DNA from: Hartmannibacter diazotrophicus
GTDB lineage: Bacteria > Pseudomonadota > Alphaproteobacteria > Rhizobiales > Pleomorphomonadaceae
DNA length: 64,000 bases
Direction of reading: 5' to 3'
NCBI RefSeq assembly: GCF_900231165.1
Contig: NZ_LT960614.1
Coordinates: 2,974,550 to 3,038,549 of the forward strand
Shown: piece by piece, positions 1-64,000 of the stretch
How positions within the stretch are numbered: position 1 is the first letter of the stretch
Layout of the letters: each line of letters starts with the position of its first letter
Position numbers and translations under genes: made by a program
The notes under the pieces: generated by a model
The model's database searches: none
What the model saw: only the letters and a program-made list of their open reading frames with translations
What the model was told of the DNA's origin: nothing

Positions 1-429
1 GGCCGGCGCGTTGCAGAACATCATGGCGACGAGCCCGGCCTCGGCGAGCTTTTCGACATGCAATCCGATGGCGCCGCAATGCCCGGCCTTGTTGATGCCG
101 GCCATGGCGATGCCCTGCGCCGGCGCCAGCGTCTTCAATTCGTCGAGCGCGAGATCGACAGCGGGATAGGAAAAGCCGTGCTCGGCGGAGATCGCGACAA
201 GCCCCGGGGCAGCCTGCTTCATCAGAGGACGGGCATGCCCGTCAATCTTCCGAACGCGCGTCTGGATCGAATAGCTTTCGAGCCGGACCAGCCCGTGCCC
301 CTTGAGCCCCGAGGCTTCCGCCTCCACCAGCGCCTTTGCGACGCAGTCGGCGATGTCCGGCGCCGTATCGAACCGCTGCAGGGTTTCCGACGCAAACCGG
401 TGGGCGGCCTCAAGGCTGAGCCGACGCAT
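1..429 (-). CDS. Ldh-family (malate/L-lactate/ureidoglycolate-type) dehydrogenase, N-terminal part
   Basis: This is the first 143 codons of a gene that leaves the window at base 1. The start ATG is at 429. The protein opens MRRLSLEAAHRF and carries an early segment EASGLKGHGLVRL, the conserved G-H-G region of the LDH2/MDH2 oxidoreductase family. These are NAD(P)-dependent 2-hydroxyacid or imino-acid dehydrogenases unrelated to classical lactate dehydrogenase. A second family block, GINKAGHCGAIGLHVEKLAE, follows near residues 115-134. Members act on malate, lactate, ureidoglycolate, sulfolactate or cyclic imino acids, and the substrate cannot be decided from this fragment. The gene is on the same strand as recJ and starts 33 bp downstream of the recJ stop, so they may be co-transcribed. 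Confidence 0.85.
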   Translation of the reverse strand, partial: MRRLSLEAAHRFASETLQRFDTAPDIADCVAKALVEAEASGLKGHGLVRLESYSIQTRVRKIDGHARPLMKQAAPGLVAISAEHGFSYPAVDLALDELKTLAPAQGIAMAGINKAGHCGAIGLHVEKLAEAGLVAMMFCNAPA

Positions 430-462
430 GGGCAATCCTTTTTTCGCAAGTCAGCAAGGAGC

Positions 463-2310
463 TTATGCTCTTATCACCTGCGGATCGGCGGCGTCGAGCA
501 CCCTCAGTTGCGGCTTGGCTTCTCCCTGCCAATGGTCCAGCGTCAACACGCCGGCGACATGCACGGTCCGCCCGCGTGCGCCGAGCAGAAGATCTCCAAG
601 CGGGCGCCCGCCAGCACGGAAGGCCATGCCCTTGATCCGCGTGCCGTCGGACGATGCAAGCTGCAGGCGTACATGCTGGTTGCCGACCTCTTCGGCGTAG
701 ACGACCTTGTGCATCGGAAAGGCGAACACCGGCTCCGGCTGACCCGCGCCATAGGGGCCCGCCCGTTCCAGAAGCCCGATGAGATCGGTCGTCGCGCCGG
801 CTGCCGTCAGGGCGCCGTCGATGCTGAAGTCGGACTCCCCGCTCGCCTCGCGAACGTCGTCGGCGAGCGCCTCGCCGAGATAGGCTTCGAGCCCGGCAAT
901 GCCGTCCGCGGCCACTGTCAGGCCCGCCGCCATGGCATGGCCGCCGCCCTTGACGATCAGGCCGGCCTCCTTGGCAAGGCGCACGGCCTTGCCAAGATCG
1001 ACGCCCGGAATGGAGCGGCCCGACCCGGTGCCGAAACCGTCGTCGCCAAGCGCGATGGCAAAGGCCGGGCGATTGTGTCGCTCCTTGAGACGCGAGGCGA
1101 TGAGGCCGACGATCCCCGGATGCCAGAGCGGCGACGAGACCACGATGACCGGCGGTTCTCCAACCGCCATCATCGCCGCGACGTCCGCCTCGGCCTGCGC
1201 CAGCATCTCCGCTTCCATGGTCTGGCGCTCGCGGTTGAGCGCGTCAAGTTCCGCCGCGATCCGGGACGATTCCAGCATGTCGTCGCTGGCAAGAAGCCGC
1301 GCACCGAGCGCCGCATCGCCGATCCGACCGCCGGCATTGATGCGCGGGCCGATCATGAAACCGAAATGATAGGCGGTGATCGGCCCATTGAGGCGGACGA
1401 TATCGCAGAGCGCCGCAAGGCCCCGGTTGCCGCGCGTGCGCGCGACTTTCAGACCCTGCGTGACCAGTGCCCGGTTGAGACCGACGAGAGGAACGACGTC
1501 GCAGACCGTCCCGAGCGCGGCAAGATCGAGCAAGGCCATGAGGTCCGGCTGCTGGCGCTGCGGGCTATACCAGCCGCGCCGGCGCAGTTCACGGTTGATG
1601 GCGACGATGCCGAGGAAAGTCACGCCGGCGGCGCAGAGGTAGCCAAGGCCGGAAAGGTCGTCCTGCCGGTTCGGATTGACCAGCGCTTCGGTGAAGGGAA
1701 GCTCCTCGCTGGCCTGATGGTGATCGAAGGCAACCACATCGAGACCGATCCGCTTTGCCGTCTCGAAGGCTTCGAAGCTCTGGGTGCCGCAGTCCACGGT
1801 GATGAGAAGCTCGGCGCCATCGGCCTTGAGCGCCTCGATGGCGCGCGGATTGGGGCCGTAGCCGTCGACGATGCGGTCCGGGATGAAGATGGTCGGATCG
1901 AGCCCCTGCATCCTCAGGAACCGGGCCATCATCGCCGAGGACGTGGCGCCATCGACGTCGTAATCGCCGAAGATCGCGATCCGGCGCCCCGCCTCGATGG
2001 CGTCCGCGATCCGGCCTGCGGCGGCGTCCATGTCGCGCAGGACGCTCGGGTCCGGCATCAGGTCCTTGAGGCTGGGCGACAGGAACCGTTCCGCCTCATC
2101 CTCGTCGACGCCCTTGGCGGCAAGCACGCGGCCGAGGATGTCCGGTAGGCCCTGGCGCTGCGTGATCGCGGCGGCAAGCGCAAGGCCGGCGGTATCGAGC
2201 CGGCTGACCCAGCGACGGCCCGAAGCCGAGCGTTCGACGCCAAGGATCGCCCGGCCTGCCCCGCCAGTATCGCCTGCAAGTCCGCCTGCTGCGGCAGCCG
2301 TCACGGTCAC
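463..2310 (-). CDS. recJ: Single-stranded-DNA-specific exonuclease RecJ
   Basis: Predicted 615-residue 5'-3' ssDNA exonuclease of the DHH superfamily, acting in RecF-pathway recombination, mismatch repair and base excision repair. The DHH module shows IAIFGDYDVDG (about residues 111-121), TVDCGT, and the signature FDHH (195-198) that coordinates the catalytic Mn/Mg ions. The DHHA1-type motif GGGHAMAAG lies in the second half, followed by an OB-like C-terminal region. The length is normal for alphaproteobacterial RecJ. The start is GTG at 2310 and overlaps the glpX stop as GTGA, which suggests translational coupling. A long open frame on the opposite strand is a GC-rich shadow. Confidence 0.97.
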   Translation of the reverse strand: MTVTAAAAGGLAGDTGGAGRAILGVERSASGRRWVSRLDTAGLALAAAITQRQGLPDILGRVLAAKGVDEDEAERFLSPSLKDLMPDPSVLRDMDAAAGRIADAIEAGRRIAIFGDYDVDGATSSAMMARFLRMQGLDPTIFIPDRIVDGYGPNPRAIEALKADGAELLITVDCGTQSFEAFETAKRIGLDVVAFDHHQASEELPFTEALVNPNRQDDLSGLGYLCAAGVTFLGIVAINRELRRRGWYSPQRQQPDLMALLDLAALGTVCDVVPLVGLNRALVTQGLKVARTRGNRGLAALCDIVRLNGPITAYHFGFMIGPRINAGGRIGDAALGARLLASDDMLESSRIAAELDALNRERQTMEAEMLAQAEADVAAMMAVGEPPVIVVSSPLWHPGIVGLIASRLKERHNRPAFAIALGDDGFGTGSGRSIPGVDLGKAVRLAKEAGLIVKGGGHAMAAGLTVAADGIAGLEAYLGEALADDVREASGESDFSIDGALTAAGATTDLIGLLERAGPYGAGQPEPVFAFPMHKVVYAEEVGNQHVRLQLASSDGTRIKGMAFRAGGRPLGDLLLGARGRTVHVAGVLTLDHWQGEAKPQLRVLDAADPQVIRA

Positions 2311-3296
2311 ACGCCTTTCGTGAAGTCCCGGTGATTGCTCTTGATGGAGCGAATGGTGCCCGACGCTGAAGACATGACGATCGAGTGCGTCTTGATGCGG
2401 CTGTCGAGGAAGCGCACACCGGTCAGGAAATTGCCGTCCGTCACGCCGGTGGCGGCGAAAAGAACATCGCCCTTCGCCATTTCGTCGGCGCTGAAGACAT
2501 GCGACGGGTCCTTGATTCCGTGCTCGTTGACGAGACGCATCTGCTCGTCGTTCTGCACCATCAGCCGTCCGAGCATCTGACCGCCGGTGCAGCGCAGGGC
2601 CGCCGCCGCAAGGACGCCTTCGGGGGCACCGCCCGAGCCGAGGTAGAGATCGATGCCGGTCTCGTCCGGGTCGGAAGTGTGAATGACGCCGGCGATGTCG
2701 CCGTCCCCGATGAGCCGCACCCCGGCGCCCGTCTCGCGCACTTCGGCGATGAGGCGCGCATGGCGCGGCCGGTCGAGGATGCAGACGGTCAGTTCGCTCG
2801 TCGGCACACCCTTGGCCTTGGCAACGTCGGTCACATTCTTCGACGGCGACGCCTCAAGGTCGATGATCCCTTCCGGATAGCCCGGCCCGACGGCGATCTT
2901 TTCCATGTAGATGTTGGGCGTGCGCAGGAAACCGCCGGTCTCGGCAACCGCCACAAGGGTCAGCGCGTTCGGCAGGCTCTTGGCGCAGATCGTCGTGCCT
3001 TCCAGGGCATCGACGGCGAAGTCGAGCTTCGTCCCCCGGCTGCGTCCGCACTTCTCGCCAACGTAGAGGTGAGGCACATCGTCCTTCTCGCCTTCTCCGA
3101 CGACGATCGAGACCCCGACCTCGAGCCTGTTGAGCTCTTGGTACATCGCGTCGAGCGCGGCAAGATCGGCGGCGGCTTCATCTCCCCGGCCCCGAAGACG
3201 GGCAGCCGCGATGGCGGCGCTTTCCGTCACCCGCACGATATCGAGTGCCAGGCGCGATTGCAGTACGGCGATCTGAGACATGTTGTTATCGATCAT
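2307..3296 (-). CDS. glpX: Class II fructose-1,6-bisphosphatase GlpX
   Basis: 329-residue class II FBPase, which hydrolyses fructose-1,6-bisphosphate to fructose-6-phosphate in gluconeogenesis and, in autotrophs, the Calvin cycle. Family signatures are clear: VVGEGEKDD (metal site), a DALEGTT motif equivalent to DPLEGT near residue 96, and the later GSGGAPEGVLAAAAL. The start at 3296 gives MIDNNMSQ; a second ATG five codons in is an alternative. The gene lies 142 bp downstream of hom on the same strand and overlaps recJ by 4 bp. This hom-glpX-recJ order is common in Rhizobiales. Confidence 0.96.
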   Translation of the reverse strand: MIDNNMSQIAVLQSRLALDIVRVTESAAIAAARLRGRGDEAAADLAALDAMYQELNRLEVGVSIVVGEGEKDDVPHLYVGEKCGRSRGTKLDFAVDALEGTTICAKSLPNALTLVAVAETGGFLRTPNIYMEKIAVGPGYPEGIIDLEASPSKNVTDVAKAKGVPTSELTVCILDRPRHARLIAEVRETGAGVRLIGDGDIAGVIHTSDPDETGIDLYLGSGGAPEGVLAAAALRCTGGQMLGRLMVQNDEQMRLVNEHGIKDPSHVFSADEMAKGDVLFAATGVTDGNFLTGVRFLDSRIKTHSIVMSSASGTIRSIKSNHRDFTKGV

Positions 3297-3438
3297 TTTT
3301 TGTCTCCGGCGGCCTGTCGTTCAGGTTCGGCCGCGCGCATGTTTCCGGGTGTCCTGCGACAGACGTCCGACAGCATGCTTTCAAATTGATGACGGCCGCA
3401 CAACCTTTCGTGAGCCCCCGGCGTCACGCCTTGTCCGC

Positions 3439-4761
3439 TCAGAGCTCCTCGATCCTGATCAGCCTGGGCGCTGCCGCGATGTGCCCATCCTTCTCGATCT
3501 CGTCAAGGGCGGCCCGAATCTGGTCCTCGGTCGTCGCATAGGTCATTAGGATGACCGGCTGCGGATCGTCGGGAGTGGGCGTCGCCGGCGCCTCGGCGCT
3601 GGGCTTGCGCCGCCGCTGCACGATCGATTCCAGCGAAATGCCCTTCTCGGCCATGCGCGCGGCAATCGAGGCGAACGCGCCCGGCCGGTCGACGACCGTC
3701 AGGCGAACGTAGTAGCCGCCCTCGTGGGCATGCATGTCGGACTGGACATAGGGCGCCAGCATCTTCGCGGGCCGCCCGAAGGTGGCAAGCTTCAGCCCGC
3801 GAGCGACGTCCACGATGTCTCCGGCGACCGCCGAGGCCGTCGCGTTGCCACCGGCGCCGGGGCCGACAAGAACGATTTCACCCACCAGTGAGCCATCGAC
3901 GGCGACCGCATTCAGCACGTCGTCGGTCCGCGCCACGGCCGAGGACTTCGGCACCATCGTCGGATGCACGCGCTGCTCGATGCCGGTCTCGGTGCGCCGC
4001 GCGACGCCCAGCAGCTTGATGCGGTAGCCGAGTTCGTCGGCCGCCTCGATGTCGGCGGTCGTGATTTCGCGAATGCCCTCCACGTAGATCGACGAGGCAT
4101 CGATCTTCGTTCCGAAGGCAAGGCTGGTCAGGATCGCCAGCTTGTGCGCGGTGTCGAACCCCTCGACGTCGAAGGTCGGATCGGCCTCCGCGTAGCCGAG
4201 GCGCTGCGCTTCCGCCAGGCAGGTCTCGAAGGGAAGGTTCTCCCTCTCCATTCGCGTCAGGATGTAGTTGCAGGTGCCGTTGAGGATGCCGTAGACGCGG
4301 CTGATAGTGTTGCCGGCGAGCGACTCGCGCAGCGTCTTGATGATCGGGATGCCGCCCGCGACCGCCGCCTCGAAGGCCAGCACCGCATCATTGTCCTCGG
4401 CAAGTTCCGCCAGTTCGTTGCCATGCTTGGCAAGCAGCGCCTTGTTGGCCGTCACCACCGGCTTGCCTGCCGATAGCGCCGCCCGGACGCTGGCCTCGGC
4501 CGCACCGCCCTCACCGCCCATCAGTTCCACGAAAACGTCGACCGAGGGATCATTGGCAAGCGCCACCGGATCGTCGAACCAGGCAACATCGCCAAGGTCG
4601 ATGCCACGGTTGCGAAGACGGTTGCGGGCGGAGACACCGGAGACGACGATCGGACAGCCGGCCCGCGAGGCAATGAGGTCGGCTTCCTCGTCGATCAGGC
4701 GAAAGAGCGAACTTCCAACGGTGCCGAGCCCCGCAAGACCCAGACGAAGCGGTTTCGACAT
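3439..4761 (-). CDS. hom: Homoserine dehydrogenase with C-terminal ACT domain
   Basis: 440-residue NAD(P)H-dependent homoserine dehydrogenase, converting aspartate semialdehyde to homoserine for threonine, methionine and isoleucine. The Rossmann motif GLAGLGTVGSSL opens the protein. The family block VYGILNGTCNYILTRM and the catalytic region AEADPTFDVEGFDTAHKLAIL follow the nucleotide domain. The last 80-90 residues (YVRLTVVDRPGAFASIAARM onward) form an ACT domain, the usual allosteric threonine sensor. The start at 4761 is chosen because MSKPLRLGLAG matches family N-termini, although the frame stays open to 4836. It lies 111 bp downstream of the aminotransferase gene. Confidence 0.96.
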   Translation of the reverse strand: MSKPLRLGLAGLGTVGSSLFRLIDEEADLIASRAGCPIVVSGVSARNRLRNRGIDLGDVAWFDDPVALANDPSVDVFVELMGGEGGAAEASVRAALSAGKPVVTANKALLAKHGNELAELAEDNDAVLAFEAAVAGGIPIIKTLRESLAGNTISRVYGILNGTCNYILTRMERENLPFETCLAEAQRLGYAEADPTFDVEGFDTAHKLAILTSLAFGTKIDASSIYVEGIREITTADIEAADELGYRIKLLGVARRTETGIEQRVHPTMVPKSSAVARTDDVLNAVAVDGSLVGEIVLVGPGAGGNATASAVAGDIVDVARGLKLATFGRPAKMLAPYVQSDMHAHEGGYYVRLTVVDRPGAFASIAARMAEKGISLESIVQRRRKPSAEAPATPTPDDPQPVILMTYATTEDQIRAALDEIEKDGHIAAAPRLIRIEEL

Positions 4762-4872
4762 GAGAACCCTTGAATAACAGACCTGCCCCACGCGCTCCCG
4801 GGGAGGACGGGGCATCGCAGGGCGAGGAAATTCCATGGACGGCCGGCCCGGAGGAAAGCCGGGCCGGGTCGA

Positions 4873-6090
4873 TCAACGGTGGGCGTTGATCGGGATGACG
4901 TTGTGCATGGTTTCGTCCGCAGTTTCAAGGAAGCGCCTGATTCCGCGCGCTGCCTGGCGGATGCGCTGCTCGTTCTCCACAAGCGCGATGCGCACGAAGC
5001 CGTCGCCATGCTCGCCGAAGCCAATGCCTGGGGCAACGGCAACGTCGGCCTTCTCGATCATGAGCTTGGAGAACTCCAGGCTGCCGAGTTCGCGGAACTT
5101 TTCCGGCAGCGGCGCCCAGGCGAACATCGAGGCCTGCGGCACTGGGATTTGCCAGCCGGCGCGGCCGAAGCTCTCCACCAGCACGTCGCGGCGGCGGCGG
5201 TAGACCTGCCGCACCTCGTCGATGGCCTCCTCCGGTCCGTTGAGCGCGGCGGTGGCCGCCACCTGGATCGGCGTGAAGGCACCATAGTCGAGATAGGATT
5301 TGACCCGCGACAGAGCGGCGATCAGGCGCTCGTTGCCGACGGCAAAGCCCATGCGCCAGCCGGCCATGGAGAAGGTCTTCGACATGGAGGTGAACTCCAC
5401 GCAGACATCCATCGCGCCCGGCACCTGCAACACGGACGGCGGCGGGTTGGTGTCGAAATAGATTTCCGAATAGGCGAGATCGGAAAGGACGTAGATGTCG
5501 TGCTTCTTCGCGAAGGCGACGATGTCCTTGTAGAAGTCGAGATCGACCACGCAGGCCGTCGGGTTGGACGGATAGCACAACACCATCGCGATGGGCTTCG
5601 GCGTCGAGAAGACGACGGCGCGCTCGAGCGAACGGAAGAACTCCGGCCCCGGCTCGGCCGGGATCGAACGGATCACACCGCCGACCATCAGGAAGCCGAA
5701 GGCATGGATCGGGTAGCTCGGATTGGGGCAGAGGATCACGTCGCCGGGCGCCGTGATCGCCTGCGCCATGTTGGCAAAGCCTTCCTTGGAACCGAGCGTC
5801 GCCACCACCTGGGTGTCGGGATTCAGCTTTACGCCGAAGCGGCGGCCATAGTAGTTGGCCTGGGCGCGGCGCAGCCCGCTGATCCCGCGCGAGGCGGAAT
5901 AGCCGTGCGTGTCGGGCCGCTGGACGGTCTCGATCAGCTTGTCGACGATATACTTTGGCGTCGGCTGGTCCGGGTTGCCCATGCCGAGATCGACGATGTC
6001 GGCGCCTGCGGCCCGGGCACTGGCCTTCAAACGGTTCACCTGTTCGAAGACATACGGGGGCAAGCGCTTGATCTTGTGAAATTCGTCCAT
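4873..6090 (-). CDS. alaC: AlaC-like class I/II aminotransferase
   Basis: 405-residue fold-type I PLP aminotransferase. The PLP lysine lies in the block SMSKTFSMAGWRMGF, with upstream cofactor and substrate motifs GNPDQPTPKYIVD, CPNPSYPIHAFG and CYPSNPTA. The N-terminus MDEFHKIKRLPPYVF is characteristic of the alphaproteobacterial group annotated either as glutamate-pyruvate aminotransferase AlaC or as LL-diaminopimelate aminotransferase. Alanine formation from pyruvate with glutamate as donor is the likelier main activity. It is the first gene of the aminotransferase-hom-glpX-recJ run and could be transcribed with hom. Confidence 0.93.
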   Translation of the reverse strand: MDEFHKIKRLPPYVFEQVNRLKASARAAGADIVDLGMGNPDQPTPKYIVDKLIETVQRPDTHGYSASRGISGLRRAQANYYGRRFGVKLNPDTQVVATLGSKEGFANMAQAITAPGDVILCPNPSYPIHAFGFLMVGGVIRSIPAEPGPEFFRSLERAVVFSTPKPIAMVLCYPSNPTACVVDLDFYKDIVAFAKKHDIYVLSDLAYSEIYFDTNPPPSVLQVPGAMDVCVEFTSMSKTFSMAGWRMGFAVGNERLIAALSRVKSYLDYGAFTPIQVAATAALNGPEEAIDEVRQVYRRRRDVLVESFGRAGWQIPVPQASMFAWAPLPEKFRELGSLEFSKLMIEKADVAVAPGIGFGEHGDGFVRIALVENEQRIRQAARGIRRFLETADETMHNVIPINAHR

Positions 6091-6296
6091 CGTCTTGTGC
6101 CTGGTTGTTGAATCGGTCGACCGTTGATGCGCGAGACTCCCGCATTTGGCCGAAGTTCAAGCTTCGTCGCAAGTCGGCGAAGCATTGTTCAGGCTATTTA
6201 CCACCGTTCGGCATTGGCCGGGAGAGTCATTCTACCGGCTAAGCGCCGATTGTCGCCAAAATGCGGCCTTCAGGACCACGTGTCGCGGCAAAACAG

Positions 6297-6671
6297 TTAT
6301 TCGGTGGTCGTACGCGTTTCGCCCGTGCCCGTCACCGGAACGTCGGCGCCAGCACCGGATTCGTCGAGCAGCCGGCGCGCCTCCTCCTGCTGCTGCTGCC
6401 GGATGATCGCAAGCGCCATGGCGGAGGGCAGGCTCTCGCCGACGGCTCTGGCGGTGCCCGACCGCTCCTGTGCGACCCCGAGCAATGCATTGCGGTTGCG
6501 TTCGACGGCAGCCGGCTGCTTTGCGGTCGGCTGGGAGGGTTCGGCCGTTTCGATGGATGCTAGGAACCCGGGCAGGTCCGTCGGACCGGACGCACAGGCG
6601 GCAAGCAGAACCGCGAAGGTTCCGATGATAGCGACCCGTCCGGCAATGCGATGTCTCTGGCTACTCGTCAC
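6297..6671 (-). CDS. Small predicted lipoprotein, glutamine-rich C-terminal half
   Basis: Predicted 124-residue exported lipoprotein of unknown function. Using the GTG at 6671, which has a GGGAAGG-like ribosome site just upstream, the N-terminus is basic (TSSQRHRIAGR), then hydrophobic, then a lipobox LLAACASG near residues 20-27. The remainder is low-complexity and polar with a short glutamine run (RQQQQEEARR), suggesting a disordered or helical periplasmic segment. The frame remains open upstream to 6782, but that N-terminus does not resemble a signal peptide. It is separated from the aminotransferase by about 200 bp and is divergent from phaC. Confidence 0.7.
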   Translation of the reverse strand: MTSSQRHRIAGRVAIIGTFAVLLAACASGPTDLPGFLASIETAEPSQPTAKQPAAVERNRNALLGVAQERSGTARAVGESLPSAMALAIIRQQQQEEARRLLDESGAGADVPVTGTGETRTTTE

Positions 6672-6864
6672 ACCCAGCCCTTCCCAGAAATTCGGCAGAC
6701 CTTCCCGCTGCCCGTCTACCTCATGCCAGCATCCGCGACAATTACCTACGAAATGGTCACCAAAATCCAGCCCGTTTCTCAATTGGGCGGTTTCAAGCGG
6801 TCACGCATTCAGCTTATCATGACGGAACACAGGGAGAGTGAACTTCCAAGTATCGGGAATACAA

Positions 6865-8682
6865 ATGACAGACGACCCGAAAGGCGCCGACAAGTCTCCA
6901 CTCCTGCAGTACATGATCAAGGATCCCGACACATTCGCGCATAACGTCGCTGGAATGATCGAGGCGGCCGGCAAGGCTGCCGCAGCCTATGTCGAGCCCC
7001 GCGAGAAGGGCGAGGCGAAAGCCCTGATGACCGACGAGATCGCGACGGTGGTGAAGACCCTGGCGCAGGTCGGTGACGTCTGGATGCGCAAGCCGGAGCG
7101 GATGGCCGAAGCGCAGAACCGCCTCTATGGCCAGTTCCTCGACCTTTGGGGCAACTCGGTGCGCCGCGCGATGGGCGAGGACGCGCCGGAAACTGTGGAA
7201 CCCGAACCGACCGACAAGCGGTTCCGCGATCCCGAGTGGCAGGAAAACCAGTTCTTCGGCTTCCTCAAGCAGGCCTATCTGATCGGTAGCCGCTGGGCCG
7301 AGGAGATGGTCGAGAACGCCGAGAATCTCGATCCGCACACCCGCCTGAAGGCCGAATTCTACGTCAGGCAGCTGAGCGCGGCCCTTTCGCCGTCGAACTT
7401 CGTGCTGACCAATCCGGAGCTCCTGCGCGAGACGCTGACGCGCAACGGCGAGAATATCGTCAAAGGCCTGACGATGCTGGCCGAGGACCTGAAGGCCGGC
7501 GGCGGCGATCTGAAAATCCGCCAGTCCGACGGCTCGCGGTTCAAGGTCGGCGAGAATCTCGCCACGACGCCCGGCAGCGTTATCTACGAAAACGACGTCT
7601 GCCAGATCATTCAGTATGCCGCGACGACGGAAAAGGTGCTGAAACGCCCTCTGCTCATCGTTCCGCCCTGGATCAACAAGTATTACGTGCTCGACCTGAC
7701 GCCGGAAAAATCGCTGATCAAGTGGCTCGTGGATCAGGGCCACACGGTCTTCGTCATCTCATGGGTGAACCCGGACGGGCGTCACGCCGACAAGAGCTTC
7801 GAAGAATACATGAAGGAGGGCATCCTGACGGGCGTCGACATCGCCTGCAAGGTGACCCGCTCCAAGCAGGTCAACACGGTCGGCTATTGCGTCGGCGGAA
7901 CGCTGCTGGCCGTCACGGCAGCCTATTGCGCGGCCACCGGCGACGACCGCATCGCCAGCGCGACGCTCTTCACCACGCAGGTCGACTTCACCAATGCCGG
8001 CGAACTCAAGGTCTTCGTCGACGAGGACCAGATCTCGATCCTCGAGTCCGCCATGTCGGCGAAGGGCTATCTCGACGGCTCCAAGATGGCGCTCGCCTTC
8101 AATTCGCTGCGGCCGAACGATCTCATCTGGCCCTATGTGATCAGCAACTACATGAAGGGGGTCGAGCCGTCGGCCTTCGACCTGCTCTACTGGAATTCCG
8201 ATTCCACCCGCATGCCGGCGGCCAACCACTCCTACTACCTGCGCAATTGCTATCTCAACAATACGCTGGCCAAGGGTGAGATGGAGATTGGCGGCGAGAA
8301 GCTGGATCTGAAGAAGGTCACGATCCCGATCTACAATCTGGCAACGCGTGAGGACCATATCGCGCCGGCCGAGTCGGTCTTCGTGGGGTCGTCCCTCTTC
8401 GGCGGCCCGGTGAAGTTCGTGGTCTCCGGCTCTGGCCACATTGCCGGCGTCGTCAACCATCCAAGCCGCAACAAATACCAGTACTGGACCGATGGCGAGC
8501 CGCAGGGCGAATACAAGGACTGGATCGCCAGGGCCGAGGAGCATCCCGGTTCCTGGTGGTCGGACTGGGATGGCTGGCTGCGCGAGCAGGACGGCCGCGA
8601 GGTCAAGGCCCGTTCCATCGGCGGCGGCCGCTACAACATCATCGAGGATGCGCCGGGCACCTACGTGAAGACGAAGGTGTGA
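6865..8682 (+). CDS. phaC: Class I poly(3-hydroxyalkanoate) synthase PhaC
   Basis: Predicted 605-residue PHA synthase, polymerising (R)-3-hydroxyacyl-CoA into PHB granules. The N-terminal PhaC_N region spans roughly residues 90-265. The alpha/beta-hydrolase core carries the modified lipase box GYCVGGTLL, whose cysteine is the acylated nucleophile, with the catalytic Asp in the REDHIAP block and His in [11 protein letters not shown]. The C-terminal WWSDWDGWL is typical of class I enzymes. An in-frame GTG at 6838 would add nine residues; the ATG at 6865 is preferred by family N-termini. No phaA/phaB/phaR is adjacent. A phasin-like gene lies at 35.2 kb, and ppk/ppx follow here. Confidence 0.96.
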
Positions 8683-8718
8683 AGTCGCCGGTCGGGCCTG
8701 GGAGCCGAGCGGCCTCCC

Positions 8719-10278
8719 TCACTCGATCACCACAATCCCGTCCATCAGGCCGCCGAGCTTGGCCAGCTGCGACAGCCGCTTGCGCACCCGCTCGCCATCG
8801 AGACCGGCAAGCGCGCTCGGCAGAATGAGCCGCAGATTGTCGCCGCCCGATTCCAGCCGTGTCTGCGGCACGATCCCCGGCATCGAGGCCGACAGCATGT
8901 AGGCAAGGCGCAACATCGCGCCGAGCAGGCGCGCCCGTCCCTTGAGGCGCGTGCTGGCGAGTTCCCGGATTCGCGGGCTCAGCGCCTCGTCGACGATGCC
9001 GACATGGCGGAAATAGGCCGAGAGGGCGAGATAGGCGCGGCCGGGATGGTCGATGCCGGTAAAGGCGCCGTGGGCGATCAGGTTGAGGCTCTGCTCACCG
9101 CGATAGTCGGGATGCGCCCTCCAGCCGAGGTCGGAAACGAGGCATCCGGCCGCCCGAAGACGCGCTTCTTCCGCTGTTTCCAGAACGCCCAGCGCCTTGA
9201 AGCCCTCCGCGGTCCAATCGATCAGTTCTTCCGCGTGACGCGGCGAACGCGAGCGCAGGTAGGCAAGTTCGGCAGCCGCCTCAAGCAGCGGATCTTCGTT
9301 GCGCTCGGCCTCGCTGAGGAGTTCGAAGAGATGCCCCTCTCGCACACCAAGAGCCGAGAGAACGACGCGCGCCGGCTTCAGCGTCTCGATGACCTTTTCC
9401 AGCACCAGCGCACCGAAGGGCAGCAGATTGCGGCGCGACTTCGAGACGACGCCGATCTGGTCGATGCTCGAGACGTCCGTGCGGGCAACGGTGCGGGCAA
9501 ACTCCAGCGCCTCGTCCGCCTCGATCTCGTAGCCGTGCATGACATGCAGAGGATAGCCGATCTCGAACATGTGCAGCCGCGCCAGGGAACGCCAGGTGCC
9601 GCCGACCGCATAGAAGGTCTGCCCCTCGCAGATCATCTCCGCGGCTGCGTCGGCGAGTGCTTCCGCGGCGATCTTTTCCGCTTTCTTGATCGAGCCGCCG
9701 GCCGCTTCCTCCAGCCGGATGCCGCCGAGCGGGAACGTGCGCCCCTCGCCCACGGCACCGTCCGTCAGGCGGACGAGTTCCAGACTGCCGCCGCCAAGGT
9801 CGCCGACAATCCCGGACGGATGGATGAAGCCGGAGGCAACCCCCATCGCCGAAAGCCGGGCCTCGTCGGCACCGGAAAGCAGCGTCAGCGGCACGCCGCA
9901 GATCGTCTCGACGCGCTCGATGAACTCCGGGCCGTTGCTGGCGTCGCGCACGGCAGCCGTCGCCAGGATATGCAGTTCCACACATCTCTCGACGTCGGCC
10001 AGCATCTTGAAGCGCTGGATGGCGAGCAGGGCCTTCTCGACCTGCTCCTCGCCGAGCCGGCCCGTGCTCGCGACGCCCTTGCCAAGGCCGGCCAGCGTCT
10101 TTTCGTTGAAGAGGACCGTCGGAGCCCGGCTCAGTCTCTCGTAGATGACGAGGCGAACCGAATTCGATCCGATATCGATGACGGCGAGAGGGCCGCGCCC
10201 GACGATGCGACCGGGGGCGTGAACCCCATCAAGTGCGCCGGCTGCGACGTAGGATCGGCTTGGGAGAATCGGTTTCAA
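8719..10278 (-). CDS. ppx: Exopolyphosphatase (Ppx/GppA family)
   Basis: 519-residue Ppx/GppA-family phosphatase of the actin-like ATPase fold, releasing phosphate from polyphosphate ends or acting on pppGpp. The N-terminal motif [17 protein letters not shown] and the second phosphate-binding block [15 protein letters not shown] are clear. The C-terminal half matches the longer alphaproteobacterial version. The only start in this stretch is a TTG at 10278 with a weak ribosome site, giving a 50-bp overlap with the 3' end of ppk, so the exact N-terminus is uncertain. Polyphosphate synthesis and breakdown are thus encoded in one transcription unit. Confidence 0.94.
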
Positions 10279-12445
10279 GAGACTGTCCGCGTCCTGACAA
10301 TGACGGATTCGTCATGAAATACTGATGGGCGTTGAACGGTTCCTCGCCCTCTTCCAAGACGATGCGCTCGTGGCTCCCGTCTCCCAGCAACCGCCAGCTT
10401 TGCTGGTTGTCGCGCATGTTGGCGACCATGATCTGGTCGAGGACCTGATCATGGACCGTACGGGTCGTCAGCGGAACGATGGCCTCCACCCTTCGGTCGA
10501 GATTGCGAGGCATCAGATCCGCCGAACCGATGTAGACCTTCGCGCGGTCGGAGGGAAGCCCGTGACCGTTGCCGAAACAGTAGATGCGGCTGTGTTCCAG
10601 GAAGCGGCCGACGATGGATTTGACCCGGATATTGTCTGAAAGTCCCGGGACTCCGGGCCTGAGACAGCAAATTCCGCGCACGACGATATCGACCTGCACA
10701 CCCATGCGACTGGCGTCGTAGAGCGCGTCGATAATCTGTGGATCGACGAGCGAGTTCATCTTGAACCAGATCTGCGCCGGCCGGCCGGCCTTCAGATGCT
10801 CGACCTCCGCAATGATATTGTCGATGATCGTCTTGCGCAGCGTCAGCGGCGAGAGCCCGATCACCGACAGCTTCTGCGGTTCGGCATAGCCGGTGATGAA
10901 ATTGAAGATGCGGGCGACGTCGTGGGCGATCGTCTTGTCGGCGGTGAAGAAGGACAGGTCCGTGTAGATCCTGGCGGTGATGGGGTGATAGTTGCCCGTT
11001 CCGATGTGGCAGTAGGTGGCAAGGCCCTCGGCCTCGCGCCTGACCACCATCGACAGCTTGGCATGGGTCTTCAATTCCAGGAATCCGAAGACCACCTGCA
11101 CGCCGGCCCTCTCCAGATCGCGCGCCCAGCGAATATTCGCCTCTTCGTCGAAACGGGCTTTCAGTTCCACGAGTGCCGTCACCGACTTGCCGGCCTCGGC
11201 CGCCTCGATCAGCCAGCGCACGATCGGGCTGTCGTTCGACGTGCGATAGAGCGTCTGCTTGATGGCGATGACGTCCGGATCGAGCGCCGCCTGCCGCAGA
11301 TACTGCACAACCACGTCGAAGGATTCGTAAGGATGGTGGATCACCAGGTCCTTTTGACGGATGGCGGCAAAGCAGTCGCCGCCATGCTCGCGCACCCGCT
11401 CCGGGTAGCGCGGCGTGTAGGGCGTGAATTTCAACTCGGGCCGGTCGAGCCCCACAAGCTGGCTGAGTTCGTTGAGCGCGAGCGCACCATCGACGAGGAA
11501 CATCTCGTCCGGTGAGGAGCCAAGCGCGTGCGCCACGAAGTTGCGCAAGGTGACCGGCGTCGCGGATTCGAACTCCAGCCGAATCACGGACCCGCGCCGG
11601 CGCCGCTTCAAGGCCGTTTCGAACAGGCGGACGAGATCCTCCGCCTCTTCCTCGACTTCCAGGTCGCTGTCGCGCACCACCCGGAAGGCACCCTGCCCGC
11701 GCACCTTGTAGCCGGGAAAAAGCCGCGACGTGAACAGGCTGACAAGCTGCTCCATCATGATGAAGCGCGCGACGCCCGGCTCCTCCGGCCGATCCGGCAG
11801 GCGCACGAAGCGGTCGATCTTGGAGGCCATGCGGATCAGCGCGTTCATCCGCTCGCCATCCCGGTTGCGCTCAAGCTCCAGGGCCAGCGAGAAACCGAGA
11901 TTGGGAATGAAGGGGAACGGATGCGCCGGGTCGATGGCGAGCGGCGTAAGAACGGGAAAGATCGACGCCAGGAAGAAATCGTCAATCCAGTCCAACTCGT
12001 CCTTGGTGAGTTCCTCGGCCATGACGATGACGATGCCGTCGTCGCGCAGCATTCCGCGCAGCGAAACCCACTGGGCCTGCTGGGCGGCAGCAAGATCGGA
12101 CGCGGCCACGAGAATCCGGCTGAGCTGCTCGACGGGGCTCAGGCCATCGATGCTCGGCGTCGTGATGCCTTCACGCACCTGCCCCTTGAGGCCCGCGACG
12201 CGCACCATAAAGAACTCGTCGAGATTGTTTGCCGAGATGGAGAGAAAGCGCAGCCGCTCCAGGATCGGATGGTTGGGATTGTCCGATTCTTCCAGGACCC
12301 GGCGATTGAACCCGAGCCAGGAGAGCTCGCGATTGATGAACCGCTCCGGCATATGGCGCAGTTCTAACTCTGGCAGCGTGCTTGCGTCGTCGGCCACCTC
12401 CTGCGGCTGAGGCATTTCCTCGGCTGCGACCTCTGCGACTGCCAT
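10229..12445 (-). CDS. ppk: Polyphosphate kinase PPK1
   Basis: Predicted 738-residue PPK1, reversibly transferring ATP gamma-phosphate to inorganic polyphosphate. The N domain opens [19 protein letters not shown] and the head domain follows. The two phospholipase-D-like C1/C2 domains hold [12 protein letters not shown] (autophosphorylated His region) and [20 protein letters not shown]. The start at 12445 ([10 protein letters not shown]) is chosen for its strong GGAGGGGAAGG ribosome site; upstream extension is poor. The length is normal. It overlaps ppx by 50 bp and lies 148 bp downstream of hdaA. Confidence 0.96.
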
Positions 12446-12593
12446 TGACCTTCCCCTCCAATTCAGAAATGTCGTTGATTTTAGCCATGCAATATGAAGT
12501 TTCCAAAGCGACATTCAATAAATTGACCTCTCCGGGAGGATCGATGTCGGGCCCGCCGAGGCACTGCAGCATGGTGCACCGCCCGGCAAACAC

Positions 12594-13289
12594 TCAATCC
12601 TCCGGCTCCAGCGCCTGCAGGAGCCTTGCGACGAGAGGCCGTGTCAGCCGGCGCCCGAGCGACAGCGACGCCGTGTCGAGGACATCGACCATCCGGTTCG
12701 CGGCCGCAAACGAGCGCTCCATCCGGGGCAATAGATAGTCGATCACGTTCCGGTCGACCTCGATCTGCCGGTCGGCAAAAAGTTTGACGAGAACCCGCGC
12801 CAGCAGGTCGTCGTCGGGCGGGCCGAGCCTTGCGGGCTGGGCCGCGCGCAGCCTGGAAAGCAAATCGGGAAGCGTCAGCCCCCAGTTGCCGGGCTCCTCG
12901 CGGGCCGTCACGAGCAGGAACGTCTGCTCCTCTCGCACGGCGTTGACGAGGTGGAACAGCGCGGTTTCATCGACGGCAAGCCCCTCGCCTTCGCGCCCGT
13001 CGGCATCCTCGACGACCACGGCGCCGGCCGCGGCGAGCGCCAGCGGATCATGGCGCACGAGGTCGGGCGCCTTCACGATCAGCGCCCCCGACCGCTCGGC
13101 AAAGACCCGGGCAAGATGCGATTTGCCCGACCCGGCCGGTCCTGAGAGGACCGTCACCGGCGAGGGCCAGTCCGGCCAGCGGTCGATGACGGCGACCGCC
13201 GCTTGATTCGACGCACCGGCAATGAAATCGGCCCGTCCGACGGCAGCCGCGTGCGCGAGCGGGATCGGAAGCTGGCGAAGGAGCGTCAT
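12594..13289 (-). CDS. hdaA: HdaA: DnaA-like regulator of replication initiation
   Basis: 231-residue AAA+ protein resembling DnaA domain III without a DnaA DNA-binding domain IV. In Caulobacter and relatives HdaA, with the DNA clamp, stimulates ATP hydrolysis by DnaA and limits over-initiation. The Walker A motif is LSGPAGSGKSHLARVF (about residues 48-63) and the Walker B equivalent is AVVVEDAD. The C-terminus has the arginine-rich AAA+ lid segment RSFAAANRMVDVLD. It overlaps the AI-2E permease gene by 4 bp (ATGA). The linkage with purMN and ppk/ppx is standard in Rhizobiales. Confidence 0.93.
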   Translation of the reverse strand: MTLLRQLPIPLAHAAAVGRADFIAGASNQAAVAVIDRWPDWPSPVTVLSGPAGSGKSHLARVFAERSGALIVKAPDLVRHDPLALAAAGAVVVEDADGREGEGLAVDETALFHLVNAVREEQTFLLVTAREEPGNWGLTLPDLLSRLRAAQPARLGPPDDDLLARVLVKLFADRQIEVDRNVIDYLLPRMERSFAAANRMVDVLDTASLSLGRRLTRPLVARLLQALEPED

Positions 13290-14404
13290 GGGATGTCCTC
13301 CGCCTCCGTCTTGCCGGCTCGCAGCGATTGCATCGGGCCTGAAGGCGGCTGGCCGAGATAAAGCGGGCTTTCCAGATACTGCCCGAGGCTGAAGCGGATC
13401 AGTACCGCGACGACCGTCGAGGCCGGAACCGCGATCAGCATCCCGACGAAACCGAAGAGCGAGCCGAAGGCGAAGAGGGCGAACATCAGCCAGACAGGAT
13501 GCAGCCCGACCGAATTGCCGATGAGTTTCGGCTGCAGGACGTTGCCCTCGATGAACTGGCCGACGGCGAAAATGCCGACCACGGCGGCAATCATCGTCCA
13601 GTCCGGCCAGAACTGGACGATGGCGACACCGACGGAAACGACCGCGCCGATCGTCGCGCCGACATAGGGAATGAAGCTGATGAGGCCGATGCCGATGCCG
13701 ATCAGGAAGCCGAACTTGAGGCCGACGAGGACGAGCGCGGTCGCATAGTAGATCCCGAGCAGAAGGCAGACGGAGACCTGCCCGCGCACGAAGTTGGAAA
13801 CGCCCGCATCCATTTCGCGGGCAAGCATGCGGATCGTCGGCGCATAGTCACGCGGCAGAAGCCCGTCGATCTTGGCGACCATGCGGTCCCAGTCGAGCAG
13901 CATGTAGAAGGCGATGACCGGCATCAGAACCAGAAAGGACAGCACCGACATGATCGCCTGTCCGCCCGAGAGCAGCGACTTGGCAAGGCCGGTCATGAAG
14001 GTCGTCGCCTCGTTGATCATGCCGCCGACCGAGGAGCGCAGATCCTCCTGCGAGATGTGCAGGGCCGAGGCGATTCTGGGTCCTGCCCTTTCGACGATGA
14101 AGGACTGCAGCCAGTTGAAGAGATCCGGCAGGCTCGTGATCAGCGCCGCAAGCTGATTGGTTAGCAGCGGAAGGATCAGCAGGAGGGCGACCGCCACCAC
14201 GACCAGGAACAGCAGCACGATGACCAGCGTCGCGAGAAGGCGGGAGAGCCCCAACCGCTCCAGTTTGTCGGCGACCGGGTCGACAAGATAGGCGAGCGCC
14301 ATGCCGGCGACGAACGGCAGCAGGATCGACGAAAAGACGAAGAGGAACAGCAGAACCCCTACCGCCGCCAGTGTCCAGAACAGGATTTTCGTCTTCAGTT
14401 GCAA
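13286..14404 (-). CDS. AI-2E family transporter (PerM/TqsA-like membrane protein)
   Basis: 372-residue polytopic membrane protein of the AI-2 exporter/PerM superfamily. Several hydrophobic helices are visible: the N-terminal FWTLAAVGVLLFLFVFSSILL, then LATLVIVLLFLVVVAVALLL, and C-terminal helices including GFLIGIGIGLISFIPYVG. The PYVGATIGAVVSV and EGNVLQPKLIGNSVGLHPV blocks are family hallmarks. The frame uses TTG at 14404 (TTG CAA CTG AAG). Substrates of most members are unknown, and the AI-2 name does not prove signal export. It is translationally coupled to hdaA. Confidence 0.92.
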   Translation of the reverse strand: MQLKTKILFWTLAAVGVLLFLFVFSSILLPFVAGMALAYLVDPVADKLERLGLSRLLATLVIVLLFLVVVAVALLLILPLLTNQLAALITSLPDLFNWLQSFIVERAGPRIASALHISQEDLRSSVGGMINEATTFMTGLAKSLLSGGQAIMSVLSFLVLMPVIAFYMLLDWDRMVAKIDGLLPRDYAPTIRMLAREMDAGVSNFVRGQVSVCLLLGIYYATALVLVGLKFGFLIGIGIGLISFIPYVGATIGAVVSVGVAIVQFWPDWTMIAAVVGIFAVGQFIEGNVLQPKLIGNSVGLHPVWLMFALFAFGSLFGFVGMLIAVPASTVVAVLIRFSLGQYLESPLYLGQPPSGPMQSLRAGKTEAEDIP

Positions 14405-14472
14405 GGCGCAGCGCTCTCGTTTCTCGCTTCATTCGCGGGGAATGGGCCGGGAACAGGCATTCGCCTCGTCCG

Positions 14473-15036
14473 TCACGACGGTTCCGCCATATGTCTCATC
14501 CACGATACGAGGTAGGCCCCCGCGGAGGCCATCGTCAAGACGCTGACCAGGATGGCCCCGAAATCGATGAGACCCGGAACGCTCCAATAGTCGGCAAGAC
14601 CGGCGAGAACCAGCGTCACATAACCGATCTGGGCGACTGTGTTGACCTTCGAGACCATGATCGGCTCGATGGCCACCGGCCGGTCCATCAGCCACGCGAG
14701 CACGACGCCGCCAACGATGAGCACGTCACGGCTGAAGACCAGCACCACGAGCCAGGCCGGAATGACCCCGACCAGCCCCAGCGTGCCGAAAGCCGAAAGA
14801 AGCAGGCTCTTGTCGGCGACCGGGTCGAGATAGGCGCCAAGCTCGCTCGTCTGGTTGAAGTGACGGGCAATGGCCCCGTCAATGCCGTCCGACACACCGG
14901 CGACGACAAAGAACAGCATCGCAAGGTGAAAGTCCCGGTCGAGCATCAGGAGAATGAAGGCCGGAACGGCCACGAGACGCAGAATGGTGATGATATTGGG
15001 AATTGTCACGCCGATGGTCCCGATTGCACAACTCAT
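14473..15036 (-). CDS. CDP-alcohol phosphatidyltransferase (PgsA-like)
   Basis: 187-residue integral membrane enzyme of phospholipid synthesis, most likely making phosphatidylglycerol-phosphate from CDP-diacylglycerol and glycerol-3-phosphate. The complete signature is present: DGIDGAIAR, eight residues, then GAYLDPVADK. Four to six hydrophobic segments are visible (ITILRLVAVPAFILLML, LVVLVFSRDVLIVGGVVLAW and others). The start may be ATG at 15036 (MSCAIGTIG) or GTG at 15009 (TIPNIITILRLV, the usual PgsA opening). Because a second PgsA-like protein is common in this order, the gene symbol is withheld. Confidence 0.9.
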   Translation of the reverse strand: MSCAIGTIGVTIPNIITILRLVAVPAFILLMLDRDFHLAMLFFVVAGVSDGIDGAIARHFNQTSELGAYLDPVADKSLLLSAFGTLGLVGVIPAWLVVLVFSRDVLIVGGVVLAWLMDRPVAIEPIMVSKVNTVAQIGYVTLVLAGLADYWSVPGLIDFGAILVSVLTMASAGAYLVSWMRHMAEPS

Positions 15037-15630
15037 ATCTGGGGGTGAAGCCAGGCCGATGGAAGGCCGATCTTCGGCGCACGCGCTGCCGCGGCAATGA
15101 AATCCGGCGGCCGCCCTCTCGCGGCGGCGGAAATTCGCACAGTCGCGCCCCCCGACCACCGGCCGCGAACTTGGCGTCGCCGTCCGATTTCTCGCCTGCG
15201 ACGATGTTGCACGCCTGCTCGAGGCAACGTCATTCCGTGCGCCAGTCGAGCATTTGCAACCGGATTCACGGGACCGCAAAGAGATTGTCTCCACAGCGGA
15301 GAAAATACCCAACGAAGCGCATGATTAAATTTCGGGCACTGGTGAGATCATGCATTTTATTCATTTTAAATCGATTTGATTCATTTGTGGGATAATTTAT
15401 ACCAGATTTGATCACATGAATCGCAGCATATGAAATCACATTTTCAGACAATTTATTCGAAGACTACGAAATATATACTTACATAATACGGAATGCTTCA
15501 AATAATGACACGGAATGTTGTTTGAGACATGATCCGCCGCCGGCCATTCGACTTTGATTCATGCAGTAATTTGAATGTGAGCGATGGCCGCAAGAGTAAA
15601 TCGCCTGCAAGCAGGCACTGGGAGGGAATC
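15037..15630. other. 594-bp divergent intergenic region with AT-rich core
   Basis: No convincing gene is seen. The part from about 15310 to 15530 is strikingly AT-rich for this GC-rich window. It contains several copies of GATTCAT or its complement ATGAATC (near 15376, 15416 and 15554). A possible sigma70-like element GATAATTTAT lies near 15391. It sits between the PgsA-like gene (minus) and the DUF1097 gene (plus), so it probably holds one or two promoters and regulator sites. Confidence 0.6.
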
Positions 15631-16131
15631 ATGAATCTCGTAACGGCATTGGCCATCGTGATTGGCGTCCTCGGCGCGATCGCAACCTATATCTTCGTTG
15701 GCAACGTGACCGGACTCGGACTGCAGATCTGGGCCTGCTTCATCGCTTGGGCGAGCTTTTTCCATTGCGGCGGCGGCGAAGCCGGCCTGAAGGCGACGAT
15801 CCCGGCGAATGTCTGGGGCTCGCTGGTCGCCACCGTGGCGCTGATCCTGATCGGCCAGATGTCGGGGGGCAGCGTGCCGATGATTGCCGTGATCGTCGGC
15901 GTCACCGTCTTCATCCTGATCCTGGGCGCTCATGTCGCGCTGCTCAGCGCCATTCCGGCCGCCGTCTATGGCTACGCCTGCACCGCCGCCTTCGGCCTGC
16001 TGGTTGCCGGCGCCGACCCGATGTCGGCCGCGGTCCAGACCAGCCCGTTCCTCAACATCTCGATCTCGATGATCATTGGCGCGATCTTCGGCTACGTCTC
16101 CGGCAAGATTGCCGGCGCGATCGCCAAGTAA
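15631..16131 (+). CDS. DUF1097 inner-membrane protein
   Basis: 166-residue protein made almost wholly of hydrophobic segments, about five transmembrane helices: VTALAIVIGVLGAIATYIFV, LGLQIWACFIAWASFF, WGSLVATVALILIGQM, MIAVIVGVTVFILILG and a C-terminal SISMIIGAIFGYVSGKIAG. Spacing of the small residues and the FFHCGGGEAGLK turn fit the DUF1097 (YcdZ-like) family, whose function is unknown. The start is fixed by a strong GGAGGGAATC ribosome site before the ATG at 15631. It is monocistronic, followed directly by a strong terminator, and preceded by the AT-rich spacer, which suggests specific regulation. Confidence 0.8.
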   Translation: MNLVTALAIVIGVLGAIATYIFVGNVTGLGLQIWACFIAWASFFHCGGGEAGLKATIPANVWGSLVATVALILIGQMSGGSVPMIAVIVGVTVFILILGAHVALLSAIPAAVYGYACTAAFGLLVAGADPMSAAVQTSPFLNISISMIIGAIFGYVSGKIAGAIAK

Positions 16132-16152
16132 GCACTAACCAAGCACGAGCAC

Positions 16153-16186
16153 GCCTCCGGCCGATCCAGGCCGGGGGCTTTTTTTT
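16153..16186 (+). terminator. Rho-independent terminator after DUF1097 gene
   Basis: A 10-bp stem (GCCTCCGGCC with GGCCGGGGGC, one G-U pair) and a 6-nt loop are followed by eight T residues, starting 21 bp after the stop codon. Clear intrinsic terminator. Confidence 0.92.
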
Positions 16187-16362
16187 GCCGTTCAGAGGGC
16201 CGCAACCGCCGTTGTCCGCCAGTCAGGACGGCCACGGCCCCGCAAAACCCGCGTTCACGGGGGATTGCCGTAACCGATCCTGTCATTTCGACTTGTCAAA
16301 TGCCGCGATTGCTGGTTTCTCCCGCCCATCATGGATTGGCCCCCTTGCCAAGGACAGGAACG

Positions 16363-17430
16363 ATGAGCGACGGGCGCAACGGCCTTACCTACCGCGACGC
16401 GGGCGTGGACATCGATGCGGGCAACCTGCTCGTCGAACGCATCAAGCCTCTCGTCAAGGCGACCCGCCGCTCCGGCGCCGATGCCGACATCGGCGGCTTT
16501 GGCGGCGTCTTCGATCCGCGCGCGGCCGGCTTCAAGGACCCTGTGCTCGTGGCGGCCAACGACGGCGTCGGCACCAAGCTGCGCGTTGCCATCGAGGCGA
16601 ACATCCACGCCAGCGTCGGCATCGACCTCGTCGCCATGTCGGTCAACGATCTCGTCGTCCAGGGCGCCGAGCCGCTCTTCTTCCTCGACTATTTCGCCAC
16701 CGGGCACCTTTCGGTGGAAACTGCGACCGATGTCGTCGCCGGCATCGCCGAAGGCTGCCGGATCGCCGGCTGCGCCCTGATCGGCGGCGAGACGGCCGAA
16801 ATGCCGGGCATGTATGCCGACGGCGACTACGACCTCGCTGGCTTTGCCGTCGGCGCGGCCGAGCGCGGCACGCTGCTGCCGCGCGCCGATGTCGGACCCG
16901 GCGACATTCTCCTCGGCCTTGCCTCCTCCGGCGTCCACTCGAACGGCTTCTCGCTGGTGCGGCGGATCGTCGAGCGCGAGGGACTGTCCTATGCCGATCC
17001 CTGCCCCTTCGAGGACGGCAAAACGCTCGGTGAGGCGCTGCTCGAACCAACCCGCATCTATGTGAAGCCGCTTCTTGCCGCGCTGAAGGCGACGAACTGC
17101 ATCAAGGCCCTTGCCCACATCACCGGCGGCGGCTTCGTCGACAACATTCCGCGCGTGCTGCCAAAGGGCGTCTCGGTGCGCGTCGATCTCGATGCGGTTC
17201 CCTCCCTTCCGGTCTTCGGCTGGCTCGCCAAGGCTGGCGGCCTCGATCAGGCCGAGATGGTGCGCACCTTCAACTGCGGCATCGGCATGGTGATCGCCGT
17301 TGCCGAAGACGCCGTGCCGGACGTGACCAACATCCTCTCCGAACACGGCGAGACGGTCGTCCAGCTCGGTGCCCTGGAGGCCGACGACGAGGGGCCGCGC
17401 ACGCTCTTTTCCGGCTCGCTGGGCCTGTGA
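16363..17430 (+). CDS. purM: Phosphoribosylformylglycinamidine cyclo-ligase (AIR synthetase)
   Basis: 355-residue ATP-dependent enzyme making aminoimidazole ribonucleotide from FGAM in purine synthesis. Family blocks are [12 protein letters not shown] at the N-terminus, [48 protein letters not shown] and [16 protein letters not shown]. The start at 16363 ([12 protein letters not shown]) is preferred over 21 further upstream residues because it has an AGGA ribosome site and the normal PurM beginning. The stop overlaps the most upstream purN start (GTGA). Confidence 0.97.
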
Positions 17431-18098
17431 CGGAGCGAGCGGTGAAGAAGCTCCGTATCGGCATCCTGATCTCGGGCGGCGGCTCCAACATGGCCGCGCT
17501 CGTGAAGGCAGCCGGCGAAGCGGACTTTCCGGCGGAAGTCGCGGTGGTGGTCTCCAACCGCGCCGGCGCAGGCGGCCTTGCCAAGGCTGAGGCCGCGGGC
17601 ATCGCGACTGCCGTCATCGACCACAAGGCCTTCCCGGATCGCGAGGCCTTCGACGCGGCGATCGACGAGACGCTCGCAGCCCACGGCGTCGAGTTCGTCT
17701 GCCTTGCCGGCTTCATGCGCCTTTTGACGGAAGGCTTCGTCACCCGCTGGCACAACCGGATGATCAACATCCACCCGGCGCTGCTTCCCCTCTTCAAGGG
17801 ACTCAACACCCACCAGCGCGCGCTCGACGCCGGGGTGAAGTTTCACGGCGCGACGGTCCATTTCGTCCGCTTCGGCATGGACGAAGGCCCCATCATCGCC
17901 CAGGGCGCGGTGCCTGTGCTCGCCAGCGACGATGCGGCAACGCTGGCCGCCCGTGTTCTTGGCGCCGAGCATCGCATCTATCCGCTGGCCCTCAGGCTCG
18001 TCGCCTCGGGCCGCGCCCGTGTCGAGGGCGAGAAAGTCGTCTGCGAGGACATGGGCGAACCGCCCGGCGCCATGATCTGGCCGTCCGAAACGACGTGA
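17427..18098 (+). CDS. purN: Phosphoribosylglycinamide formyltransferase
   Basis: 223-residue folate-dependent GAR transformylase, adding a formyl group from 10-formyl-THF. The N-terminal [12 protein letters not shown] binds phosphate. The catalytic trio is visible in the block [18 protein letters not shown] (Asn, His) and in the Asp of [17 protein letters not shown] at 17427 overlaps the purM stop; a second in-frame GTG at 17442 has a better GGAG ribosome site and may be the true start, five residues shorter. It forms a two-gene purine operon with purM. Confidence 0.96.
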
Positions 18099-18185
18099 GG
18101 CGCCGCCCGTCTCCGGATCGGCGCCTCCTGTTCGCTCGCAAGAACGCCCCTTCGACCTCCGGGGAGGCCGGGAGCGTTCCGGGCC

Positions 18186-18527
18186 TTATGACTTGAAGCA
18201 GGCCTCGATGCCCCGGCGCACGGCCAGATCCTGCGATCCGGTGATGGCGCCGCCGCGAGCCAGCGTGTAGGGCTCCGGCACTTCCTTGATGGCCTTCGAC
18301 GCCGCACATTCGCATGAAGAGATCATGCGATCGCGGTTCTGGTCCTTCAGGACGCTGTACTGGCGATAGACACACGCGTCGAGCAGCTTGCGCTCCATCA
18401 TGGAGCGGGTAACGGTTTCGCCGTCCGATCCTTTCGGCGGAGGCACGGAGGATTTTCCGGTGGTGTTGCAGGCGGCCAGAAGCAGAACAAGGGCAGGAAC
18501 CACAAGGCGTGACGGCTTGGTCATCAT
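18186..18527 (-). CDS. Small predicted lipoprotein, unknown function
   Basis: 113-residue predicted lipoprotein. Two adjacent ATGs (18527 and 18524) open MMTKPSRLVVPALVLLLAAC, so the signal peptide ends in the lipobox LLAAC at about residue 20. The mature part has four further cysteines (LLDACVYRQYS, SSCECAASKA, GIEACFKS). That many in about 90 residues suggests two disulfides in the periplasm. The sequence does not place it in a family I recognise. It converges with purN. Confidence 0.75.
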   Translation of the reverse strand: MMTKPSRLVVPALVLLLAACNTTGKSSVPPPKGSDGETVTRSMMERKLLDACVYRQYSVLKDQNRDRMISSCECAASKAIKEVPEPYTLARGGAITGSQDLAVRRGIEACFKS

Positions 18528-18693
18528 CTCTCGCTTAGGGTCTTGGGAAAACCGGTATGGCGAATTTTGCATGCCATGACGCGCCGACGAGCGCAATGGC
18601 AGGACTGCGGCAGAAAGGCCGCAGTTGTTGACAAATCCGGCGGATGGAAGGGCAATCCGCCTGCTGGAAGGCCCGTCCAGTTTCCAAGCCAGC

Positions 18694-20784
18694 TCAGAAA
18701 CGCGGTCTGATCCAGACCTTGTTGTCATGGAAGGCCGCGCCGCCATAGGGCGCCACGCTGTCGGCGCCGGTAAGGACGTTGATTCCGCTGCCCCCCTCGT
18801 GGCGGCTGTTCGGCCAGATGCCTTCGGCAATGACGACACCCCGCTTCAGCCCGGTGAAGAGCCGCACATGCAGGTTCACGCGGCCCCGCGCATTCCCGAC
18901 GGTGATGGTCCCGCCATCCTCCAGCCCCAGGGCGTCCATATCGTCCGGATGCATCATAAGCTCAGGCCGTCCCTCGCGTTTTTCCGAACTCGGCGTCTCT
19001 GTGAAGGTCGAGTTGAGGAAGGACCGCGCCGGGGCCGTGACGAGACGGAAGGGGTGGGTCTCGTCGGCTGTTTCGATGACGTCCCAATGGTCCGGCAGGG
19101 CCGGCATGTCCTGCCATGGGCCCATGGGACCGTCGTTGTTGGCCTTCACCTTGTCCCACTCCGGCTTGAAGCGGAACTTGCCGTCCGGATAGCCGAAACC
19201 TTCAAGATAGTGAGCCGTCTCGAAGGGCGGCTGGCAGTCGCGCCAGCGCTGCGTCTCAAGCTCCTCGAGCGTGCCGAAGCCCGAATGACGCAGCATCCAG
19301 TCGACATGCTCGCGCGGCGTCATTTCGAAGCCGACATGCTTGGCGCCAAGCCTCCTGGCGAGTTCCGCGTGCACATAGTGATTCTCGCGCGCCTCGCCCG
19401 GCGCCTCGGTCAGCTTCGGGCCGAAGAGCAGATACTGGTGGCCACCGCCCTTGTAGATATCGTCATGCTCCAGGAACATCGTCGCCGGCAGCACGATGTC
19501 GGCCATTGCCGCCGTCTCGGTCATGAACTGCTCGTGGACGCAGACGAAGAGATCCTCGCGCGCAAAGCCCTGCCGGACCCGCGTCTGGTCCGGCGCGACG
19601 GACACCGGATTGGTGTTCTGGATCAGCATGGCCGCGACGGGCGCGCCGCCGCGCAACGCATCGGTATCGCCGGTGAGGACCGCGCCGATCTTCGACTGGT
19701 CGAGCTGCCGCGTCATCCGGCCGGGGATGTCCAGCCCCTCGATCATCATCTTGTTGAGCGTGTAGATGGCGCCATTGTTGTGAAAGGCGCCGCCGCCCTC
19801 GTATTGCCAAGAGCCGAGCACCGTCGCGATGCTCGCGGCCGCATGCATGGCGACCGTGCCATTGCGCTGGCGGGTAAAACCGTAACCGAGGCGGAAGAAA
19901 CTGCGCGGCGTAATGCCGACGAGCCGTGCAAAGTCCTCGATCTCGCCGACCGACAGACCGGTAATCGCCGACGCCCATTGCGGCGTGCGCGTTTGAAGAT
20001 GGGCCTCCAACTCGTCGGGGCAGTCGGCGTAGCGCGCCATGTAGTCCCGGTCGGCATAGCCGTCGCGGAAGGCGACGTGCATGACGGCGCAGGCAAGCGC
20101 TGCATCGGTTCCGGGCCTGAGCACGAGCCCGATATCCGCCTGCCTGACGGTTTCGGTTTCGTAGACGTCGATGGCGACGATCTTCGCGCCGCGCGTCTTT
20201 CGCGCCGTGACCGCGTGGGTCATCACGTTGACCTGGGTCGCGACGGCGTTGGTGCCCCAGATGACGACGCAGTCGGCAAGCGCCATCTCGCGCGGGTCGG
20301 GCCCGGCAAGGCGGCCCGTGCCGGCGATATATCCGGTCCAGGCGGGATTGGTGCAGATCGTGTCGAACTGGCGCGAATAGCCCTTGGCATGGCGCAGGCG
20401 ATGGATGCCGTCGCGCTGAACGAGACCCATCGTTCCCGCATAGAAATAGGGCCAGATGCTCTCCGCGCCGTAGACGCCCTCGGCGGCGAGGAACTTCTCG
20501 GCGACGAGATCGAGCGCCGCCTCCCAGGAGATCGGCCGGAACTCGGCCGACCCTTTCGCGCCCACCCGCTGCAACGGCGTCTTGAGGCGCTGGGCATGAT
20601 CGAGCCGTTCGGCGTAGCGGGCGACCTTGGCGCAGATGACGCCGGCCGTATAGGCATTGTCCGCCGCCCCGCGCAGCCGCCCGACCCGCCCGTCGGGCAG
20701 AAGCTCCACGTCGAGCGCACAGGTCGACGGGCAATCATGCGGGCAGACGGAATGACCGACACGATTTTCCAGCGGCTTGTTCAT
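18694..20784 (-). CDS. Molybdopterin (bis-MGD) oxidoreductase with N-terminal Fe-S cluster
   Basis: 696-residue member of the DMSO reductase family. The N-terminus carries Cys14, Cys18, Cys22 (CPHDCPSTC) and Cys51, a [4Fe-4S] site like that of formate dehydrogenases and assimilatory nitrate reductases. Molybdopterin-binding blocks include WGTNAVATQVNVMTH, the TNPVSVAPD segment and a C-terminal dinucleotide-binding domain (MMHPDDMDALGLEDGGTITV). There is no twin-arginine signal, so it is cytoplasmic. No electron-transfer or membrane subunit gene is adjacent, and the substrate cannot be inferred. The start at 20784 has a GGAG ribosome site; the open frame extends to 20835. Confidence 0.9.
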   Translation of the reverse strand: MNKPLENRVGHSVCPHDCPSTCALDVELLPDGRVGRLRGAADNAYTAGVICAKVARYAERLDHAQRLKTPLQRVGAKGSAEFRPISWEAALDLVAEKFLAAEGVYGAESIWPYFYAGTMGLVQRDGIHRLRHAKGYSRQFDTICTNPAWTGYIAGTGRLAGPDPREMALADCVVIWGTNAVATQVNVMTHAVTARKTRGAKIVAIDVYETETVRQADIGLVLRPGTDAALACAVMHVAFRDGYADRDYMARYADCPDELEAHLQTRTPQWASAITGLSVGEIEDFARLVGITPRSFFRLGYGFTRQRNGTVAMHAAASIATVLGSWQYEGGGAFHNNGAIYTLNKMMIEGLDIPGRMTRQLDQSKIGAVLTGDTDALRGGAPVAAMLIQNTNPVSVAPDQTRVRQGFAREDLFVCVHEQFMTETAAMADIVLPATMFLEHDDIYKGGGHQYLLFGPKLTEAPGEARENHYVHAELARRLGAKHVGFEMTPREHVDWMLRHSGFGTLEELETQRWRDCQPPFETAHYLEGFGYPDGKFRFKPEWDKVKANNDGPMGPWQDMPALPDHWDVIETADETHPFRLVTAPARSFLNSTFTETPSSEKREGRPELMMHPDDMDALGLEDGGTITVGNARGRVNLHVRLFTGLKRGVVIAEGIWPNSRHEGGSGINVLTGADSVAPYGGAAFHDNKVWIRPRF

Positions 20785-21014
20785 GATCGGCTCCGGTCTC
20801 GACATGACGTGCTGCGCCGCCTGCAGATGCAGCACGCAGGGCGTTCACCCATGCATAGCGCGACTGTTGGCCCTCGCAACAGCAAATGATCGCGGCACGT
20901 CCTGATGCGACGTGGCAGCAACCGGATCGAGAGGCCGCCAGAGGGCGGAAGCAACCATGGCCCGGCAACATCTTGCGTTCGGGAGGATACACCCGAACGC
21001 AAGATACGGCGGCA

Positions 21015-21350
21015 TCAGTCGGTGATCGTGTATGAACCCGTGTCGCACAGATCGATTTCGTCTTCTTCCAGATCGGAACCGTCCTTGAAGACGAACTTCA
21101 GATCGTAAACGCACTGGCTGCGGCCATCCGCGATGGTCACGCGCGTGGCGGCGCCGGACGCGAGCGTGTCCGTACCCAGAATGTCGTCCTCCCAGTCCTC
21201 GACATTGGCAGGCGAAGCATAGAACTCCGCGACAGCGCTGGACGACTGATTGTCGAGCATGAACACCAGATCCTCGGCGGCGGCGCTGCTGACGCCCGCC
21301 AACCCGAAAAAAACCGAAATCACCGCGATGCGGCAGCTATGAATGGCCAA
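21015..21350 (-). CDS. Small exported protein, unknown function
   Basis: Predicted 111-residue periplasmic or secreted protein. A TTG at 21350, preceded by GAGG, would give a signal peptide ending SSAAAED; the frame has no ATG close by, so the start is tentative. The mature part contains DNQSSSAVAEFYASP, WEDDILGTDTL and IADGRSQCVYDLK, with two cysteines that could pair. It is acidic (DGSDLEEDEIDLCD). Proteins of this pattern occur widely in Rhizobiales as uncharacterised exported proteins. Its function is unknown. It is divergent from nothing and follows the flavoprotein gene by about 90 bp on the same strand. Confidence 0.7.
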   Translation of the reverse strand: MAIHSCRIAVISVFFGLAGVSSAAAEDLVFMLDNQSSSAVAEFYASPANVEDWEDDILGTDTLASGAATRVTIADGRSQCVYDLKFVFKDGSDLEEDEIDLCDTGSYTITD

Positions 21351-21438
21351 GATGGACCTCGTGACAGAAACCCGCCGAATTGGGGGCGAGGTCAATCTGG
21401 CGGCAAGGCGTGAATTTTCCGTCTCGGACAGGCCGGCG

Positions 21439-22653
21439 TCAGACCTGGATATGCTCGGGGCGGATGCCCATGCCGACGATCCTTGCCGGCAAGCGGCGCA
21501 GCGTCGCAAATTCCTGCAGAAGGCGCATCACGGCCGGAGGATGCACCGGCGCGCCGGAGGACAGAACCCGGCCCAGCATGCGGTTTTGCAGGAACACCTG
21601 AAGCTTCTGCGTCACCACCGTCGGGAAGAGCCGCCTGCCCTGCACCGCCGCCAGATCGCCGTTGCCGACGTACCCCTCCTTCAGCGGTTTTGCCAGAAGG
21701 TTAGCCGTCGCCACCGCGTCCTGGATCGCAAGGTTCACGCCGACACCGCCGACCGGCGACATCGCGTGCGCAGCGTCGCCGATGCACAGAAATCCCTGCC
21801 GATGCCAGGTCTTCAGCCGGTTCACCGCCACGGTCAGAAGGCTCACGTCGCCGAAGTCCCGCAAGGCGCCCGTCCGGTCCGCCACAAAGGGCGCCGTCTC
21901 GGCAATGGCGGCACGCAAGGCACCGATCCCCTGTTCCCGAACGGCCTCGAAGCCGCCCTTGTCGATCAGCCAGGCGCACTGCCAATAGTCGCCGCGGTTG
22001 ATCATCACCAGCATGTGCCGCCCCGAAACCCGGCCGAAGGCCTCGTCCGGGTCGCTCTCCCGCCGAGGCAGGCGCATCCAGAGGACGTCCATGGGTGCGC
22101 CGAGCTCATCGGGAACGAAGCCGGCCGCATCGCGCAAGGTCGAATGGCGTCCGTCGGCGGCGACGACGAGATCGGCACGGATCTCCAAATCCTCGTCCCG
22201 GGTCTCGACACGGACGCCCGCAACGCGCTCGCCCTGCAAGATGAGGTCGCTTGCCTTGGCATTCATCAGCAGCGTGAAAGTCGGCAGCTTGCCCGCTTCA
22301 CCCGCGATGAAGTCGAGAAAGTCCCACTGCGGCATCATCGCGATATAGGGGCAGGTCACCGGCAGATGCGAGAAGTCGCCGATCGGCACCTCTTCCTCGC
22401 CGAAGAAGACACTGATCTGGCGAACCTTCTGATGCGGAAGCTTGAGGAAGCGGTCGAGGACGCCGAGTTCCTGCATCAGTTCCAGTGTCGAGGGATGGAT
22501 GGTATCGCCGCGAAAGTCGCGTAGGAAATCGCCGTGCTTTTCAAGAACGGTCACATCGACGCCCTGCCGCGCCAGAAGATACCCCGCCATCAGCCCCGCT
22601 GGGCCTCCGCCCGCGATCACGCAGCCGGTCCGCGTCTGCTTCACCTTCGGCAC
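21439..22653 (-). CDS. FAD-dependent monooxygenase (PHBH/UbiH-type)
   Basis: 404-residue group A flavoprotein hydroxylase. The Rossmann motif VIAGGGPAGLMAGYLLA, the FAD/NADPH motif VVAADGRHSTLRDAAG (the DG motif), and CIGDAAHAMSPVGGVGVNLAIQDA (the GD motif) appear in order and at the expected spacing. Members hydroxylate aromatic or quinone-like substrates using NAD(P)H and O2; the substrate is not evident. The GTG at 22653 is chosen for the GGAGGAGGA ribosome site. No ring-cleavage genes are nearby. Confidence 0.9.
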   Translation of the reverse strand: MPKVKQTRTGCVIAGGGPAGLMAGYLLARQGVDVTVLEKHGDFLRDFRGDTIHPSTLELMQELGVLDRFLKLPHQKVRQISVFFGEEEVPIGDFSHLPVTCPYIAMMPQWDFLDFIAGEAGKLPTFTLLMNAKASDLILQGERVAGVRVETRDEDLEIRADLVVAADGRHSTLRDAAGFVPDELGAPMDVLWMRLPRRESDPDEAFGRVSGRHMLVMINRGDYWQCAWLIDKGGFEAVREQGIGALRAAIAETAPFVADRTGALRDFGDVSLLTVAVNRLKTWHRQGFLCIGDAAHAMSPVGGVGVNLAIQDAVATANLLAKPLKEGYVGNGDLAAVQGRRLFPTVVTQKLQVFLQNRMLGRVLSSGAPVHPPAVMRLLQEFATLRRLPARIVGMGIRPEHIQV

Positions 22654-22733
22654 AGGTCGGTCCTCCTCCGTTTTATTGTTATGCCCTCGCAACGTGGGCA
22701 TCGAGCCGGGAGATCACAACCAAGAAGGCAACA

Positions 22734-22761
22734 AAAAAGGCGACCTTACGGCCGCCTTTTT
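22734..22761 (-). terminator. Terminator downstream of ndk
   Basis: An inverted repeat with A-rich and T-rich flanks, AAAAAGGCGACC / GGCCGCCTTTTT with a 4-nt loop, lies 24 bp past the ndk stop. It can work in both directions. Confidence 0.88.
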
Positions 22762-22785
22762 AAATCTTGCTTCAACGGCTCTCGT

Positions 22786-23208
22786 TCAGCCGACGAGCTC
22801 GATCTTGGAGAACCAGAAGCCGATTTCCTCGGCCGCCGTCTCCGGAGCGTCGGAACCGTGCACCGAGTTCTCGCCGATCGACAGGGCGAATTCCTTGCGG
22901 ATGGTGCCGGCGTCGGCGTTCGCCGGGTTCGTGGCGCCCATGACCTCGCGGTTCTTCAGGATGGCGTTCTCGCCTTCCAGAACCTGCACGACAACCGGGC
23001 CAGCCGACATCTGCTCGCAGAGCTCGCCGTAGAAGGGACGCTCCTTGTGGACGGCGTAGAAGGCCTGGGCCTGGGCCAGCGACATGTGGATGCGCTTGGA
23101 GGCGATGACGCGCAGACCGGCCTCTTCCAGCTTGGCGGTGATCTTGCCGGTGAGGTTGCGGCGGGTGGCGTCCGGCTTGATCATGGAAAAGGTGCGTTCG
23201 AGAGCCAT
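22786..23208 (-). CDS. ndk: Nucleoside diphosphate kinase
   Basis: 140-residue NDK, exchanging gamma-phosphates between nucleoside tri- and diphosphates by a phospho-histidine. The N-terminus [11 protein letters not shown] and the active-site block [20 protein letters not shown] are diagnostic. The length is exactly typical. It is followed by its own terminator, so it is probably transcribed alone. Confidence 0.98.
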
Positions 23209-23364
23209 GTGAACAGGGTCCTGATTGTTGCGTCCTTGCGGACGGGTGGGTTCGAAAATCGTGGCGGGTGTATAGCGGGCCGCGCCGGTCGCCGCAAGCC
23301 GAGAGGCGGCGGAAATCCGCTCGGCACCGCCTCAATGACGGCAATTGATGACGTTTGGTTGACG

Positions 23365-24363
23365 CTACTCGGCCGCCTCACGCATCGGCGCCTGCGTCAC
23401 GGCAGCAAGGGCGTCACGAAGAACCTCAAGGCCCGCGCCCTCCTCCACCGAGCCGACGGTGAGGATGCGCCGCCAGGCGCGCGCGCCGGGCCGGCCATGG
23501 AAGAGGCCCAGCATGTGCCGCACGTAGTGGCGCAGCCGGCCGCCCGCCGCGATGTGGGCCTCGATCACCGGGATCATCGCCTCGACGACGGCAACGGGAT
23601 CGGCATCCTCCACCGCCTCGCCATAGAGACGCCGGTCGACGACGCCAAGCAGCCAGGGCGACTGGTAGGCCGCCCGCCCCATCATGACGCCGTCCACATG
23701 CTCCAGATGCGTTTCCGCCTCGTCGAGCGTTCCGATGCCGCCATTGATGCCGATGAAAAGGTCCGGCAGGCGTTCCTTGAGCCGGTAGACCAATGGATAG
23801 TCGAGGGGCGGAATATCGCGGTTTTCCTTCGGCGAAAGGCCCTTCAGCCACGCCTTGCGGGCATGGACCCAGAGCGCATCGACACCGGCCGCGACGACCG
23901 CATCGGCCATGGCGTTCAGCGCCTCCTCGGGCTCCTGGTCGTCGACGCCGATCCGGCATTTGACCGTCACCGGGACATCGACCGCGGCCTTCATCGCAGC
24001 TACGCAATCGGCAACGAGCTGCGGCTCGGCCATCAGGCAGGCACCGAAGCGGCCGGACTGCACCCGGTCCGACGGACAGCCGACGTTGAGATTGATCTCG
24101 TCATAGCCGTAGTCGGCCCCAACGCGCGCCGAGACCGCCAGATCCTTCGGCTCGCTGCCGCCAAGCTGCAGCGCGACGGGATGCTCTGCGTCCGAAAACC
24201 CGAGCAGCTTCTCGCGGTCGCCGTGAATGATCGCGCCCGTCGTCACCATCTCGGTATAGAGCAGCGCGCGCGACGACAGATGGCGGTGGAAGGACCGGCA
24301 GTAGCGGTCAGTCCAGTCCATCATCGGCGCAATGGCGAACTTATGATCTTGATATTGCGGCAT
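23365..24363 (-). CDS. dusA: tRNA-dihydrouridine(20/20a) synthase DusA
   Basis: 332-residue FMN enzyme reducing uridines in the tRNA D-loop. Family blocks: the N-terminal FAIAPMMDWTDRYCRSFHRH, LQLGGSEPKDLA, the catalytic-Cys loop INLNVGCPSDRVQSGRFGACLM, VTVKCRIGVDD and the FMN-phosphate region INGGIGTLDEAETHLEHVDG, with MMGRAAYQSPWLL after it. The N-terminal start and length match DusA rather than DusB or DusC. It is divergent from the sulfur operon. Confidence 0.96.
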   Translation of the reverse strand: MPQYQDHKFAIAPMMDWTDRYCRSFHRHLSSRALLYTEMVTTGAIIHGDREKLLGFSDAEHPVALQLGGSEPKDLAVSARVGADYGYDEINLNVGCPSDRVQSGRFGACLMAEPQLVADCVAAMKAAVDVPVTVKCRIGVDDQEPEEALNAMADAVVAAGVDALWVHARKAWLKGLSPKENRDIPPLDYPLVYRLKERLPDLFIGINGGIGTLDEAETHLEHVDGVMMGRAAYQSPWLLGVVDRRLYGEAVEDADPVAVVEAMIPVIEAHIAAGGRLRHYVRHMLGLFHGRPGARAWRRILTVGSVEEGAGLEVLRDALAAVTQAPMREAAE

Positions 24364-24594
24364 TTTTCAACAGGTCAGAGAACTCAAGTCCCAGTTCATA
24401 CCCGAAGCTGGCACAAATTGCACTCCGCTCGGGGCTGGTGACACCTCGCCGCTCACTTGGGGGACGAGCCGCGTCGCCGCAATGGCGTCGCTTCAAGGGC
24501 GGCCAGACGGCCGATCATCCTCGCCCACAGGGCCGACGAACTTCCCATGCCGCCGGCAGATCCATCTGGCGCATTGATCCTTCCGTAAAATCCT

Positions 24595-24616
24595 AATATT
24601 CTAATTATCGAATATT
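24595..24616. promoter_or_regulatory. Candidate BigR/SqrR-type operator (ATTC-N8-GAAT)
   Basis: A perfect interrupted palindrome AATATTC, 8 nt, GAATATT sits 23 bp before the ATG of the first YeeE/YedE gene, in an AT-rich pocket. ATTC-N8-GAAT is the established operator core for the ArsR-family persulfide sensors BigR, SqrR and YgaV. The genes downstream are of the kind these repressors control, so site and function agree. No arsR/bigR gene is within the window. Confidence 0.75.
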
Positions 24617-24639
24617 AAAATTAATCGGGAGGAACGCCG

Positions 24640-25155
24640 ATGACATCCGGTCCGCGACCATTCTGGCCGCCGTTGGTGGCAGGATTTGCGCTTGGACTCA
24701 CCCTGCTGCTGACATTCGTGATCTCCGGAAACGGCCTTGGCGCCTCCGGCTTCGTCACGCGGCTGGCCGCCCAAATCAGCGCATGGATTGCGCCTGACCC
24801 GACGGCGGCCAATGCCTATTTCGGCCCCTTCATCAAGGCCGGGGCACCGCTTGCCTCATGGATCACCTGGGAAATCGTCGGCGTCCTGATCGGGGCCTTC
24901 ATCGGCGCTCGCAGCGCCGGCCGGACGAAGGTGATGATCGAGCGCGGACCTCATGCCTCTGCCGGCCAGCGTCTCGCCTACGCCTTCATCGGCGGCGCCA
25001 TCGTCGGCTTCGGCGCCCGCCTCGCGCGCGGCTGCACCAGCGGCCTCGGCCTTTCCGGCGGCGCCACGCTCGCCGTGGCCGGTTTCGTCTTCCTCGCCGG
25101 CTTCTTCATCGCCGGCTTTGCCGTCAGCGCATTCATGCGGAGGGCCTGGCAGTGA
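24640..25155 (+). CDS. YeeE/YedE family half-transporter, first subunit
   Basis: 171-residue membrane protein of the sulfur-transport YeeE/YedE family (DUF395/Sulf_transp). Hydrophobic segments include PLVAGFALGLTLLLTFVISG, WEIVGVLIGAFIGARSAG, AYAFIGGAIVGFGARLARG and AVAGFVFLAGFFIAGFAVSAF. The conserved block RLARGCTSGLGLSGG holds the family cysteine thought to relay reduced sulfur across the membrane. It is half-size, with the second half encoded by the next, overlapping gene, as in BigR-controlled operons of Xylella and Agrobacterium. Ribosome site GGGAGGAA. Confidence 0.9.
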   Translation: MTSGPRPFWPPLVAGFALGLTLLLTFVISGNGLGASGFVTRLAAQISAWIAPDPTAANAYFGPFIKAGAPLASWITWEIVGVLIGAFIGARSAGRTKVMIERGPHASAGQRLAYAFIGGAIVGFGARLARGCTSGLGLSGGATLAVAGFVFLAGFFIAGFAVSAFMRRAWQ

Positions 25156-25745
25156 ACATGCCTCTCTACGATATCGGTGTCGCCAGCGGCCTGCTGTCCG
25201 GCATTCTCTTCGGCTACGTGCTGGAGGCTGCCGGCTTCGGCAGCGCCCGCAAGCTGACCGGCCAGTTCTCGCTGAAGGACTGGGCCGTGTTCAAGGTGAT
25301 GTTCACCGCCGTCCTCGTCGCCGCCGTCGGCCTCTATCTCCTTCGTCTCGGCGGCATGATCGCCGACAATTCGGTCTTCGTCCCGACCCTGTTCTTCTGG
25401 GCCATCGCCGCCGGCGGCGTTCTCATCGGCACGGGCTTCGCCATGGGCGGCTACTGCCCCGGCACGTCGGCCGTGGGCATTGCGGCGGGACGCATCGACG
25501 CTCTCGTCTTCGCGGTCGGCATGATCGTCGGCACCAGCGTCTTCGCCTGGGTCTTCGAGCCGCTGCAAGGCTTCTATTTCGCCGCCAAGGGGCCGGACGC
25601 CCAGCGCCTGCCGGACCTCTTCGGAATTCCGGAATGGGTCGTGCTCGGCCTCCTGATCGTCATCGCCATCGCCGGATTCCTTCTCGGCTCGAAGCTTGAA
25701 CGCGCCCGTGGTGGGCCGTTCACCGCCGAGGATGTCAACGCCTGA
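25152..25745 (+). CDS. YeeE/YedE family half-transporter, second subunit
   Basis: 197-residue membrane protein pairing with the preceding half-transporter. It has helices at GLLSGILFGYVLEAAGFGSA, FKVMFTAVLVAAVGLYLLRL, LFFWAIAAGGVLIGTGFAMG, FAVGMIVGTSVFAWVFEPL and WVVLGLLIVIAIAGFLLG. The family cysteine lies in AMGGYCPGTSAVGIAAG. The GTG start at 25152 overlaps the previous stop (GTGA) and has GGAGGG seven bases upstream; an ATG two codons later is possible. Probable role: uptake of thiosulfate-like or other reduced sulfur, or export of excess sulfur. Confidence 0.9.
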   Translation: MNMPLYDIGVASGLLSGILFGYVLEAAGFGSARKLTGQFSLKDWAVFKVMFTAVLVAAVGLYLLRLGGMIADNSVFVPTLFFWAIAAGGVLIGTGFAMGGYCPGTSAVGIAAGRIDALVFAVGMIVGTSVFAWVFEPLQGFYFAAKGPDAQRLPDLFGIPEWVVLGLLIVIAIAGFLLGSKLERARGGPFTAEDVNA

Positions 25746-25802
25746 GGGAGCGTCCAAGGCCAATAACAACGTCACTTCCAACCCATAGGCAGGAAACGTG
25801 TC

Positions 25803-26519
25803 ATGAAGAAATCCATTCGCAAGAGCCTTCTCACGGCCGCCCTCGTGCCGGTCACCGTGGTTGCCGTCGGCGCCGCCGTTCCCTCCGCAGCCCTTGCCCA
25901 GGCGATGAACCCCTGCGCCCCGGCCGCAGGCCCGGCCAATCCCTGCGCGCCGGCAATGGCGCCCGCCAATCCGTGCGCACCCGCGGCCGCCCCGGCTGCC
26001 GCGAAGGCCGACGAGGCCGCGCTGCCGAAGGGCATGTACGACACGACCACCAAGTACAAACAGGCGGCCTTCGGCAACCAGATGCCGAACATCGTCGAGA
26101 ACTACCTGCGCGCCGTGCCCTATATCGGCACCGGCGGCCTGATCGAGCCGACCGGCATGGACATGCTTGCCTCGCTCGGCTTCAAGACGATCGTGAGCCT
26201 GAACACCGACGAGGAAGGCGCCGCCGCCGAACGCCCGCTGGTGGAAAAGGCCGGCATGACCTTCATCGATATCGGCGTGACCACCAAGGCGCCGACCAAC
26301 GACCAGGTCGCCGAATTCGCCAAGATCGCCGAGGACCCGAACAACTATCCGATCTTGGTTCATTGCGAGTCGGCCAACCGCGTCGGCGCCATGTGGGCGC
26401 TCTATCGCGCCTCAAAGGGCATCCCGAAGGACATTGCCATCGAGGAAGGCCGCACCATCGGCCTGAAGACCAGCCGCGAACCGGCCGTGCGCGACATGCT
26501 CGGCATGCCGGCGCTCTGA
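25803..26519 (+). CDS. Exported DUF442/rhodanese-like protein with NPCAP repeats
   Basis: 238-residue protein with a signal peptide (KKSIRKSLLTAALVPVTVV, cleavage likely after ALAQA near residue 34). Residues 36-65 form three 10-residue repeats, each starting NPCAP. The folded part, about residues 88-238, ends in the loop LVHCESANRVGAMW: H187, Cys188, Arg193. The spacing is CX4R, as in rhodaneses and the DUF442 domain of Blh/CstB, rather than the CX5R of tyrosine phosphatases. In the BigR context it is probably a periplasmic persulfide or sulfur-transfer protein. The gene is 57 bp after the transporter pair and ends at a terminator. Confidence 0.82.
   Translation: MKKSIRKSLLTAALVPVTVVAVGAAVPSAALAQAMNPCAPAAGPANPCAPAMAPANPCAPAAAPAAAKADEAALPKGMYDTTTKYKQAAFGNQMPNIVENYLRAVPYIGTGGLIEPTGMDMLASLGFKTIVSLNTDEEGAAAERPLVEKAGMTFIDIGVTTKAPTNDQVAEFAKIAEDPNNYPILVHCESANRVGAMWALYRASKGIPKDIAIEEGRTIGLKTSREPAVRDMLGMPAL
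25908..25997 (+). repeat. Three tandem 30-bp coding repeats (NPCAP decapeptides)
   Basis: These bases encode residues 36-65 as NPCAPAAGPA, NPCAPAMAPA and NPCAPAAAPA, three copies in exact 10-residue register, each with one cysteine. They form a Pro/Ala linker directly after the signal peptide. Confidence 0.95.
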
Positions 26520-26545
26520 ACGCCGGCCTCGTGCGAAAATCGGTG

Positions 26546-26576
26546 GGGTCGGCCTGGCGGCCGGCCCTTTTGTTTT
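26546..26576 (+). terminator. Terminator of the sulfur operon
   Basis: Nine-base-pair stem GGGTCGGCC / GGCCGGCCC (one G-U), loop TGGC, then TTTTGTTTT, starting 27 bp after the stop of the NPCAP protein gene. Confidence 0.88.
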
Positions 26577-26634
26577 GGGCAGGGTAACGGCCCTTTTTTC
26601 CTGCCATTACAGGCTGGCAAGGAACGGCAAGGCG

Positions 26635-27405
26635 ATGGGGATCGATCCGATGACCGAGACGATGGCAAAAGCCAAGGCCCCACGGCTGCCCTTCCCGCAG
26701 GACCTGACCGGCTTGTCAAGAGAACGGCTGGAAGCCATGCACGATGCGGCGGCCAAGGTTCTTGAATGCGAACAGGCGCTTGCGCAATCCGGCTCGAATG
26801 TCGTCGCGGAGGTCCTGCGGGATCAGGGCGATTTCCTGATCTGGGAGCGCTACCCCAAGGGCGATCTCTTCGATCTTGCGAACCACAGCCACTATTTCTA
26901 CCACGCCCATACACGGCAAGAGATGGCGGACGGCGAGAACGGCCATTTCCATCTGTTTGTCCGGCCTGCTGAAATCGCAGCCGACATGAAGCCGTGGCAA
27001 CTGCCGGGGGCGGTAATCCCCGAGAACCCGGCCGACCGCTTCGCCCATATCGCCGCGATCAGCGTCGACAATTACGGCCGGCTGATCCGCATCTTCACCA
27101 CCAACCGCTGGGTGACCAACGAAACGCTCTATCGGGCGGAGGACGTCATCGCCCTGCTCGACCACTTCGCCATTGGGCTCGACCATCCAAGCCGGGCGCT
27201 GAACCAATGGCTCACCAGCCTCGTCACCCTCTACAGGCCGCAGTTGGAAGCGCTTCTCCGCGCCCGCGACGCCACGCTGGAGGCTTGGGCGAAAGAGCAT
27301 CCGGGCTCGGAAATCCTCGAAGACCGAAGGCTGCAGAACACCAGCGAGGTCTATGTCGACACGATCAAGCAGATCGAAGCGATCGAGACGGCGCTCGATA
27401 TCTGA
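26635..27405 (+). CDS. Conserved hypothetical protein (DUF6969-like)
   Basis: 256-residue soluble protein without signal peptide or membrane segments. It begins MGIDPMTETMAKAKAPRLPF; the ATG at 26650 is an alternative. Visible blocks are DQGDFLIWERYPKGDLFD, HSHYFYHAHTRQEM followed by GHFHLFVRP, and IFTTNRWVTNETLYRAEDV. The cluster of His residues (HSHYFYHAH, HFH) around residues 85-115 might bind a metal, but that is inference. It resembles the uncharacterised DUF6969 family. It begins about 60 bp after the sulfur-operon terminator, so it may or may not be part of the same response. Confidence 0.75.
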   Translation: MGIDPMTETMAKAKAPRLPFPQDLTGLSRERLEAMHDAAAKVLECEQALAQSGSNVVAEVLRDQGDFLIWERYPKGDLFDLANHSHYFYHAHTRQEMADGENGHFHLFVRPAEIAADMKPWQLPGAVIPENPADRFAHIAAISVDNYGRLIRIFTTNRWVTNETLYRAEDVIALLDHFAIGLDHPSRALNQWLTSLVTLYRPQLEALLRARDATLEAWAKEHPGSEILEDRRLQNTSEVYVDTIKQIEAIETALDI

Positions 27406-27533
27406 TGCACGGACAGCGCATTTGATCCCGCTCAATTCGGGAGAGCCCCATCCGGAGCAGAATTGGCCCATCGAAGAACAGGCGAAATGGTCACGCAACC
27501 CGGCGCCGACCTGCCGCCGAGAGGAATCCTGCG

Positions 27534-27953
27534 ATGGCGGAAATACCGGAACTCACCATTTCACCCGAGAAGGTCTGCTTCATCATCATGAAGATGCGCC
27601 AGTTCGACGCCAAGGAAGCGGGGACCGATCCCGATCCGGCCTCGAACGCGGCCGACGACAATGCCTGGTCCGTGCTGGAGGATACCAGCGACGATCCCGT
27701 CGTTCAGGAACTCTCCAGTGTCATCCGGTCGCTCAACGAGGACGAACAGATCGATCTGGTGGCCCTCGCCTGGCTTGGCCGGGGCGACGACAGCCTCGAG
27801 AGCTGGGACGATCTGCGCAACTCGGCCGCCGAGGCCCACAACAAGCGCACCGCCTCCTATCTCATCGGCATGCCGCTTCTGGCCGACTATCTGGAGGATG
27901 CGCTGTCGCAGTTCGATCTCAGTTGCGACGATCTGGAGATGGATCACCTCTGA
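27534..27953 (+). CDS. DUF3775 domain protein
   Basis: 139-residue acidic cytoplasmic protein. The arrangement ISPEKVCFIIMKMRQFDAKE, SVIRSLNEDEQIDLVALAWL, DLRNSAAEAHNKRTASYLIG and PLLADYLEDALSQF matches the DUF3775 family of Alphaproteobacteria. Its function is unknown. Its small size and acidity (many Asp/Glu) fit an adaptor or regulatory protein, which is only inference. The stop is followed by about 70 bp before the convergent PfkB kinase gene. Confidence 0.85.
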   Translation: MAEIPELTISPEKVCFIIMKMRQFDAKEAGTDPDPASNAADDNAWSVLEDTSDDPVVQELSSVIRSLNEDEQIDLVALAWLGRGDDSLESWDDLRNSAAEAHNKRTASYLIGMPLLADYLEDALSQFDLSCDDLEMDHL

Positions 27954-28025
27954 CGACGGCTCGCGGGTGTCCGGGAGCCGAAATTGCGGCTTCCGGTCCA
28001 TTTCAAACGCAACGGGCTGACGCGT

Positions 28026-28859
28026 TCAAGGTCCGCAGGAGACAGTCGGGATAAGGGCTTCCCGGTCCGCCAGAAAGCGAGCGGCAACGCTGGATGCATG
28101 TCGAACGGCAGTCGCAGGAACGGCGCCGCGAACGAGCGCGTCGGTCAGGCCGGCCGCAAAGACATCGCCGGCCCCTGTCGTATCACCGGCGGGCGGCGTC
28201 GGCGGAACCGCGATTTCGGCGATCTCGCCATTTTCCCAGAGCAGGACGGGTTCGCCGCCGTTCGTCAGCGCAATGGCCTGAAGCGCGTCACCGGCCATTG
28301 CCTTTCCACGTTCGAAAACCTGCCGGGGATCTTCATCGGGAAAGTCGACGCGGGAGGCGACCAGCATATGGGCCGGCCGATGCTCCTCCGGTTCCAACGG
28401 CATCTGCGCCACGACGATCGATTGCGCGAGGCGCTGGGTCAGCGCGGCAGGGTCGATCCGGCGCCTGTCAGCATAGATGGCGTCGGCCGCAACGTCCGGC
28501 AGATGGCCGAGCCGGCTGATCTGCGAGGTCTCGGCCAGCAGGATGGTCCGCTCCCCGGACGGCTCGACCAGAATCTCGGCCGGGCGCATTTGGCCGGCTT
28601 TCCAGCCGATGTAGGTCTCATCGAATCCCAGCGAGATCAGCGCGGCGCGCACCGTCTGCCCATTCGGATCGTCGGGAACGGCAACGCTGAAAAGAACCTG
28701 ATGACCGAGCGCCTTGAGGGCACAGGCAGCATTGAATCCGCCACCGCCAAGACGTGTCTCGACATCCCTGAACATCGTGCGCCCGCCGGGCGTCAGGCGC
28801 GTCGAAAGCCTCCAGACCCTGTCGATGTTGACACCGCCCGCGACGAGAACAGTCGCCAT
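28026..28859 (-). CDS. PfkB-family carbohydrate/nucleoside kinase
   Basis: 277-residue ribokinase-superfamily kinase. The N-terminal block VLVAGGVNIDRVWRL and RLGGGGFNAACALKALGHQV (substrate and Gly-Gly region) plus the C-terminal ATP/anion-hole signature DTTGAGDVFAAGL, with the catalytic Asp of GAGD, are clear. The substrate is undetermined: the family phosphorylates sugars, nucleosides or adenosine. The start at 28859 (MATVLVAGG) is chosen by family N-terminus and an AGGGAA site; the frame is open to 28970. It lies in the same orientation as, and downstream of, a phosphoribosyltransferase gene. Confidence 0.9.
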   Translation of the reverse strand: MATVLVAGGVNIDRVWRLSTRLTPGGRTMFRDVETRLGGGGFNAACALKALGHQVLFSVAVPDDPNGQTVRAALISLGFDETYIGWKAGQMRPAEILVEPSGERTILLAETSQISRLGHLPDVAADAIYADRRRIDPAALTQRLAQSIVVAQMPLEPEEHRPAHMLVASRVDFPDEDPRQVFERGKAMAGDALQAIALTNGGEPVLLWENGEIAEIAVPPTPPAGDTTGAGDVFAAGLTDALVRGAVPATAVRHASSVAARFLADREALIPTVSCGP

Positions 28860-29057
28860 CGATACCGGTTCCCTTTCCGCCGAACGCCCTGACGCTGGGC
28901 CGCCGACCCGCAAGGGCGTCCGGAACTCGTCCAAAGCCGCAATAACCCGACCGCCCGCGATTGCCGTCACGGATTCCTGCTCCGCGTTTGAGGCAAATCG
29001 TGTCCGAGGTTTTGGAACCGCGCTTAATTTTTTGCAAACGATAAGAGGGAGCCCGGA

Positions 29058-29723
29058 TCAGTCCGATGCCTCTTCGTCGGCGGAAACGGGAAAACGCGCC
29101 AGCGTGTCGATCACCTCGTCGTCGCCGACCTGACGAAAGTCGTCATAAAAGCCCCCGATGGAGCTGAAGAATTCCGGCGAGGCGAGGCAGATGAGTTCAT
29201 CGACCTCGCGGCGAAGCTCGGCGACCGTATCGGCGGGCGCGACGGGGACGGCAAGGACGAGTTCCTTCGGATGCCGCTGACGGATGGCTCGCAGCGCCGC
29301 CTTCACCGTCGCCCCGGTGGCAATTCCATCATCAATGACAATGACGATACGTCCCGCCAGCACGGCACGCTTGCGGCTGCCGAGATAGAGTTCCCGCCGC
29401 CGTTCGATTTCGGCAAGCTCACGGTCCTTCGTCGCCTCGAAGTCCGCCTCGAAAATCCGCGACATCGAGATGACCGACGCGTTTCGAACGACGATCGGCT
29501 GATCGCCGTCGACGACGGCGCCCATGGCAAGTTCGGGCTCATGGGGCACGCCGATCTTGCGCACCAGAACGAGGTCGAGCGGCGCCTTGAGGCTTTCGGC
29601 AACTTGCGCCGCGACGGGAACGCCGCCGCGCGGCAGTGCGAGGATGACCGGCTGCCGTCCGGCATAACCGGCGAGTGCCTTGGCCAGCCGCTGGCCGGCG
29701 TCCGTTCTATCTGTGAACCGCAT
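29058..29723 (-). CDS. Phosphoribosyltransferase, paralogue 1
   Basis: 221-residue type I phosphoribosyltransferase. The PRPP motif is IVIVIDDGIATGATVKAAL (about residues 119-137), and the N-terminal block VILALPRGGVPVAA is the usual second signature. Members of this group are often found with stress, dienelactone-hydrolase or erythromycin-esterase genes, and their base substrate is unknown. A close paralogue lies at 32911-33570, sharing long blocks such as LPRGGVPVAA, ELAMGAV and ELVLAVPVAPADT. The start at 29723 overlaps by 17 bp the end of the upstream HhH gene. Confidence 0.9.
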   Translation of the reverse strand: MRFTDRTDAGQRLAKALAGYAGRQPVILALPRGGVPVAAQVAESLKAPLDLVLVRKIGVPHEPELAMGAVVDGDQPIVVRNASVISMSRIFEADFEATKDRELAEIERRRELYLGSRKRAVLAGRIVIVIDDGIATGATVKAALRAIRQRHPKELVLAVPVAPADTVAELRREVDELICLASPEFFSSIGGFYDDFRQVGDDEVIDTLARFPVSADEEASD

Positions 29724-29982
29724 GTTTGCCCCCGCCTCCCGGATCGGACTGCGCCCTGTGTTCCTCCGGTTTGCCGAAATGGCGTTCGAACCAATCGCCA
29801 GCGAGGGCGGCCGCAGCCCGCCTGTAGGCCCTGCTGCGAAAGCCATAGGCCCCCTGCTGGTCGAGCAGGTCGGAAAAGTTCCTCAGACGGGACGCAATGG
29901 CGGCATTTTCCGCGATCGGACCGCCCTTCGGGTGTCCGTCCGTTGCGTCCGATGTCGATTCCGGCGTTACAGCACCCGGCAT
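29707..29982 (-). CDS. Stand-alone PolX-type helix-hairpin-helix (HhH_8-like) protein
   Basis: 91-residue small protein. Its core, NAAIASRLRNFSDLLDQQG followed by GFRSRAYRRAAAALAGD, closely parallels the first 40 residues of the PolX encoded at 40024-41742 (NADIAALFQRMADLLDIEG, then PFRVRAYRRAAATI). This is the DNA polymerase beta N-terminal HhH fold, which binds DNA ends or 5' phosphates, but here no polymerase or PHP domain follows. The ATG at 29982 and the reading frame are supported by this similarity, and the 17-bp overlap with the phosphoribosyltransferase suggests one operon. The exact role is unknown. Confidence 0.75.
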   Translation of the reverse strand: MPGAVTPESTSDATDGHPKGGPIAENAAIASRLRNFSDLLDQQGAYGFRSRAYRRAAAALAGDWFERHFGKPEEHRAQSDPGGGGKHAVHR

Positions 29983-30065
29983 CCCCAGGCCTTTCCTTCC
30001 CAAGTGTGGACGGAACGCGCAGCCAATGCCTCTCCGCTCAAGTCGATGTTCGTCGATATGACCGA

Positions 30066-30542
30066 TCAACCGACGCCCAGTCGTGCGCCAAAGGCGGCCG
30101 CCTTGTAGCGATAGGCGCCCGATTTCAGCTCGGCTTCGAGAATAGCCAGCTTCGCCGCCGGCGTAGAGCTGCACATCGCCGCCATGTCGGCCATGGCCTT
30201 GTCCGCACCGGCACCGCCAAGCGTGCAGAACAGGGCCACGCGCTTCAGCCTGGTGCCATAGTGCGCCAGATAGGCGCGCATGGGCGATGACATCGTTCCG
30301 GCCCAGACCGGCGTGCCCATAATGACAAGGCCGTAGTCGGCGGGGTTCTTCTCCGCCGGTTCGATCTCGGCGAGCTTTCTTTGCCAGGCCTCCCGTCCCG
30401 ACCGGAACCAGCCCCAGAGCCCGTTCCGCTCGCCGGGTTCGCGGATCTCCTCGATTTCCGCCGCGCAGGACTCGGCCACAGCCAAGGCGACCTTCCGCGT
30501 ATTCCCCGTCCGCGAAAAGTAGACGACAAGCACATCGGCCAT
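30066..30542 (-). CDS. Flavodoxin-family protein
   Basis: 158-residue flavodoxin-fold protein. The N-terminus VLVVYFSRTGNTRKVALAVA holds the FMN-phosphate loop (S-R-T-G-N-T). The middle MGTPVWAGTMSSPMRAYL and the later FCTLGGAGADKAM supply the other FMN loops. Family members are electron carriers or NAD(P)H-dependent FMN reductases, and the redox partner is not evident. It heads a minus-strand set with the HhH protein, phosphoribosyltransferase and PfkB kinase genes, with an 83-bp gap to the HhH gene. Confidence 0.9.
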   Translation of the reverse strand: MADVLVVYFSRTGNTRKVALAVAESCAAEIEEIREPGERNGLWGWFRSGREAWQRKLAEIEPAEKNPADYGLVIMGTPVWAGTMSSPMRAYLAHYGTRLKRVALFCTLGGAGADKAMADMAAMCSSTPAAKLAILEAELKSGAYRYKAAAFGARLGVG

Positions 30543-30694
30543 TCACGTCTCTCCCCTGCTGCGAAATCGGGACCGGGGTGCGGGGCCAAACGCCGGACTC
30601 AAGTAACCTCGACCGTTCGGCACGCTTCCCGGCAGGGACGTTTCCCCCGTTCCTCAACTCCTTGCCGAGTAAGGTCCGGAACGATCAGGCTGTC

Positions 30695-30708
30695 ATTGAT
30701 CAATATCA
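30695..30708. promoter_or_regulatory. FNR/FixK-like box, one mismatch
   Basis: TTGATCAATATCAT differs from TTGAT-N4-ATCAA only in the last base. It lies about 150 bp upstream of the flavodoxin gene start. Confidence 0.45.
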
Positions 30709-30781
30709 TCGTCATGACCGCCGGGATCATCGCAAGTATTGAGGCAGGGAACCGACCGATGCGCGAGCGCGTTGTAGCTCG

Positions 30782-30795
30782 TTGACCGCCATCAA
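30782..30795. promoter_or_regulatory. FNR/FixK-like box
   Basis: TTGACCGCCATCAA fits TTGAY-N4-RTCAA. Its centre is about 177 bp upstream of the start at 30966. Confidence 0.6.
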
Positions 30796-30965
30796 TGATT
30801 TTCGGGCGGTCATCACCAATGCTGAAAAGGAATTGCAGCAAGCCAAACCCGGTCGAGCGTCTCGCCAGAAATCCGCCGCATCGGCCGGCCAAGGCGCCGC
30901 CAAACCGATACGGCAAGCGGATGTTCCTCGCCCTCCGTCCGGCATCGAACGCAAGGCATACGGCC

Positions 30966-31250
30966 ATGACAAAGGACGAATTCGAACAGGCCCTTCTCAA
31001 TCCCGCCTCGGTCTTCAAGTCCCCCGAAGCGGTTCTGGAGGAAAGCAGCCTCACGAAGAGGCAGAAGACCGAAATTCTGCTGCAGTGGGAGTATAACGCT
31101 GCCGAGGAAGCGGTGGCGCTCGAAGAAGGCATGCCGGGCGAGGAGACCAACATGCTGCACCGCGTGCTGACGGCGCTTGGGCAGGTGGCAGGTCCGATCG
31201 ACGTGGAGCATACCGGCCCCTCCAAGCAGCATGGCCTGCGAGAGACGTAG
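30966..31250 (+). CDS. Small conserved-looking protein next to hsp20, unknown function
   Basis: 94-residue soluble protein beginning MTKDEFEQALLNPASVFKSP. It has a helical, charged composition (VLEESSLTKRQKTEILLQWE, then YNAAEEAVALEEGMPGEE). The segment SVFKSPEAVLEESSLTKRQK is amphipathic and could be a short interaction helix. I do not recognise a catalytic motif. The ATG at 30966 is chosen because the frame upstream becomes arginine/proline-rich like non-coding translation. It is preceded by an FNR/FixK-like box and followed by hsp20, so it is probably part of the same stress response. Confidence 0.72.
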   Translation: MTKDEFEQALLNPASVFKSPEAVLEESSLTKRQKTEILLQWEYNAAEEAVALEEGMPGEETNMLHRVLTALGQVAGPIDVEHTGPSKQHGLRET

Positions 31251-31374
31251 GCCGCTGTTTCTGGAGCGGAGCCTGCCGAATTCACGCGATTGCGGACAGG
31301 GCATGCTCGCATCCAAAGCTCGCGTCACAGTCATGGACGCAAGCACGCATCAGCGTCCGGAAGCCCCGGAGTCA

Positions 31375-31388
31375 TTGACATCGGTCAA
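31375..31388. promoter_or_regulatory. FNR/FixK-like box upstream of hsp20
   Basis: The palindrome TTGACATCGGTCAA is centred about 198 bp before the hsp20 start, inside a 329-bp region (31251-31579) with no other convincing feature. Confidence 0.6.
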
Positions 31389-31579
31389 TGCCGCGAGAGC
31401 CGCTTCGCGCTCCCATGCCGCACGGGCTTTGACAGGCTTCGAGACTGAAGCCGAGGGCGATCCCCGAACCGCCGATGTCCGAGGCCCGGATGTGTCAACA
31501 ACGCAAGAGCGGGACGCCGGAGCGGTCTTCCTGCAAGCAGACGTCAGGAAGATGCGGGCGGACCAGGGAGACGATAGCC

Positions 31580-32125
31580 ATGGTCGACACAGTTGCGAAA
31601 GTACCGGTGCAGAAAGAAGCCGCCGCCAATACACCGCCAGCCACGACGGAAGAGCACACGTGGCCTTTCCAGAGCCTGCGCCGGGAAATCGATCGCCTCT
31701 TCGACGATTTCATGCCGACCTCGCGCATGCTGCCGTTGAGCCGGCCGGGCTTCGGCTTCGAGGTCATGTGGCCGAGGAGCCAGGACTTTCTCGTCGCTCC
31801 CGCCATGGATCTTGTCGAAAAGGACGGCGGCTATGAGATCAGCGCCGAATTGCCGGGCATCGACGAGAAGAACATCGAAGTGAAGATCGCCGGCGGCCTG
31901 CTGACGATCAAGGGCGAAAAGACCGAGGAAAAGGAGAAGAAGGACAAGGAATACCATATGTCCGAGCGACGCTATGGGTCCTTCCAGCGCTCCTTCAAGC
32001 TGCCCGAGGGTGTCGATGCCGACGCCATCAAGGCCGACATCAGCAAGGGTGTCCTGACCGTCAAGATGCCGAAGAGCGCCGAGGCGAAGAAGAGCGAGAA
32101 GACAATCCCCGTCAAGGCGGCGTGA
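31580..32125 (+). CDS. Small heat shock protein, Hsp20/alpha-crystallin family
   Basis: 181-residue ATP-independent holdase chaperone. The alpha-crystallin domain spans about residues 75-165: VAPAMDLVEKDGGYEISAEL, PGIDEKNIEVKIAGGLLTIK, YGSFQRSFKLPEGVDAD and the closing GVLTVKMPK. The start at 31580 (MVDTVAKVPVQ) follows GGGAG; upstream frame extension is unlike a family N-terminus. The long hydrophilic N-terminal arm with WPFQSLRREIDRLFDDF is typical of the class A-like Hsp20 found with microaerobic genes. It lies downstream of an FNR/FixK-like box. Confidence 0.93.
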   Translation: MVDTVAKVPVQKEAAANTPPATTEEHTWPFQSLRREIDRLFDDFMPTSRMLPLSRPGFGFEVMWPRSQDFLVAPAMDLVEKDGGYEISAELPGIDEKNIEVKIAGGLLTIKGEKTEEKEKKDKEYHMSERRYGSFQRSFKLPEGVDADAIKADISKGVLTVKMPKSAEAKKSEKTIPVKAA

Positions 32126-32253
32126 CGATCAGGAATTGAGTCTGGGTGCGATAGACGCGGAGCCTTCGCTCGGCGATGGCCCTGCGGCATTGGGGCGGCA
32201 CAACAAGAAGACAAAAACACCGGCAGATCTGCTGCAAACGGGAGACGGTGCTG

Positions 32254-32604
32254 ATGATTGACACAGACGACCACGGCTCACGGCCGCGTACCAACGACGC
32301 CCGCCTGGGCGTCTGCCCTCGCCTCACCTTGTCGGTGCTGGTCGATCTGGGTCTGAGCACCAGCAATATTGCGCACTACTGGAATCGCAAGACCGGCTTC
32401 GTGGAAGACATGATCTCCCACTACGGCATTTTCTCGCCTGACGACTGCTGTGCGGGCGGCCACCGGTGCGCCGATCTCGAAGGCATCTGCCCGATTTTCG
32501 ACGGGCTGTCCGGCCAGCCAGCCGCGCGCGGCGCAACCCGGCAAGAGCACCGGCATCCGGCGTCGGCCGAACCCGTTGGTTTCCGGGAGAAAAAGCTCAA
32601 CTAG
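32254..32604 (+). CDS. Small cysteine-containing protein, unknown function
   Basis: 116-residue frame starting with ATG at 32254 after a GGGAGACGG ribosome site. The middle, TLSVLVDLGLSTSNIAHYWN then FVEDMISHYGIF, reads like a folded helical domain. It is followed by a cysteine cluster in DDCCAGGHRCADLEGICP: four Cys and one His within about 20 residues, possibly a metal site. The C-terminus is low-complexity. I do not recognise the family. It follows hsp20 by 128 bp on the same strand. It may be a real small gene, but an overlapping antisense frame of similar length keeps confidence moderate. Confidence 0.55.
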   Translation: MIDTDDHGSRPRTNDARLGVCPRLTLSVLVDLGLSTSNIAHYWNRKTGFVEDMISHYGIFSPDDCCAGGHRCADLEGICPIFDGLSGQPAARGATRQEHRHPASAEPVGFREKKLN

Positions 32605-32731
32605 AGCAATTCCTGGACCCAGGAACATCGTTACCAAGACAAGGGCGCCGCCGCGTTCGGACGAACCGAACCGGGCGCCCTCTTTCTGTCCGTTCCCACC
32701 AGCGAGCCATCAAGACCGCATGGCCGTTCAA

Positions 32732-32745
32732 TTGATCCCAATCAA
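32732..32745. promoter_or_regulatory. Canonical FNR/FixK box upstream of phosphoribosyltransferase 2
   Basis: TTGATCCCAATCAA matches the consensus TTGAT-N4-ATCAA exactly. Its centre is about 172 bp before the start at 32911, within a 306-bp non-coding stretch (32605-32910) that otherwise shows nothing. Confidence 0.75.
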
Positions 32746-32910
32746 GGAAGCCGGCTGCCAAAACGCCGACAGTATTGCTGTCGGCGGCGGCGTGTCCTTC
32801 GCGGCGACACACACTGAAGAATGATGCCGCACGGGCGTGCCAGCGAGGCGACGGCTGCAAGGCGACGGCAGTTGCAAGCATGCCGAGGATCCATATCCTG
32901 CGAGGTCTAA

Positions 32911-33570
32911 ATGCCCTTCGATAACAGACGGGAAGCCGGTCGCAAGCTTGCAGAGGCGCTGGCAAGTTACAGGGCCAAGGAGCCCGTCATCCTGGCGCTT
33001 CCTCGTGGCGGCGTTCCGGTCGCCGCCGAGGTGGCCGATGCGCTCGGCGCCCCGCTGGATCTTGTCATCGCACGCAAGGTCGGACTGCCGGATCACCCCG
33101 AACTGGCGATGGGCGCGGTCTCGGACGGCGCAGAGCCCGTCATCATTCGCAACGAGGATGTCATCCGGGCCTCCCGCATCGGCAAGTTGCAGTTCGACGC
33201 CGCGTGCCGGACGGAGATCGAGGAAATCGAAAGACGGCGTCAGCGCTACGCCGGCCCTCGCGACCGCCCGGACCTGAAGGGGCGGGTCGTCATCGTGGTC
33301 GACGACGGGATCGCCACGGGGGCAACCGCGAAGGCGGCACTTGGTGCCGTCCGCCAGCAGCACCCCCGGGAGTTGGTTCTCGCGGTTCCGGTGGCGCCGG
33401 CCGACACGATCGGCGACCTGCGCCGCGAGACGGACCGGCTGGTCTGCCTCGAAACGCCCGAACTCTTTGGCGCAATCGGATTTTTCTACGTCGATTTCCG
33501 GCCCGCGCGCGACGAAGAAGTGATTTCGATCCTCCAGGACGTCAGGACAAGGCGAGAGGGCACGCCTTAG
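32911..33570 (+). CDS. Phosphoribosyltransferase, paralogue 2
   Basis: 219-residue paralogue of the protein at 29058-29723, with the PRPP motif VVIVVDDGIATGATAKAAL and the LPRGGVPVAAEVADALGAPL block. Also shared are ELAMGAV, IEEIERRRQRY and ELVLAVPVAPADT. Conservation is highest in the PRPP and hood regions and lower at the C-terminus, as expected for retained enzymes with possibly different regulation. The upstream canonical FNR/FixK box suggests induction under low oxygen. Its substrate is unknown. Confidence 0.9.
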   Translation: MPFDNRREAGRKLAEALASYRAKEPVILALPRGGVPVAAEVADALGAPLDLVIARKVGLPDHPELAMGAVSDGAEPVIIRNEDVIRASRIGKLQFDAACRTEIEEIERRRQRYAGPRDRPDLKGRVVIVVDDGIATGATAKAALGAVRQQHPRELVLAVPVAPADTIGDLRRETDRLVCLETPELFGAIGFFYVDFRPARDEEVISILQDVRTRREGTP

Positions 33571-33623
33571 GGCATGTCCCGGCAAGTCCTGGGGAGAGCG
33601 CTTTGGGCCGCTCCTCGATGTCC

Positions 33624-34394
33624 TTAGCCAAAACAGCTCAGGCTGCGAAGCCGCGCGACATTCGTGACCCGGATGTTGTTGTGCTTTTCGATTGAGATGA
33701 TCCCGCGGCGTTTGAGGTCGGAAAAGACCCTGCTGACCGTTTCCGTGGTCAGGCCGAGATAGTCCGCCGTCTCCTGGCGCGTCAGCGGCAGGATGAAATG
33801 CGCGTCGCAATCCGGTACGGTCTTTGGCCCGGGATCGTCCGAAGGCGTCTCGTCCAGAATGCTCAGGAGAAATGTCGAGACACGCTCCGTTGCGGACTTC
33901 GCCCCCAGCATCACGGCATGGGAATGCAGGCGAACGACCCGCCGTTCCAGATAGTCCCTGACATAGCTTCGCATCTCGGGCCGGGCTTCCAGATGGTTTC
34001 GGGAAAAGGCGCAGAGATCCGCCTCCACGACCGCCTCGGCCGTGCAATCATGCCGCCCGTCTGACGCAAGGCCCAGAAGATCGCCCTGCCCGAGCCATTC
34101 GACGATCTGGCGCCGGCCGTCATCGAGAACGCGATAGAGGATGACGGAACCGGCGACGATCACGTGGAACTGCGAGGCCTCGTCGTCCTGATAGAAGATG
34201 ACGTGACGGGCGGGGAAAGTCCGCCTGCGGCCACCGTCGTCGCACAGACGGCGAAAGGTCGGATCGCTGCCGCGGGCCAACGGGCGGATAGCAAGGTCAT
34301 CCCCTGCCCGCACTTGATCCCGGTCCTGGACAGCGACGGCCAGGGGCCCGCCCTCCCGGCTGTCAGCATGAGGCAGAAGGATCCTGTCCTGCAT
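33624..34394 (-). CDS. Crp/Fnr-family transcription regulator (FixK-like, no Fe-S cysteines)
   Basis: 256-residue regulator. The cyclic-nucleotide-binding-like beta-roll contains FHVIVAGSVILYRVLDDGRR and IVEWLGQGDLLGLA. The C-terminal winged helix-turn-helix is LPLTRQETADYLGLTTETVSRVFSDLKRRGII. No N-terminal FNR-type cysteine cluster is present, so it fits FixK-like or other non-Fe-S members. The start at 34394 is chosen by a GTGAGG-like ribosome site; the frame is open to 34589. It is convergent with phosphoribosyltransferase 2 and lies downstream of the CBS gene. It is a candidate reader of the TTGAY-N4-RTCAA boxes nearby. Confidence 0.88.
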   Translation of the reverse strand: MQDRILLPHADSREGGPLAVAVQDRDQVRAGDDLAIRPLARGSDPTFRRLCDDGGRRRTFPARHVIFYQDDEASQFHVIVAGSVILYRVLDDGRRQIVEWLGQGDLLGLASDGRHDCTAEAVVEADLCAFSRNHLEARPEMRSYVRDYLERRVVRLHSHAVMLGAKSATERVSTFLLSILDETPSDDPGPKTVPDCDAHFILPLTRQETADYLGLTTETVSRVFSDLKRRGIISIEKHNNIRVTNVARLRSLSCFG

Positions 34395-34613
34395 GACGAA
34401 AGGCCTCACGTGGCGACTGGATGGCAACGCCTGACACGCCATCGAGGACATGTCGCGCAGAGCCGGGAAGCGCCGGAACCCTGTCTTGGGTTCCGGCACA
34501 ATGATCACAGCCGGAACGCCCATACTCCGGCGCCCCAGGGGAAGCATCCGCCCCGCCCCGGGGAAAGAAGCGTCGGAAAGCGGCCACATGAATGCATGCG
34601 GCCCGGCGCCGCC

Positions 34614-35030
34614 TCAGTGCGGCGAGGCCACCGCGTGAACGAGTTCGCCCGTCAGTTCGCGACCCGCGTGATGGGAGACGTCGCTGAGCGAGAGCATGCC
34701 GACCATCCGCTTGTCCTTGTCGATGACCGGCATCCGCCGGATCTTCTTTTCCTCCATGAGGTGGACGGCGTCTTCCAGGGACTCCTCGGTCTTGCAGTAG
34801 ATGACCCCCTTCGTCATCACGTCGCGAGCGGTCAGGCGACTTGTATCGTGGCCATCGGCAAGCGCCCGGAGCGCGAGGTCACGGTCGGTGATCATGCCGA
34901 TCAGCCTGTCGTTCTCGCCGACCGGAACGGCGCCGATATCCTGCTTTTTCATCATCGATGCGACGATGGCGATGGACGTCTCGGGCGTGACCCATTGCGT
35001 CCCCTTGTGCATGGCATTTTCGGTTTTCAT
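34614..35030 (-). CDS. Two-CBS-domain protein
   Basis: 138-residue protein consisting of one CBS pair. The first CBS is TPETSIAIVASMMKKQDIGA followed by RLIGMITDRDLALRALA; the second is YCKTEESLEDAVHLMEEKKI followed by RMVGMLSLSDVSHHA. CBS pairs bind adenosine nucleotides and serve as energy sensors. Here no partner domain is fused. The ATG at 35030 has GGAGGAAG immediately upstream; the frame could begin four codons earlier. A palindromic FNR/FixK-like box lies about 60 bp before the start. Confidence 0.9.
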   Translation of the reverse strand: MKTENAMHKGTQWVTPETSIAIVASMMKKQDIGAVPVGENDRLIGMITDRDLALRALADGHDTSRLTARDVMTKGVIYCKTEESLEDAVHLMEEKKIRRMPVIDKDKRMVGMLSLSDVSHHAGRELTGELVHAVASPH

Positions 35031-35084
35031 GTCTTCCTCCATTCCCAGCCGACCTGAAGATTAGTCCTAGGACCGCCGGGCTCG

Positions 35085-35098
35085 TTGACAGCCGTCAA
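35085..35098. promoter_or_regulatory. FNR/FixK-like box upstream of CBS gene
   Basis: TTGACAGCCGTCAA, a perfect outer palindrome, is centred about 61 bp before the CBS start at 35030, a distance compatible with activation from position -40. Confidence 0.68.
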
Positions 35099-35153
35099 CA
35101 GGAATGCCGGTTCTCGCCGCCGCAGACGGTCGTACCGGCCGACCCAGTCTCCT

Positions 35154-35507
35154 TCAGGAGCCGCCACCGTTCTTTCGCGGCCCTTTGGCTGGATTCGGGC
35201 CAGAACTGGTCGTCAATGCCGCCAGTTTGCCCATCTCGCTCGCATAATCCGTCGCCGCCTCCTGCATGAAATCGGAAACGGCCTGGAATGCATCCTGCAC
35301 CTGTTCGGCCGCCTGGATTTCGCTGAAAAGCTTCGCGCTCCGCTCACAGCGATGGGTGAGAAAATTGAACATCTCGGCCTCGCAGGTCAGCATCGTCTTC
35401 CAGGCCTGCGCCTGCAGGGCGACCGGCGGCGTCGCGAAAATTGGGCCGTTGGTCCACGGCAACATGAACGGAAACACGGGATTTGCCTGTTCTGGTTTTT
35501 GCTGCAT
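35154..35507 (-). CDS. Phasin-like small protein
   Basis: 117-residue protein starting MQQKPEQANPVFPF. The core is a long amphipathic helix-rich segment (LTCEAEMFNFLTHRCERSA, SEIQAAEQVQDAFQAVSDFM, QEAATDYASEMGKLAAL) like small alphaproteobacterial phasins that coat PHB granules. Its C-terminus is a Lys/Gly tail (PAKGPRKNGGGS). Without the N-terminal family motif the assignment is based on composition, length and the presence of phaC in the window. The frame is open to 35594, but the ATG at 35507 gives the sensible protein. Confidence 0.6.
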   Translation of the reverse strand: MQQKPEQANPVFPFMLPWTNGPIFATPPVALQAQAWKTMLTCEAEMFNFLTHRCERSAKLFSEIQAAEQVQDAFQAVSDFMQEAATDYASEMGKLAALTTSSGPNPAKGPRKNGGGS

Positions 35508-35629
35508 GACTGGTTCTCCCGGAAGGATCGCTGGAACGCCCCGCCGCTTGTCCGGAGCCCTGGTTGCTTGTCCGGAGCATCGTTCCGCCGCCATGCCGCC
35601 CCAGGGCTGGCATCGAAACGCGCGGCCGT

Positions 35630-36436
35630 TCAGGCGGCGCGATGAAGAGTGGCATCCGGCGCCACGCCGGCGGCCTCGCGATGCTCGCCATGCCCGTGCA
35701 AAATGGACAGGAGCTCGTTGCCGCTATTGCCGGCAACCCAACCAAGCTTGCGAATGTTACTGATTACGACGCGCCGGCCATTGACGACCGTCAATATGTC
35801 GCCCCGCGCGAGTTGCTGAAAACTCCGGGACAGCGTTTCCGGCGTCGTTCCGAGATAGGCCGCAAGGTCCTTGCGGCCAACGGGAACGTCCAGAACGATC
35901 ACCCCGTCCTCTTCCGCGTGACGCCCGAGCGCCAGCGCATGCAGATAGCCGGCGAGGCGCTCCAGCGCCGTGCGGCCATTGAAGAGGGTCAGCCACTCCT
36001 GCACTTCCTCGGCCTGCCGGTGCATCAGCTCCAGCACCCTGAGGGACACTTCGGGAAACGCCTTCAGGATGCTCACGAACGTCTGGCGCTGCATCGTGCA
36101 GACCACGGCGGGCGACGCCGCCTCGTAGGCAAAGCGCGAGCGCGGCTCCGTCAGACTGCCAATCATGCTGCCGTGTTCGAGGATCGCGACGACCATATGC
36201 CGGCCTTCAGCGGTCGTGTTGGTCACCCTCACGACGCCGGAAACCAAAATCCCGACATGCAGGCAATCGTCTCCCTGGGGAACGATCGTCTCGCCCTTGG
36301 CATAGTTGGAAACGAAGGAGCCGCCGGCCAGTCTGGCAATCCCGGCGACACAGGCTGCCTTGCACGGCCCTTCGGCCCTCACCGGGCAGGTGTCGCATTT
36401 GGTTGCCGATTTGTTGGAGCCTTTGTTGTCATACAT
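35630..36436 (-). CDS. Fnr-type regulator with N-terminal cysteine cluster
   Basis: 268-residue Crp/Fnr regulator. Counting from the ATG at 36436, Cys14, Cys17, Cys25 and Cys29 (CDTCPVRAEGPCKAACVAG) precede the sensory domain, and Cys58 and Cys113 follow. This suggests an oxygen-labile [4Fe-4S] cluster as in FNR/FnrL. The effector roll contains VGILVSGVVRVTNTTAEGRH, and the DNA-binding HTH is VPVGRKDLAAYLGTTPETLS followed by FQQLARGDI. The start has GGAGAG upstream, whereas the frame is open to 36541. It is divergent from the histidine kinase gene and the best candidate for controlling the TTGAY boxes in this region. Confidence 0.88.
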   Translation of the reverse strand: MYDNKGSNKSATKCDTCPVRAEGPCKAACVAGIARLAGGSFVSNYAKGETIVPQGDDCLHVGILVSGVVRVTNTTAEGRHMVVAILEHGSMIGSLTEPRSRFAYEAASPAVVCTMQRQTFVSILKAFPEVSLRVLELMHRQAEEVQEWLTLFNGRTALERLAGYLHALALGRHAEEDGVIVLDVPVGRKDLAAYLGTTPETLSRSFQQLARGDILTVVNGRRVVISNIRKLGWVAGNSGNELLSILHGHGEHREAAGVAPDATLHRAA

Positions 36437-36733
36437 CGCGCTCTCCATGTCCGCATACATGGCAGCAGGATCGAGATGAACGCCCGCGTCTGACAATGAT
36501 GCGGCAGGTGCACCGCTCCGGCCACAGCAGCGGATGAACACCAGCCCTTCATATTTTGGGCGCAGCCATTCCGATCAAGCCGTTGAGAAAATAGTATCCA
36601 TGTGGACGATCGGCCCGGCAAACAGAGAATTGTTGAGAATTGTTCCGGCGGCTGCAATACTTCGCCCGCCAGCCGCTCGGTCGCCCTGGAATAAGTTCAA
36701 AGCGCGCAGGAGCGTCCCGGCCTGAATGGCTCC

Positions 36734-39166
36734 ATGGAACGCGAAGAAATTCCCCCCGACGACGACAAGTCATGTTCCCGGCCCAGCATGGAACGACAGT
36801 CCGTCAGCACCTCCAGATCCGTTGGCGATGGCCCGATATCTCTGCTGTCGGTCTTTGCGGATCATGACGACATTTGCTTCTGGCAGTGGGCGATTGCCGA
36901 CGGCGACACCCACTTTCCGCAAAATGCCGTAAGCTTCTTCAAATTCCGGCCCGATGCCGTCCCGCAAACGCTGGACGCCTGGCTCGACGACATCGTGGCG
37001 CCGGGCGAGCGCGAAGCCCTCCTGGAGCGCTTGCGGTCGATCGACACGAGCAAGCGCCATATCGATCGCTTTGCCTTTCGCATCAAGGACCCGGACAACG
37101 CGGAACGATGGATCGAGCAGCGGGGCGTGATAGACGAGGTCGACGGCCGGCTGTTGGTGACCTGGATGTCTCAGGACATTACCCAGAAGCGCAGGACAGC
37201 CGCCGACCTTGAGGTCACGGAACGCCAGTTCGACCACCTCGTGCAGCACGCCAGCGTCGGCATCCTCGCGTTCGACACGGATGGAAGGGTCACGAGCTGC
37301 AACCCGGCATTCCACGCCATCCTCGGCTATTCGAGCCGTGACCTCCACGGACGTTCCCTGACGTCCCTCGTACATCATGAAGACGCGCGCCGGCACGGCG
37401 CACGGCTTCAGCAACTTCAGGACGGCGAGATCGAGGCCTTTGACTGCGAATGCCGATTTCTGACGAAGTCTGGCGCGGTTGTCTGGGTGGAAACGCACGC
37501 CTGGGCGATGCCCGGCAGGAACGAGGCCCTGCCCGAATTCGTGGCGATGATCACCCCCATCGAGGAGCGGGTTCAGGCACTTGAGCAACTGCGCCAGGAG
37601 CGCGACAAGCTGCAGGCCATCTTCAATCATGCCGGCGTCGGGCTGGCCGTGACCGATGCAGCCGGCAAGGTGCAGGCGATGAACGCCGAGGCCGTCCGCA
37701 TCCACGGCTTCGAGGATTGGCCAAAGACGGAACAGTCGCTCGAGTTGGCCCGCTCGCAGTTCGAACTGCGCTATCCGGACGGCCGCTTGATGTCCATCGA
37801 CGACTGGCCGGGTTCGCGCGCGCTGCGCGGCGAGTTCGTCAAGGACTACGACACCATCCTCTCCAGGAAGGATGGCAGTCATTCGCGATACGCCCGGTAT
37901 TCCTGCTCGCCGATCCGGGATGCGGACGGCAATGCGATCATGCAGGTTTATTCGATCCATGACCTGACCGAAACGCACCGCCTGCAGGAAGCACTCTCGC
38001 AATCGCAGAGGCTCGAGGCGCTGGGACGCCTTGCCGGTGGCATCGTGCACGACTTCAACAATGTCCTCGCCGTCATTTCGGGAAATCTGGAACTCATCGC
38101 CAAGAAGCAGCACGACGACCGCACGAGACACTGGATTCAGGCCGCGCTCGACGCCGCCGAGACCGGCGCCAGCATCAATCAGCGCCTTCTGGCCATCACC
38201 CGGAAGAAATCCCGGCAGAAGCGCACGATCGACGTCGTCCGCAAGCTCCGGAGCATGGGCGAACTCTTCCGGCGCATCGTCGGAGAGGACATCAACCTAG
38301 AGGTCGATGTTCCCGACGAGAAGCTTTTCATTGCCGTCGACCCCGGCGATCTCGACTCCGCCCTTCTCAATCTCGTCGCCAACGCCCGGGACGCGATGCC
38401 GGATGGCGGGACACTGCGCATTGCCGTCCGGCGCGCCAATGAAGGTGGCAAGGGCGGGGTCCACCGCCACCCGAAAGGAAACGATGTGGTCCTGTCGGTG
38501 CAGGACACCGGCATCGGCATGTCGAAGGAAACGATCCGCCTTGCCGCCGAGCCGTTCTTCACCACGAAGCCTGCCGGCAAGGGCGTCGGGCTGGGGCTCA
38601 CGGGCGTCCACGCATTCGCCGACCAGAACGGCGGGACGGTCAGGATCGTCAGTGAAATCGGCGCGGGCACGGACGTCAGGATCATGCTGCCGGAAACAGA
38701 AAGCTGTCCTGAAGCGCTGGAGATCGAAGAGGACGAGACCCCGATCCCACGCGGCAACGGCGAAACCGTTCTTGTCGTCGAGGACGACGACCGCATGCGC
38801 GACCTGGCGCGCCAGAGGCTCGAATGGCTCGGCTATCGGGTTGAGGAGGCTGCCTCCGCCGACGAGGCCTCGAAGCGGATCGCCGGCGGCTTGCGGCCCG
38901 CGTGCGTCTTTTCCGATATCCGCTTGCCCGGGGACATGAACGGTCAGGAACTCGCCAACGAGATCATGGCGGCGCATCCCGACATCGGCGTCCTGCTCTG
39001 CACCAGCTACCCGGAAGACATCCGTGCGCGGCACACCCGCAAGACAAAGCCTCGCCCGGCGATCCTCGGCAAGCCCTGCTCGCTTCTTGAATTGGCTCAG
39101 GCCGTCTCCGACGCGATCGAGGACGCGGTCGGAAACTCGGGGGCCAGATCTCCGATGAAGACATAG
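36734..39166 (+). CDS. PAS-containing hybrid histidine kinase
   Basis: 810-residue cytoplasmic sensor kinase. An N-terminal PAS-like region (about residues 35-155) precedes two clearer PAS domains (about 165-280 and 290-420), then HisKA with H439 in GGIVHDFNNVLAVISGN, an HATPase domain (NLVANARDAMPDGG, DTGIGM, GVGLGLTGVHAFA), and a C-terminal REC domain with phospho-acceptor Asp728 in FSDIRLPGD. No transmembrane segment is visible, so it senses an internal signal, possibly redox or oxygen, which fits its place beside Fnr. The 5' end is uncertain, as no good ribosome site precedes 36734 and ATG 36788 is an option. Confidence 0.9.
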   Translation: MEREEIPPDDDKSCSRPSMERQSVSTSRSVGDGPISLLSVFADHDDICFWQWAIADGDTHFPQNAVSFFKFRPDAVPQTLDAWLDDIVAPGEREALLERLRSIDTSKRHIDRFAFRIKDPDNAERWIEQRGVIDEVDGRLLVTWMSQDITQKRRTAADLEVTERQFDHLVQHASVGILAFDTDGRVTSCNPAFHAILGYSSRDLHGRSLTSLVHHEDARRHGARLQQLQDGEIEAFDCECRFLTKSGAVVWVETHAWAMPGRNEALPEFVAMITPIEERVQALEQLRQERDKLQAIFNHAGVGLAVTDAAGKVQAMNAEAVRIHGFEDWPKTEQSLELARSQFELRYPDGRLMSIDDWPGSRALRGEFVKDYDTILSRKDGSHSRYARYSCSPIRDADGNAIMQVYSIHDLTETHRLQEALSQSQRLEALGRLAGGIVHDFNNVLAVISGNLELIAKKQHDDRTRHWIQAALDAAETGASINQRLLAITRKKSRQKRTIDVVRKLRSMGELFRRIVGEDINLEVDVPDEKLFIAVDPGDLDSALLNLVANARDAMPDGGTLRIAVRRANEGGKGGVHRHPKGNDVVLSVQDTGIGMSKETIRLAAEPFFTTKPAGKGVGLGLTGVHAFADQNGGTVRIVSEIGAGTDVRIMLPETESCPEALEIEEDETPIPRGNGETVLVVEDDDRMRDLARQRLEWLGYRVEEAASADEASKRIAGGLRPACVFSDIRLPGDMNGQELANEIMAAHPDIGVLLCTSYPEDIRARHTRKTKPRPAILGKPCSLLELAQAVSDAIEDAVGNSGARSPMKT

Positions 39167-39900
39167 CCGACGCCGCGCACGCTCTTGATCAGCGGAGCGC
39201 TTCTCCTGGCGCATTCGATCTTGGAGCGCAGGCGGGCGACGTGACCGTCGATGGTCCGGTCCATGGGATCGCGCTCGCGTCCGCGAAGCATGTCCCAAAG
39301 ATCGTCGCGCGAAAGAATGCGGTCGGGATTGGCAAGAAAGGCCGCAAGAAGGCCGGCCTCCGTCTCGGTGAGGTTGACCGGGCTGCCGTCGGTCTTCGTC
39401 GCGACATGCGTCCTCATGTCGAAGATCGTGTCGCAGATGCGAACGCAGGACGATGTCGCGGGCCTTGCCTGCGCCAGATGTTCCGGCTGCAGCCGGTCGT
39501 AGCGCTGCAGGACGGAGCGGACCCGGATCGAGACTTCTCTCACATGAAAAGGCTTGGTGATATAGTCGTCGGCGCCGCCTTCAAGGCCGGTCACCCGGTC
39601 CTGGGGCTCACCGCGTCCCGTGATCATGATGATCGGGACATTGACCAGGGCGCGGATATCGCGTGCAAGCTCAAGGCCGTCCTCCGCGCCGAGGTTGAGG
39701 TCCAGCGTGATCAGATCGACGTCGCGTTCGGCCAGAACCGAGAACAGCCCCCGCCGGCTGCGGGCCTCGACAATCTCGAAGCCCTCATCCGAGAGTGTTT
39801 CCGACAGGACGTCTCTGACCGCCTTCTCATCGTCGACGACGAGGATGCAAGGCCGTGTCGCGAGCCGTTCGGAGCGATCATCGTCCATGGACGGCGTCAT
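39097..39900 (-). CDS. OmpR/PhoB-family response regulator
   Basis: 267-residue two-domain regulator. The receiver shows ILVVDDEKAVRDVLSETL, phospho-acceptor Asp in ITLDLNLGAEDG and the conserved Lys in DDYITKPFHVREV. The winged-helix effector has VNLTETEAGLLAAFLANPDR, DPMDRTIDGHVARLRSKIE and the terminal GVGYVFIGDL. The ATG at 39900 follows GGGAG; the upstream frame to 40014 is unlikely. Its 3' end overlaps the hybrid kinase gene by 70 bp in convergent orientation, so the two may form a functional pair with antisense-type coupling. Confidence 0.92.
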   Translation of the reverse strand: MTPSMDDDRSERLATRPCILVVDDEKAVRDVLSETLSDEGFEIVEARSRRGLFSVLAERDVDLITLDLNLGAEDGLELARDIRALVNVPIIMITGRGEPQDRVTGLEGGADDYITKPFHVREVSIRVRSVLQRYDRLQPEHLAQARPATSSCVRICDTIFDMRTHVATKTDGSPVNLTETEAGLLAAFLANPDRILSRDDLWDMLRGRERDPMDRTIDGHVARLRSKIECARRSAPLIKSVRGVGYVFIGDLAPEFPTASSIASETA

Positions 39901-40023
39901 GGTCTGCTCCCGCATAATTCGGACTTCTACGGATAGCGGCGACCGGAATTGCAGATCAATCGTGGCAAGTACGTAGTGTCGGACGAGGCCGCGCTGCCGG
40001 TGGCACCGTCGCATGTCCTCTGC

Positions 40024-41742
40024 TCAGCGGTCAAACAGAGCCTTCAGTTCCTTCCATGGCCGGGTGTTCAGGACGTCGCCGGCCTCGATCCACCCCCGCC
40101 GCGCCTGGTCGACGCCATAGCGCATGGCGCCAAGTCCGACGGTCGAATGCGCATCCGTCGAGATCGCCAGCCTGACACCGGCCTCCTTGGCCTGCCGGCA
40201 ACGAATGTCGTCAAGGTCGAGCCGCATCGGATGCGCATTGATCTCCAGGAAACAGCCCCGAACCCGGGCCCCCTCGATGATCCGGTCAAGATCGAGGCCG
40301 TAGCCGGGACGCTGGCCGATCAGCCGGCCGGTCGGATGGGCGAGAATGTTGAAATAGCGGTTATCCATCGCCTTGAGGATGCGTTCGGTCTGCCGGTCGC
40401 TGTCGAAGTCAAAGCCGAAGTGGACGGCGCAGACCGTATAGTCGAGGCGCTTCAGGATGCTGTCGGGCAGATCGAGCGTGCCGTCGGCGAGGATATCGAC
40501 CTCGCAGGACTTCAGGAGACGAAAACCGTCGAAGCGGTCGTTCAGCCGGTCGATCTCGTCAAGCTGCCTGGCCAGACGTTCGGGATCGAGACCGTTGGCC
40601 ACGATGACGTGCTGCGAGTGATCGCTGACCGCCAGATAGTCGTAGCCGAGTGCCCTTGCCGCCTCCGCCATCTCCTCAAGGCTGCTGCGCCCGTCCGAGG
40701 CATCGGTGTGGGCGTGAAGGTCGCCGCGGATATCCGCCAGCGTGATCAGCTTCGGCAGCATTCCCGCCTTTGAAGCCTCGATCTCGCCACGGTCCTCGCG
40801 CAGTTCCGGCTCGATATAGCCAAGGCCGGCCGCCCGGAAGACGTCCTCCTCGCTCTCGCCTCCGACGCGCTCCTTGCCCTTGAAGACGCCGTACTCGTTG
40901 AGCTTCAGGCCCTTGTCCTGAAGGATGGTCCGGATCGCGATGCTGTGTGCCTTGGAGCCCGTGAAATAATGCAGCGCCGTACCATAGCTTTCCTCCGGAA
41001 CGACCCGCAGGTCGACCTGAATTCCAGACGTCAGGATGACGGTCGAGCGCGTCGGGCCCTTGGAGACGACCTCCGCGATCTCATCATAGCGGACGAAATA
41101 GTCCGTCAGGGCCGGACCATCGTCGCAGATCACCAGAAGATCGAGGTCGCCGACCGTCTCGCGCCGGCGCCGGTAGCTTCCGGCGACAACCACCCGCGTC
41201 GCGCCGGGCGCCGCCGACAGATAGCGCGTCAGATCCCGGGCGAATTCCTCGGCAAGGGCGATGCTGAACCGCTTCTCGGTCGTCCGATGCTTCGCGATAT
41301 CGTCCAGGATCTTCGCCTCAATAGCGGCACCGAACTTCGGCAGGTCCCTCAGTCTGCCGGCCTTTGCCGCGGCTTCCAGATCGGCCAGCGTCCTGATGCC
41401 GAGTTCCTGATGGAGGGCATGCACGCGCTTCGGTCCTAGCCCCGGAATGGCCGTCAGCGCGGCCAGCGTCGAGGGCGTCCGCGCCTCCACCTCTTCCAGC
41501 GCTTTCAGACGGCCGGTCCTGACGATCTCTACAATTTTCTCGGCAAGATCGTCGCCAATGGCCGGTAGCGTCTCCAAAGGCTCTCCCCGCTCGATCAGGC
41601 TCGCGACGCTTTCCGGCAGTTCCCCGATCGTGGCGGCGGCCCGGCGATAGGCGCGGACGCGAAACGGGTTGGCCCCCTCGATATCGAGGAGGTCGGCCAT
41701 CCGCTGGAAGAGTGCGGCGATATCGGCATTGTGCACGGACAT
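40024..41742 (-). CDS. polX: PolX-type DNA polymerase/3'-5' exonuclease
   Basis: 572-residue X-family polymerase with a C-terminal PHP exonuclease/AP-endonuclease domain. The N-terminal HhH_8 domain (residues 5-40), fingers HhH (TLPAIGDDLAEKIVEI; IPGLGPKRVHALHQEL), polymerase motif GSYRRRRETVGDLDLLV, and the PHP block DLHAHTDASDG with AVSDHSQ, DILADG and AHPTGR metal ligands are all present. It probably fills gaps in base-excision repair or end joining, as in Deinococcus and Bacillus PolX. Two FNR/FixK-like boxes lie between it and the divergent host-attachment-family gene. Confidence 0.95.
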   Translation of the reverse strand: MSVHNADIAALFQRMADLLDIEGANPFRVRAYRRAAATIGELPESVASLIERGEPLETLPAIGDDLAEKIVEIVRTGRLKALEEVEARTPSTLAALTAIPGLGPKRVHALHQELGIRTLADLEAAAKAGRLRDLPKFGAAIEAKILDDIAKHRTTEKRFSIALAEEFARDLTRYLSAAPGATRVVVAGSYRRRRETVGDLDLLVICDDGPALTDYFVRYDEIAEVVSKGPTRSTVILTSGIQVDLRVVPEESYGTALHYFTGSKAHSIAIRTILQDKGLKLNEYGVFKGKERVGGESEEDVFRAAGLGYIEPELREDRGEIEASKAGMLPKLITLADIRGDLHAHTDASDGRSSLEEMAEAARALGYDYLAVSDHSQHVIVANGLDPERLARQLDEIDRLNDRFDGFRLLKSCEVDILADGTLDLPDSILKRLDYTVCAVHFGFDFDSDRQTERILKAMDNRYFNILAHPTGRLIGQRPGYGLDLDRIIEGARVRGCFLEINAHPMRLDLDDIRCRQAKEAGVRLAISTDAHSTVGLGAMRYGVDQARRGWIEAGDVLNTRPWKELKALFDR

Positions 41743-41776
41743 ACCGACTGGTTAGCGCACCGGGGACCGCTCCGCC

Positions 41777-41790
41777 TTGACCGGCGTCAA
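41777..41790. promoter_or_regulatory. FNR/FixK-like box between polX and host-attachment gene
   Basis: TTGACCGGCGTCAA, palindromic outside the spacer, is centred 41 bp before the polX start. It is close enough to the start codon to act as a repressor site for polX or a distal activator site for the divergent gene. Confidence 0.6.
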
Positions 41791-41869
41791 CCGACCGCCT
41801 GCGGCAGTGGACCAAAGCGGTTCGGCCCGCAGCAGTCCGACGGGCCGCATCGCTCTTTCTCCCCTCCCG

Positions 41870-41883
41870 TTGATCCAAATCAT
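41870..41883. promoter_or_regulatory. Near-consensus FNR/FixK box upstream of host-attachment gene
   Basis: TTGATCCAAATCAT has one mismatch to TTGAT-N4-ATCAA and is centred about 132 bp before the start at 42009. Confidence 0.5.
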
Positions 41884-42008
41884 TCGCTTCGGATGAAAAG
41901 TGGGAAACCATCGCCTCACTGACCCGATGGGTCGAGAAAGATCGAGCGAAAGCTCCTGTGGGCGATCCGATGGTCGCTCGCGGCAAAACAAGACAGAGGA
42001 GAAACGGG

Positions 42009-42455
42009 ATGACCGGTCAAAAGCTGCCGCGACATGGATGGGTTGTCGTGTGCGACGGCGCCAAGGCCTTGTTCCTGCGCAACGAAGGCGACGAGGTCTA
42101 TCCGAACCTGAAGACGGAAAAGGTGCTCGACGAGCCAGCTCCGGCCAATCGCGACCTCGCCTCCGACAGGCCCGGACGGGTCCACGAATCGGCCTCGCAT
42201 GGCCGCTCGGCCATGGAAGAGACCGACCGCCACGACGAGGCCGAGACCGCCTTCCTGACGACGGTTGCCAGCGAACTGAGCACGCTGAAGGAAAAGCGCG
42301 GCATCACCCATCTTGTCGTCGTGGCCCCGCCGAAGGCGCTTGGCGTCCTGCGCTCGAAGCTGTCCCCGGCGGTCCAGCAGATCGTCTCGGCGGAAATCGC
42401 CAAGGATCTCGTGCAGTTTCCGATCCACGAGATCGAGACCAAGCTGACCGCCTGA
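42009..42455 (+). CDS. Host attachment family protein (baeRF/eRF1-like)
   Basis: 148-residue protein. The opening PRHGWVVVCDGAKALFLRNE, the central HDEAETAFLTTVASELSTLK, the block ITHLVVVAPPKALGVLRSKL and the end EIAKDLVQFPIHEIETKL match the Pfam family 'protein required for attachment to host cells', related to the archaeal release-factor-like baeRF group. Its biochemical role is not established; the name comes from an early plant-attachment study. The ATG at 42009 follows GAGGAGAAACGGG. It lies downstream of FNR/FixK-like boxes and ends at a terminator. Confidence 0.88.
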   Translation: MTGQKLPRHGWVVVCDGAKALFLRNEGDEVYPNLKTEKVLDEPAPANRDLASDRPGRVHESASHGRSAMEETDRHDEAETAFLTTVASELSTLKEKRGITHLVVVAPPKALGVLRSKLSPAVQQIVSAEIAKDLVQFPIHEIETKLTA

Positions 42456-42497
42456 CCGCAGCGCGCGTCTGGGCGTGGCTGCCAACATGACATCAAG

Positions 42498-42525
42498 CGC
42501 CGAGCCACCGCCCGGCGTTTTTTTT
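42498..42525 (+). terminator. Terminator after host-attachment gene
   Basis: A short CGCCG/CGGCG-based stem with internal mismatch and loop CACC is followed by eight T residues, 43 bp after the stop. Confidence 0.8.
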
Positions 42526-42699
42526 CGTTGCTTTTGCGGGCGCCCTCACCGCAACGAGCGACACGAAACCGGGCTCGCGCCGGCAAACCTCGCGATCTGC
42601 CCGACATTCAAGGCAAAACGCAGCGATGGCTTTGCCCGATGGCGAAATTCGGCTTAAAGATGGCTTCCCGTTCCGCCACCCGATCATCATGGAATCCCA

Positions 42700-43842
42700 A
42701 TGTCCCGTCCCCTGACCGTCAGCGATTTCAAGGAACTCGCCCGTCGCCGCGTGCCGAAGATGTTTTTCGACTACGCCGACAGCGGCTCGTGGACCGAAGG
42801 CACATACCGCGCCAACGAAGAGGATTTTGGCAAGATCAAGCTGCGCCAGCGCGTGCTCGTCGACATGACCAACCGGTCGCTGGAAAGCACGATGATCGGC
42901 CAGAAGGTGGCGATGCCGGTTGCGCTGTCCCCGACAGGGCTCACCGGCATGCAGCATGCCGACGGCGAAATCCTCGCCGCCCAGGCCGCCGAGGCCTTCG
43001 GGGTGCCCTTCACGCTCTCGACCATGAGCATCTGCTCCATCGAGGACGTGGCGGCGGCGACCAAGAAGCCCTTCTGGTTCCAGCTTTACGTGATGCGCGA
43101 CCGCGCCTTCATCGAGAACCTGATCGAGCGCGCCAAGGCGGCCCGCTGCTCGGCATTGGTACTGACCCTCGACCTCCAGATCCTCGGCCAGCGCCACAAG
43201 GACATCCGCAACGGCCTGTCCGCGCCGCCCAAATTCACCCCCGTGAGCCTCTGGCATATGGCAATTCGGCCGGGCTGGTGCCTCGGCATGCTGGGCACGA
43301 AGCGGCGCACCTTCGGCAACATCGTCGGGCACGCCAAGAACGTCTCGAACCTCTCCTCGCTCTCGGCCTGGACGGCGGAACAGTTCGATCCGCAGCTTTC
43401 CTGGAAGGACGTGGAATGGATCAAGGAGCGCTGGGGTGGACCGCTGATCCTCAAGGGCATTCTCGATGCCGAGGACGCGCGGCAGGCGGTCGACACCGGC
43501 GCCGACGCGATCATCGTCTCCAACCACGGCGGCCGCCAGCTTGATGGCGCCCCCTCCTCGATCTCGGCGCTGCCCGACATCGTTGCGGCCGTCGGCGACC
43601 GGATCGAGGTTCATGTGGATGGCGGCATCCGCTCGGGACAGGACGTGCTGAAGGCGCTCTGCCTCGGCGCCAAGGGCACCTATATCGGCCGCCCGTTCCT
43701 CTATGGCCTCGGAGCCAACGGACGCGAGGGCGTCGCCTCGGTGCTGGAGATCATCCGCAACGAGCTCGACATCACCATGGCACTTTGCGGCAAGCGCCTG
43801 ATCGCGGATGCCGGTCCGGATATGCTGCACAAGCAATCGTGA
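42700..43842 (+). CDS. lldD: FMN-dependent alpha-hydroxy-acid dehydrogenase (LldD-like)
   Basis: 380-residue FMN enzyme oxidising L-lactate or another (S)-2-hydroxyacid. The flavin and substrate blocks are FFDYADSGSWTEGTYRANEE, VALSPTGLTGMQHADGE, FWFQLYVMRD and the catalytic-His motif SNHGGRQLDG, then HVDGGIRSGQDVLKALCLGA. The long intact central segment (SAWTAEQFDPQLSWKDVEWI) is typical of LldD rather than glycolate oxidase. The ATG at 42700 is the family start. It lies 87 bp upstream of the DUF427 gene. Confidence 0.92.
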   Translation: MSRPLTVSDFKELARRRVPKMFFDYADSGSWTEGTYRANEEDFGKIKLRQRVLVDMTNRSLESTMIGQKVAMPVALSPTGLTGMQHADGEILAAQAAEAFGVPFTLSTMSICSIEDVAAATKKPFWFQLYVMRDRAFIENLIERAKAARCSALVLTLDLQILGQRHKDIRNGLSAPPKFTPVSLWHMAIRPGWCLGMLGTKRRTFGNIVGHAKNVSNLSSLSAWTAEQFDPQLSWKDVEWIKERWGGPLILKGILDAEDARQAVDTGADAIIVSNHGGRQLDGAPSSISALPDIVAAVGDRIEVHVDGGIRSGQDVLKALCLGAKGTYIGRPFLYGLGANGREGVASVLEIIRNELDITMALCGKRLIADAGPDMLHKQS

Positions 43843-43928
43843 CTTGGCCCCGACCGGAACAGGCTGGACACGGCCGGACGGCCACGCCAATTGGAAAAAG
43901 ACGAGACGAACCAGCGAAGGTTGCTGCC

Positions 43929-44297
43929 ATGACCACGGAGACCGTCCGCAATCCGAACGATCGCAACCATTTCATGGTCATTCGCCCCGTCTACGAACGG
44001 ATCAGGGTCTTTGCCGGTGACACGCTGATCGCCGACACCACCAAGGCGATCGAGATTGCCGAAACGGGCAAGCACCCCTATCCGCCGATACTCTATATCC
44101 CCAAGGCCGCCCTGAAACAGGCTTTGGAGAAGGCGGACAAGACAACGCATTGCCCGCTCAAGGGCAACGCGCATTATTACCTGCTGGACGGCAAGGAAAT
44201 CGCCTGGGCCTATGACGAGCCGTTGCCGTCAGCCGAACGCATTGCCGGCTACCTCGCCTTCTGGCCGGACAAGGTGCGGATCGAGCGAGGCGACTGA
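43929..44297 (+). CDS. DUF427 domain protein
   Basis: 122-residue soluble protein. Blocks RIRVFAGDTLIADTTKAIEI, PILYIPKAALKQALEKADKT, CPLKGNAHYYLLDGKEIAWA and YDEPLPSAERIAGYLAFWPD are the DUF427 pattern. The family is small, beta-rich and uncharacterised. The ATG at 43929 has GAAGG upstream. It is convergent with the DJ-1 gene. Confidence 0.9.
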   Translation: MTTETVRNPNDRNHFMVIRPVYERIRVFAGDTLIADTTKAIEIAETGKHPYPPILYIPKAALKQALEKADKTTHCPLKGNAHYYLLDGKEIAWAYDEPLPSAERIAGYLAFWPDKVRIERGD

Positions 44298-44307
44298 ACT
44301 TCCCGCG

Positions 44308-44991
44308 CTACGACAGAGCCTCGCTCGCCAGTTCAGCGACAATAGCCTCGCGTTCGGACCGCGAAGTCGCCATTCGCGCCCGGGCCGCGGCAACGATTTC
44401 AGCCGAAGCCTGCTCCGGCGTTCCGGACGAAAACGGCGGCGCAGGCGCGTATTCCAGCGCCAGCTGGATCGTCTTTGCCTCGTCTTCACCGAGCAGTTCC
44501 GCAACGACCGAAAGACCGAAATCGATCCCCGAGGTGACACCGCCGGCCGTGATGATTGCGCCGTCGCGCACCACCCGTTCCGCAACGGGCGTCGCTCCGA
44601 AAGACGGCAGGAAGTCGAGCGCGTTCCAGTGCGTGGCCGCCCGCCTGCCCTTGAGCAGTCCCGCCGCGCCGAGCACGAGCGAGCCGGTACAGACCGAGGT
44701 GACGAACCGCGCGCCCCGCGCCTGACGGCGGATGAAATCGAGAACCGCCTCATCGCGCAGCAGCGCATTCACGCCGCCGCCACCGGGCACGCAGATGACA
44801 TCGAGCTGCGGGCAGTCCGCGAAGGTCGTGTCGGGCGTCAGCATCAGCCCCGTAGCCGAACGGATCGGCATGAGATCCTTCCAGACGAGATGCACGCTCG
44901 TTCCGGCCGCCGATGCGAAGACTTCGAACGGTCCTGTGAGATCGAGCTGCTGGACAGCGGGAAAGACGAGAAGGCCAATATGCAAGGTCAT
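44308..44991 (-). CDS. DJ-1/PfpI-family protein (isonitrile-hydratase-like)
   Basis: 227-residue glutamine-amidotransferase-like protein. The N-terminal IGLLVFPAVQQLDLTGPFEV is family typical. The nucleophilic-elbow block SVCTGSLVLGAAGLLKGRRA then THW has the reactive Cys in V-C-T-G, and ITAGGVTSGIDFGLSVVAEL follows. This layout matches isonitrile hydratases and related DJ-1 proteins rather than amidotransferases; the real substrate is unknown. It is divergent from the AraC-type gene, whose N-terminal half has the same fold. Confidence 0.88.
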   Translation of the reverse strand: MTLHIGLLVFPAVQQLDLTGPFEVFASAAGTSVHLVWKDLMPIRSATGLMLTPDTTFADCPQLDVICVPGGGGVNALLRDEAVLDFIRRQARGARFVTSVCTGSLVLGAAGLLKGRRAATHWNALDFLPSFGATPVAERVVRDGAIITAGGVTSGIDFGLSVVAELLGEDEAKTIQLALEYAPAPPFSSGTPEQASAEIVAAARARMATSRSEREAIVAELASEALS

Positions 44992-45074
44992 GTGAGGGAT
45001 CTCCGATTGACTTGGCCGAGCCTAGCAGGTCACTTTCTGGCCTGAACGCCAATTACCCCTCGGTTTGCGCCAAA

Positions 45075-46031
45075 ATGCTCCGCCGCATCGAAATCCTCAA
45101 TTTTCCCGACAGCCAGCTGCTCGATGTTGCTGGCCCCTTGCAGGTCTTCGCCTCGGCCAACGACATGCTGCGCTTGGCCGGCCAGCCGCTCGCCTATGAG
45201 GCCGTCGTGGTGAGCAAGACCGGGCAGACGAAGACATCCTCGGGTCTCGTCCTGGAGGCAGCTCGCTTGCCGCCCGTCGACGCTCCGCTCGATACGCTGA
45301 TCGTTCCCGGTGGATGGGGCATCAATGCCGCCTGCGAAGACCGCAGCCTCATCGACTGGATCGGGCAGCGCTCGAAGGCCGCGCGGCGAACGGCGTCGGT
45401 GTGCAGCGGGGCTTTCCTGCTGGCGACCGCCGGACTGCTCGACGGGCGGCGCGCCGTCACGCACTGGCAGCGCTGCGAGGAGTTCCGGCAGAGGTTTCCG
45501 AAGATACGCGTCGACCCCGACCCGATCTTCATCCGAGACGGCGACATCTGGACATCCGCGGGTGTGACCGCCGGCATCGACCTCGCTCTGTCGCTGGTCG
45601 AGGCCGATCTCGGGCACGACCTCGCACTCGCTGTTGCCCGCCAGCTTGTCGTCTTCCTGAAGCGCCCGGGCGGGCAGTCGCAGTTCAGCGCCGCCCTCAC
45701 CCTTCAGGACAATGGCGGGCGCTTCGACGACCTTCATGCCTGGATCGTCGCGAACCTCGACCGGCCCCTCTCCCTTGCCGATCTCGCGGACCGGGCCGGC
45801 ATGAGTCTCAGGAGCTTTTCGCGCCACTACCGGCAATCGACGGGCAGGACGCCCACCGAAGCCGTCGAGCAGATGCGCCTCGAAAGCGCACGCCGCCAGC
45901 TTGAGCAGGGCCGCCCGGTGGCAAGGGTCGCCGCCCGTTGCGGCTTCGGGGCGGAGGAAACCATGCGGCGCGCCTTCCAGCGCCGCTTCGGCATCAGCCC
46001 GCAGGCCTACCGAGAACGCTTTTCCGATTAG
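45075..46031 (+). CDS. GlxA-type AraC-family regulator with DJ-1 sensor domain
   Basis: 318-residue regulator. The N-terminal DJ-1/PfpI domain (about residues 1-195; RIEILNFPDSQLLDVAGPLQ, ASVCSGAFLLATAGLLDGRR) is followed by an AraC HTH pair (LADLADRAGMSLRSFSRHYR; ARVAARCGFGAEETMRRAFQ, RFGISPQAYRERF). The start at 45075 matches GlxA N-termini, though the frame is open to a TTG at 45012. Its sensor domain resembles the enzyme encoded divergently, so it probably controls that gene and perhaps recognises a related ligand. Confidence 0.9.
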   Translation: MLRRIEILNFPDSQLLDVAGPLQVFASANDMLRLAGQPLAYEAVVVSKTGQTKTSSGLVLEAARLPPVDAPLDTLIVPGGWGINAACEDRSLIDWIGQRSKAARRTASVCSGAFLLATAGLLDGRRAVTHWQRCEEFRQRFPKIRVDPDPIFIRDGDIWTSAGVTAGIDLALSLVEADLGHDLALAVARQLVVFLKRPGGQSQFSAALTLQDNGGRFDDLHAWIVANLDRPLSLADLADRAGMSLRSFSRHYRQSTGRTPTEAVEQMRLESARRQLEQGRPVARVAARCGFGAEETMRRAFQRRFGISPQAYRERFSD

Positions 46032-46070
46032 AAGCCGTTCGCCGGACCACCCCGGAGAGAACGGTCGGAC

Positions 46071-46745
46071 TCAATCCTCCGAATAGCGCTCCTCGGCCCA
46101 CGGGTCGGCGTGATTGTGATAGCCGTTCACCTCCCAGAAGCCGCGCTTGTCGGCCTCCAGGAACTCGATCGCCCGGAGCCACTTGGCGCTCTTCCAGAAA
46201 TAGAGATGCGGCACGACGAGGCGCGCCGGACCGCCATGCTCGCGCGCGATCGGCTGACCCTGCCAATGGGTGGCGATGAGCGCGTTCGGCGCGGCGAAGT
46301 CCTCAAGCGCGAGGTTGGTCGTATAGCCGTCGTAGCTGTGCAGCATCACGTGGGTGGCGCTCTCCGCCGGATCGCAGCGCATCAGCAGGTCTCGCGTCGA
46401 AACGCCTTCCCAGGTGTTGTCGTAGCGCGACCACGTCGTGACGCAGTGGATGTCGGACAGGAAGGTGCTCTGCGGCAACGCCTGGAAGTCATCCCAGGAA
46501 AGATCCAGCGGTTCGGCGACCTTGCCGAGGATCTGCAGGCGCCATGTGGAAAGCGGCACGTCAGGCTGGATGCCGAGGTCGAGGACCGGCCAGTCGCGCG
46601 TCAGGTGCTGACCCGGCGGCAGGCGCTCCGCGCCCGGCACCATCTCGCGCCCGGTCAGGAACTTCTGCTCCTTGGCCCAGCGCAGCTTGGACCGCGTCAG
46701 CTTGGTCTCGGGCGGCAGTTCGGAATTGTGCGAATCGTCTGGCAT
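46071..46745 (-). CDS. Sulfite-oxidase-like molybdenum-cofactor protein
   Basis: 224-residue soluble Moco domain protein. The family Cys ligand is in SDIHCVTTWSRYDNTWEG, with Moco-contacting blocks HVMLHSYDGYTTNLALEDF, THWQGQPIAREHGGPARLVV and PHLYFWKSAKWLRAIEFL. No heme domain, signal peptide or membrane subunit gene is present. This resembles the single-domain YedY-like or sulfite-oxidase-like proteins of unknown substrate. The start at 46745 (MPDDSHNSEL) is preferred; the frame continues to 46847 but would be atypical. Confidence 0.9.
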   Translation of the reverse strand: MPDDSHNSELPPETKLTRSKLRWAKEQKFLTGREMVPGAERLPPGQHLTRDWPVLDLGIQPDVPLSTWRLQILGKVAEPLDLSWDDFQALPQSTFLSDIHCVTTWSRYDNTWEGVSTRDLLMRCDPAESATHVMLHSYDGYTTNLALEDFAAPNALIATHWQGQPIAREHGGPARLVVPHLYFWKSAKWLRAIEFLEADKRGFWEVNGYHNHADPWAEERYSED

Positions 46746-46870
46746 CACAAAACCTTCGTTCAACGGTGTGGCGTTTGTTTGAGGATCAAAATTAACGAAA
46801 CATTCATACAAATAGCACCTGAAATTAATCTTCGCACTGTTACCCATTAGTCAGCTTTTCTCGGGGGTAC

Positions 46871-48562
46871 ATGATGCGAAGACTTCTACCCAAAGGTCTC
46901 TCTGCCAAATTCCAGGCCATCCTGCTGTTGACCGTCATCGGCTTTCTCGGATTGGCCGCATGGTCGGCGGTCTCGTTGAAGCAGGAATTGATTCAGTTCA
47001 AGAAGTCCGAGATCCGGTCCATCGTCACGGCTGTCGCCACGATCGCGGCCGGCGAACAGGCGAAGGTTGACAAGGGCGAGATCGATCTTGCGACCGCGAA
47101 GGCCAACACGCTCTCGGCAATCAGGTCGCTTCGCTATAATGGCAAAGACTACGTTTTCGTCTACGACTTTGATTACAAGGGCATTCTTAATCCGGTGAAG
47201 CCGGAAAACGATGGCAAGAACCTGCGCGACATGACCGACTCCAACGGCAAGCACCATGTTCAGGAGATGGTCGATATCGCGAGGACAGACGGCTCCGGCT
47301 TTGTCGAATATGGTTGGATCAATCCCAAGGACAATGCCGGTTATACGAAAATGTCATTCGTCCAGGGCTTCAAGCCGTGGGGCTGGATGTTCGGATCCGG
47401 CGTCCTGATGGACGATGTCGACGCCCGATTCATGTCGGCGATGGAGAAGAGCCTCGGCATCACCGCGCTGATCATCGTGATCCTGTCGACCATCCTGATT
47501 GTCGTGGTGCGAAGCGTCGTGAAGCCGATCACGAGCATGACCGGCACAGTGATGAAGATCGCCAGCAACGATCTGGAGTCGGAAATTCCTTCCACCGACC
47601 GTCAGGATGAAATCGGCGATATCGCCCGCTCGATCGAAACGCTGCGCAACAATACGCTTGAGCGCCTGAAACTGGAAAAGCGCCAGTCGGAGGAAGAGCG
47701 CGCGCGCAACCGCCGTCAGATGGAAATCGAGGCGATCCTGAGCGACTTCCAGAATGAGGCGACTTCCGCCATCAACCGCGTCAGCGAGACAATGCAGGGC
47801 ATGCTGACGACCGCAAAGGCGGTGGACGCAGCCTCCCGCCGCACGGCCGACAACGCCGCCACCGTCACCAGCGCCTCCAACGACGCCGCCGACAACGTCG
47901 GCGCGGTGGCAAGCGCAGCCGAGGAACTCGCCTCGTCCATTGGCGAGATCACCAACCAGATTTCGCGGACGACGGAGGTCGTGGAACAGGCCGCTCGCTC
48001 GACCAAGGACGCCAACGACATGGTCGACGGCCTCGCCCAGGCGGCAAGCAAGATCGGCGAAGTGGTCACGCTCATTCAGGCGATTGCCGAGCAGACAAAC
48101 CTCCTTGCGCTCAACGCGACGATCGAGGCGGCACGGGCCGGCGAAGCCGGCAAGGGATTTGCCGTGGTGGCCTCCGAGGTCAAGAATCTGGCGGCGCAGA
48201 CGGCGCGCGCCACGGAGGAGATCGCCGCGCAGGTGACAGGCATCCAGTCCTCCACCAGCGACGCCGTCCGCGCCATCCAGTCGATCACCACGACGATGGC
48301 GGACGTCAACCGCTACACTGGCGCAATTGCCGCCGCCGTCGAGCAGCAGGGCGCGGCGACATCGGAAATCAGTCGCAACATCGCCATGGCCTCCGACGGA
48401 ACGCGGGTCGTGAGCGAGAACGCCAGCGAAGTGTCCGGCGCGGCCGACGAGACCATCCGCTCGGCCGAAAGCGTGGCGACCGCGTCACGCGCAGTCGCCG
48501 AACAGTCCGACGGCCTGCGCGACAGCATCGACACCTTCCTGCGCAAGGTTGCCGCCGCGTGA
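46871..48562 (+). CDS. Methyl-accepting chemotaxis protein with Cache domain
   Basis: 563-residue transmembrane chemoreceptor. TM1 is [20 protein letters not shown]; the periplasmic sCache_2 sensor (about residues 45-195) contains [19 protein letters not shown] and [20 protein letters not shown]2 is about 197-215. HAMP follows ([20 protein letters not shown]), then the signalling domain, with the hairpin tip [20 protein letters not shown] then [16 protein letters not shown]. This sensor type often binds small organic acids. It begins at one of two adjacent ATGs (46871/46874). Confidence 0.95.
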
Positions 48563-48846
48563 TCTGACGGCACGTCAGGCAAAGTTCCATGAACCGGGCG
48601 GCGACGGAAACGTGGCCGCCCGCTCTCGTTTCAAGGCCGGGCCGACGGTCGGGATTTCACTTGCAAGCAAGGCCAGCACCAACGCCCGGCTTTCCCTTCG
48701 CGTCTTCAGGGAAAACAGACCGTCCTTGCCGCCCTTTACCAACTGGATCATACTTGCACCGCAAGCCCCGCGACATTGCCGCTCGGGGCCAAGAAGAGCG
48801 CGGCCCAATCAGGTACTGCGTCGTGACCGCGCCGGAAAGGTGCGAA

Positions 48847-49140
48847 ATGACCACCTATATCGTGATGCTCAACTGGACGGAGCAAGGCATCAAGCATGTG
48901 ACGGACTCGCCGAAGCGTCTCGATGCCGCCAAGGAGCAACTCGCCGCCATGGGCGGTCGCTTCAAGGAGTTCTACCTCACCATGGGCGAATACGACATGG
49001 TCAGCGTCGTCGAGGCGCCGGACGACGCTGTCCTTGCCCGCTTCATCATGATGCTCGGCCGCCAGGGCTTTGTGCGCAGCAAGACGTTGAAAGCCTTTCC
49101 GGAAGCGGCCTACCGCGAGATCGTCCACACCCTGGAATGA
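48847..49140 (+). CDS. GYD domain protein
   Basis: 97-residue small protein. The layout TYIVMLNWTEQGIKHVTDSP, MGEYDMVSVVEAPDDAVLAR and LGRQGFVRSKTLKAFPEAAY corresponds to the GYD family (named after a GEYD/GxYD motif), a ferredoxin-like fold of unknown role. The ATG at 48847 follows AAAGG. The 284 bp upstream (48563-48846) show no further gene; the frame there reads as arginine/proline-rich noise. It is convergent with the LLM flavin enzyme gene. Confidence 0.88.
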   Translation: MTTYIVMLNWTEQGIKHVTDSPKRLDAAKEQLAAMGGRFKEFYLTMGEYDMVSVVEAPDDAVLARFIMMLGRQGFVRSKTLKAFPEAAYREIVHTLE

Positions 49141-49162
49141 CGAGCGAGATGATCTGCAACGT

Positions 49163-50185
49163 CTATTGCGCCGCCGTCGCGTCGGCGGACCGGCCTTCCG
49201 TGACGCTCGGCCAGACCTCTGCGAGAAGTTCGTAGGATTTCAGCCGGCTACCGTGGTCGTATATGTGTGCGGCAACCATCACCTCGTCGACGCCGGTCTC
49301 GTCGAGGAACCTTTGCAGCTTCTCGCGGATCGTCGCCGGCGAACCGACGAAGGCATAGCTGAGCATGCGTGAGACATGCACCTTTTCGATGGGCGACCAG
49401 TAGCTCTCGATGTCGTCGATCGGCGGCAGCATGCGCCCGCGCGTGCCGCGCACGAGGTTGGTGAAGCTCTGCTGCGCGCTGGTGAAGAGGCGCTTGGCTT
49501 CTTCGTCGGTCTCCGCCGCGACCACGTTGATGCCGGCCATGGCATAGGACCGTGCCAGCTGCTCCGACGGTTCGAAGCCGGAGCGGTAGAGCTTCAGCGC
49601 GTCGATCAGCGCCTCGGGCGCGAAATGCGAGGCAAAGGCGTAGGGCAGCCCCAGCATGGACGCCAGTTGCGCGCCGAAGAGGCTGGAGCCGAGAATCCAC
49701 AGCGGCACGTTGAGCCCTGCCCCCGGCACCGCCTGGACGATCTGGTTCGGCCCGGCTTCCGCAAAAAGCGCCTGAAGCTCCTGAACGTCGCGCGGAAACG
49801 TGTCGGCGGCCTCCGGCGAGCGGCGCAGCGCGCGCAGCGTCGTCATGTCGGTGCCCGGCGCACGGCCGAGTCCGAGGTCGATGCGTCCGGGATAGAGCGA
49901 TTCCAGCGTTCCGAACTGCTCGGCGATCACCAGCGGCGAGTGGTTCGGCAGCATGATGCCCCCTGCCCCGACACGGATCGTCTTCGTGCCGCCCGCGACA
50001 TGGCCGATGGCCACCGCCGTCGCCGCACTGGCGATGCCGATCATGTTGTGGTGCTCGGCGAGCCAGAAGCGATTGTAGCCCCAGTCCTCCGCATGTCGCG
50101 CGAGGTCGAGCGAATTCATCAAAGCGTCGCGCGGCGTCAAGCCTTCGGGGACGGGAGCAAGATCGAGGATGGAGAGTTTTGCCAT
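49163..50185 (-). CDS. LLM-class flavin-dependent oxidoreductase (luciferase-like)
   Basis: 340-residue FMN-dependent enzyme of the bacterial luciferase-like superfamily. Family blocks are [60 protein letters not shown] and [20 protein letters not shown]. These proteins act as monooxygenases or reductases supplied with reduced flavin, and the substrate is not evident. The ATG at 50185 ([12 protein letters not shown]) is the family start; four additional codons are possible. Confidence 0.92.
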
Positions 50186-50294
50186 GACGCCTCGCAAGGG
50201 TTCGGAGGGGCGAGACTGTCAGGTATGGACAGGAGGTGGGAATTCAAGAGCCGGGATCTGAGAAGATAATCGGCATTGCCAATGCAGGAACCTC

Positions 50295-50327
50295 CCATCG
50301 TCATTCCCGCGAAAGCGGGAACCCAAT
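50295..50327 (+). repeat. REP-like palindromic repeat, left copy
   Basis: A 33-bp unit containing the internal hairpin TTCCCGCGAAAGCGGGAA. Its exact reverse complement occurs at 50409-50441. Confidence 0.9.
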
Positions 50328-50408
50328 GGCCACGCGGCACGTGAACGAGCCAGGAAGGTCGCGGCGACGCTTCTGGAAAAATCCGCCGGCATTCAGTTTG
50401 GTAACATG

Positions 50409-50441
50409 ATTGGGTTCCCGCTTTCGCGGGAATGACGATGG
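50409..50441 (-). repeat. REP-like palindromic repeat, right inverted copy
   Basis: Perfect 33/33 reverse complement of 50295-50327, separated by 81 bp, with the same internal hairpin. The 'CGTCATTCCCGCGAAAGCGGGAA' type of element is widespread in proteobacterial intergenic DNA and is typically a REP/RAYT-related unit; no RAYT gene is in the window. Confidence 0.9.
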
Positions 50442-50515
50442 AGAGGCAGGCAAACATACGGTCGCAGCCGCGCACAGCAGCAGTCACCCCGCGATGTTGG
50501 CGGTCTCCCTCCCCC

Positions 50516-51928
50516 TCAATCTTCCTTGTCGAAGGGGTTCTTCCCGCTGCTCTTCATATGCAGGCGGATCGGCACGCCGGGCATCTCGAAGGTTTCGCGC
50601 AGGCCGTTGATGAGATAGCGCCGATAGGATTCCGGAACCGCATCCGGCCGCGTGCAGAAGACGACGAAATGCGGCGGACGGGCCTTGGCTTGGGTGATAT
50701 AGCGCAGCTTCAGCCGGCGGCCGGCGACGGCGGGCGGCGGATGATGCTCGATCACGCCGGAGAACCAGCGATTGAGCCGTCCGGTCGAGATGCGGATGTT
50801 CCAGAGGTCATAGGCTTTGAGGCAGGCATCCATGAGCCGGCTCGTGCCCTCGCCCGTGAGGCCGGAGAGCGTGACGAGCGGCACGCCCTTCACCTGCGGC
50901 AGCAGCCTGTCGGCCTCCTCGCGCAACTCCCGGAACTTGGCGCCGCGATCCTCGATGAGGTCCCACTTGTTGAGGCCGATCACCAGCGACCGCCCCTCGC
51001 GGATGATGAGGTCGGTGATCTGCAGGTCCTGCTTCTCGAAGGGGATCGTCGCATCGAGCAGCACGACCACGACCTCGGCGAATTTCACAGCGCGCAGACC
51101 GTCTGCAACGGAGAGCTTTTCCAGCTTTTCCTGCACCCGCGCCTTGCGCCGCATGCCGGCCGTGTCGAAGAGCTTGATCTCGCGGCCCTTCCACTCCCAG
51201 TCGACGGAAATGGAATCGCGCGTGATGCCCGCTTCCGGGCCGACAAGAAGACGTTCCTTGCCGATCAGCTGGTTGATCAGCGTCGACTTGCCCGCATTCG
51301 GCCGTCCGACGATCGCAACGCGCAAGGGGCGAAGCGGATCGTCTTCGATCGCGTTGCCCTCCTCGTCGAGATCGATGCCCGTGATGGCCTCGTCGAACGC
51401 GTCCTCCTCGTCGGGCATGTCCTTGCCGACGGTCGCCAGCTTGTCGCGCAGCGCTTCGTAAAGGTCCGACGTGCCCTCGCCATGTTCGGCGGACAGCGCG
51501 ATCGGATCGCCAAGCCCCAGCGCATAGGAATCCAGCAACCCGCCCTCGCCCGCCTTGCCCTCCGCCTTGTTGGCGACGAGGATGACCGGCCGCTCGCACT
51601 TGCGGATGAACTCGGCAAAATGCTCGTCCAGCGGCAGCACACCGGCGCGGGCGTCAATCAGGAACAGAACGACGTCGCATTCGCGGATCGCTGCCTCCGA
51701 CATTGCGCGCATGCGGCCCGCAAGGCTCGTTGGATCGGCATCCTCAAGACCTGCCGTATCCATGATCTGGAACTTGAGGTCGCCAAGCCTGGCGTCGCCC
51801 ATGCGCCGGTCGCGCGTGACGCCCGGCGTGTCGTCGACCAGCGCCAGCTTCTTGCCGACGAGCCGGTTAAAAAGGGTCGACTTGCCCACATTGGGCCGAC
51901 CGACAATAGCGACGACGGGTAAGGACAT
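50516..51928 (-). CDS. der: Ribosome biogenesis GTPase Der
   Basis: 470-residue protein with two tandem G domains, needed for 50S subunit maturation. G1 motifs are [20 protein letters not shown] (residues 10 onward) and [20 protein letters not shown] in the second domain; NKAE and NKWD are the G4 motifs, DTAG the G3 motifs. The C-terminal KH-like domain is present with the end KNPFDKED. It follows bamB and the YfgM-like gene on the same strand, the usual YfgM-BamB-Der order. Confidence 0.98.
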
Positions 51929-51952
51929 GGTTTTGTGGGTTTCTAAATGGGG

Positions 51953-53332
51953 TTAGCGCAGGGCGATCAGATTGCCCTGACCGCCGAGAATGAGCATCGT
52001 GCCACCGCTTGCGATCGGCGGCAGAACGCCCTCGACATTGAGTTTGCTGGTCTGTTCCAGAGTGCCTGTCGCCGCATCGACCCGCGCCAGCCGCCCGTGG
52101 ACCGAGACGAGCCAGAGCTTGCCGTTGCCGAGCAGCGGTCCTGCCCAGGTGGTGCGCTTGGCATCGGGGTTCTTCGGCAGTTGCGTCGCCCAGAGGATCG
52201 TGCCTTTCGAGCGGTCGAAAGCAACGGCCCGCCCGTCGAGATCGACGATGAAGACCGACGAGCCGGAGACAACCGGTGTGTGGGCGCTGCCAATCGGCTG
52301 CGACCAGATCTGTTCGCCATTCTGGGCCTTGGCCGCGATCGTGCGCCCGCCGATGCCGGTGGCAAACAGGACGCCGTTGTCGACCACCGGGCTCGCCGAA
52401 GCGTCGCCAAGCCCCGCGACGGCGAGGCTGCGGCTACCGCCGGAGACCGACACCGACCATTTCTGGGATCCATCGGCGATGGAGAGCGCGGCGATGTCGC
52501 CCGTCGACGTCGGAACGATCACGGTGTCGCCGACGACCGCCGGACTGGCCGTCGCCAGCAGGCTTGCAGCAGCCGAATTGGTCTCGACCGTCCAGAGCAC
52601 CGAACCGGCGGCGGCATCGATCGCGATAACCGAATTGGTCCGGGTGACAACGAAGACCTTGCCGCCCGAAACCGCTGGCGCCGAGCGTGCCGGTGCGTCG
52701 AGCTTGGCCGTCCAGACGCGCGCGCCGGAGCCTGCATCAAGGCCGACCACTTCGCCGTAGCCGGTCGAGACGAAGACCCGTCCGCCCGTCGCCGCGACGC
52801 CGCCGCCGTTCACGGTGTCGCCCTCTTCCTTCGGCCGAATGTTGGCGCTCCAGACCCGCCCGCCGGAGGAGAGGTTGATCGCCGTCACGTTGCCGGTCGG
52901 ATCGTAGGTGAAGACCGTGCCGCCCGAGACGACGGGCCGCGCCGAAACGCGCTGGTCCGCACCATAAAAGCCATAGGCGCCGCCGCTTTCGCCGGTCTGC
53001 CCGGCCTTCACGCTCCAGGCGAGCCTACCGCTGCCCGAATAGGCGATGTTGCCCGGATCGTTGGCGGCCGTGCCGCCCGACTGGGGCCAGTCGCCGATGT
53101 CGCGCGCAGCGCCATAGGACGCCGTCGTGTTGGCGACCTCAGGCAGCGCGCCGTCCGCTCGGAGCGAACGGCGTTCGCCCTGCAGAAGCTTCTCGTCGCC
53201 CTTGAAGGGATTGAGTTCCGACAGGCTGTCGATCCCGCTGGTACAGCCGGCAAGCGAACCGGCAACAAGCGCAAGAGCAACCGAATTGAAAACCGCGACA
53301 CGCAAGCTGCGGGATTGACGCCGATCGCTCAT
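51953..53332 (-). CDS. bamB: BamB-like outer-membrane assembly lipoprotein
   Basis: 459-residue PQQ-like beta-propeller lipoprotein of the BAM complex, which inserts beta-barrel proteins into the outer membrane. The signal peptide ends in the lipobox LAGCTSG near residues 28-34. Several WD/PQQ-like blades end with motifs such as GRVWSANIRPKEEGDT, GSGARVWTAKLDAP, DAAAGSVLWTVETNSA and RSKGTILWATQLPK. The start ATG overlaps the upstream YfgM-like gene stop by 4 bp. Confidence 0.93.
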   Translation of the reverse strand: MSDRRQSRSLRVAVFNSVALALVAGSLAGCTSGIDSLSELNPFKGDEKLLQGERRSLRADGALPEVANTTASYGAARDIGDWPQSGGTAANDPGNIAYSGSGRLAWSVKAGQTGESGGAYGFYGADQRVSARPVVSGGTVFTYDPTGNVTAINLSSGGRVWSANIRPKEEGDTVNGGGVAATGGRVFVSTGYGEVVGLDAGSGARVWTAKLDAPARSAPAVSGGKVFVVTRTNSVIAIDAAAGSVLWTVETNSAAASLLATASPAVVGDTVIVPTSTGDIAALSIADGSQKWSVSVSGGSRSLAVAGLGDASASPVVDNGVLFATGIGGRTIAAKAQNGEQIWSQPIGSAHTPVVSGSSVFIVDLDGRAVAFDRSKGTILWATQLPKNPDAKRTTWAGPLLGNGKLWLVSVHGRLARVDAATGTLEQTSKLNVEGVLPPIASGGTMLILGGQGNLIALR

Positions 53333-54036
53333 GTACCAGACCCTTCCTTCTTCTCGCCGTTCCCGCCTGCCGCGTCGGGTTTCGGCCCGATCTTGCCGGT
53401 CACCAGTTCCATCAGGATCTGCGCGCGCGATTCCACGTCCTGCGGAACGGACATTTCATGCGTGATGGCCTCCAGGGCCGTCCGCGCGTCTTCCCACTTC
53501 TGCACCTTGATGGCCGAGATCGCCTTGAGTTCCTCGGCATACGGTTTCCAGGGGTTGCCGTCCGTCGTCAGCGACGCGACGCGCTTGGAAAACGTGTCAT
53601 AGTCCTCGCTGTCGACGGCGATCATCGCCGCGCGGTAGCGGGCGAGATCCTTGAGTTCGGCAGAAAGCGAGCGGTCGTCCGCAAGAGCCTGCCAGGCCTT
53701 GAGGGCTCCCTCCTCGTCGCCACTCGCCATCGTCTCGGCGGCGGCGCGGAAGCGGGCCAGCGTCGTGTAGCCGGAAGGCCCCTTGGCGGCGACGGCATCG
53801 AGCGCCGCAATGGCGGCCTTGTGGTCGCCCTCGTTCGCCTTGGCGACGGCGGCGATATAGTCGACGGCGGTCGCGTCGGCCTGCTCTTTCTCGTAGTAGA
53901 GCCAGGCACGCCAGCCGGCGGTCGCCAGCACGATCAGCACCGCAAGCGCGATCACATAAAGGCCGTAGCGCGCCCAGAGCCGGTTGAGCCGGTCGCGGCG
54001 GAGATCTTCGGAAACTTCGTTAAAGAGATCGACCAT
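53329..54036 (-). CDS. YfgM-like TPR membrane-anchored protein
   Basis: 235-residue protein with one N-terminal transmembrane helix (YGLYVIALAVLIVLATAGWR, about residues 24-43) and a TPR_21-type helical periplasmic domain. YfgM works with PpiD at the Sec translocon. The N-terminus MVDLFNEVSEDLRRDRLNRL is family typical. The C-terminal tail is charged and low-complexity (EKKEGSGT). It overlaps bamB by 4 bp, so translation is coupled. Confidence 0.9.
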   Translation of the reverse strand: MVDLFNEVSEDLRRDRLNRLWARYGLYVIALAVLIVLATAGWRAWLYYEKEQADATAVDYIAAVAKANEGDHKAAIAALDAVAAKGPSGYTTLARFRAAAETMASGDEEGALKAWQALADDRSLSAELKDLARYRAAMIAVDSEDYDTFSKRVASLTTDGNPWKPYAEELKAISAIKVQKWEDARTALEAITHEMSVPQDVESRAQILMELVTGKIGPKPDAAGGNGEKKEGSGT

Positions 54037-54617
54037 CTTCTTCTTTCACCCGGCACCGGCCGAGTGTCACCGGACCGGATTTCTTCCCTGGAGCATGCCT
54101 CTTGCAGAACCGCGCGACACGCGCCGCGCCCGTTTCGGCATCCGAGACAACGTCGGCCGACGGAAGCCCGATGGCCAATCCGGTCCGGCGCCATTGCCGC
54201 GCATGCGTTCGCCCTGCATCAAGCCGGCAGCAGCTTGTGCTCTGGCGTTTACAGCTTTTGTGAAGCCGCGCCAACCTCCACGCCGGCAAAGGCAGCGATT
54301 TTCGCGTTCCTTTGACAGGATCCTGCGTCCGAATGCCTCCCGGAGGCCCAATGAGCGAACGCGCCTGTCCGGGCGATCCCGTTCCCGGTCCGCCGACGCG
54401 CAGCGGTCCGGCGACTGAAGCATTCCGCGCTCCAGCCGTCCTCGAGCCATGACTTTACAGCGGAAATTCTTCCGAGGCCCCTGCCGTTCATCCGCCGGAA
54501 GCATTTTTCCGCTAGGTCCCTTCGTGTAGCATCCGCGCCAACACTTGGAAGATGCAGATGTCCATTGCCATCGGGCGCGATCGGCCTGTCGGCAAATGCT
54601 CTCGCAGGCCTGACGGG
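54037..54617. other. Intergenic region between YfgM-like gene and cyclase
   Basis: About 580 bp with no convincing gene on either strand. Open frames here are arginine-rich and lack ribosome sites. It probably holds two divergent promoters, but none can be marked with confidence. Confidence 0.55.
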
Positions 54618-56207
54618 ATGAATACGACAATGGGTTCGATCATACGGCATTTTCTCGCGCGGCCGATCTGGTTCGCAGTCGCAATCGTTGTGTCGCTCGC
54701 GCTCCTGCCCGTGGCGGTCTGGCTCGATCTGCGGCAACTCTCCGACACCGTTCTTCGCACCCAGGCGGACAGTCTCAATTCCATGATCACGGACATTCGC
54801 GGCTACTACGCCAAGAATGTCGCCGGACGCGTCCTGGCATCCGACGGCAAGACCGTCACGGCCCACAATTACCGGGACATTCCGGGCGCGATCCCGATTC
54901 CGGCGACGCTCTCGCTGGAGCTTGGCGATGTCATCGGCCGGCGCGGCGAGAACATCACCTACCGCTTTCTGTCCGACTACGTCTTCAAATCGCGCGAGCC
55001 GCACAGGATGGACGCCTTCGAGCGCGATGCGCTCAAGGCCTTTCGCGGTGCTCCGTCCGAAGATGCCACGCGGCTCGACCTGACGGGCTCGCTGTTCGAC
55101 CGCAAGATCCGCCTCGTCGCGCCGGTGATCATGGCCGAGGCCTGCGTTGCCTGTCACAACAGCCACCCGGAGAGCCCGAAACGCGACTGGAAGGTCGGCG
55201 ATGTGCGCGGCATCCAGGAGGTCGAAGTCGAGCAGAAGATCGCAAACAACCTCTTCGCCTTCAAATACCTGCTGATCTACTTCCTCTTCGCGGGAATGGC
55301 CGGCGCCACGTTCGCCACCATGCAGTGGCGCCAGTCGCACATGTTCAAGCGCATGAATGCAGAACTGGAAGAGGCCAACTCCTTCCTTGCCGCAGTCTCC
55401 ATGAAGATTTCCAAGTATCTCTCGCCGCAGGTCTACCGCAGCATCTTCAGCGGCGAGCGGGACGTCGTGATCTCGACCGAGCGCAAGAAGCTGACGATCT
55501 TCTTTTCCGACATCAAGGACTTCACCATGACGTCGGAACGCCTCCAGCCGGAGGAACTGACGCGCCTGCTCAACGAGTATTTCACCGAGATGTCCAAGAT
55601 TGCCCACGAGCACGGGGCAACGCTCGACAAGTTCATCGGCGACGCGATCCTGGCCTTCTTCGGCGATCCCGAGACCCGGGGCGAGCGGGAGGATGCGCGC
55701 GCCTGCGTGAAGATGGCGGTCGCCATGCAGGAGCGCATGGCCACCCTCAACGAGGAATGGCGCAGCCGCGGCATCGAACAGCCCTTCCAGACCCGCATCG
55801 GCATCAACAGCGGCTACTGCAACGTCGGCAACTTCGGTAGCGCCGAACGGATGGACTACACGATCATCGGGGCCGAGGCGAACCTCGCGGCACGGCTGGA
55901 ATCGATCGCAGAGCCGGGCGGCATCGTGCTCAGCTACGAAACCTATGCGCTGGTCGGCGATCTCGTCCGGGCGCGTCCGCTCGAGCCCATCTCGCTCAAG
56001 GGGATCAGCCGCTCCGTCGTGCCCTATGTCGTGGAAGACTACATTGGCGAGGTGCAGTTCACCCGCAGCGTGATCAACGAGCATGTCGAGGGGGCACGGA
56101 TCTTCCTCGACGTCGCGCAGGTCCGCGAGGCCGAGCGGGAGCGGCTGCGCCAGGCGCTTCTGAAGGCGATCCATCAGTTACAGGGCGATCGGCCGAGGAT
56201 GTCGTGA
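54618..56207 (+). CDS. Class III adenylate/guanylate cyclase with CxxCH sensor domain
   Basis: 529-residue membrane cyclase. An N-terminal helix (FAVAIVVSLALLPVAVWLDL) leads into an extracytoplasmic sensor, about residues 30-215. This is a DUF3365/Tll0287-like domain and contains Cys176, Cys179 and His180 (CVACHNSHPESP), a c-type heme attachment motif. A second helix (YLLIYFLFAGMAGATFATM) is followed by a HAMP-like linker and the cyclase domain, with metal-binding FFSDIKDFT and IGDAILAFFGDP and the transition-state block GVNSGYCNVGNFGS-type, here written INSGYCNVGNFG. Heme-regulated cyclic-nucleotide synthesis is inferred. Start at 54618; open to 54552. Confidence 0.9.
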   Translation: MNTTMGSIIRHFLARPIWFAVAIVVSLALLPVAVWLDLRQLSDTVLRTQADSLNSMITDIRGYYAKNVAGRVLASDGKTVTAHNYRDIPGAIPIPATLSLELGDVIGRRGENITYRFLSDYVFKSREPHRMDAFERDALKAFRGAPSEDATRLDLTGSLFDRKIRLVAPVIMAEACVACHNSHPESPKRDWKVGDVRGIQEVEVEQKIANNLFAFKYLLIYFLFAGMAGATFATMQWRQSHMFKRMNAELEEANSFLAAVSMKISKYLSPQVYRSIFSGERDVVISTERKKLTIFFSDIKDFTMTSERLQPEELTRLLNEYFTEMSKIAHEHGATLDKFIGDAILAFFGDPETRGEREDARACVKMAVAMQERMATLNEEWRSRGIEQPFQTRIGINSGYCNVGNFGSAERMDYTIIGAEANLAARLESIAEPGGIVLSYETYALVGDLVRARPLEPISLKGISRSVVPYVVEDYIGEVQFTRSVINEHVEGARIFLDVAQVREAERERLRQALLKAIHQLQGDRPRMS

Positions 56208-56258
56208 GGCCCCGCTTCGAACGAGGCCGCGTGCCGGGGCGCCCGAGCCGCGATCTCC

Positions 56259-57923
56259 TCAGTCGGCCGGTTGTTCGATGCCCGTTGCCGTTCCCGGCTT
56301 CACCTTGCGCCAGATGATGTCGTCCATCGGCGCGATCGTCGCGTTGCGTCCCTTGTCGAAGCTCTGTTCCTCGACGATCAGTCGGTAGGCCTTGTTGAGG
56401 TCGATGGCCCGCCGCGGCGAGGGATCGGTCATCGCGCCGATATGCGTCGCAAGCGCCTCGATGGCGGCTTCATCCGACTTTCCGCCGGGAAAGAACCGAT
56501 CGATCGCCTCCCGGTTTGCGCGAAACTCGTCGCTGCCGTGATTGCGCTCAAGATAGGTGGCATAGCGCCCGGCGCCGTCAGGTCGCTTCGGATCGGGCAA
56601 ATCACCGAGACGATAGTCCGCGCCCCAATGGAACCAGCCATTCGCCGGTGCGTCGACCTTGCGCGGATAGGAGAAGATCGTGTCGGTCGGACGGCCCGTT
56701 CCGGCGTGGCAGCCGGCGCAGGTCAGGCTCTCCTCGTAGGTCTGTGGCCGAAGGCTGCCGGCGGCATCTTCGATGAAGCCCTGATAGCGCCAGCCGGTTC
56801 CCGTCGCGATGCCGGATTCGACATCGCCGGCAAAGGCTTCCGGCTCATCCGGGTTGTCGTGTTCTTCCCGCAGATCGTTCATCGCCTGATCGAGGAGCGA
56901 CGAATAGGTCCGCCAGCCAAGTTTGCGCGCATAGCGCAGTTCCTTCAGGCGCGGCGCCGGCCCGACGATCCCGTCTTTGGAAACATCGAGATAGCGCAGG
57001 CTGTGGCTGAATTCGGTGCCTTCGGGAAAAAGACCGGCGGCCAGATGCAGCCGCCCCGCCTCAAGGTCGAGGCGCGCCTTGCCGACATAGGACATGGTGA
57101 TGCCGTTGCGCGGATCGAAGGCATAGGCGATCCGGGTCGCCGTCCCGAGTTTGCCGTCGCGATCGAGATCGACGCCGAGCGCCGCTTCGTCGGTCGGCGG
57201 GATCGGCACGTCGGCGCGCTTGATCAGCGCCTCCACGATGGCAAGGTTCACCCCGTAGACGGACCAGTCGGTTGCTCCGTCCTCGCGCTCGCGGAACGCT
57301 GCTGGCAGACGGATCATCACGTCGTCGGCCGAACCGTTCGCGGGAAGGAAGGAACCGGGCAGCGGGATATAGCCGTAGGCGCGCCAGCCGGTGCGCTCGC
57401 CGTCCGGCGTAACGTCGTAGCCTTCGCTGTCGAAATTGAATGCTATGTCGGGGACGAAGCCCGACCAGACGCCGTCGCCGTTGATGTCCCAGCCGGCCGG
57501 CGGGCGGCGCAGGCGGGCGGCAAGCTCCGACTTGCCCTCCCCGTCGTGATAATTGTCGAACCGCACATATTCCATGATCGCGGCATCGGACATCGCGGAG
57601 ATGGCCGGCCTGCGGTCGACGAACATGTTGGTCCAGCGGTTCTGCAGCGCCGGATCGGGAAAATCGTAGAGTGTCTGGAGGTCGCCGTCGTTGACGTAAT
57701 TCGGCGCCGTGGAGCGGACGTGACACGTGTAGCAGGGATTGTGCACCTCGCCGTCGGTGCGCGTGCGCGTGTAGCATTGCGGCGGAATGAACGCGAAGGG
57801 GTTGCCCGGCACGGGCGATGTCAGATCCTGCCCCTCGCCCGGCTTGTCGTTCGCGGCATCCCCGGTGGCGGCCATGGAAACCACGACCGCCACGAGAGCC
57901 GCGCGCAGCATTGCACGCGTCAT
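56259..57923 (-). CDS. Exported protein with two CxxCH motifs, partner of PhoX-like gene
   Basis: 554-residue protein with a signal peptide (MTRAMLRAALVAVVVSMAAT). It has two c-type heme motifs, NPCYTCHVRS (Cys64, Cys67, His68) and TCAGCHAGTG (Cys402, Cys405, His406). Between them lie EF-hand-like segments WDINGDGVWSG and VDLDRDGKLGTA. I do not recognise the family, and spacing of the heme sites across about 340 residues is unlike a simple cytochrome c. It starts 12 bp after the PhoX-like stop, so both are probably made together and both work in the periplasm. It is convergent with the cyclase gene. Confidence 0.82.
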   Translation of the reverse strand: MTRAMLRAALVAVVVSMAATGDAANDKPGEGQDLTSPVPGNPFAFIPPQCYTRTRTDGEVHNPCYTCHVRSTAPNYVNDGDLQTLYDFPDPALQNRWTNMFVDRRPAISAMSDAAIMEYVRFDNYHDGEGKSELAARLRRPPAGWDINGDGVWSGFVPDIAFNFDSEGYDVTPDGERTGWRAYGYIPLPGSFLPANGSADDVMIRLPAAFREREDGATDWSVYGVNLAIVEALIKRADVPIPPTDEAALGVDLDRDGKLGTATRIAYAFDPRNGITMSYVGKARLDLEAGRLHLAAGLFPEGTEFSHSLRYLDVSKDGIVGPAPRLKELRYARKLGWRTYSSLLDQAMNDLREEHDNPDEPEAFAGDVESGIATGTGWRYQGFIEDAAGSLRPQTYEESLTCAGCHAGTGRPTDTIFSYPRKVDAPANGWFHWGADYRLGDLPDPKRPDGAGRYATYLERNHGSDEFRANREAIDRFFPGGKSDEAAIEALATHIGAMTDPSPRRAIDLNKAYRLIVEEQSFDKGRNATIAPMDDIIWRKVKPGTATGIEQPAD

Positions 57924-57934
57924 CAGGACACCGA

Positions 57935-59707
57935 TCAGTTCATGAGGGCCGGCATCGGGCCGATATAACCCATGTAGGCCTTGGCATCGGCCGGGGACCG
58001 CAGCTTGTCCTCGTCGGATTCGCCGTAAGGATGCTGCACGACGCTCATGATGTAGGCGTGGCCGCCGACATTCGGGTAGACGTAGACCGACGTCGTTTCC
58101 GAGCCATAGGGCGTCGTTTCGATCCGAGTCAGTTCCTTGGTCGCAAGGTCCATCGACCAGACGGCGTCGTTCTGGTGGCCGGAACCGGTGTCTTCACCGA
58201 TGATCAGGGTGTTGCGGGCCGGCACATAGGAGATGTTGTCCGGGTTGGCGAGGCCATCGATATCGCAGGTGTTGCCGGCGAACGGACCGTCCTCATACTT
58301 GTGCGGCTTACCGGTGACGATCGCCTTCATGTTGGTCGCGGCGAAGTTCTCGTCGAGATCGAGCGCATAGACACCGCCGCACTTGTTCTCGGCCACCTTG
58401 ATGTGGTTGGCGGACGGAATGTCGTATTTGCCGTCCTTGGCCATGTCGTCCATGCCATTGGAGATCTCGCTGATCGCCACATAGAGGCGATTGTGGTCGC
58501 CGTCGTAGGTGATGCCCTCTTCCTTGCGGATCTCGGTCGTCGCGCCCTTCACCGCCGCATAGCGGCGGGTTTCGAGGCGGGAAGCGGCGAAGTCCATGCC
58601 GTCCTTCACCTTCAGGCATTCCTTGACGTCATTGGCTGCCGACGCGGTAAAGCCTTCGGGGCACTGGCCCTTGTCGTCCATCTTGGCGCTGTCGAAGATG
58701 TCGGAGAACTTGGTGCCCTTGTCGATCAGCGCCTTGACGTCGTCCGAACTGCCGGCGCCGAGGTCGATCCAGCTGATGTTGGCCTCGCCGCCGTTTTCGG
58801 CGCTGGTCTGCTCCCACTTCGCGGCATAGAGGCGGCCGGAGTCGAGTTTGCCGGCCACGTCGGCGACGAAGCGGTAGAGGCCGACATTGGAGCCGTCGTC
58901 GCTCATGTAGACGGTCTTCTCGTCGGGCAGCACATAGCCGAGCTCATGGCTGAAGCGGCCCATCGCGTAATGCTTGACGCCCGTACCCTTGCCGGCGTCG
59001 TCGACCGAGATTTCGGTGATGTAGCCGTAGCGGTAGGGGTTGAAGACCTTGCGGAAGCCGTCGATCGTGGCGCCGGCGGCCATCGCGTCATAGCCGAAAT
59101 AGAGCGCCATCGGCTTCATGTAGTCGTCAAGCTGCGAAAGCTCCGTCGCGGTCTCCACGGCATTCGCGTCGGGCTCGTATTCTTCCGAGCCAAGATGCGT
59201 GCCCCAGGGCGTCAGCGATCCGGCACAGGGAACCCACAGGCCGCCGAAGTCGGCAAAGTCGACCGGCGAGGTCGAAATCGCCTTGAGTTCGCCAGTCTCG
59301 CCGTCCTTGGCCAGTTCCGTCACGTAAACCATCGCCGGGCGCGTTTCGAAATGCGAGACGACGTAGATCTTGCCGTTCTGCTGCAGCAGCGAGGAGAAGT
59401 CGATGTCGTTGGAGACCATCGGCGCACCATCGGCACCGACAATCGGCTTGCCGGTTTCGTCGAGGACAAGCCCGAACGTGTTGTCGCCGATCTTGTCGCC
59501 CGAACGAACGAGCGGCGTGAAACCGATCGTGGACGTCTTGCCGTCAACCGTGACTTCGGACGAGGCGCGGACTTCGCGCTTTTCCTTGTCCGTCACCGGC
59601 GCGGACACCGGGGAAAATGCGATCGATCCAACGCCGTTGGCGAACGCCGGCTGGCTTCCGCACAGAGCAACAAAAGCCGTCGTGGCAAGCAGGAACTGCC
59701 TCATCAT
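57935..59707 (-). CDS. PhoX-family (DUF839) phosphatase/beta-propeller protein
   Basis: 590-residue exported protein of the PhoX/DUF839 family. Family blocks are PCAGSLTPWGTHLGSEEYEP, the SHELGYVLPDEKTVYMSDDG block, ITYDGDHNRLYVAISEISNG and DGLANPDNISYVPARNTLII. Known PhoX are Ca/Fe alkaline phosphatases active on phosphomonoesters and usually Tat-exported. Here the signal (MRQFLLATTAFVALCGSQPA) lacks a twin arginine, so Sec export is likely. The ATG at 59707 follows AAGGGG. It is 12 bp upstream of the two-CxxCH gene. No pho box is evident in the leader. Confidence 0.88.
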   Translation of the reverse strand: MMRQFLLATTAFVALCGSQPAFANGVGSIAFSPVSAPVTDKEKREVRASSEVTVDGKTSTIGFTPLVRSGDKIGDNTFGLVLDETGKPIVGADGAPMVSNDIDFSSLLQQNGKIYVVSHFETRPAMVYVTELAKDGETGELKAISTSPVDFADFGGLWVPCAGSLTPWGTHLGSEEYEPDANAVETATELSQLDDYMKPMALYFGYDAMAAGATIDGFRKVFNPYRYGYITEISVDDAGKGTGVKHYAMGRFSHELGYVLPDEKTVYMSDDGSNVGLYRFVADVAGKLDSGRLYAAKWEQTSAENGGEANISWIDLGAGSSDDVKALIDKGTKFSDIFDSAKMDDKGQCPEGFTASAANDVKECLKVKDGMDFAASRLETRRYAAVKGATTEIRKEEGITYDGDHNRLYVAISEISNGMDDMAKDGKYDIPSANHIKVAENKCGGVYALDLDENFAATNMKAIVTGKPHKYEDGPFAGNTCDIDGLANPDNISYVPARNTLIIGEDTGSGHQNDAVWSMDLATKELTRIETTPYGSETTSVYVYPNVGGHAYIMSVVQHPYGESDEDKLRSPADAKAYMGYIGPMPALMN

Positions 59708-60007
59708 CGTCAAACCCCTTCATCATCATTCGAACGGCAAAGCCAGTTTCGAGAACAGGGCGCACGCTAGTCCCGGAGAAAAACAGATTCGTGACGGTTT
59801 CCCCATTCGGTCCCGAAGCGCCGGAGGAGGAAAGCCAATGAGTGATCAGGAGAACATGGACGAGAGGGAGGATGCACGCTGCTGCATCGTCGGGCAATGA
59901 TCGACGGGGAGCGGATCGAACCACACCGCGAAGATCCGCGGCGCGACGATGGAAGGAGCGGCCAAGCGGCCATGTCCGGCATTCACGCCGTGAGCAAAGA
60001 GACTGGA

Positions 60008-60202
60008 TCAGTCAACGGTCAAAAGGGGCGATTGCTGACCGGCCGCAACTTCGTCCGGATAGACCCCCTGGTCCTTTTCCGCCTGTCTGACATTTTGCCA
60101 GAGCACGAGCGAGCAGAGCAGCGCCAACGGCAGAACCTTGCGGAAAAGAATATCCGGCCATTGCCTGGCAAGAGAACTGAGGTCGCGTTTCTGGAAGATC
60201 AA
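60008..60202 (-). CDS. Possible small single-helix membrane protein
   Basis: 64-residue frame starting with TTG at 60202, preceded by the strong ribosome site GGGAGGGA. It has one hydrophobic segment, KVLPLALLCSLVLWQNVRQA (about residues 22-41), a basic N-terminus with RDLSSLARQWPDILF, and an acidic, polar C-terminal end. Such small helices can be subunits of respiratory or transport complexes, but there is no family match from memory. The TTG start and lack of homology evidence keep it tentative. Confidence 0.38.
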   Translation of the reverse strand: MIFQKRDLSSLARQWPDILFRKVLPLALLCSLVLWQNVRQAEKDQGVYPDEVAAGQQSPLLTVD

Positions 60203-60823
60203 GACAGTCCCTCCCGATGCGTCAGGAAGACGTGGACGGCCGAAAAGGCCCCAAAATCTTCCATCGCCGATGCAGAGAGCCCACGCGCCGCCGAGGGAAC
60301 TGCGACATACCCGCTAGCCATCGATATCAACCGCGAATGTCATCGATATGACAGGCAGCCACGATCTCGATGCCACGAACGCGCCCGGATCGTCGGCAGA
60401 ACTCAACGCACCTCGCCGGAGGAGCGCTGTCTGTAGCCGTCAGATACCCGGGACATTGAGAAACACTCTCACGCGCAAGCTGTCAGAAGACTGTCAAGAT
60501 ACTGTCCGGGGCGGCGGAAACCGCCGGGCAAACCCAGTAAGGAGACGACAAAGCCGCCGACCAGCCGGACGGGTCGCGCGCGGGTAGACAGACCGGAGGC
60601 TTCATCAGGAGGAATGGACGTGGGTCACCCTGTTGCCGAAAGGTGCGGCCAAACGCGCTCCAGGCCGCCCGACAGACATGCCATCGACCCACCAGGACCG
60701 CACAGCCGTCGCTCCGACGCCGACAGGCGAGATCGCCGTTTACAAACGATTCAAGGGTATTGGGCGCCGGCGACAAGCCTTGTGACACGCAGGGACAAGG
60801 GCGATCTCTGGTATAATGTATGT

Positions 60824-60837
60824 TTGATCCGCATCAA
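60824..60837. promoter_or_regulatory. Canonical FNR/FixK box upstream of universal stress protein
   Basis: TTGATCCGCATCAA matches TTGAT-N4-ATCAA exactly and is centred about 63 bp before the ATG at 60894, the spacing expected for a class II FNR-type activator site with a 20-25-nt leader. Confidence 0.8.
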
Positions 60838-60893
60838 TGCGGACCGGCCGGAACGCGACTAGTTTCTCTTCTCGAAAGAAAGGGGAGAAAACG

Positions 60894-61331
60894 ATGTACA
60901 AACATATTCTGATCCCAACGGATGGTTCGCCGCTTTCGTATATTGCAGTCGACAAGGGGCTGGAACTTGCGAAGGCCTTGGGCGCGCGCGTGACGGCCGT
61001 TGTGGTGGTGGAGCCGTTCCATATCTTCGCCAGTGAATCGAACCGCATCTCCAATCTGCGCTCCGAATACGACAAGCAGATCTGGGAAAAGGCAGCTCAG
61101 TATCTGGGCGTCGCCAAGGAAAAGGCAGCCGCGCTCGGCGTGGAGCTCGACACGGTGGAGATCGAGAACGACCGCCCCTTCGAGTCGATCATCGAAACGG
61201 CCACCAAGAAGGGCTGTGACCTGATCGCCATGGCGACCCATGGGCGCGGCGGCGTCGGATCGATCGTCCTCGGCAGCCAGACCCAGAAGGTCCTGACCCA
61301 CACCAAACTGCCCGTTCTCGTCTTCCGCTGA
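60894..61331 (+). CDS. Universal stress protein (UspA-type, ATP-binding)
   Basis: 145-residue UspA-fold protein. The N-terminus YKHILIPTDGSPLSYIAVDK is family standard. The ATP-binding motif is complete: THGRGGVGSIVLGSQTQKVL, G-2X-G-9X-G(S). The ATG at 60894 follows GGGGAGAAAACG. An upstream FNR/FixK box and downstream terminator make it a single-gene low-oxygen stress unit. Confidence 0.95.
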   Translation: MYKHILIPTDGSPLSYIAVDKGLELAKALGARVTAVVVVEPFHIFASESNRISNLRSEYDKQIWEKAAQYLGVAKEKAAALGVELDTVEIENDRPFESIIETATKKGCDLIAMATHGRGGVGSIVLGSQTQKVLTHTKLPVLVFR

Positions 61332-61415
61332 TCCCCGCGGATCCCCTATTCGTGCCGTCTGTTGCAGAGGCACGGAAGGTCGTGCCGTCCAGCGCGGAGG
61401 TACGTTGACAGACAC

Positions 61416-61448
61416 ATCCATCCGCAGTTCGGCTGCGGATGGATTTTT
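61416..61448 (+). terminator. Terminator after universal stress protein gene
   Basis: A perfect 12-bp stem ATCCATCCGCAG / CTGCGGATGGAT with loop TTCGG is followed by TTTTT. It lies 85 bp after the usp stop and 30 bp beyond the convergent kinase stop, so it may serve both. Confidence 0.93.
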
Positions 61449-61477
61449 CGTTTCTGGAGTGGTCCTGCCGGGTGCGC

Positions 61478-62359
61478 TCAGTGCTCGCGGGCAAGGCTCG
61501 CTCGGGCGAGCGCCAGCGCGCCGTCCAGCGCATCCCCCTGCGGCTCGACAAGCCACGACGCAAGGCGGGAGGGCAGATGCGGCCGATAGGAGGCGGCAAG
61601 CCCGCCCATCAGCGCGATACGTTCCGCCCCAAGCCCGATCATCCGGTCGATCAGCCCCGTCACCTCGCCCGAAGCCCCTTCCAGGAGTTCCCGGGCAACC
61701 GGATCGCCGCGTGCCGCGTGCTCGAACACCTGCGGCGCAAAACGTGCCCAATCTGCCGGAACCGCCTTCAGCGCGAAGGCCAGCATCCGCTCCGGCGCAT
61801 TGTCGAAGGTGGCCAAGATCGCGGCGGTGAAGGGTGACGACGACGCGATCCGTTCATGCCCCAGCAGCGCCCGGCGCAGCGCCGCACGGCCAAGCACCGC
61901 GCCGGACCCGCCATCGGAAAGCGCAAAGCCCCAACCGCCGACGGTCTGCGTGCGTCCCCCGGCGGAAATGACGCCCTGGCTGCCTGTGCCGAGGATGAGG
62001 ATCCCCCCATCCTCGCCGCGATGGGCGCCGAGGCAGGCAATTTCAGCATCGGAGCCGAGCGTCAGAAAGGCGAAGGGATGCGGCTGCTCCAGCAGCGCTC
62101 CGGCAAGGCCGGATGCATTCGCGCCCGCAAGCCCCAGTCCCGCGGCGGTCGCTTCCATTGCCTCCGCGCCAAGTCCGGCCGCTTCAAAAGCGTCCCGCGC
62201 GGCGCCAAGCACCGAGGCGATCACCGGTGCAACTCCGGCGGTCAGGTTGGCCGGCCCGCCGCTTCCAAGCCCGAGCACGCGCCCGGCAGTGTCGGTCAGC
62301 CGCGCGCGGCATCCCGTGCCGCCTCCGTCGACCCCGAGAAAATAGATCACCTGGTCCAA
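61478..62359 (-). CDS. BadF/BadG/BcrA/BcrD-family sugar kinase (GlcNAc-kinase-like)
   Basis: 293-residue member of the actin-like ATPase superfamily. The phosphate-1 loop is FLGVDGGGTGCRARLTD, the phosphate-2 block LILGTGSQGVISAGGRTQTV, and the adenosine region IALMGGLAASYRPHLPSRL. The order and small size match bacterial N-acetylglucosamine or N-acetylmuramate kinases of amino-sugar recycling, not benzoyl-CoA reductase subunits. No transporter or deacetylase gene is adjacent, so the substrate is not certain. Confidence 0.88.
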   Translation of the reverse strand: MDQVIYFLGVDGGGTGCRARLTDTAGRVLGLGSGGPANLTAGVAPVIASVLGAARDAFEAAGLGAEAMEATAAGLGLAGANASGLAGALLEQPHPFAFLTLGSDAEIACLGAHRGEDGGILILGTGSQGVISAGGRTQTVGGWGFALSDGGSGAVLGRAALRRALLGHERIASSSPFTAAILATFDNAPERMLAFALKAVPADWARFAPQVFEHAARGDPVARELLEGASGEVTGLIDRMIGLGAERIALMGGLAASYRPHLPSRLASWLVEPQGDALDGALALARASLAREH

Positions 62360-62580
62360 GATGCCGGCTCCACTGCCCCTCGCGTTCGGCGCCTGAGGAA
62401 TCAGTCGGTTCAGGCCGTCCGGGGGTTCCAGAAAAGCCTATACACCAGACCGGGCGGCAGGAAGTCATCCGCAACGCGCGGGGCCGTAGAAGAGGCGAAC
62501 GGTCGCCATGACAACGCCGAGGCGCCTCACGGCCGGCATCCGGCCATGGTGCGGCCCCCTCCCCCATCCCCGCAAAACCA

Positions 62581-62615
62581 ATCAGCCCGGCGACACGACT
62601 GTCCGCCGGGCTGAT
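62581..62615 (-). terminator. Hairpin downstream of PAP2 gene
   Basis: A 12-bp perfect inverted repeat ATCAGCCCGGCG / CGCCGGGCTGAT with an 11-nt loop is located 46 bp past the PAP2 stop on the minus strand. The following T-run is weak (GGTTTTGC), so it may be a terminator or an RNA-stabilising hairpin. The rest of the 301-bp interval 62360-62660 shows nothing. Confidence 0.6.
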
Positions 62616-62660
62616 CAAATCTCGAACCGGTCCGTCCTGGACGCGCGTATCGTGCCGCTG

Positions 62661-63362
62661 TCAGTGCAACAGCGGCAGCAGCGTCATTGCCGATTCACGC
62701 AGATCGCCGAACACGGTGGCCACCTCGAACAGGCAGAAGACGACGAACAGCATATAGACGCGTTCGTATCTGCTCGCGAAGAAGGAAACCAAATTCTCGA
62801 TCCTCCGCGTGAACAGGTAGTGGGCCAGAACGGTCGAAGCGATGCCGAGTAGTGCGCCGCAGAAGACGTCGCTCGGATAGTGGTAGCCGGCATAAACGCG
62901 CGGGAAGCTCACGACGACGATCGACCAGAAGAAAAAGAAGAGGCCCATCCGCCGCGACACGAACCAGATCGCGGTCGCCAGCGCGAAGGCCAGCGCGGCC
63001 GTGTCGCTCGGAAAGGAACTCCAGTCGGACAGGAAATCCGGCGGAACGCCGAACGGAACCACGAACCCTTCGATGCCCGCATAAAGCGGACGCGGATGAT
63101 GCGGCGAAAGATCCTGAATGGCCCGCGACACCACCAGAGCGATGAAAGCGCCGAGCAGCGTGAAGACCGCAAAGTTCTTGTTGCGGTCAGTACGATTGCC
63201 TGCAAAGGACTCGTACACGATGTAAACGACCATAGGCAACATCTTGAAAGAATTCTTGGTCAGTGTATCGACAACAAAGATGTCGAACAACTCGCTTTTC
63301 CGAGAAATACTACTGAGCGCCAAGATGATAGGATAATCAAACAGGCGAAAAAAATCATACAT
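62661..63362 (-). CDS. PAP2-superfamily membrane phosphatase, variant active site
   Basis: 233-residue integral membrane protein with about six hydrophobic stretches (AVFTLLGAFIALVVSRAI, AALAFALATAIWFVSRRMG, GLFFFFWSIVVVSF and others). PAP2 motif 1 is weakened: RAIQDLSPHHPRPLY (an Arg replaces the usual Lys at its start). Motif 2 is SFPSDTAALAFA, where Thr replaces the catalytic His of PSGH. Motif 3 is intact, FPRVYAGYHYPSDVFCG. The replaced motif-2 residue makes standard phosphatase chemistry doubtful. Its AT-rich leader (63363-63531) probably contains its promoter. Confidence 0.82.
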   Translation of the reverse strand: MYDFFRLFDYPIILALSSISRKSELFDIFVVDTLTKNSFKMLPMVVYIVYESFAGNRTDRNKNFAVFTLLGAFIALVVSRAIQDLSPHHPRPLYAGIEGFVVPFGVPPDFLSDWSSFPSDTAALAFALATAIWFVSRRMGLFFFFWSIVVVSFPRVYAGYHYPSDVFCGALLGIASTVLAHYLFTRRIENLVSFFASRYERVYMLFVVFCLFEVATVFGDLRESAMTLLPLLH

Positions 63363-63531
63363 TTTTACTGCCCCAAAAATATATGAGCTGTCATTTTTTT
63401 GTCATATATCGACTTGAATCGCATTGAAAGCTGTTTGGGGTTGCGTGCACCGCAAAAAAGTAACTTTACGTTAACATTCTGAAGAAAAACATTTCAAATT
63501 CAATATCTTGGCATATTCCCCAGCACCCTCC

Positions 63532-64000
63532 TCAACGGCGCCGGCTAATATCGGCATAGGGCGTACCGTCACGATGGGTATAGATCGCCGGCACGCCGCC
63601 TGCGGGCGCCAACATGTCGATGTCGGAGTAATGGGCGGCGTCGGTCCCGATCCGTGAGCCGACCTCCAGCACCAGCGCATCCTTGTCCGACCTGTTCTGC
63701 AGGTGATGGCCATCGGCCTCTCCGGCCTTGAAGCCGGCGCAGTCCCCAGCCTCGAGGGTCTCCTCGCCGTCGTCCGTCACCAGCACGACCTTTCCGGCAA
63801 CGACATAGACGAACTCGTCCTCTTCCGTATGCCAGTGCCGCTGGCTCGACCATGCCCCGGGTGGCAGGCGCAGGAGGTTGACACCGAATTGCGTCAGCCC
63901 GGCCGCATCGCCGAGCTTCGTTCGTTCCCGCGCAAGGCAGGGATCGCAGAACGGCGGCGGATAGAGCGTGCCGATGAACGGGTCGAGAGCGAGGAGATTG
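63532..64000 (-). CDS. Cupin-domain protein, truncated by window end
   Basis: At least 156 codons of a protein whose start lies beyond base 64000. The core SSQRHWHTEEDEFVYVVAGK then ADGHHLQNRSDKDALVLEVG is a double-motif cupin, with metal-ligand-type His/Glu in HWHTEEDEF and H in DGHHLQN. A segment before it has FCDPCLARERTKLGDAAGL with two Cys. The C-terminus is VPAIYTHRDGTPYADISRRR. Cupins of this sort are sugar epimerase-like, dioxygenase-like or sensor proteins, and the function is undetermined. Confidence 0.85.
   Translation of the reverse strand, partial: NLLALDPFIGTLYPPPFCDPCLARERTKLGDAAGLTQFGVNLLRLPPGAWSSQRHWHTEEDEFVYVVAGKVVLVTDDGEETLEAGDCAGFKAGEADGHHLQNRSDKDALVLEVGSRIGTDAAHYSDIDMLAPAGGVPAIYTHRDGTPYADISRRR

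Follow-up and report, generated by a model that had tools for sequence, protein, structure and literature searches.

The bigR operon of Xylella and Agrobacterium is composed of bigR, a gene for a TauE-type exporter, and blh, whose product joins a DUF442 domain to an ETHE1 domain. The excerpted account of this system describes the DUF442 domain of Blh as a sulfur transferase and gives the cysteines of BigR as 42 and 108 (PMC5823870); those of SqrR are given as 41 and 107 (PMC9995734). In Agrobacterium, yedE1E2 lies upstream of blh, and the YedE1E2 pair of Cupriavidus and Sinorhizobium, consisting of two half transporters with one conserved cysteine each, is reported to import zero-valent sulfur and to require both cysteines (PMC10812762). 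Paired YeeE/YedE genes are likewise found in the yeeE-yedE-pdo2 operon of Acinetobacter (and also Serratia), which in Acinetobacter is described as being under BigR control (PMC7315123). According to work on Hyphomicrobium, PmpA and PmpB correspond to the C- and N-terminal halves, TsuA is a thiosulfate importer, pmpAB is unresponsive to thiosulfate and is located with alcohol-oxidation genes, and a periplasmic thiol protein is proposed to supply the YeeE-like importer SoxT with sulfur (PMC11582611).

The locus described here lies in a 64,000-nt window of Hartmannibacter diazotrophicus (GCF_900231165.1, contig NZ_LT960614.1, positions 2,974,550-3,038,549 of the forward strand). It consists of a palindrome, two overlapping half-size YeeE/YedE (PmpA/PmpB-type) genes, a gene for an exported-looking DUF442 protein and a terminator-like hairpin, and looks like a variation on known sulfide-response operons. 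With the bigR operon it has in common BigR at the promoter (a candidate site here), a DUF442 domain of the sulfur-transferase type and a sulfide-response logic (PMC5823870), but bigR, the ETHE1 dioxygenase domain and TauE are missing, and the DUF442 domain stands alone in an exported-looking protein with a cysteine-repeat tail. In comparison with yeeE-yedE-pdo2, the third gene encodes this DUF442 protein and not a persulfide dioxygenase, and the regulator would be provided in trans. No exported partner is mentioned for YedE1E2 in the excerpt of that work (PMC10812762), whereas SoxT is full length and its Hyphomicrobium partner is DsbA/SoxS-like rather than DUF442 (PMC11582611). On balance, we consider that the operon probably encodes a sulfane-sulfur-inducible importer of zero-valent sulfur together with a periplasmic sulfur-transfer partner, under the control of a BigR/SqrR-type persulfide sensor encoded in trans.

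The half transporters and the exported-looking DUF442 protein

The half-transporter genes, at 24640-25155 and 25152-25745 of the window on the forward strand, overlap by 4 bases and encode proteins of 171 and 197 aa. Both match Sulf_transp (PF04143) above its curated cut-off of 27 bits, as a first-pass annotation of the window, which had named a two-gene YeeE/YedE pair and proposed this search, led us to expect. The first corresponds to the C-terminal half of the family (profile positions 176-308, 72.6 bits, E 5e-20) and the second, which also matches DUF6691, to the N-terminal half (profile positions 4-149, 53 bits, E 5e-14). Profiles of eight sequences align to TsuA residues 236-330 (E 2e-5) and 3-185 (E 8e-4), respectively, and the cysteines of ARGCTSG in the first protein and GGYCPGT in the second are each invariant in all eight aligned sequences, those of the window and seven relatives, with L073 left out. 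Half-size genes carrying one conserved cysteine each and representing the C and N halves define the split PmpAB/YedE1E2 type (PMC11582611). Proteins of this type have approximately 130 aa and four transmembrane helices, and the two found here are longer. Models for TsuA and for selenium YedE are matched weakly by both halves, all far below cut-off, and the TusA and TsuB families are unmatched by any of the three operon proteins.

The third gene (25803-26519, forward strand) encodes a protein of 238 aa. Its N-terminus (aa 1-33, 25803-25901), ending in PSAALAQ, resembles a signal peptide and suggests export. It is followed by a tail of three NPCAP units (aa 36-60, 25908-25982), overlooked in the first-pass annotation, and by a CX4R loop, C188-ESAN-R193 (26364-26381). 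The protein matches PF04273 (BLH_phosphatase/DUF442), in the search that had been suggested for DUF442, with 30.2 bits against a cut-off of 26.1, and PF22741 with 52.2 bits; DSP-PTPase-type Pfam models are also above cut-off, one of them scoring better than DUF442. It falls short of the cut-offs of the TIGR01244 sulfur transferase model (51.9 against 85.85 bits) and of Pfam Rhodanese PF00581 (14.3 against 22.2 bits). Among the matches listed, the best solved chains in both profile and structural comparisons are DUF442 proteins, the structure model being closest to 3gxh (Z 16.2), with DSP/PTP structures at nearly equal Z (TpbA, 13.8); rhodanese folds are not among the best 50 matches listed in either fold search. 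The modeled fold is thus that of the DSP phosphatases and DUF442 proteins, not of rhodaneses, so that of the first-pass description as an exported CX4R rhodanese-like protein, the exported appearance and the HCESANR (CX4R) loop stand and the rhodanese likeness does not.

Classical PTP/DSP phosphatases possess an HCX5R loop. The HCESANR loop aligns without gaps to the loops of the DUF442 structures 3gxg and 2f46, which have a CX4R loop as well, and is one residue shorter than that of TpbA, so it is not of the classical PTP/DSP kind. The DSP-phosphatase fold is common to TpbA, 3gxg/3gxh, 2f46 and the H. diazotrophicus protein, and therefore sulfur chemistry does not follow from the fold. The matches to TpbA and these DUF442 structures begin at profile residue 85 or later, leaving the tail unmatched, and residues 1-83 of the structure model have pLDDT under 50. 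NPC-type repeats are present in all nine exported-looking proteins linked to pmpAB, always joined to the CX4R domain adjoining the importer. In locus L066 a similar cysteine tail stands in front of a cytochrome P460 domain. Among the literature matches judged, by title and in part, we found no description of an NPC-type cysteine-repeat tail, and the search found no DUF442 protein described together with YeeE.

The exported-looking protein has no second domain, and a genome-wide search at E 1e-3 gave no other match to PF04273; a second DUF442 protein, and hence a Blh DUF442-ETHE1 fusion, was not found in this genome. Together with the lack of an ArsR gene, including a bigR gene inside the operon, anywhere in the window, this bears out the first-pass claim that the operon differs from those described. 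The hairpin behind the third gene (26545-26568, forward strand) has a 10-pair stem and a T tail, although terminator-like sites in the region are nearly as common by chance (3 against 2.5 in shuffles); the sigma-70-type promoter consensus was absent from the region (0 against 0.4 in shuffles). Beyond it lies a DUF6969 gene (26635-27405, forward strand; PF22308, E 2e-76), also overlooked in the first pass, which is likely a separate transcription unit. DUF6969 adjoins the operon in three of ten relatives' loci (L061, L062 and L065) and was not found in the other seven searched.

A candidate operator and regulators encoded elsewhere

The palindrome ATTC-N8-GAAT noted in the first-pass annotation occurs once in the window, at 24598-24613, and is the core of a longer palindrome with 8-bp arms, TAATATTC-N8-GAATATTA, at 24594-24617. 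Perfect 8-bp arms with an 8-bp spacer are found at four places in the 64 kb, this one included, and the extended form ATATTC-N8-GAATAT has a single mismatch-free copy in the whole genome. The bare motif had been offered as operator evidence and a genome-wide scan for it proposed; the scan gave 38 places in 5.45 Mb, and the single copy in the window compares with 1.01 expected. Since its frequency is that of chance, the bare motif is uninformative and was dropped as evidence. The exact motif is also absent from loci L061-L066 and L055-L057, and a looser matrix was therefore required.

Such a matrix was obtained from the rhodanese promoters of relatives. De novo motif discovery recovered TATATTAGWATATWCGAATTTA in 17 of 21 upstream regions of relatives' rhodanese genes, the H. 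diazotrophicus genome being excluded; L095, L103, L104 and L107, having no site, were left out of the matrix after motif discovery. Of 23 rhodanese loci inspected, two from H. diazotrophicus itself, 14 have a BigR/SqrR-type gene directly upstream, and 13 of these 14 have the motif. The palindrome has the highest matrix score in the window, 22.4, the next separate site scoring 13.0. Elsewhere in the genome the matrix scores 22.1 at a rhodanese/sqr promoter, 20.8 in the gap between cydDC and a BigR-like gene, and 19.5 at a soxSRT-like cluster.

Could the palindrome instead belong to an AT-rich promoter, or be bound by a different regulator? We regard this as unlikely, although several observations favor it besides the chance frequency of the bare motif. 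The matrix is AT-rich, as promoters are, and four of the nine operons have no site or a weak one. L073 and L074 lack it, their scores being reached by 813 and 470 of 1000 shuffles. At L063 and L065 it is weak (45 and 10 of 1000), and the operon promoter is outscored by two of ten controls in the former and by one of eight in the latter. On the other side, all 56 remaining upstream regions in the window score lower than the operon promoter, and only 1 of 1000 shuffles scores as high (7 of 2000 using an 80-base region); the source of the motif, moreover, adjoins BigR/SqrR-type genes, as stated above. The operon promoter also leads its locus in four of the eight loci besides the window, L061 and L062 (15 controls each), L064 (3) and L072 (6), and only 2 of 132 control upstream regions reach a matrix score of 10. 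The first-pass reading of a BigR/SqrR operator thereby gains support, and we treat the palindrome as a candidate operator to which a repressor of this type may bind.

Two other representations of the motif were tried. A covariance model matched neither the genome nor any of 12 loci and gave one weak match in the window (24590-24605, E 0.15), overlapping the palindrome; it was rejected as too insensitive, since the rhodanese site of H. diazotrophicus was missed as well. The IUPAC pattern ATATTMK-N6-MKAA returned 19 rows for 18 sites in the genome, and its backward control 2 forward and 2 reverse. Apart from the window and the rhodanese promoter, no sulfur gene judged by eye was evident beside these sites. 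The one at L119 abuts a gene that by eye looks DsbA-like.

A search of the genome at E 1e-3 found thirteen HTH_5 proteins, every one of them outside the window, and three (L055 6877-7230, L056 7374-7721 and L057 about 6480-6869) have the pair of cysteines 66 residues apart that, with the HTH_5 domain, characterizes BigR/SqrR. The first-pass annotation had staked its reading on the presence of such ArsR genes somewhere in the genome, and here it held. All three regulators score below the NCBIfam BigR equivalog cut-off of 155 bits (100, 91 and 87 bits), and for two of them the best solved match is NolR or HlyU rather than BigR/SqrR; the NolR match of one also speaks for a different regulator at the palindrome. 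Because the BigR/SqrR-type genes sit elsewhere, regulation would act in trans, and the first-pass term "self-contained" is not apt for an operon whose regulator has to be supplied from outside.

Proposed function and alternatives

In our model, a BigR/SqrR-type sensor encoded elsewhere would repress the three-gene operon. When sulfide or polysulfide raises the level of intracellular persulfides, the two cysteines of the sensor would become linked and the sensor would leave the palindrome over the promoter, allowing expression. The two half transporters would form an importer of the PmpAB/YedE1E2 type that takes up zero-valent (sulfane) sulfur, and the exported third protein would capture periplasmic sulfane sulfur on its CX4R cysteine, perhaps with the aid of the NPCAP tail, and pass it to the importer for use or disposal by cytoplasmic enzymes. 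No cytoplasmic partner such as TusA or a dioxygenase is encoded inside the operon, which counts against this model, as do the unresponsiveness of pmpAB to thiosulfate in Hyphomicrobium and its place beside alcohol-oxidation genes there (PMC11582611). The operon would widen the BigR/SqrR regulon to a half-size YeeE importer and an exported partner, and provides a conserved, testable candidate for the periplasmic partner of such importers. More tentatively, and with rather less than even confidence, we propose that the DUF442 protein is a dedicated carrier loading PmpAB, the tail cysteines collecting persulfide sulfur and the CX4R cysteine passing it on. If so, it would parallel, in the periplasm, the cytoplasmic Blh and would represent a missing donor for half-size YeeE importers.

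The third protein might instead be a periplasmic tyrosine or dual-specificity phosphatase like Pseudomonas TpbA, its link to the importer being regulatory and not chemical. The near-equal Z-scores of DSP/PTP structures (TpbA at 13.8 among the matches listed) and the DSP-PTPase-type Pfam model that beats DUF442 are consistent with this, but the loop is that of two DUF442 structures and shorter than TpbA's, the best solved-chain matches listed are DUF442 proteins, and a sulfur importer adjoins the gene in all nine loci, so we think a phosphatase quite improbable. Even less probable, in our judgment, is that the NPCAP tail is a binding site for a metal, for instance copper, and that the exported protein serves in metal or redox stress, with sulfur import as a response to it. 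ABC-3 type permeases are metal transporters, and of seven neighbor proteins of relatives that were scanned, one was of this type and six were not; nor does any operon protein match a metal family, and the tail is invariably joined to the CX4R domain beside the importer. What speaks for metal binding is the spacing of cysteines in a segment that looks exported and is modeled with low confidence, the comparable tail in L066, and the reported rise of copper-related gene expression with sulfide in Acinetobacter (PMC7315123).

Import of thiosulfate, or of selenium, for assimilation, with the exported protein freeing sulfur from thiosulfate, would agree with the weak TsuA and selenium YedE model matches of both halves and with the thiosulfate import ascribed to TsuA (PMC11582611). 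Two-gene YedE1E2 pairs are nevertheless reported to import zero-valent sulfur (PMC10812762), the operator suggests a persulfide regulon rather than sulfur starvation, and TusA/TsuB matches are wanting among the operon proteins, which leaves this explanation a doubtful one.

Distribution of the operon

The pmpA-pmpB-DUF442 order occurs in nine loci, yet it is rare. None of 19 other Pleomorphomonadaceae genomes in a 120-genome sample has a close copy (there were three weak matches), which indicates that the operon is sporadic. Matches were found in 6 of 385 genomes sampled from the class and in 12 of 398 from the phylum, H. diazotrophicus being counted in both; in the phylum sample, 10 of 12 other matches begin at model position 75 or later, past the tail. 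In the one order sampled, one of nine genomes was positive, and it was already known. Five plasmid records encode relatives of the exported protein, all of them partial and none of full length. In one of the five, from Roseomonas, a short DUF442 gene adjoins narGHJI, and on a Sulfuricella plasmid a pmpAB-like pair adjoins RND genes.

The operon and its recurrence

The arrangement that the first-pass annotation proposed is all in place: a candidate operator palindrome, TAATATTC-N8-GAATATTA (24594-24617), lies 22 bases upstream of the ATG at 24640 and is followed by two overlapping half transporter genes (24640-25155 and 25152-25745), the gene for an exported-looking CX4R protein (25803-26519) and a terminator-like hairpin with a T tail (26545-26568). 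The background of the terminator scan is high (3 sites found versus 2.5 in shuffles). A promoter scan of the operon region gave no match to the sigma-70 consensus.

The order pmpA-pmpB-DUF442 occurs in nine loci: the window, L061, L062 and L065 of the Rhodobacterales, L063 of a Rhodospirillales MAG, L064 of bin HR39, and L072, L073 and L074 of genomes from the window's own class. L061 and L062 are close kin and are to be counted as one. The three-gene unit is rare. Of 385 genomes of the class, six, with the own genome among them, encode the exported protein at E 1e-15, and pmpAB adjoins it in three of the five others. A DUF6969 gene lies downstream of the operon in the window (26635-27405) and also adjoins it in the three Rhodobacterales loci; it was not found at seven other loci searched.

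Half transporters and the exported-looking DUF442 protein

The suggestion of a YeeE/YedE pair is borne out by the Sulf_transp profile, which both short proteins match above cut-off, the first at profile positions 176-308 and the second at 4-149. TsuA is a solved thiosulfate transporter; a profile of the first protein aligns to its C-terminal part (236-330, E 2e-5) and a profile of the second to its N-terminal part (3-185, E 8e-4), each profile comprising eight sequences. The family cysteines of both half transporters are invariant in 8/8 aligned sequences (the window and seven relatives, with L073 left out). The same half-transporter arrangement has been reported for PmpA and PmpB, which at about 130 aa are shorter than the window's proteins (PMC11582611). 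Import of zero-valent sulfur has been shown for two-gene YedE1E2 pairs, with both cysteines required (PMC10812762).

The third protein matches BLH_phosphatase/DUF442 above cut-off in the profile search, as it does the better-scoring PTP-NADK family, and the Rhodanese profile falls below cut-off. In an AlphaFold2 model built from 11 sequences, pLDDT is about 90 across the core and below 50 over residues 1-83. The solved structure most similar to the model is that of the DUF442 protein 3gxh (Z 16.2, rmsd 2.8, 142 aligned), and DSP-type phosphatases come next with similar Z. The CX4R active loop is shared with 3gxg and 2f46; that of TpbA is one residue longer. Because the loop is CX4R, the structural matches are of DSP/DUF442 type and Rhodanese is subthreshold, the earlier term "rhodanese-like" suits the loop and not the fold. 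A genome profile search found no other PF04273 protein.

Three NPCAP units stand behind the signal-like N-terminus. Read from the sequences, NPC-type repeats of varying number are present in 9/9 pmpAB-linked proteins and absent from the L075 and L076 proteins, from relatives where no pmpAB was seen. The L075 protein lacks the catalytic cysteine, and its gene is preceded by about 190 bases on a 3.7-kb contig, so that pmpAB could lie past the contig edge. At L066, another relative's locus, a tail of this kind stands in front of a cytochrome P460 domain (7989-9005), and the cysteine tail may move as a module among exported redox proteins. No description of such a tail was found among the literature matches listed, which are part of those retrieved.

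The candidate operator and its regulators

In PMC9774250, ATTC-N8-GAAT is given as the deduced SqrR site, and one YgaV-bound promoter is described as being without it. Shuffled sequence yields the bare motif about once per window (1.01 expected). The genome-wide scan that the first-pass annotation had called for found 38 such sites across 5.45 Mb, and the extended ATATTC-N8-GAATAT, without mismatch, once.

Rhodanese loci of relatives were gathered so that the motif need not be presupposed. A rhodanese match is present in 21 of 40 genomes, own included, and a Gibbs search from which the own genome was excluded discovered TATATTAGWATATWCGAATTTA in 17/21 rhodanese upstream regions. A BigR/SqrR-type ArsR gene precedes the rhodanese in 14 of 23 loci examined, with the motif in between at 13 of these. 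Scored with a matrix made from the 17 Gibbs sites, the window palindrome ranks first in the 64 kb (22.4 versus 13.0 for the next separate site); elsewhere in the genome, scores on a par with it belong to the rhodanese/sqr promoter (22.1), the cydDC-regulator gap (20.8) and the soxSRT-like promoter (19.5). The palindrome's score was equaled in 1/1000 shuffles of the upstream 120 bases (7/2000 with 80 bases) and in 0/56 other upstream regions of the window. Among the other eight operons, the site tops all control regions of its locus in L061 (15 controls), L062 (15), L064 (3) and L072 (6), is weak at L063 (2/10 controls as high) and L065 (1/8), and is missing at the L073 and L074 operons; 2/132 control regions exceed 10. 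An IUPAC pattern matches 18 genome sites, most without evident sulfur genes, which counts against the operator reading. A covariance model made from the 17 Gibbs sites gave no match when run on the genome and says little, since the own rhodanese promoter was missed as well. The second-best separate matrix site in the window (15452-15473) precedes an ORF, starting at 15529, for a membrane protein that looks DUF1097-like.

The expectation of a BigR/SqrR homologue elsewhere in the genome is supported by the presence of BigR/SqrR-type genes. None of the 13 HTH_5 matches in the genome is inside the window; three of them carry two cysteines at a spacing of 66 residues, as do BigR (42/108, PMC5823870) and SqrR (41/107, PMC9995734). 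BigR is the best NCBIfam equivalog for all three, yet each falls below its cut-off, and the third scores just as well against a general metalloregulator subfamily. In comparisons with solved proteins, the nearest match of this third regulator is a set of chains including 6o8l, which we take to be SqrR; the other two are closest to NolR and HlyU, with BigR lower in the list. One regulator gene is beside trxC, a SLAC1/TDT-type channel, a rhodanese, a flavoprotein read as SQR and genes read as cydDC and cydAB. Another, between thioredoxin-like and full-length Sulf_transp genes, is in a cluster read as soxSRT-like, where no soxXYZAB genes were identified. The remaining one (6877-7230 of the own-genome locus L055) has no evident adjoining sulfur genes, and a second rhodanese paralogue (183-467), 57% identical over its match, lies about 6.4 kb off.

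A probable variation on BigR-type operons

The operon is probably a variation on BigR-type yeeE-yedE operons already described. It resembles the BigR-controlled yeeE-yedE-pdo2 operon (PMC7315123), but has an exported-looking DUF442 protein in place of the dioxygenase and a regulator that would act in trans. By linking its cysteines, persulfides would make a BigR/SqrR-type repressor release the promoter, as described for BigR (PMC5823870) and SqrR (PMC9995734); sulfane sulfur would enter the cell through the half transporters, and the exported DUF442 protein would take it up in the periplasm. The DUF442 domain of Blh has sulfur transferase activity (PMC5823870). The periplasmic location, the part played by the tail and the passing on of sulfur are inferred. 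At L072, a secreted-looking metallo-beta-lactamase-fold protein (7913-8992) is encoded directly after the exported DUF442 gene, and the pair is a possible split, periplasmic Blh analogue. A short DUF442-type "sulfur transferase domain" gene is also found directly downstream of narGHJI on a Roseomonas mucosa plasmid (L133, 3911-4471).
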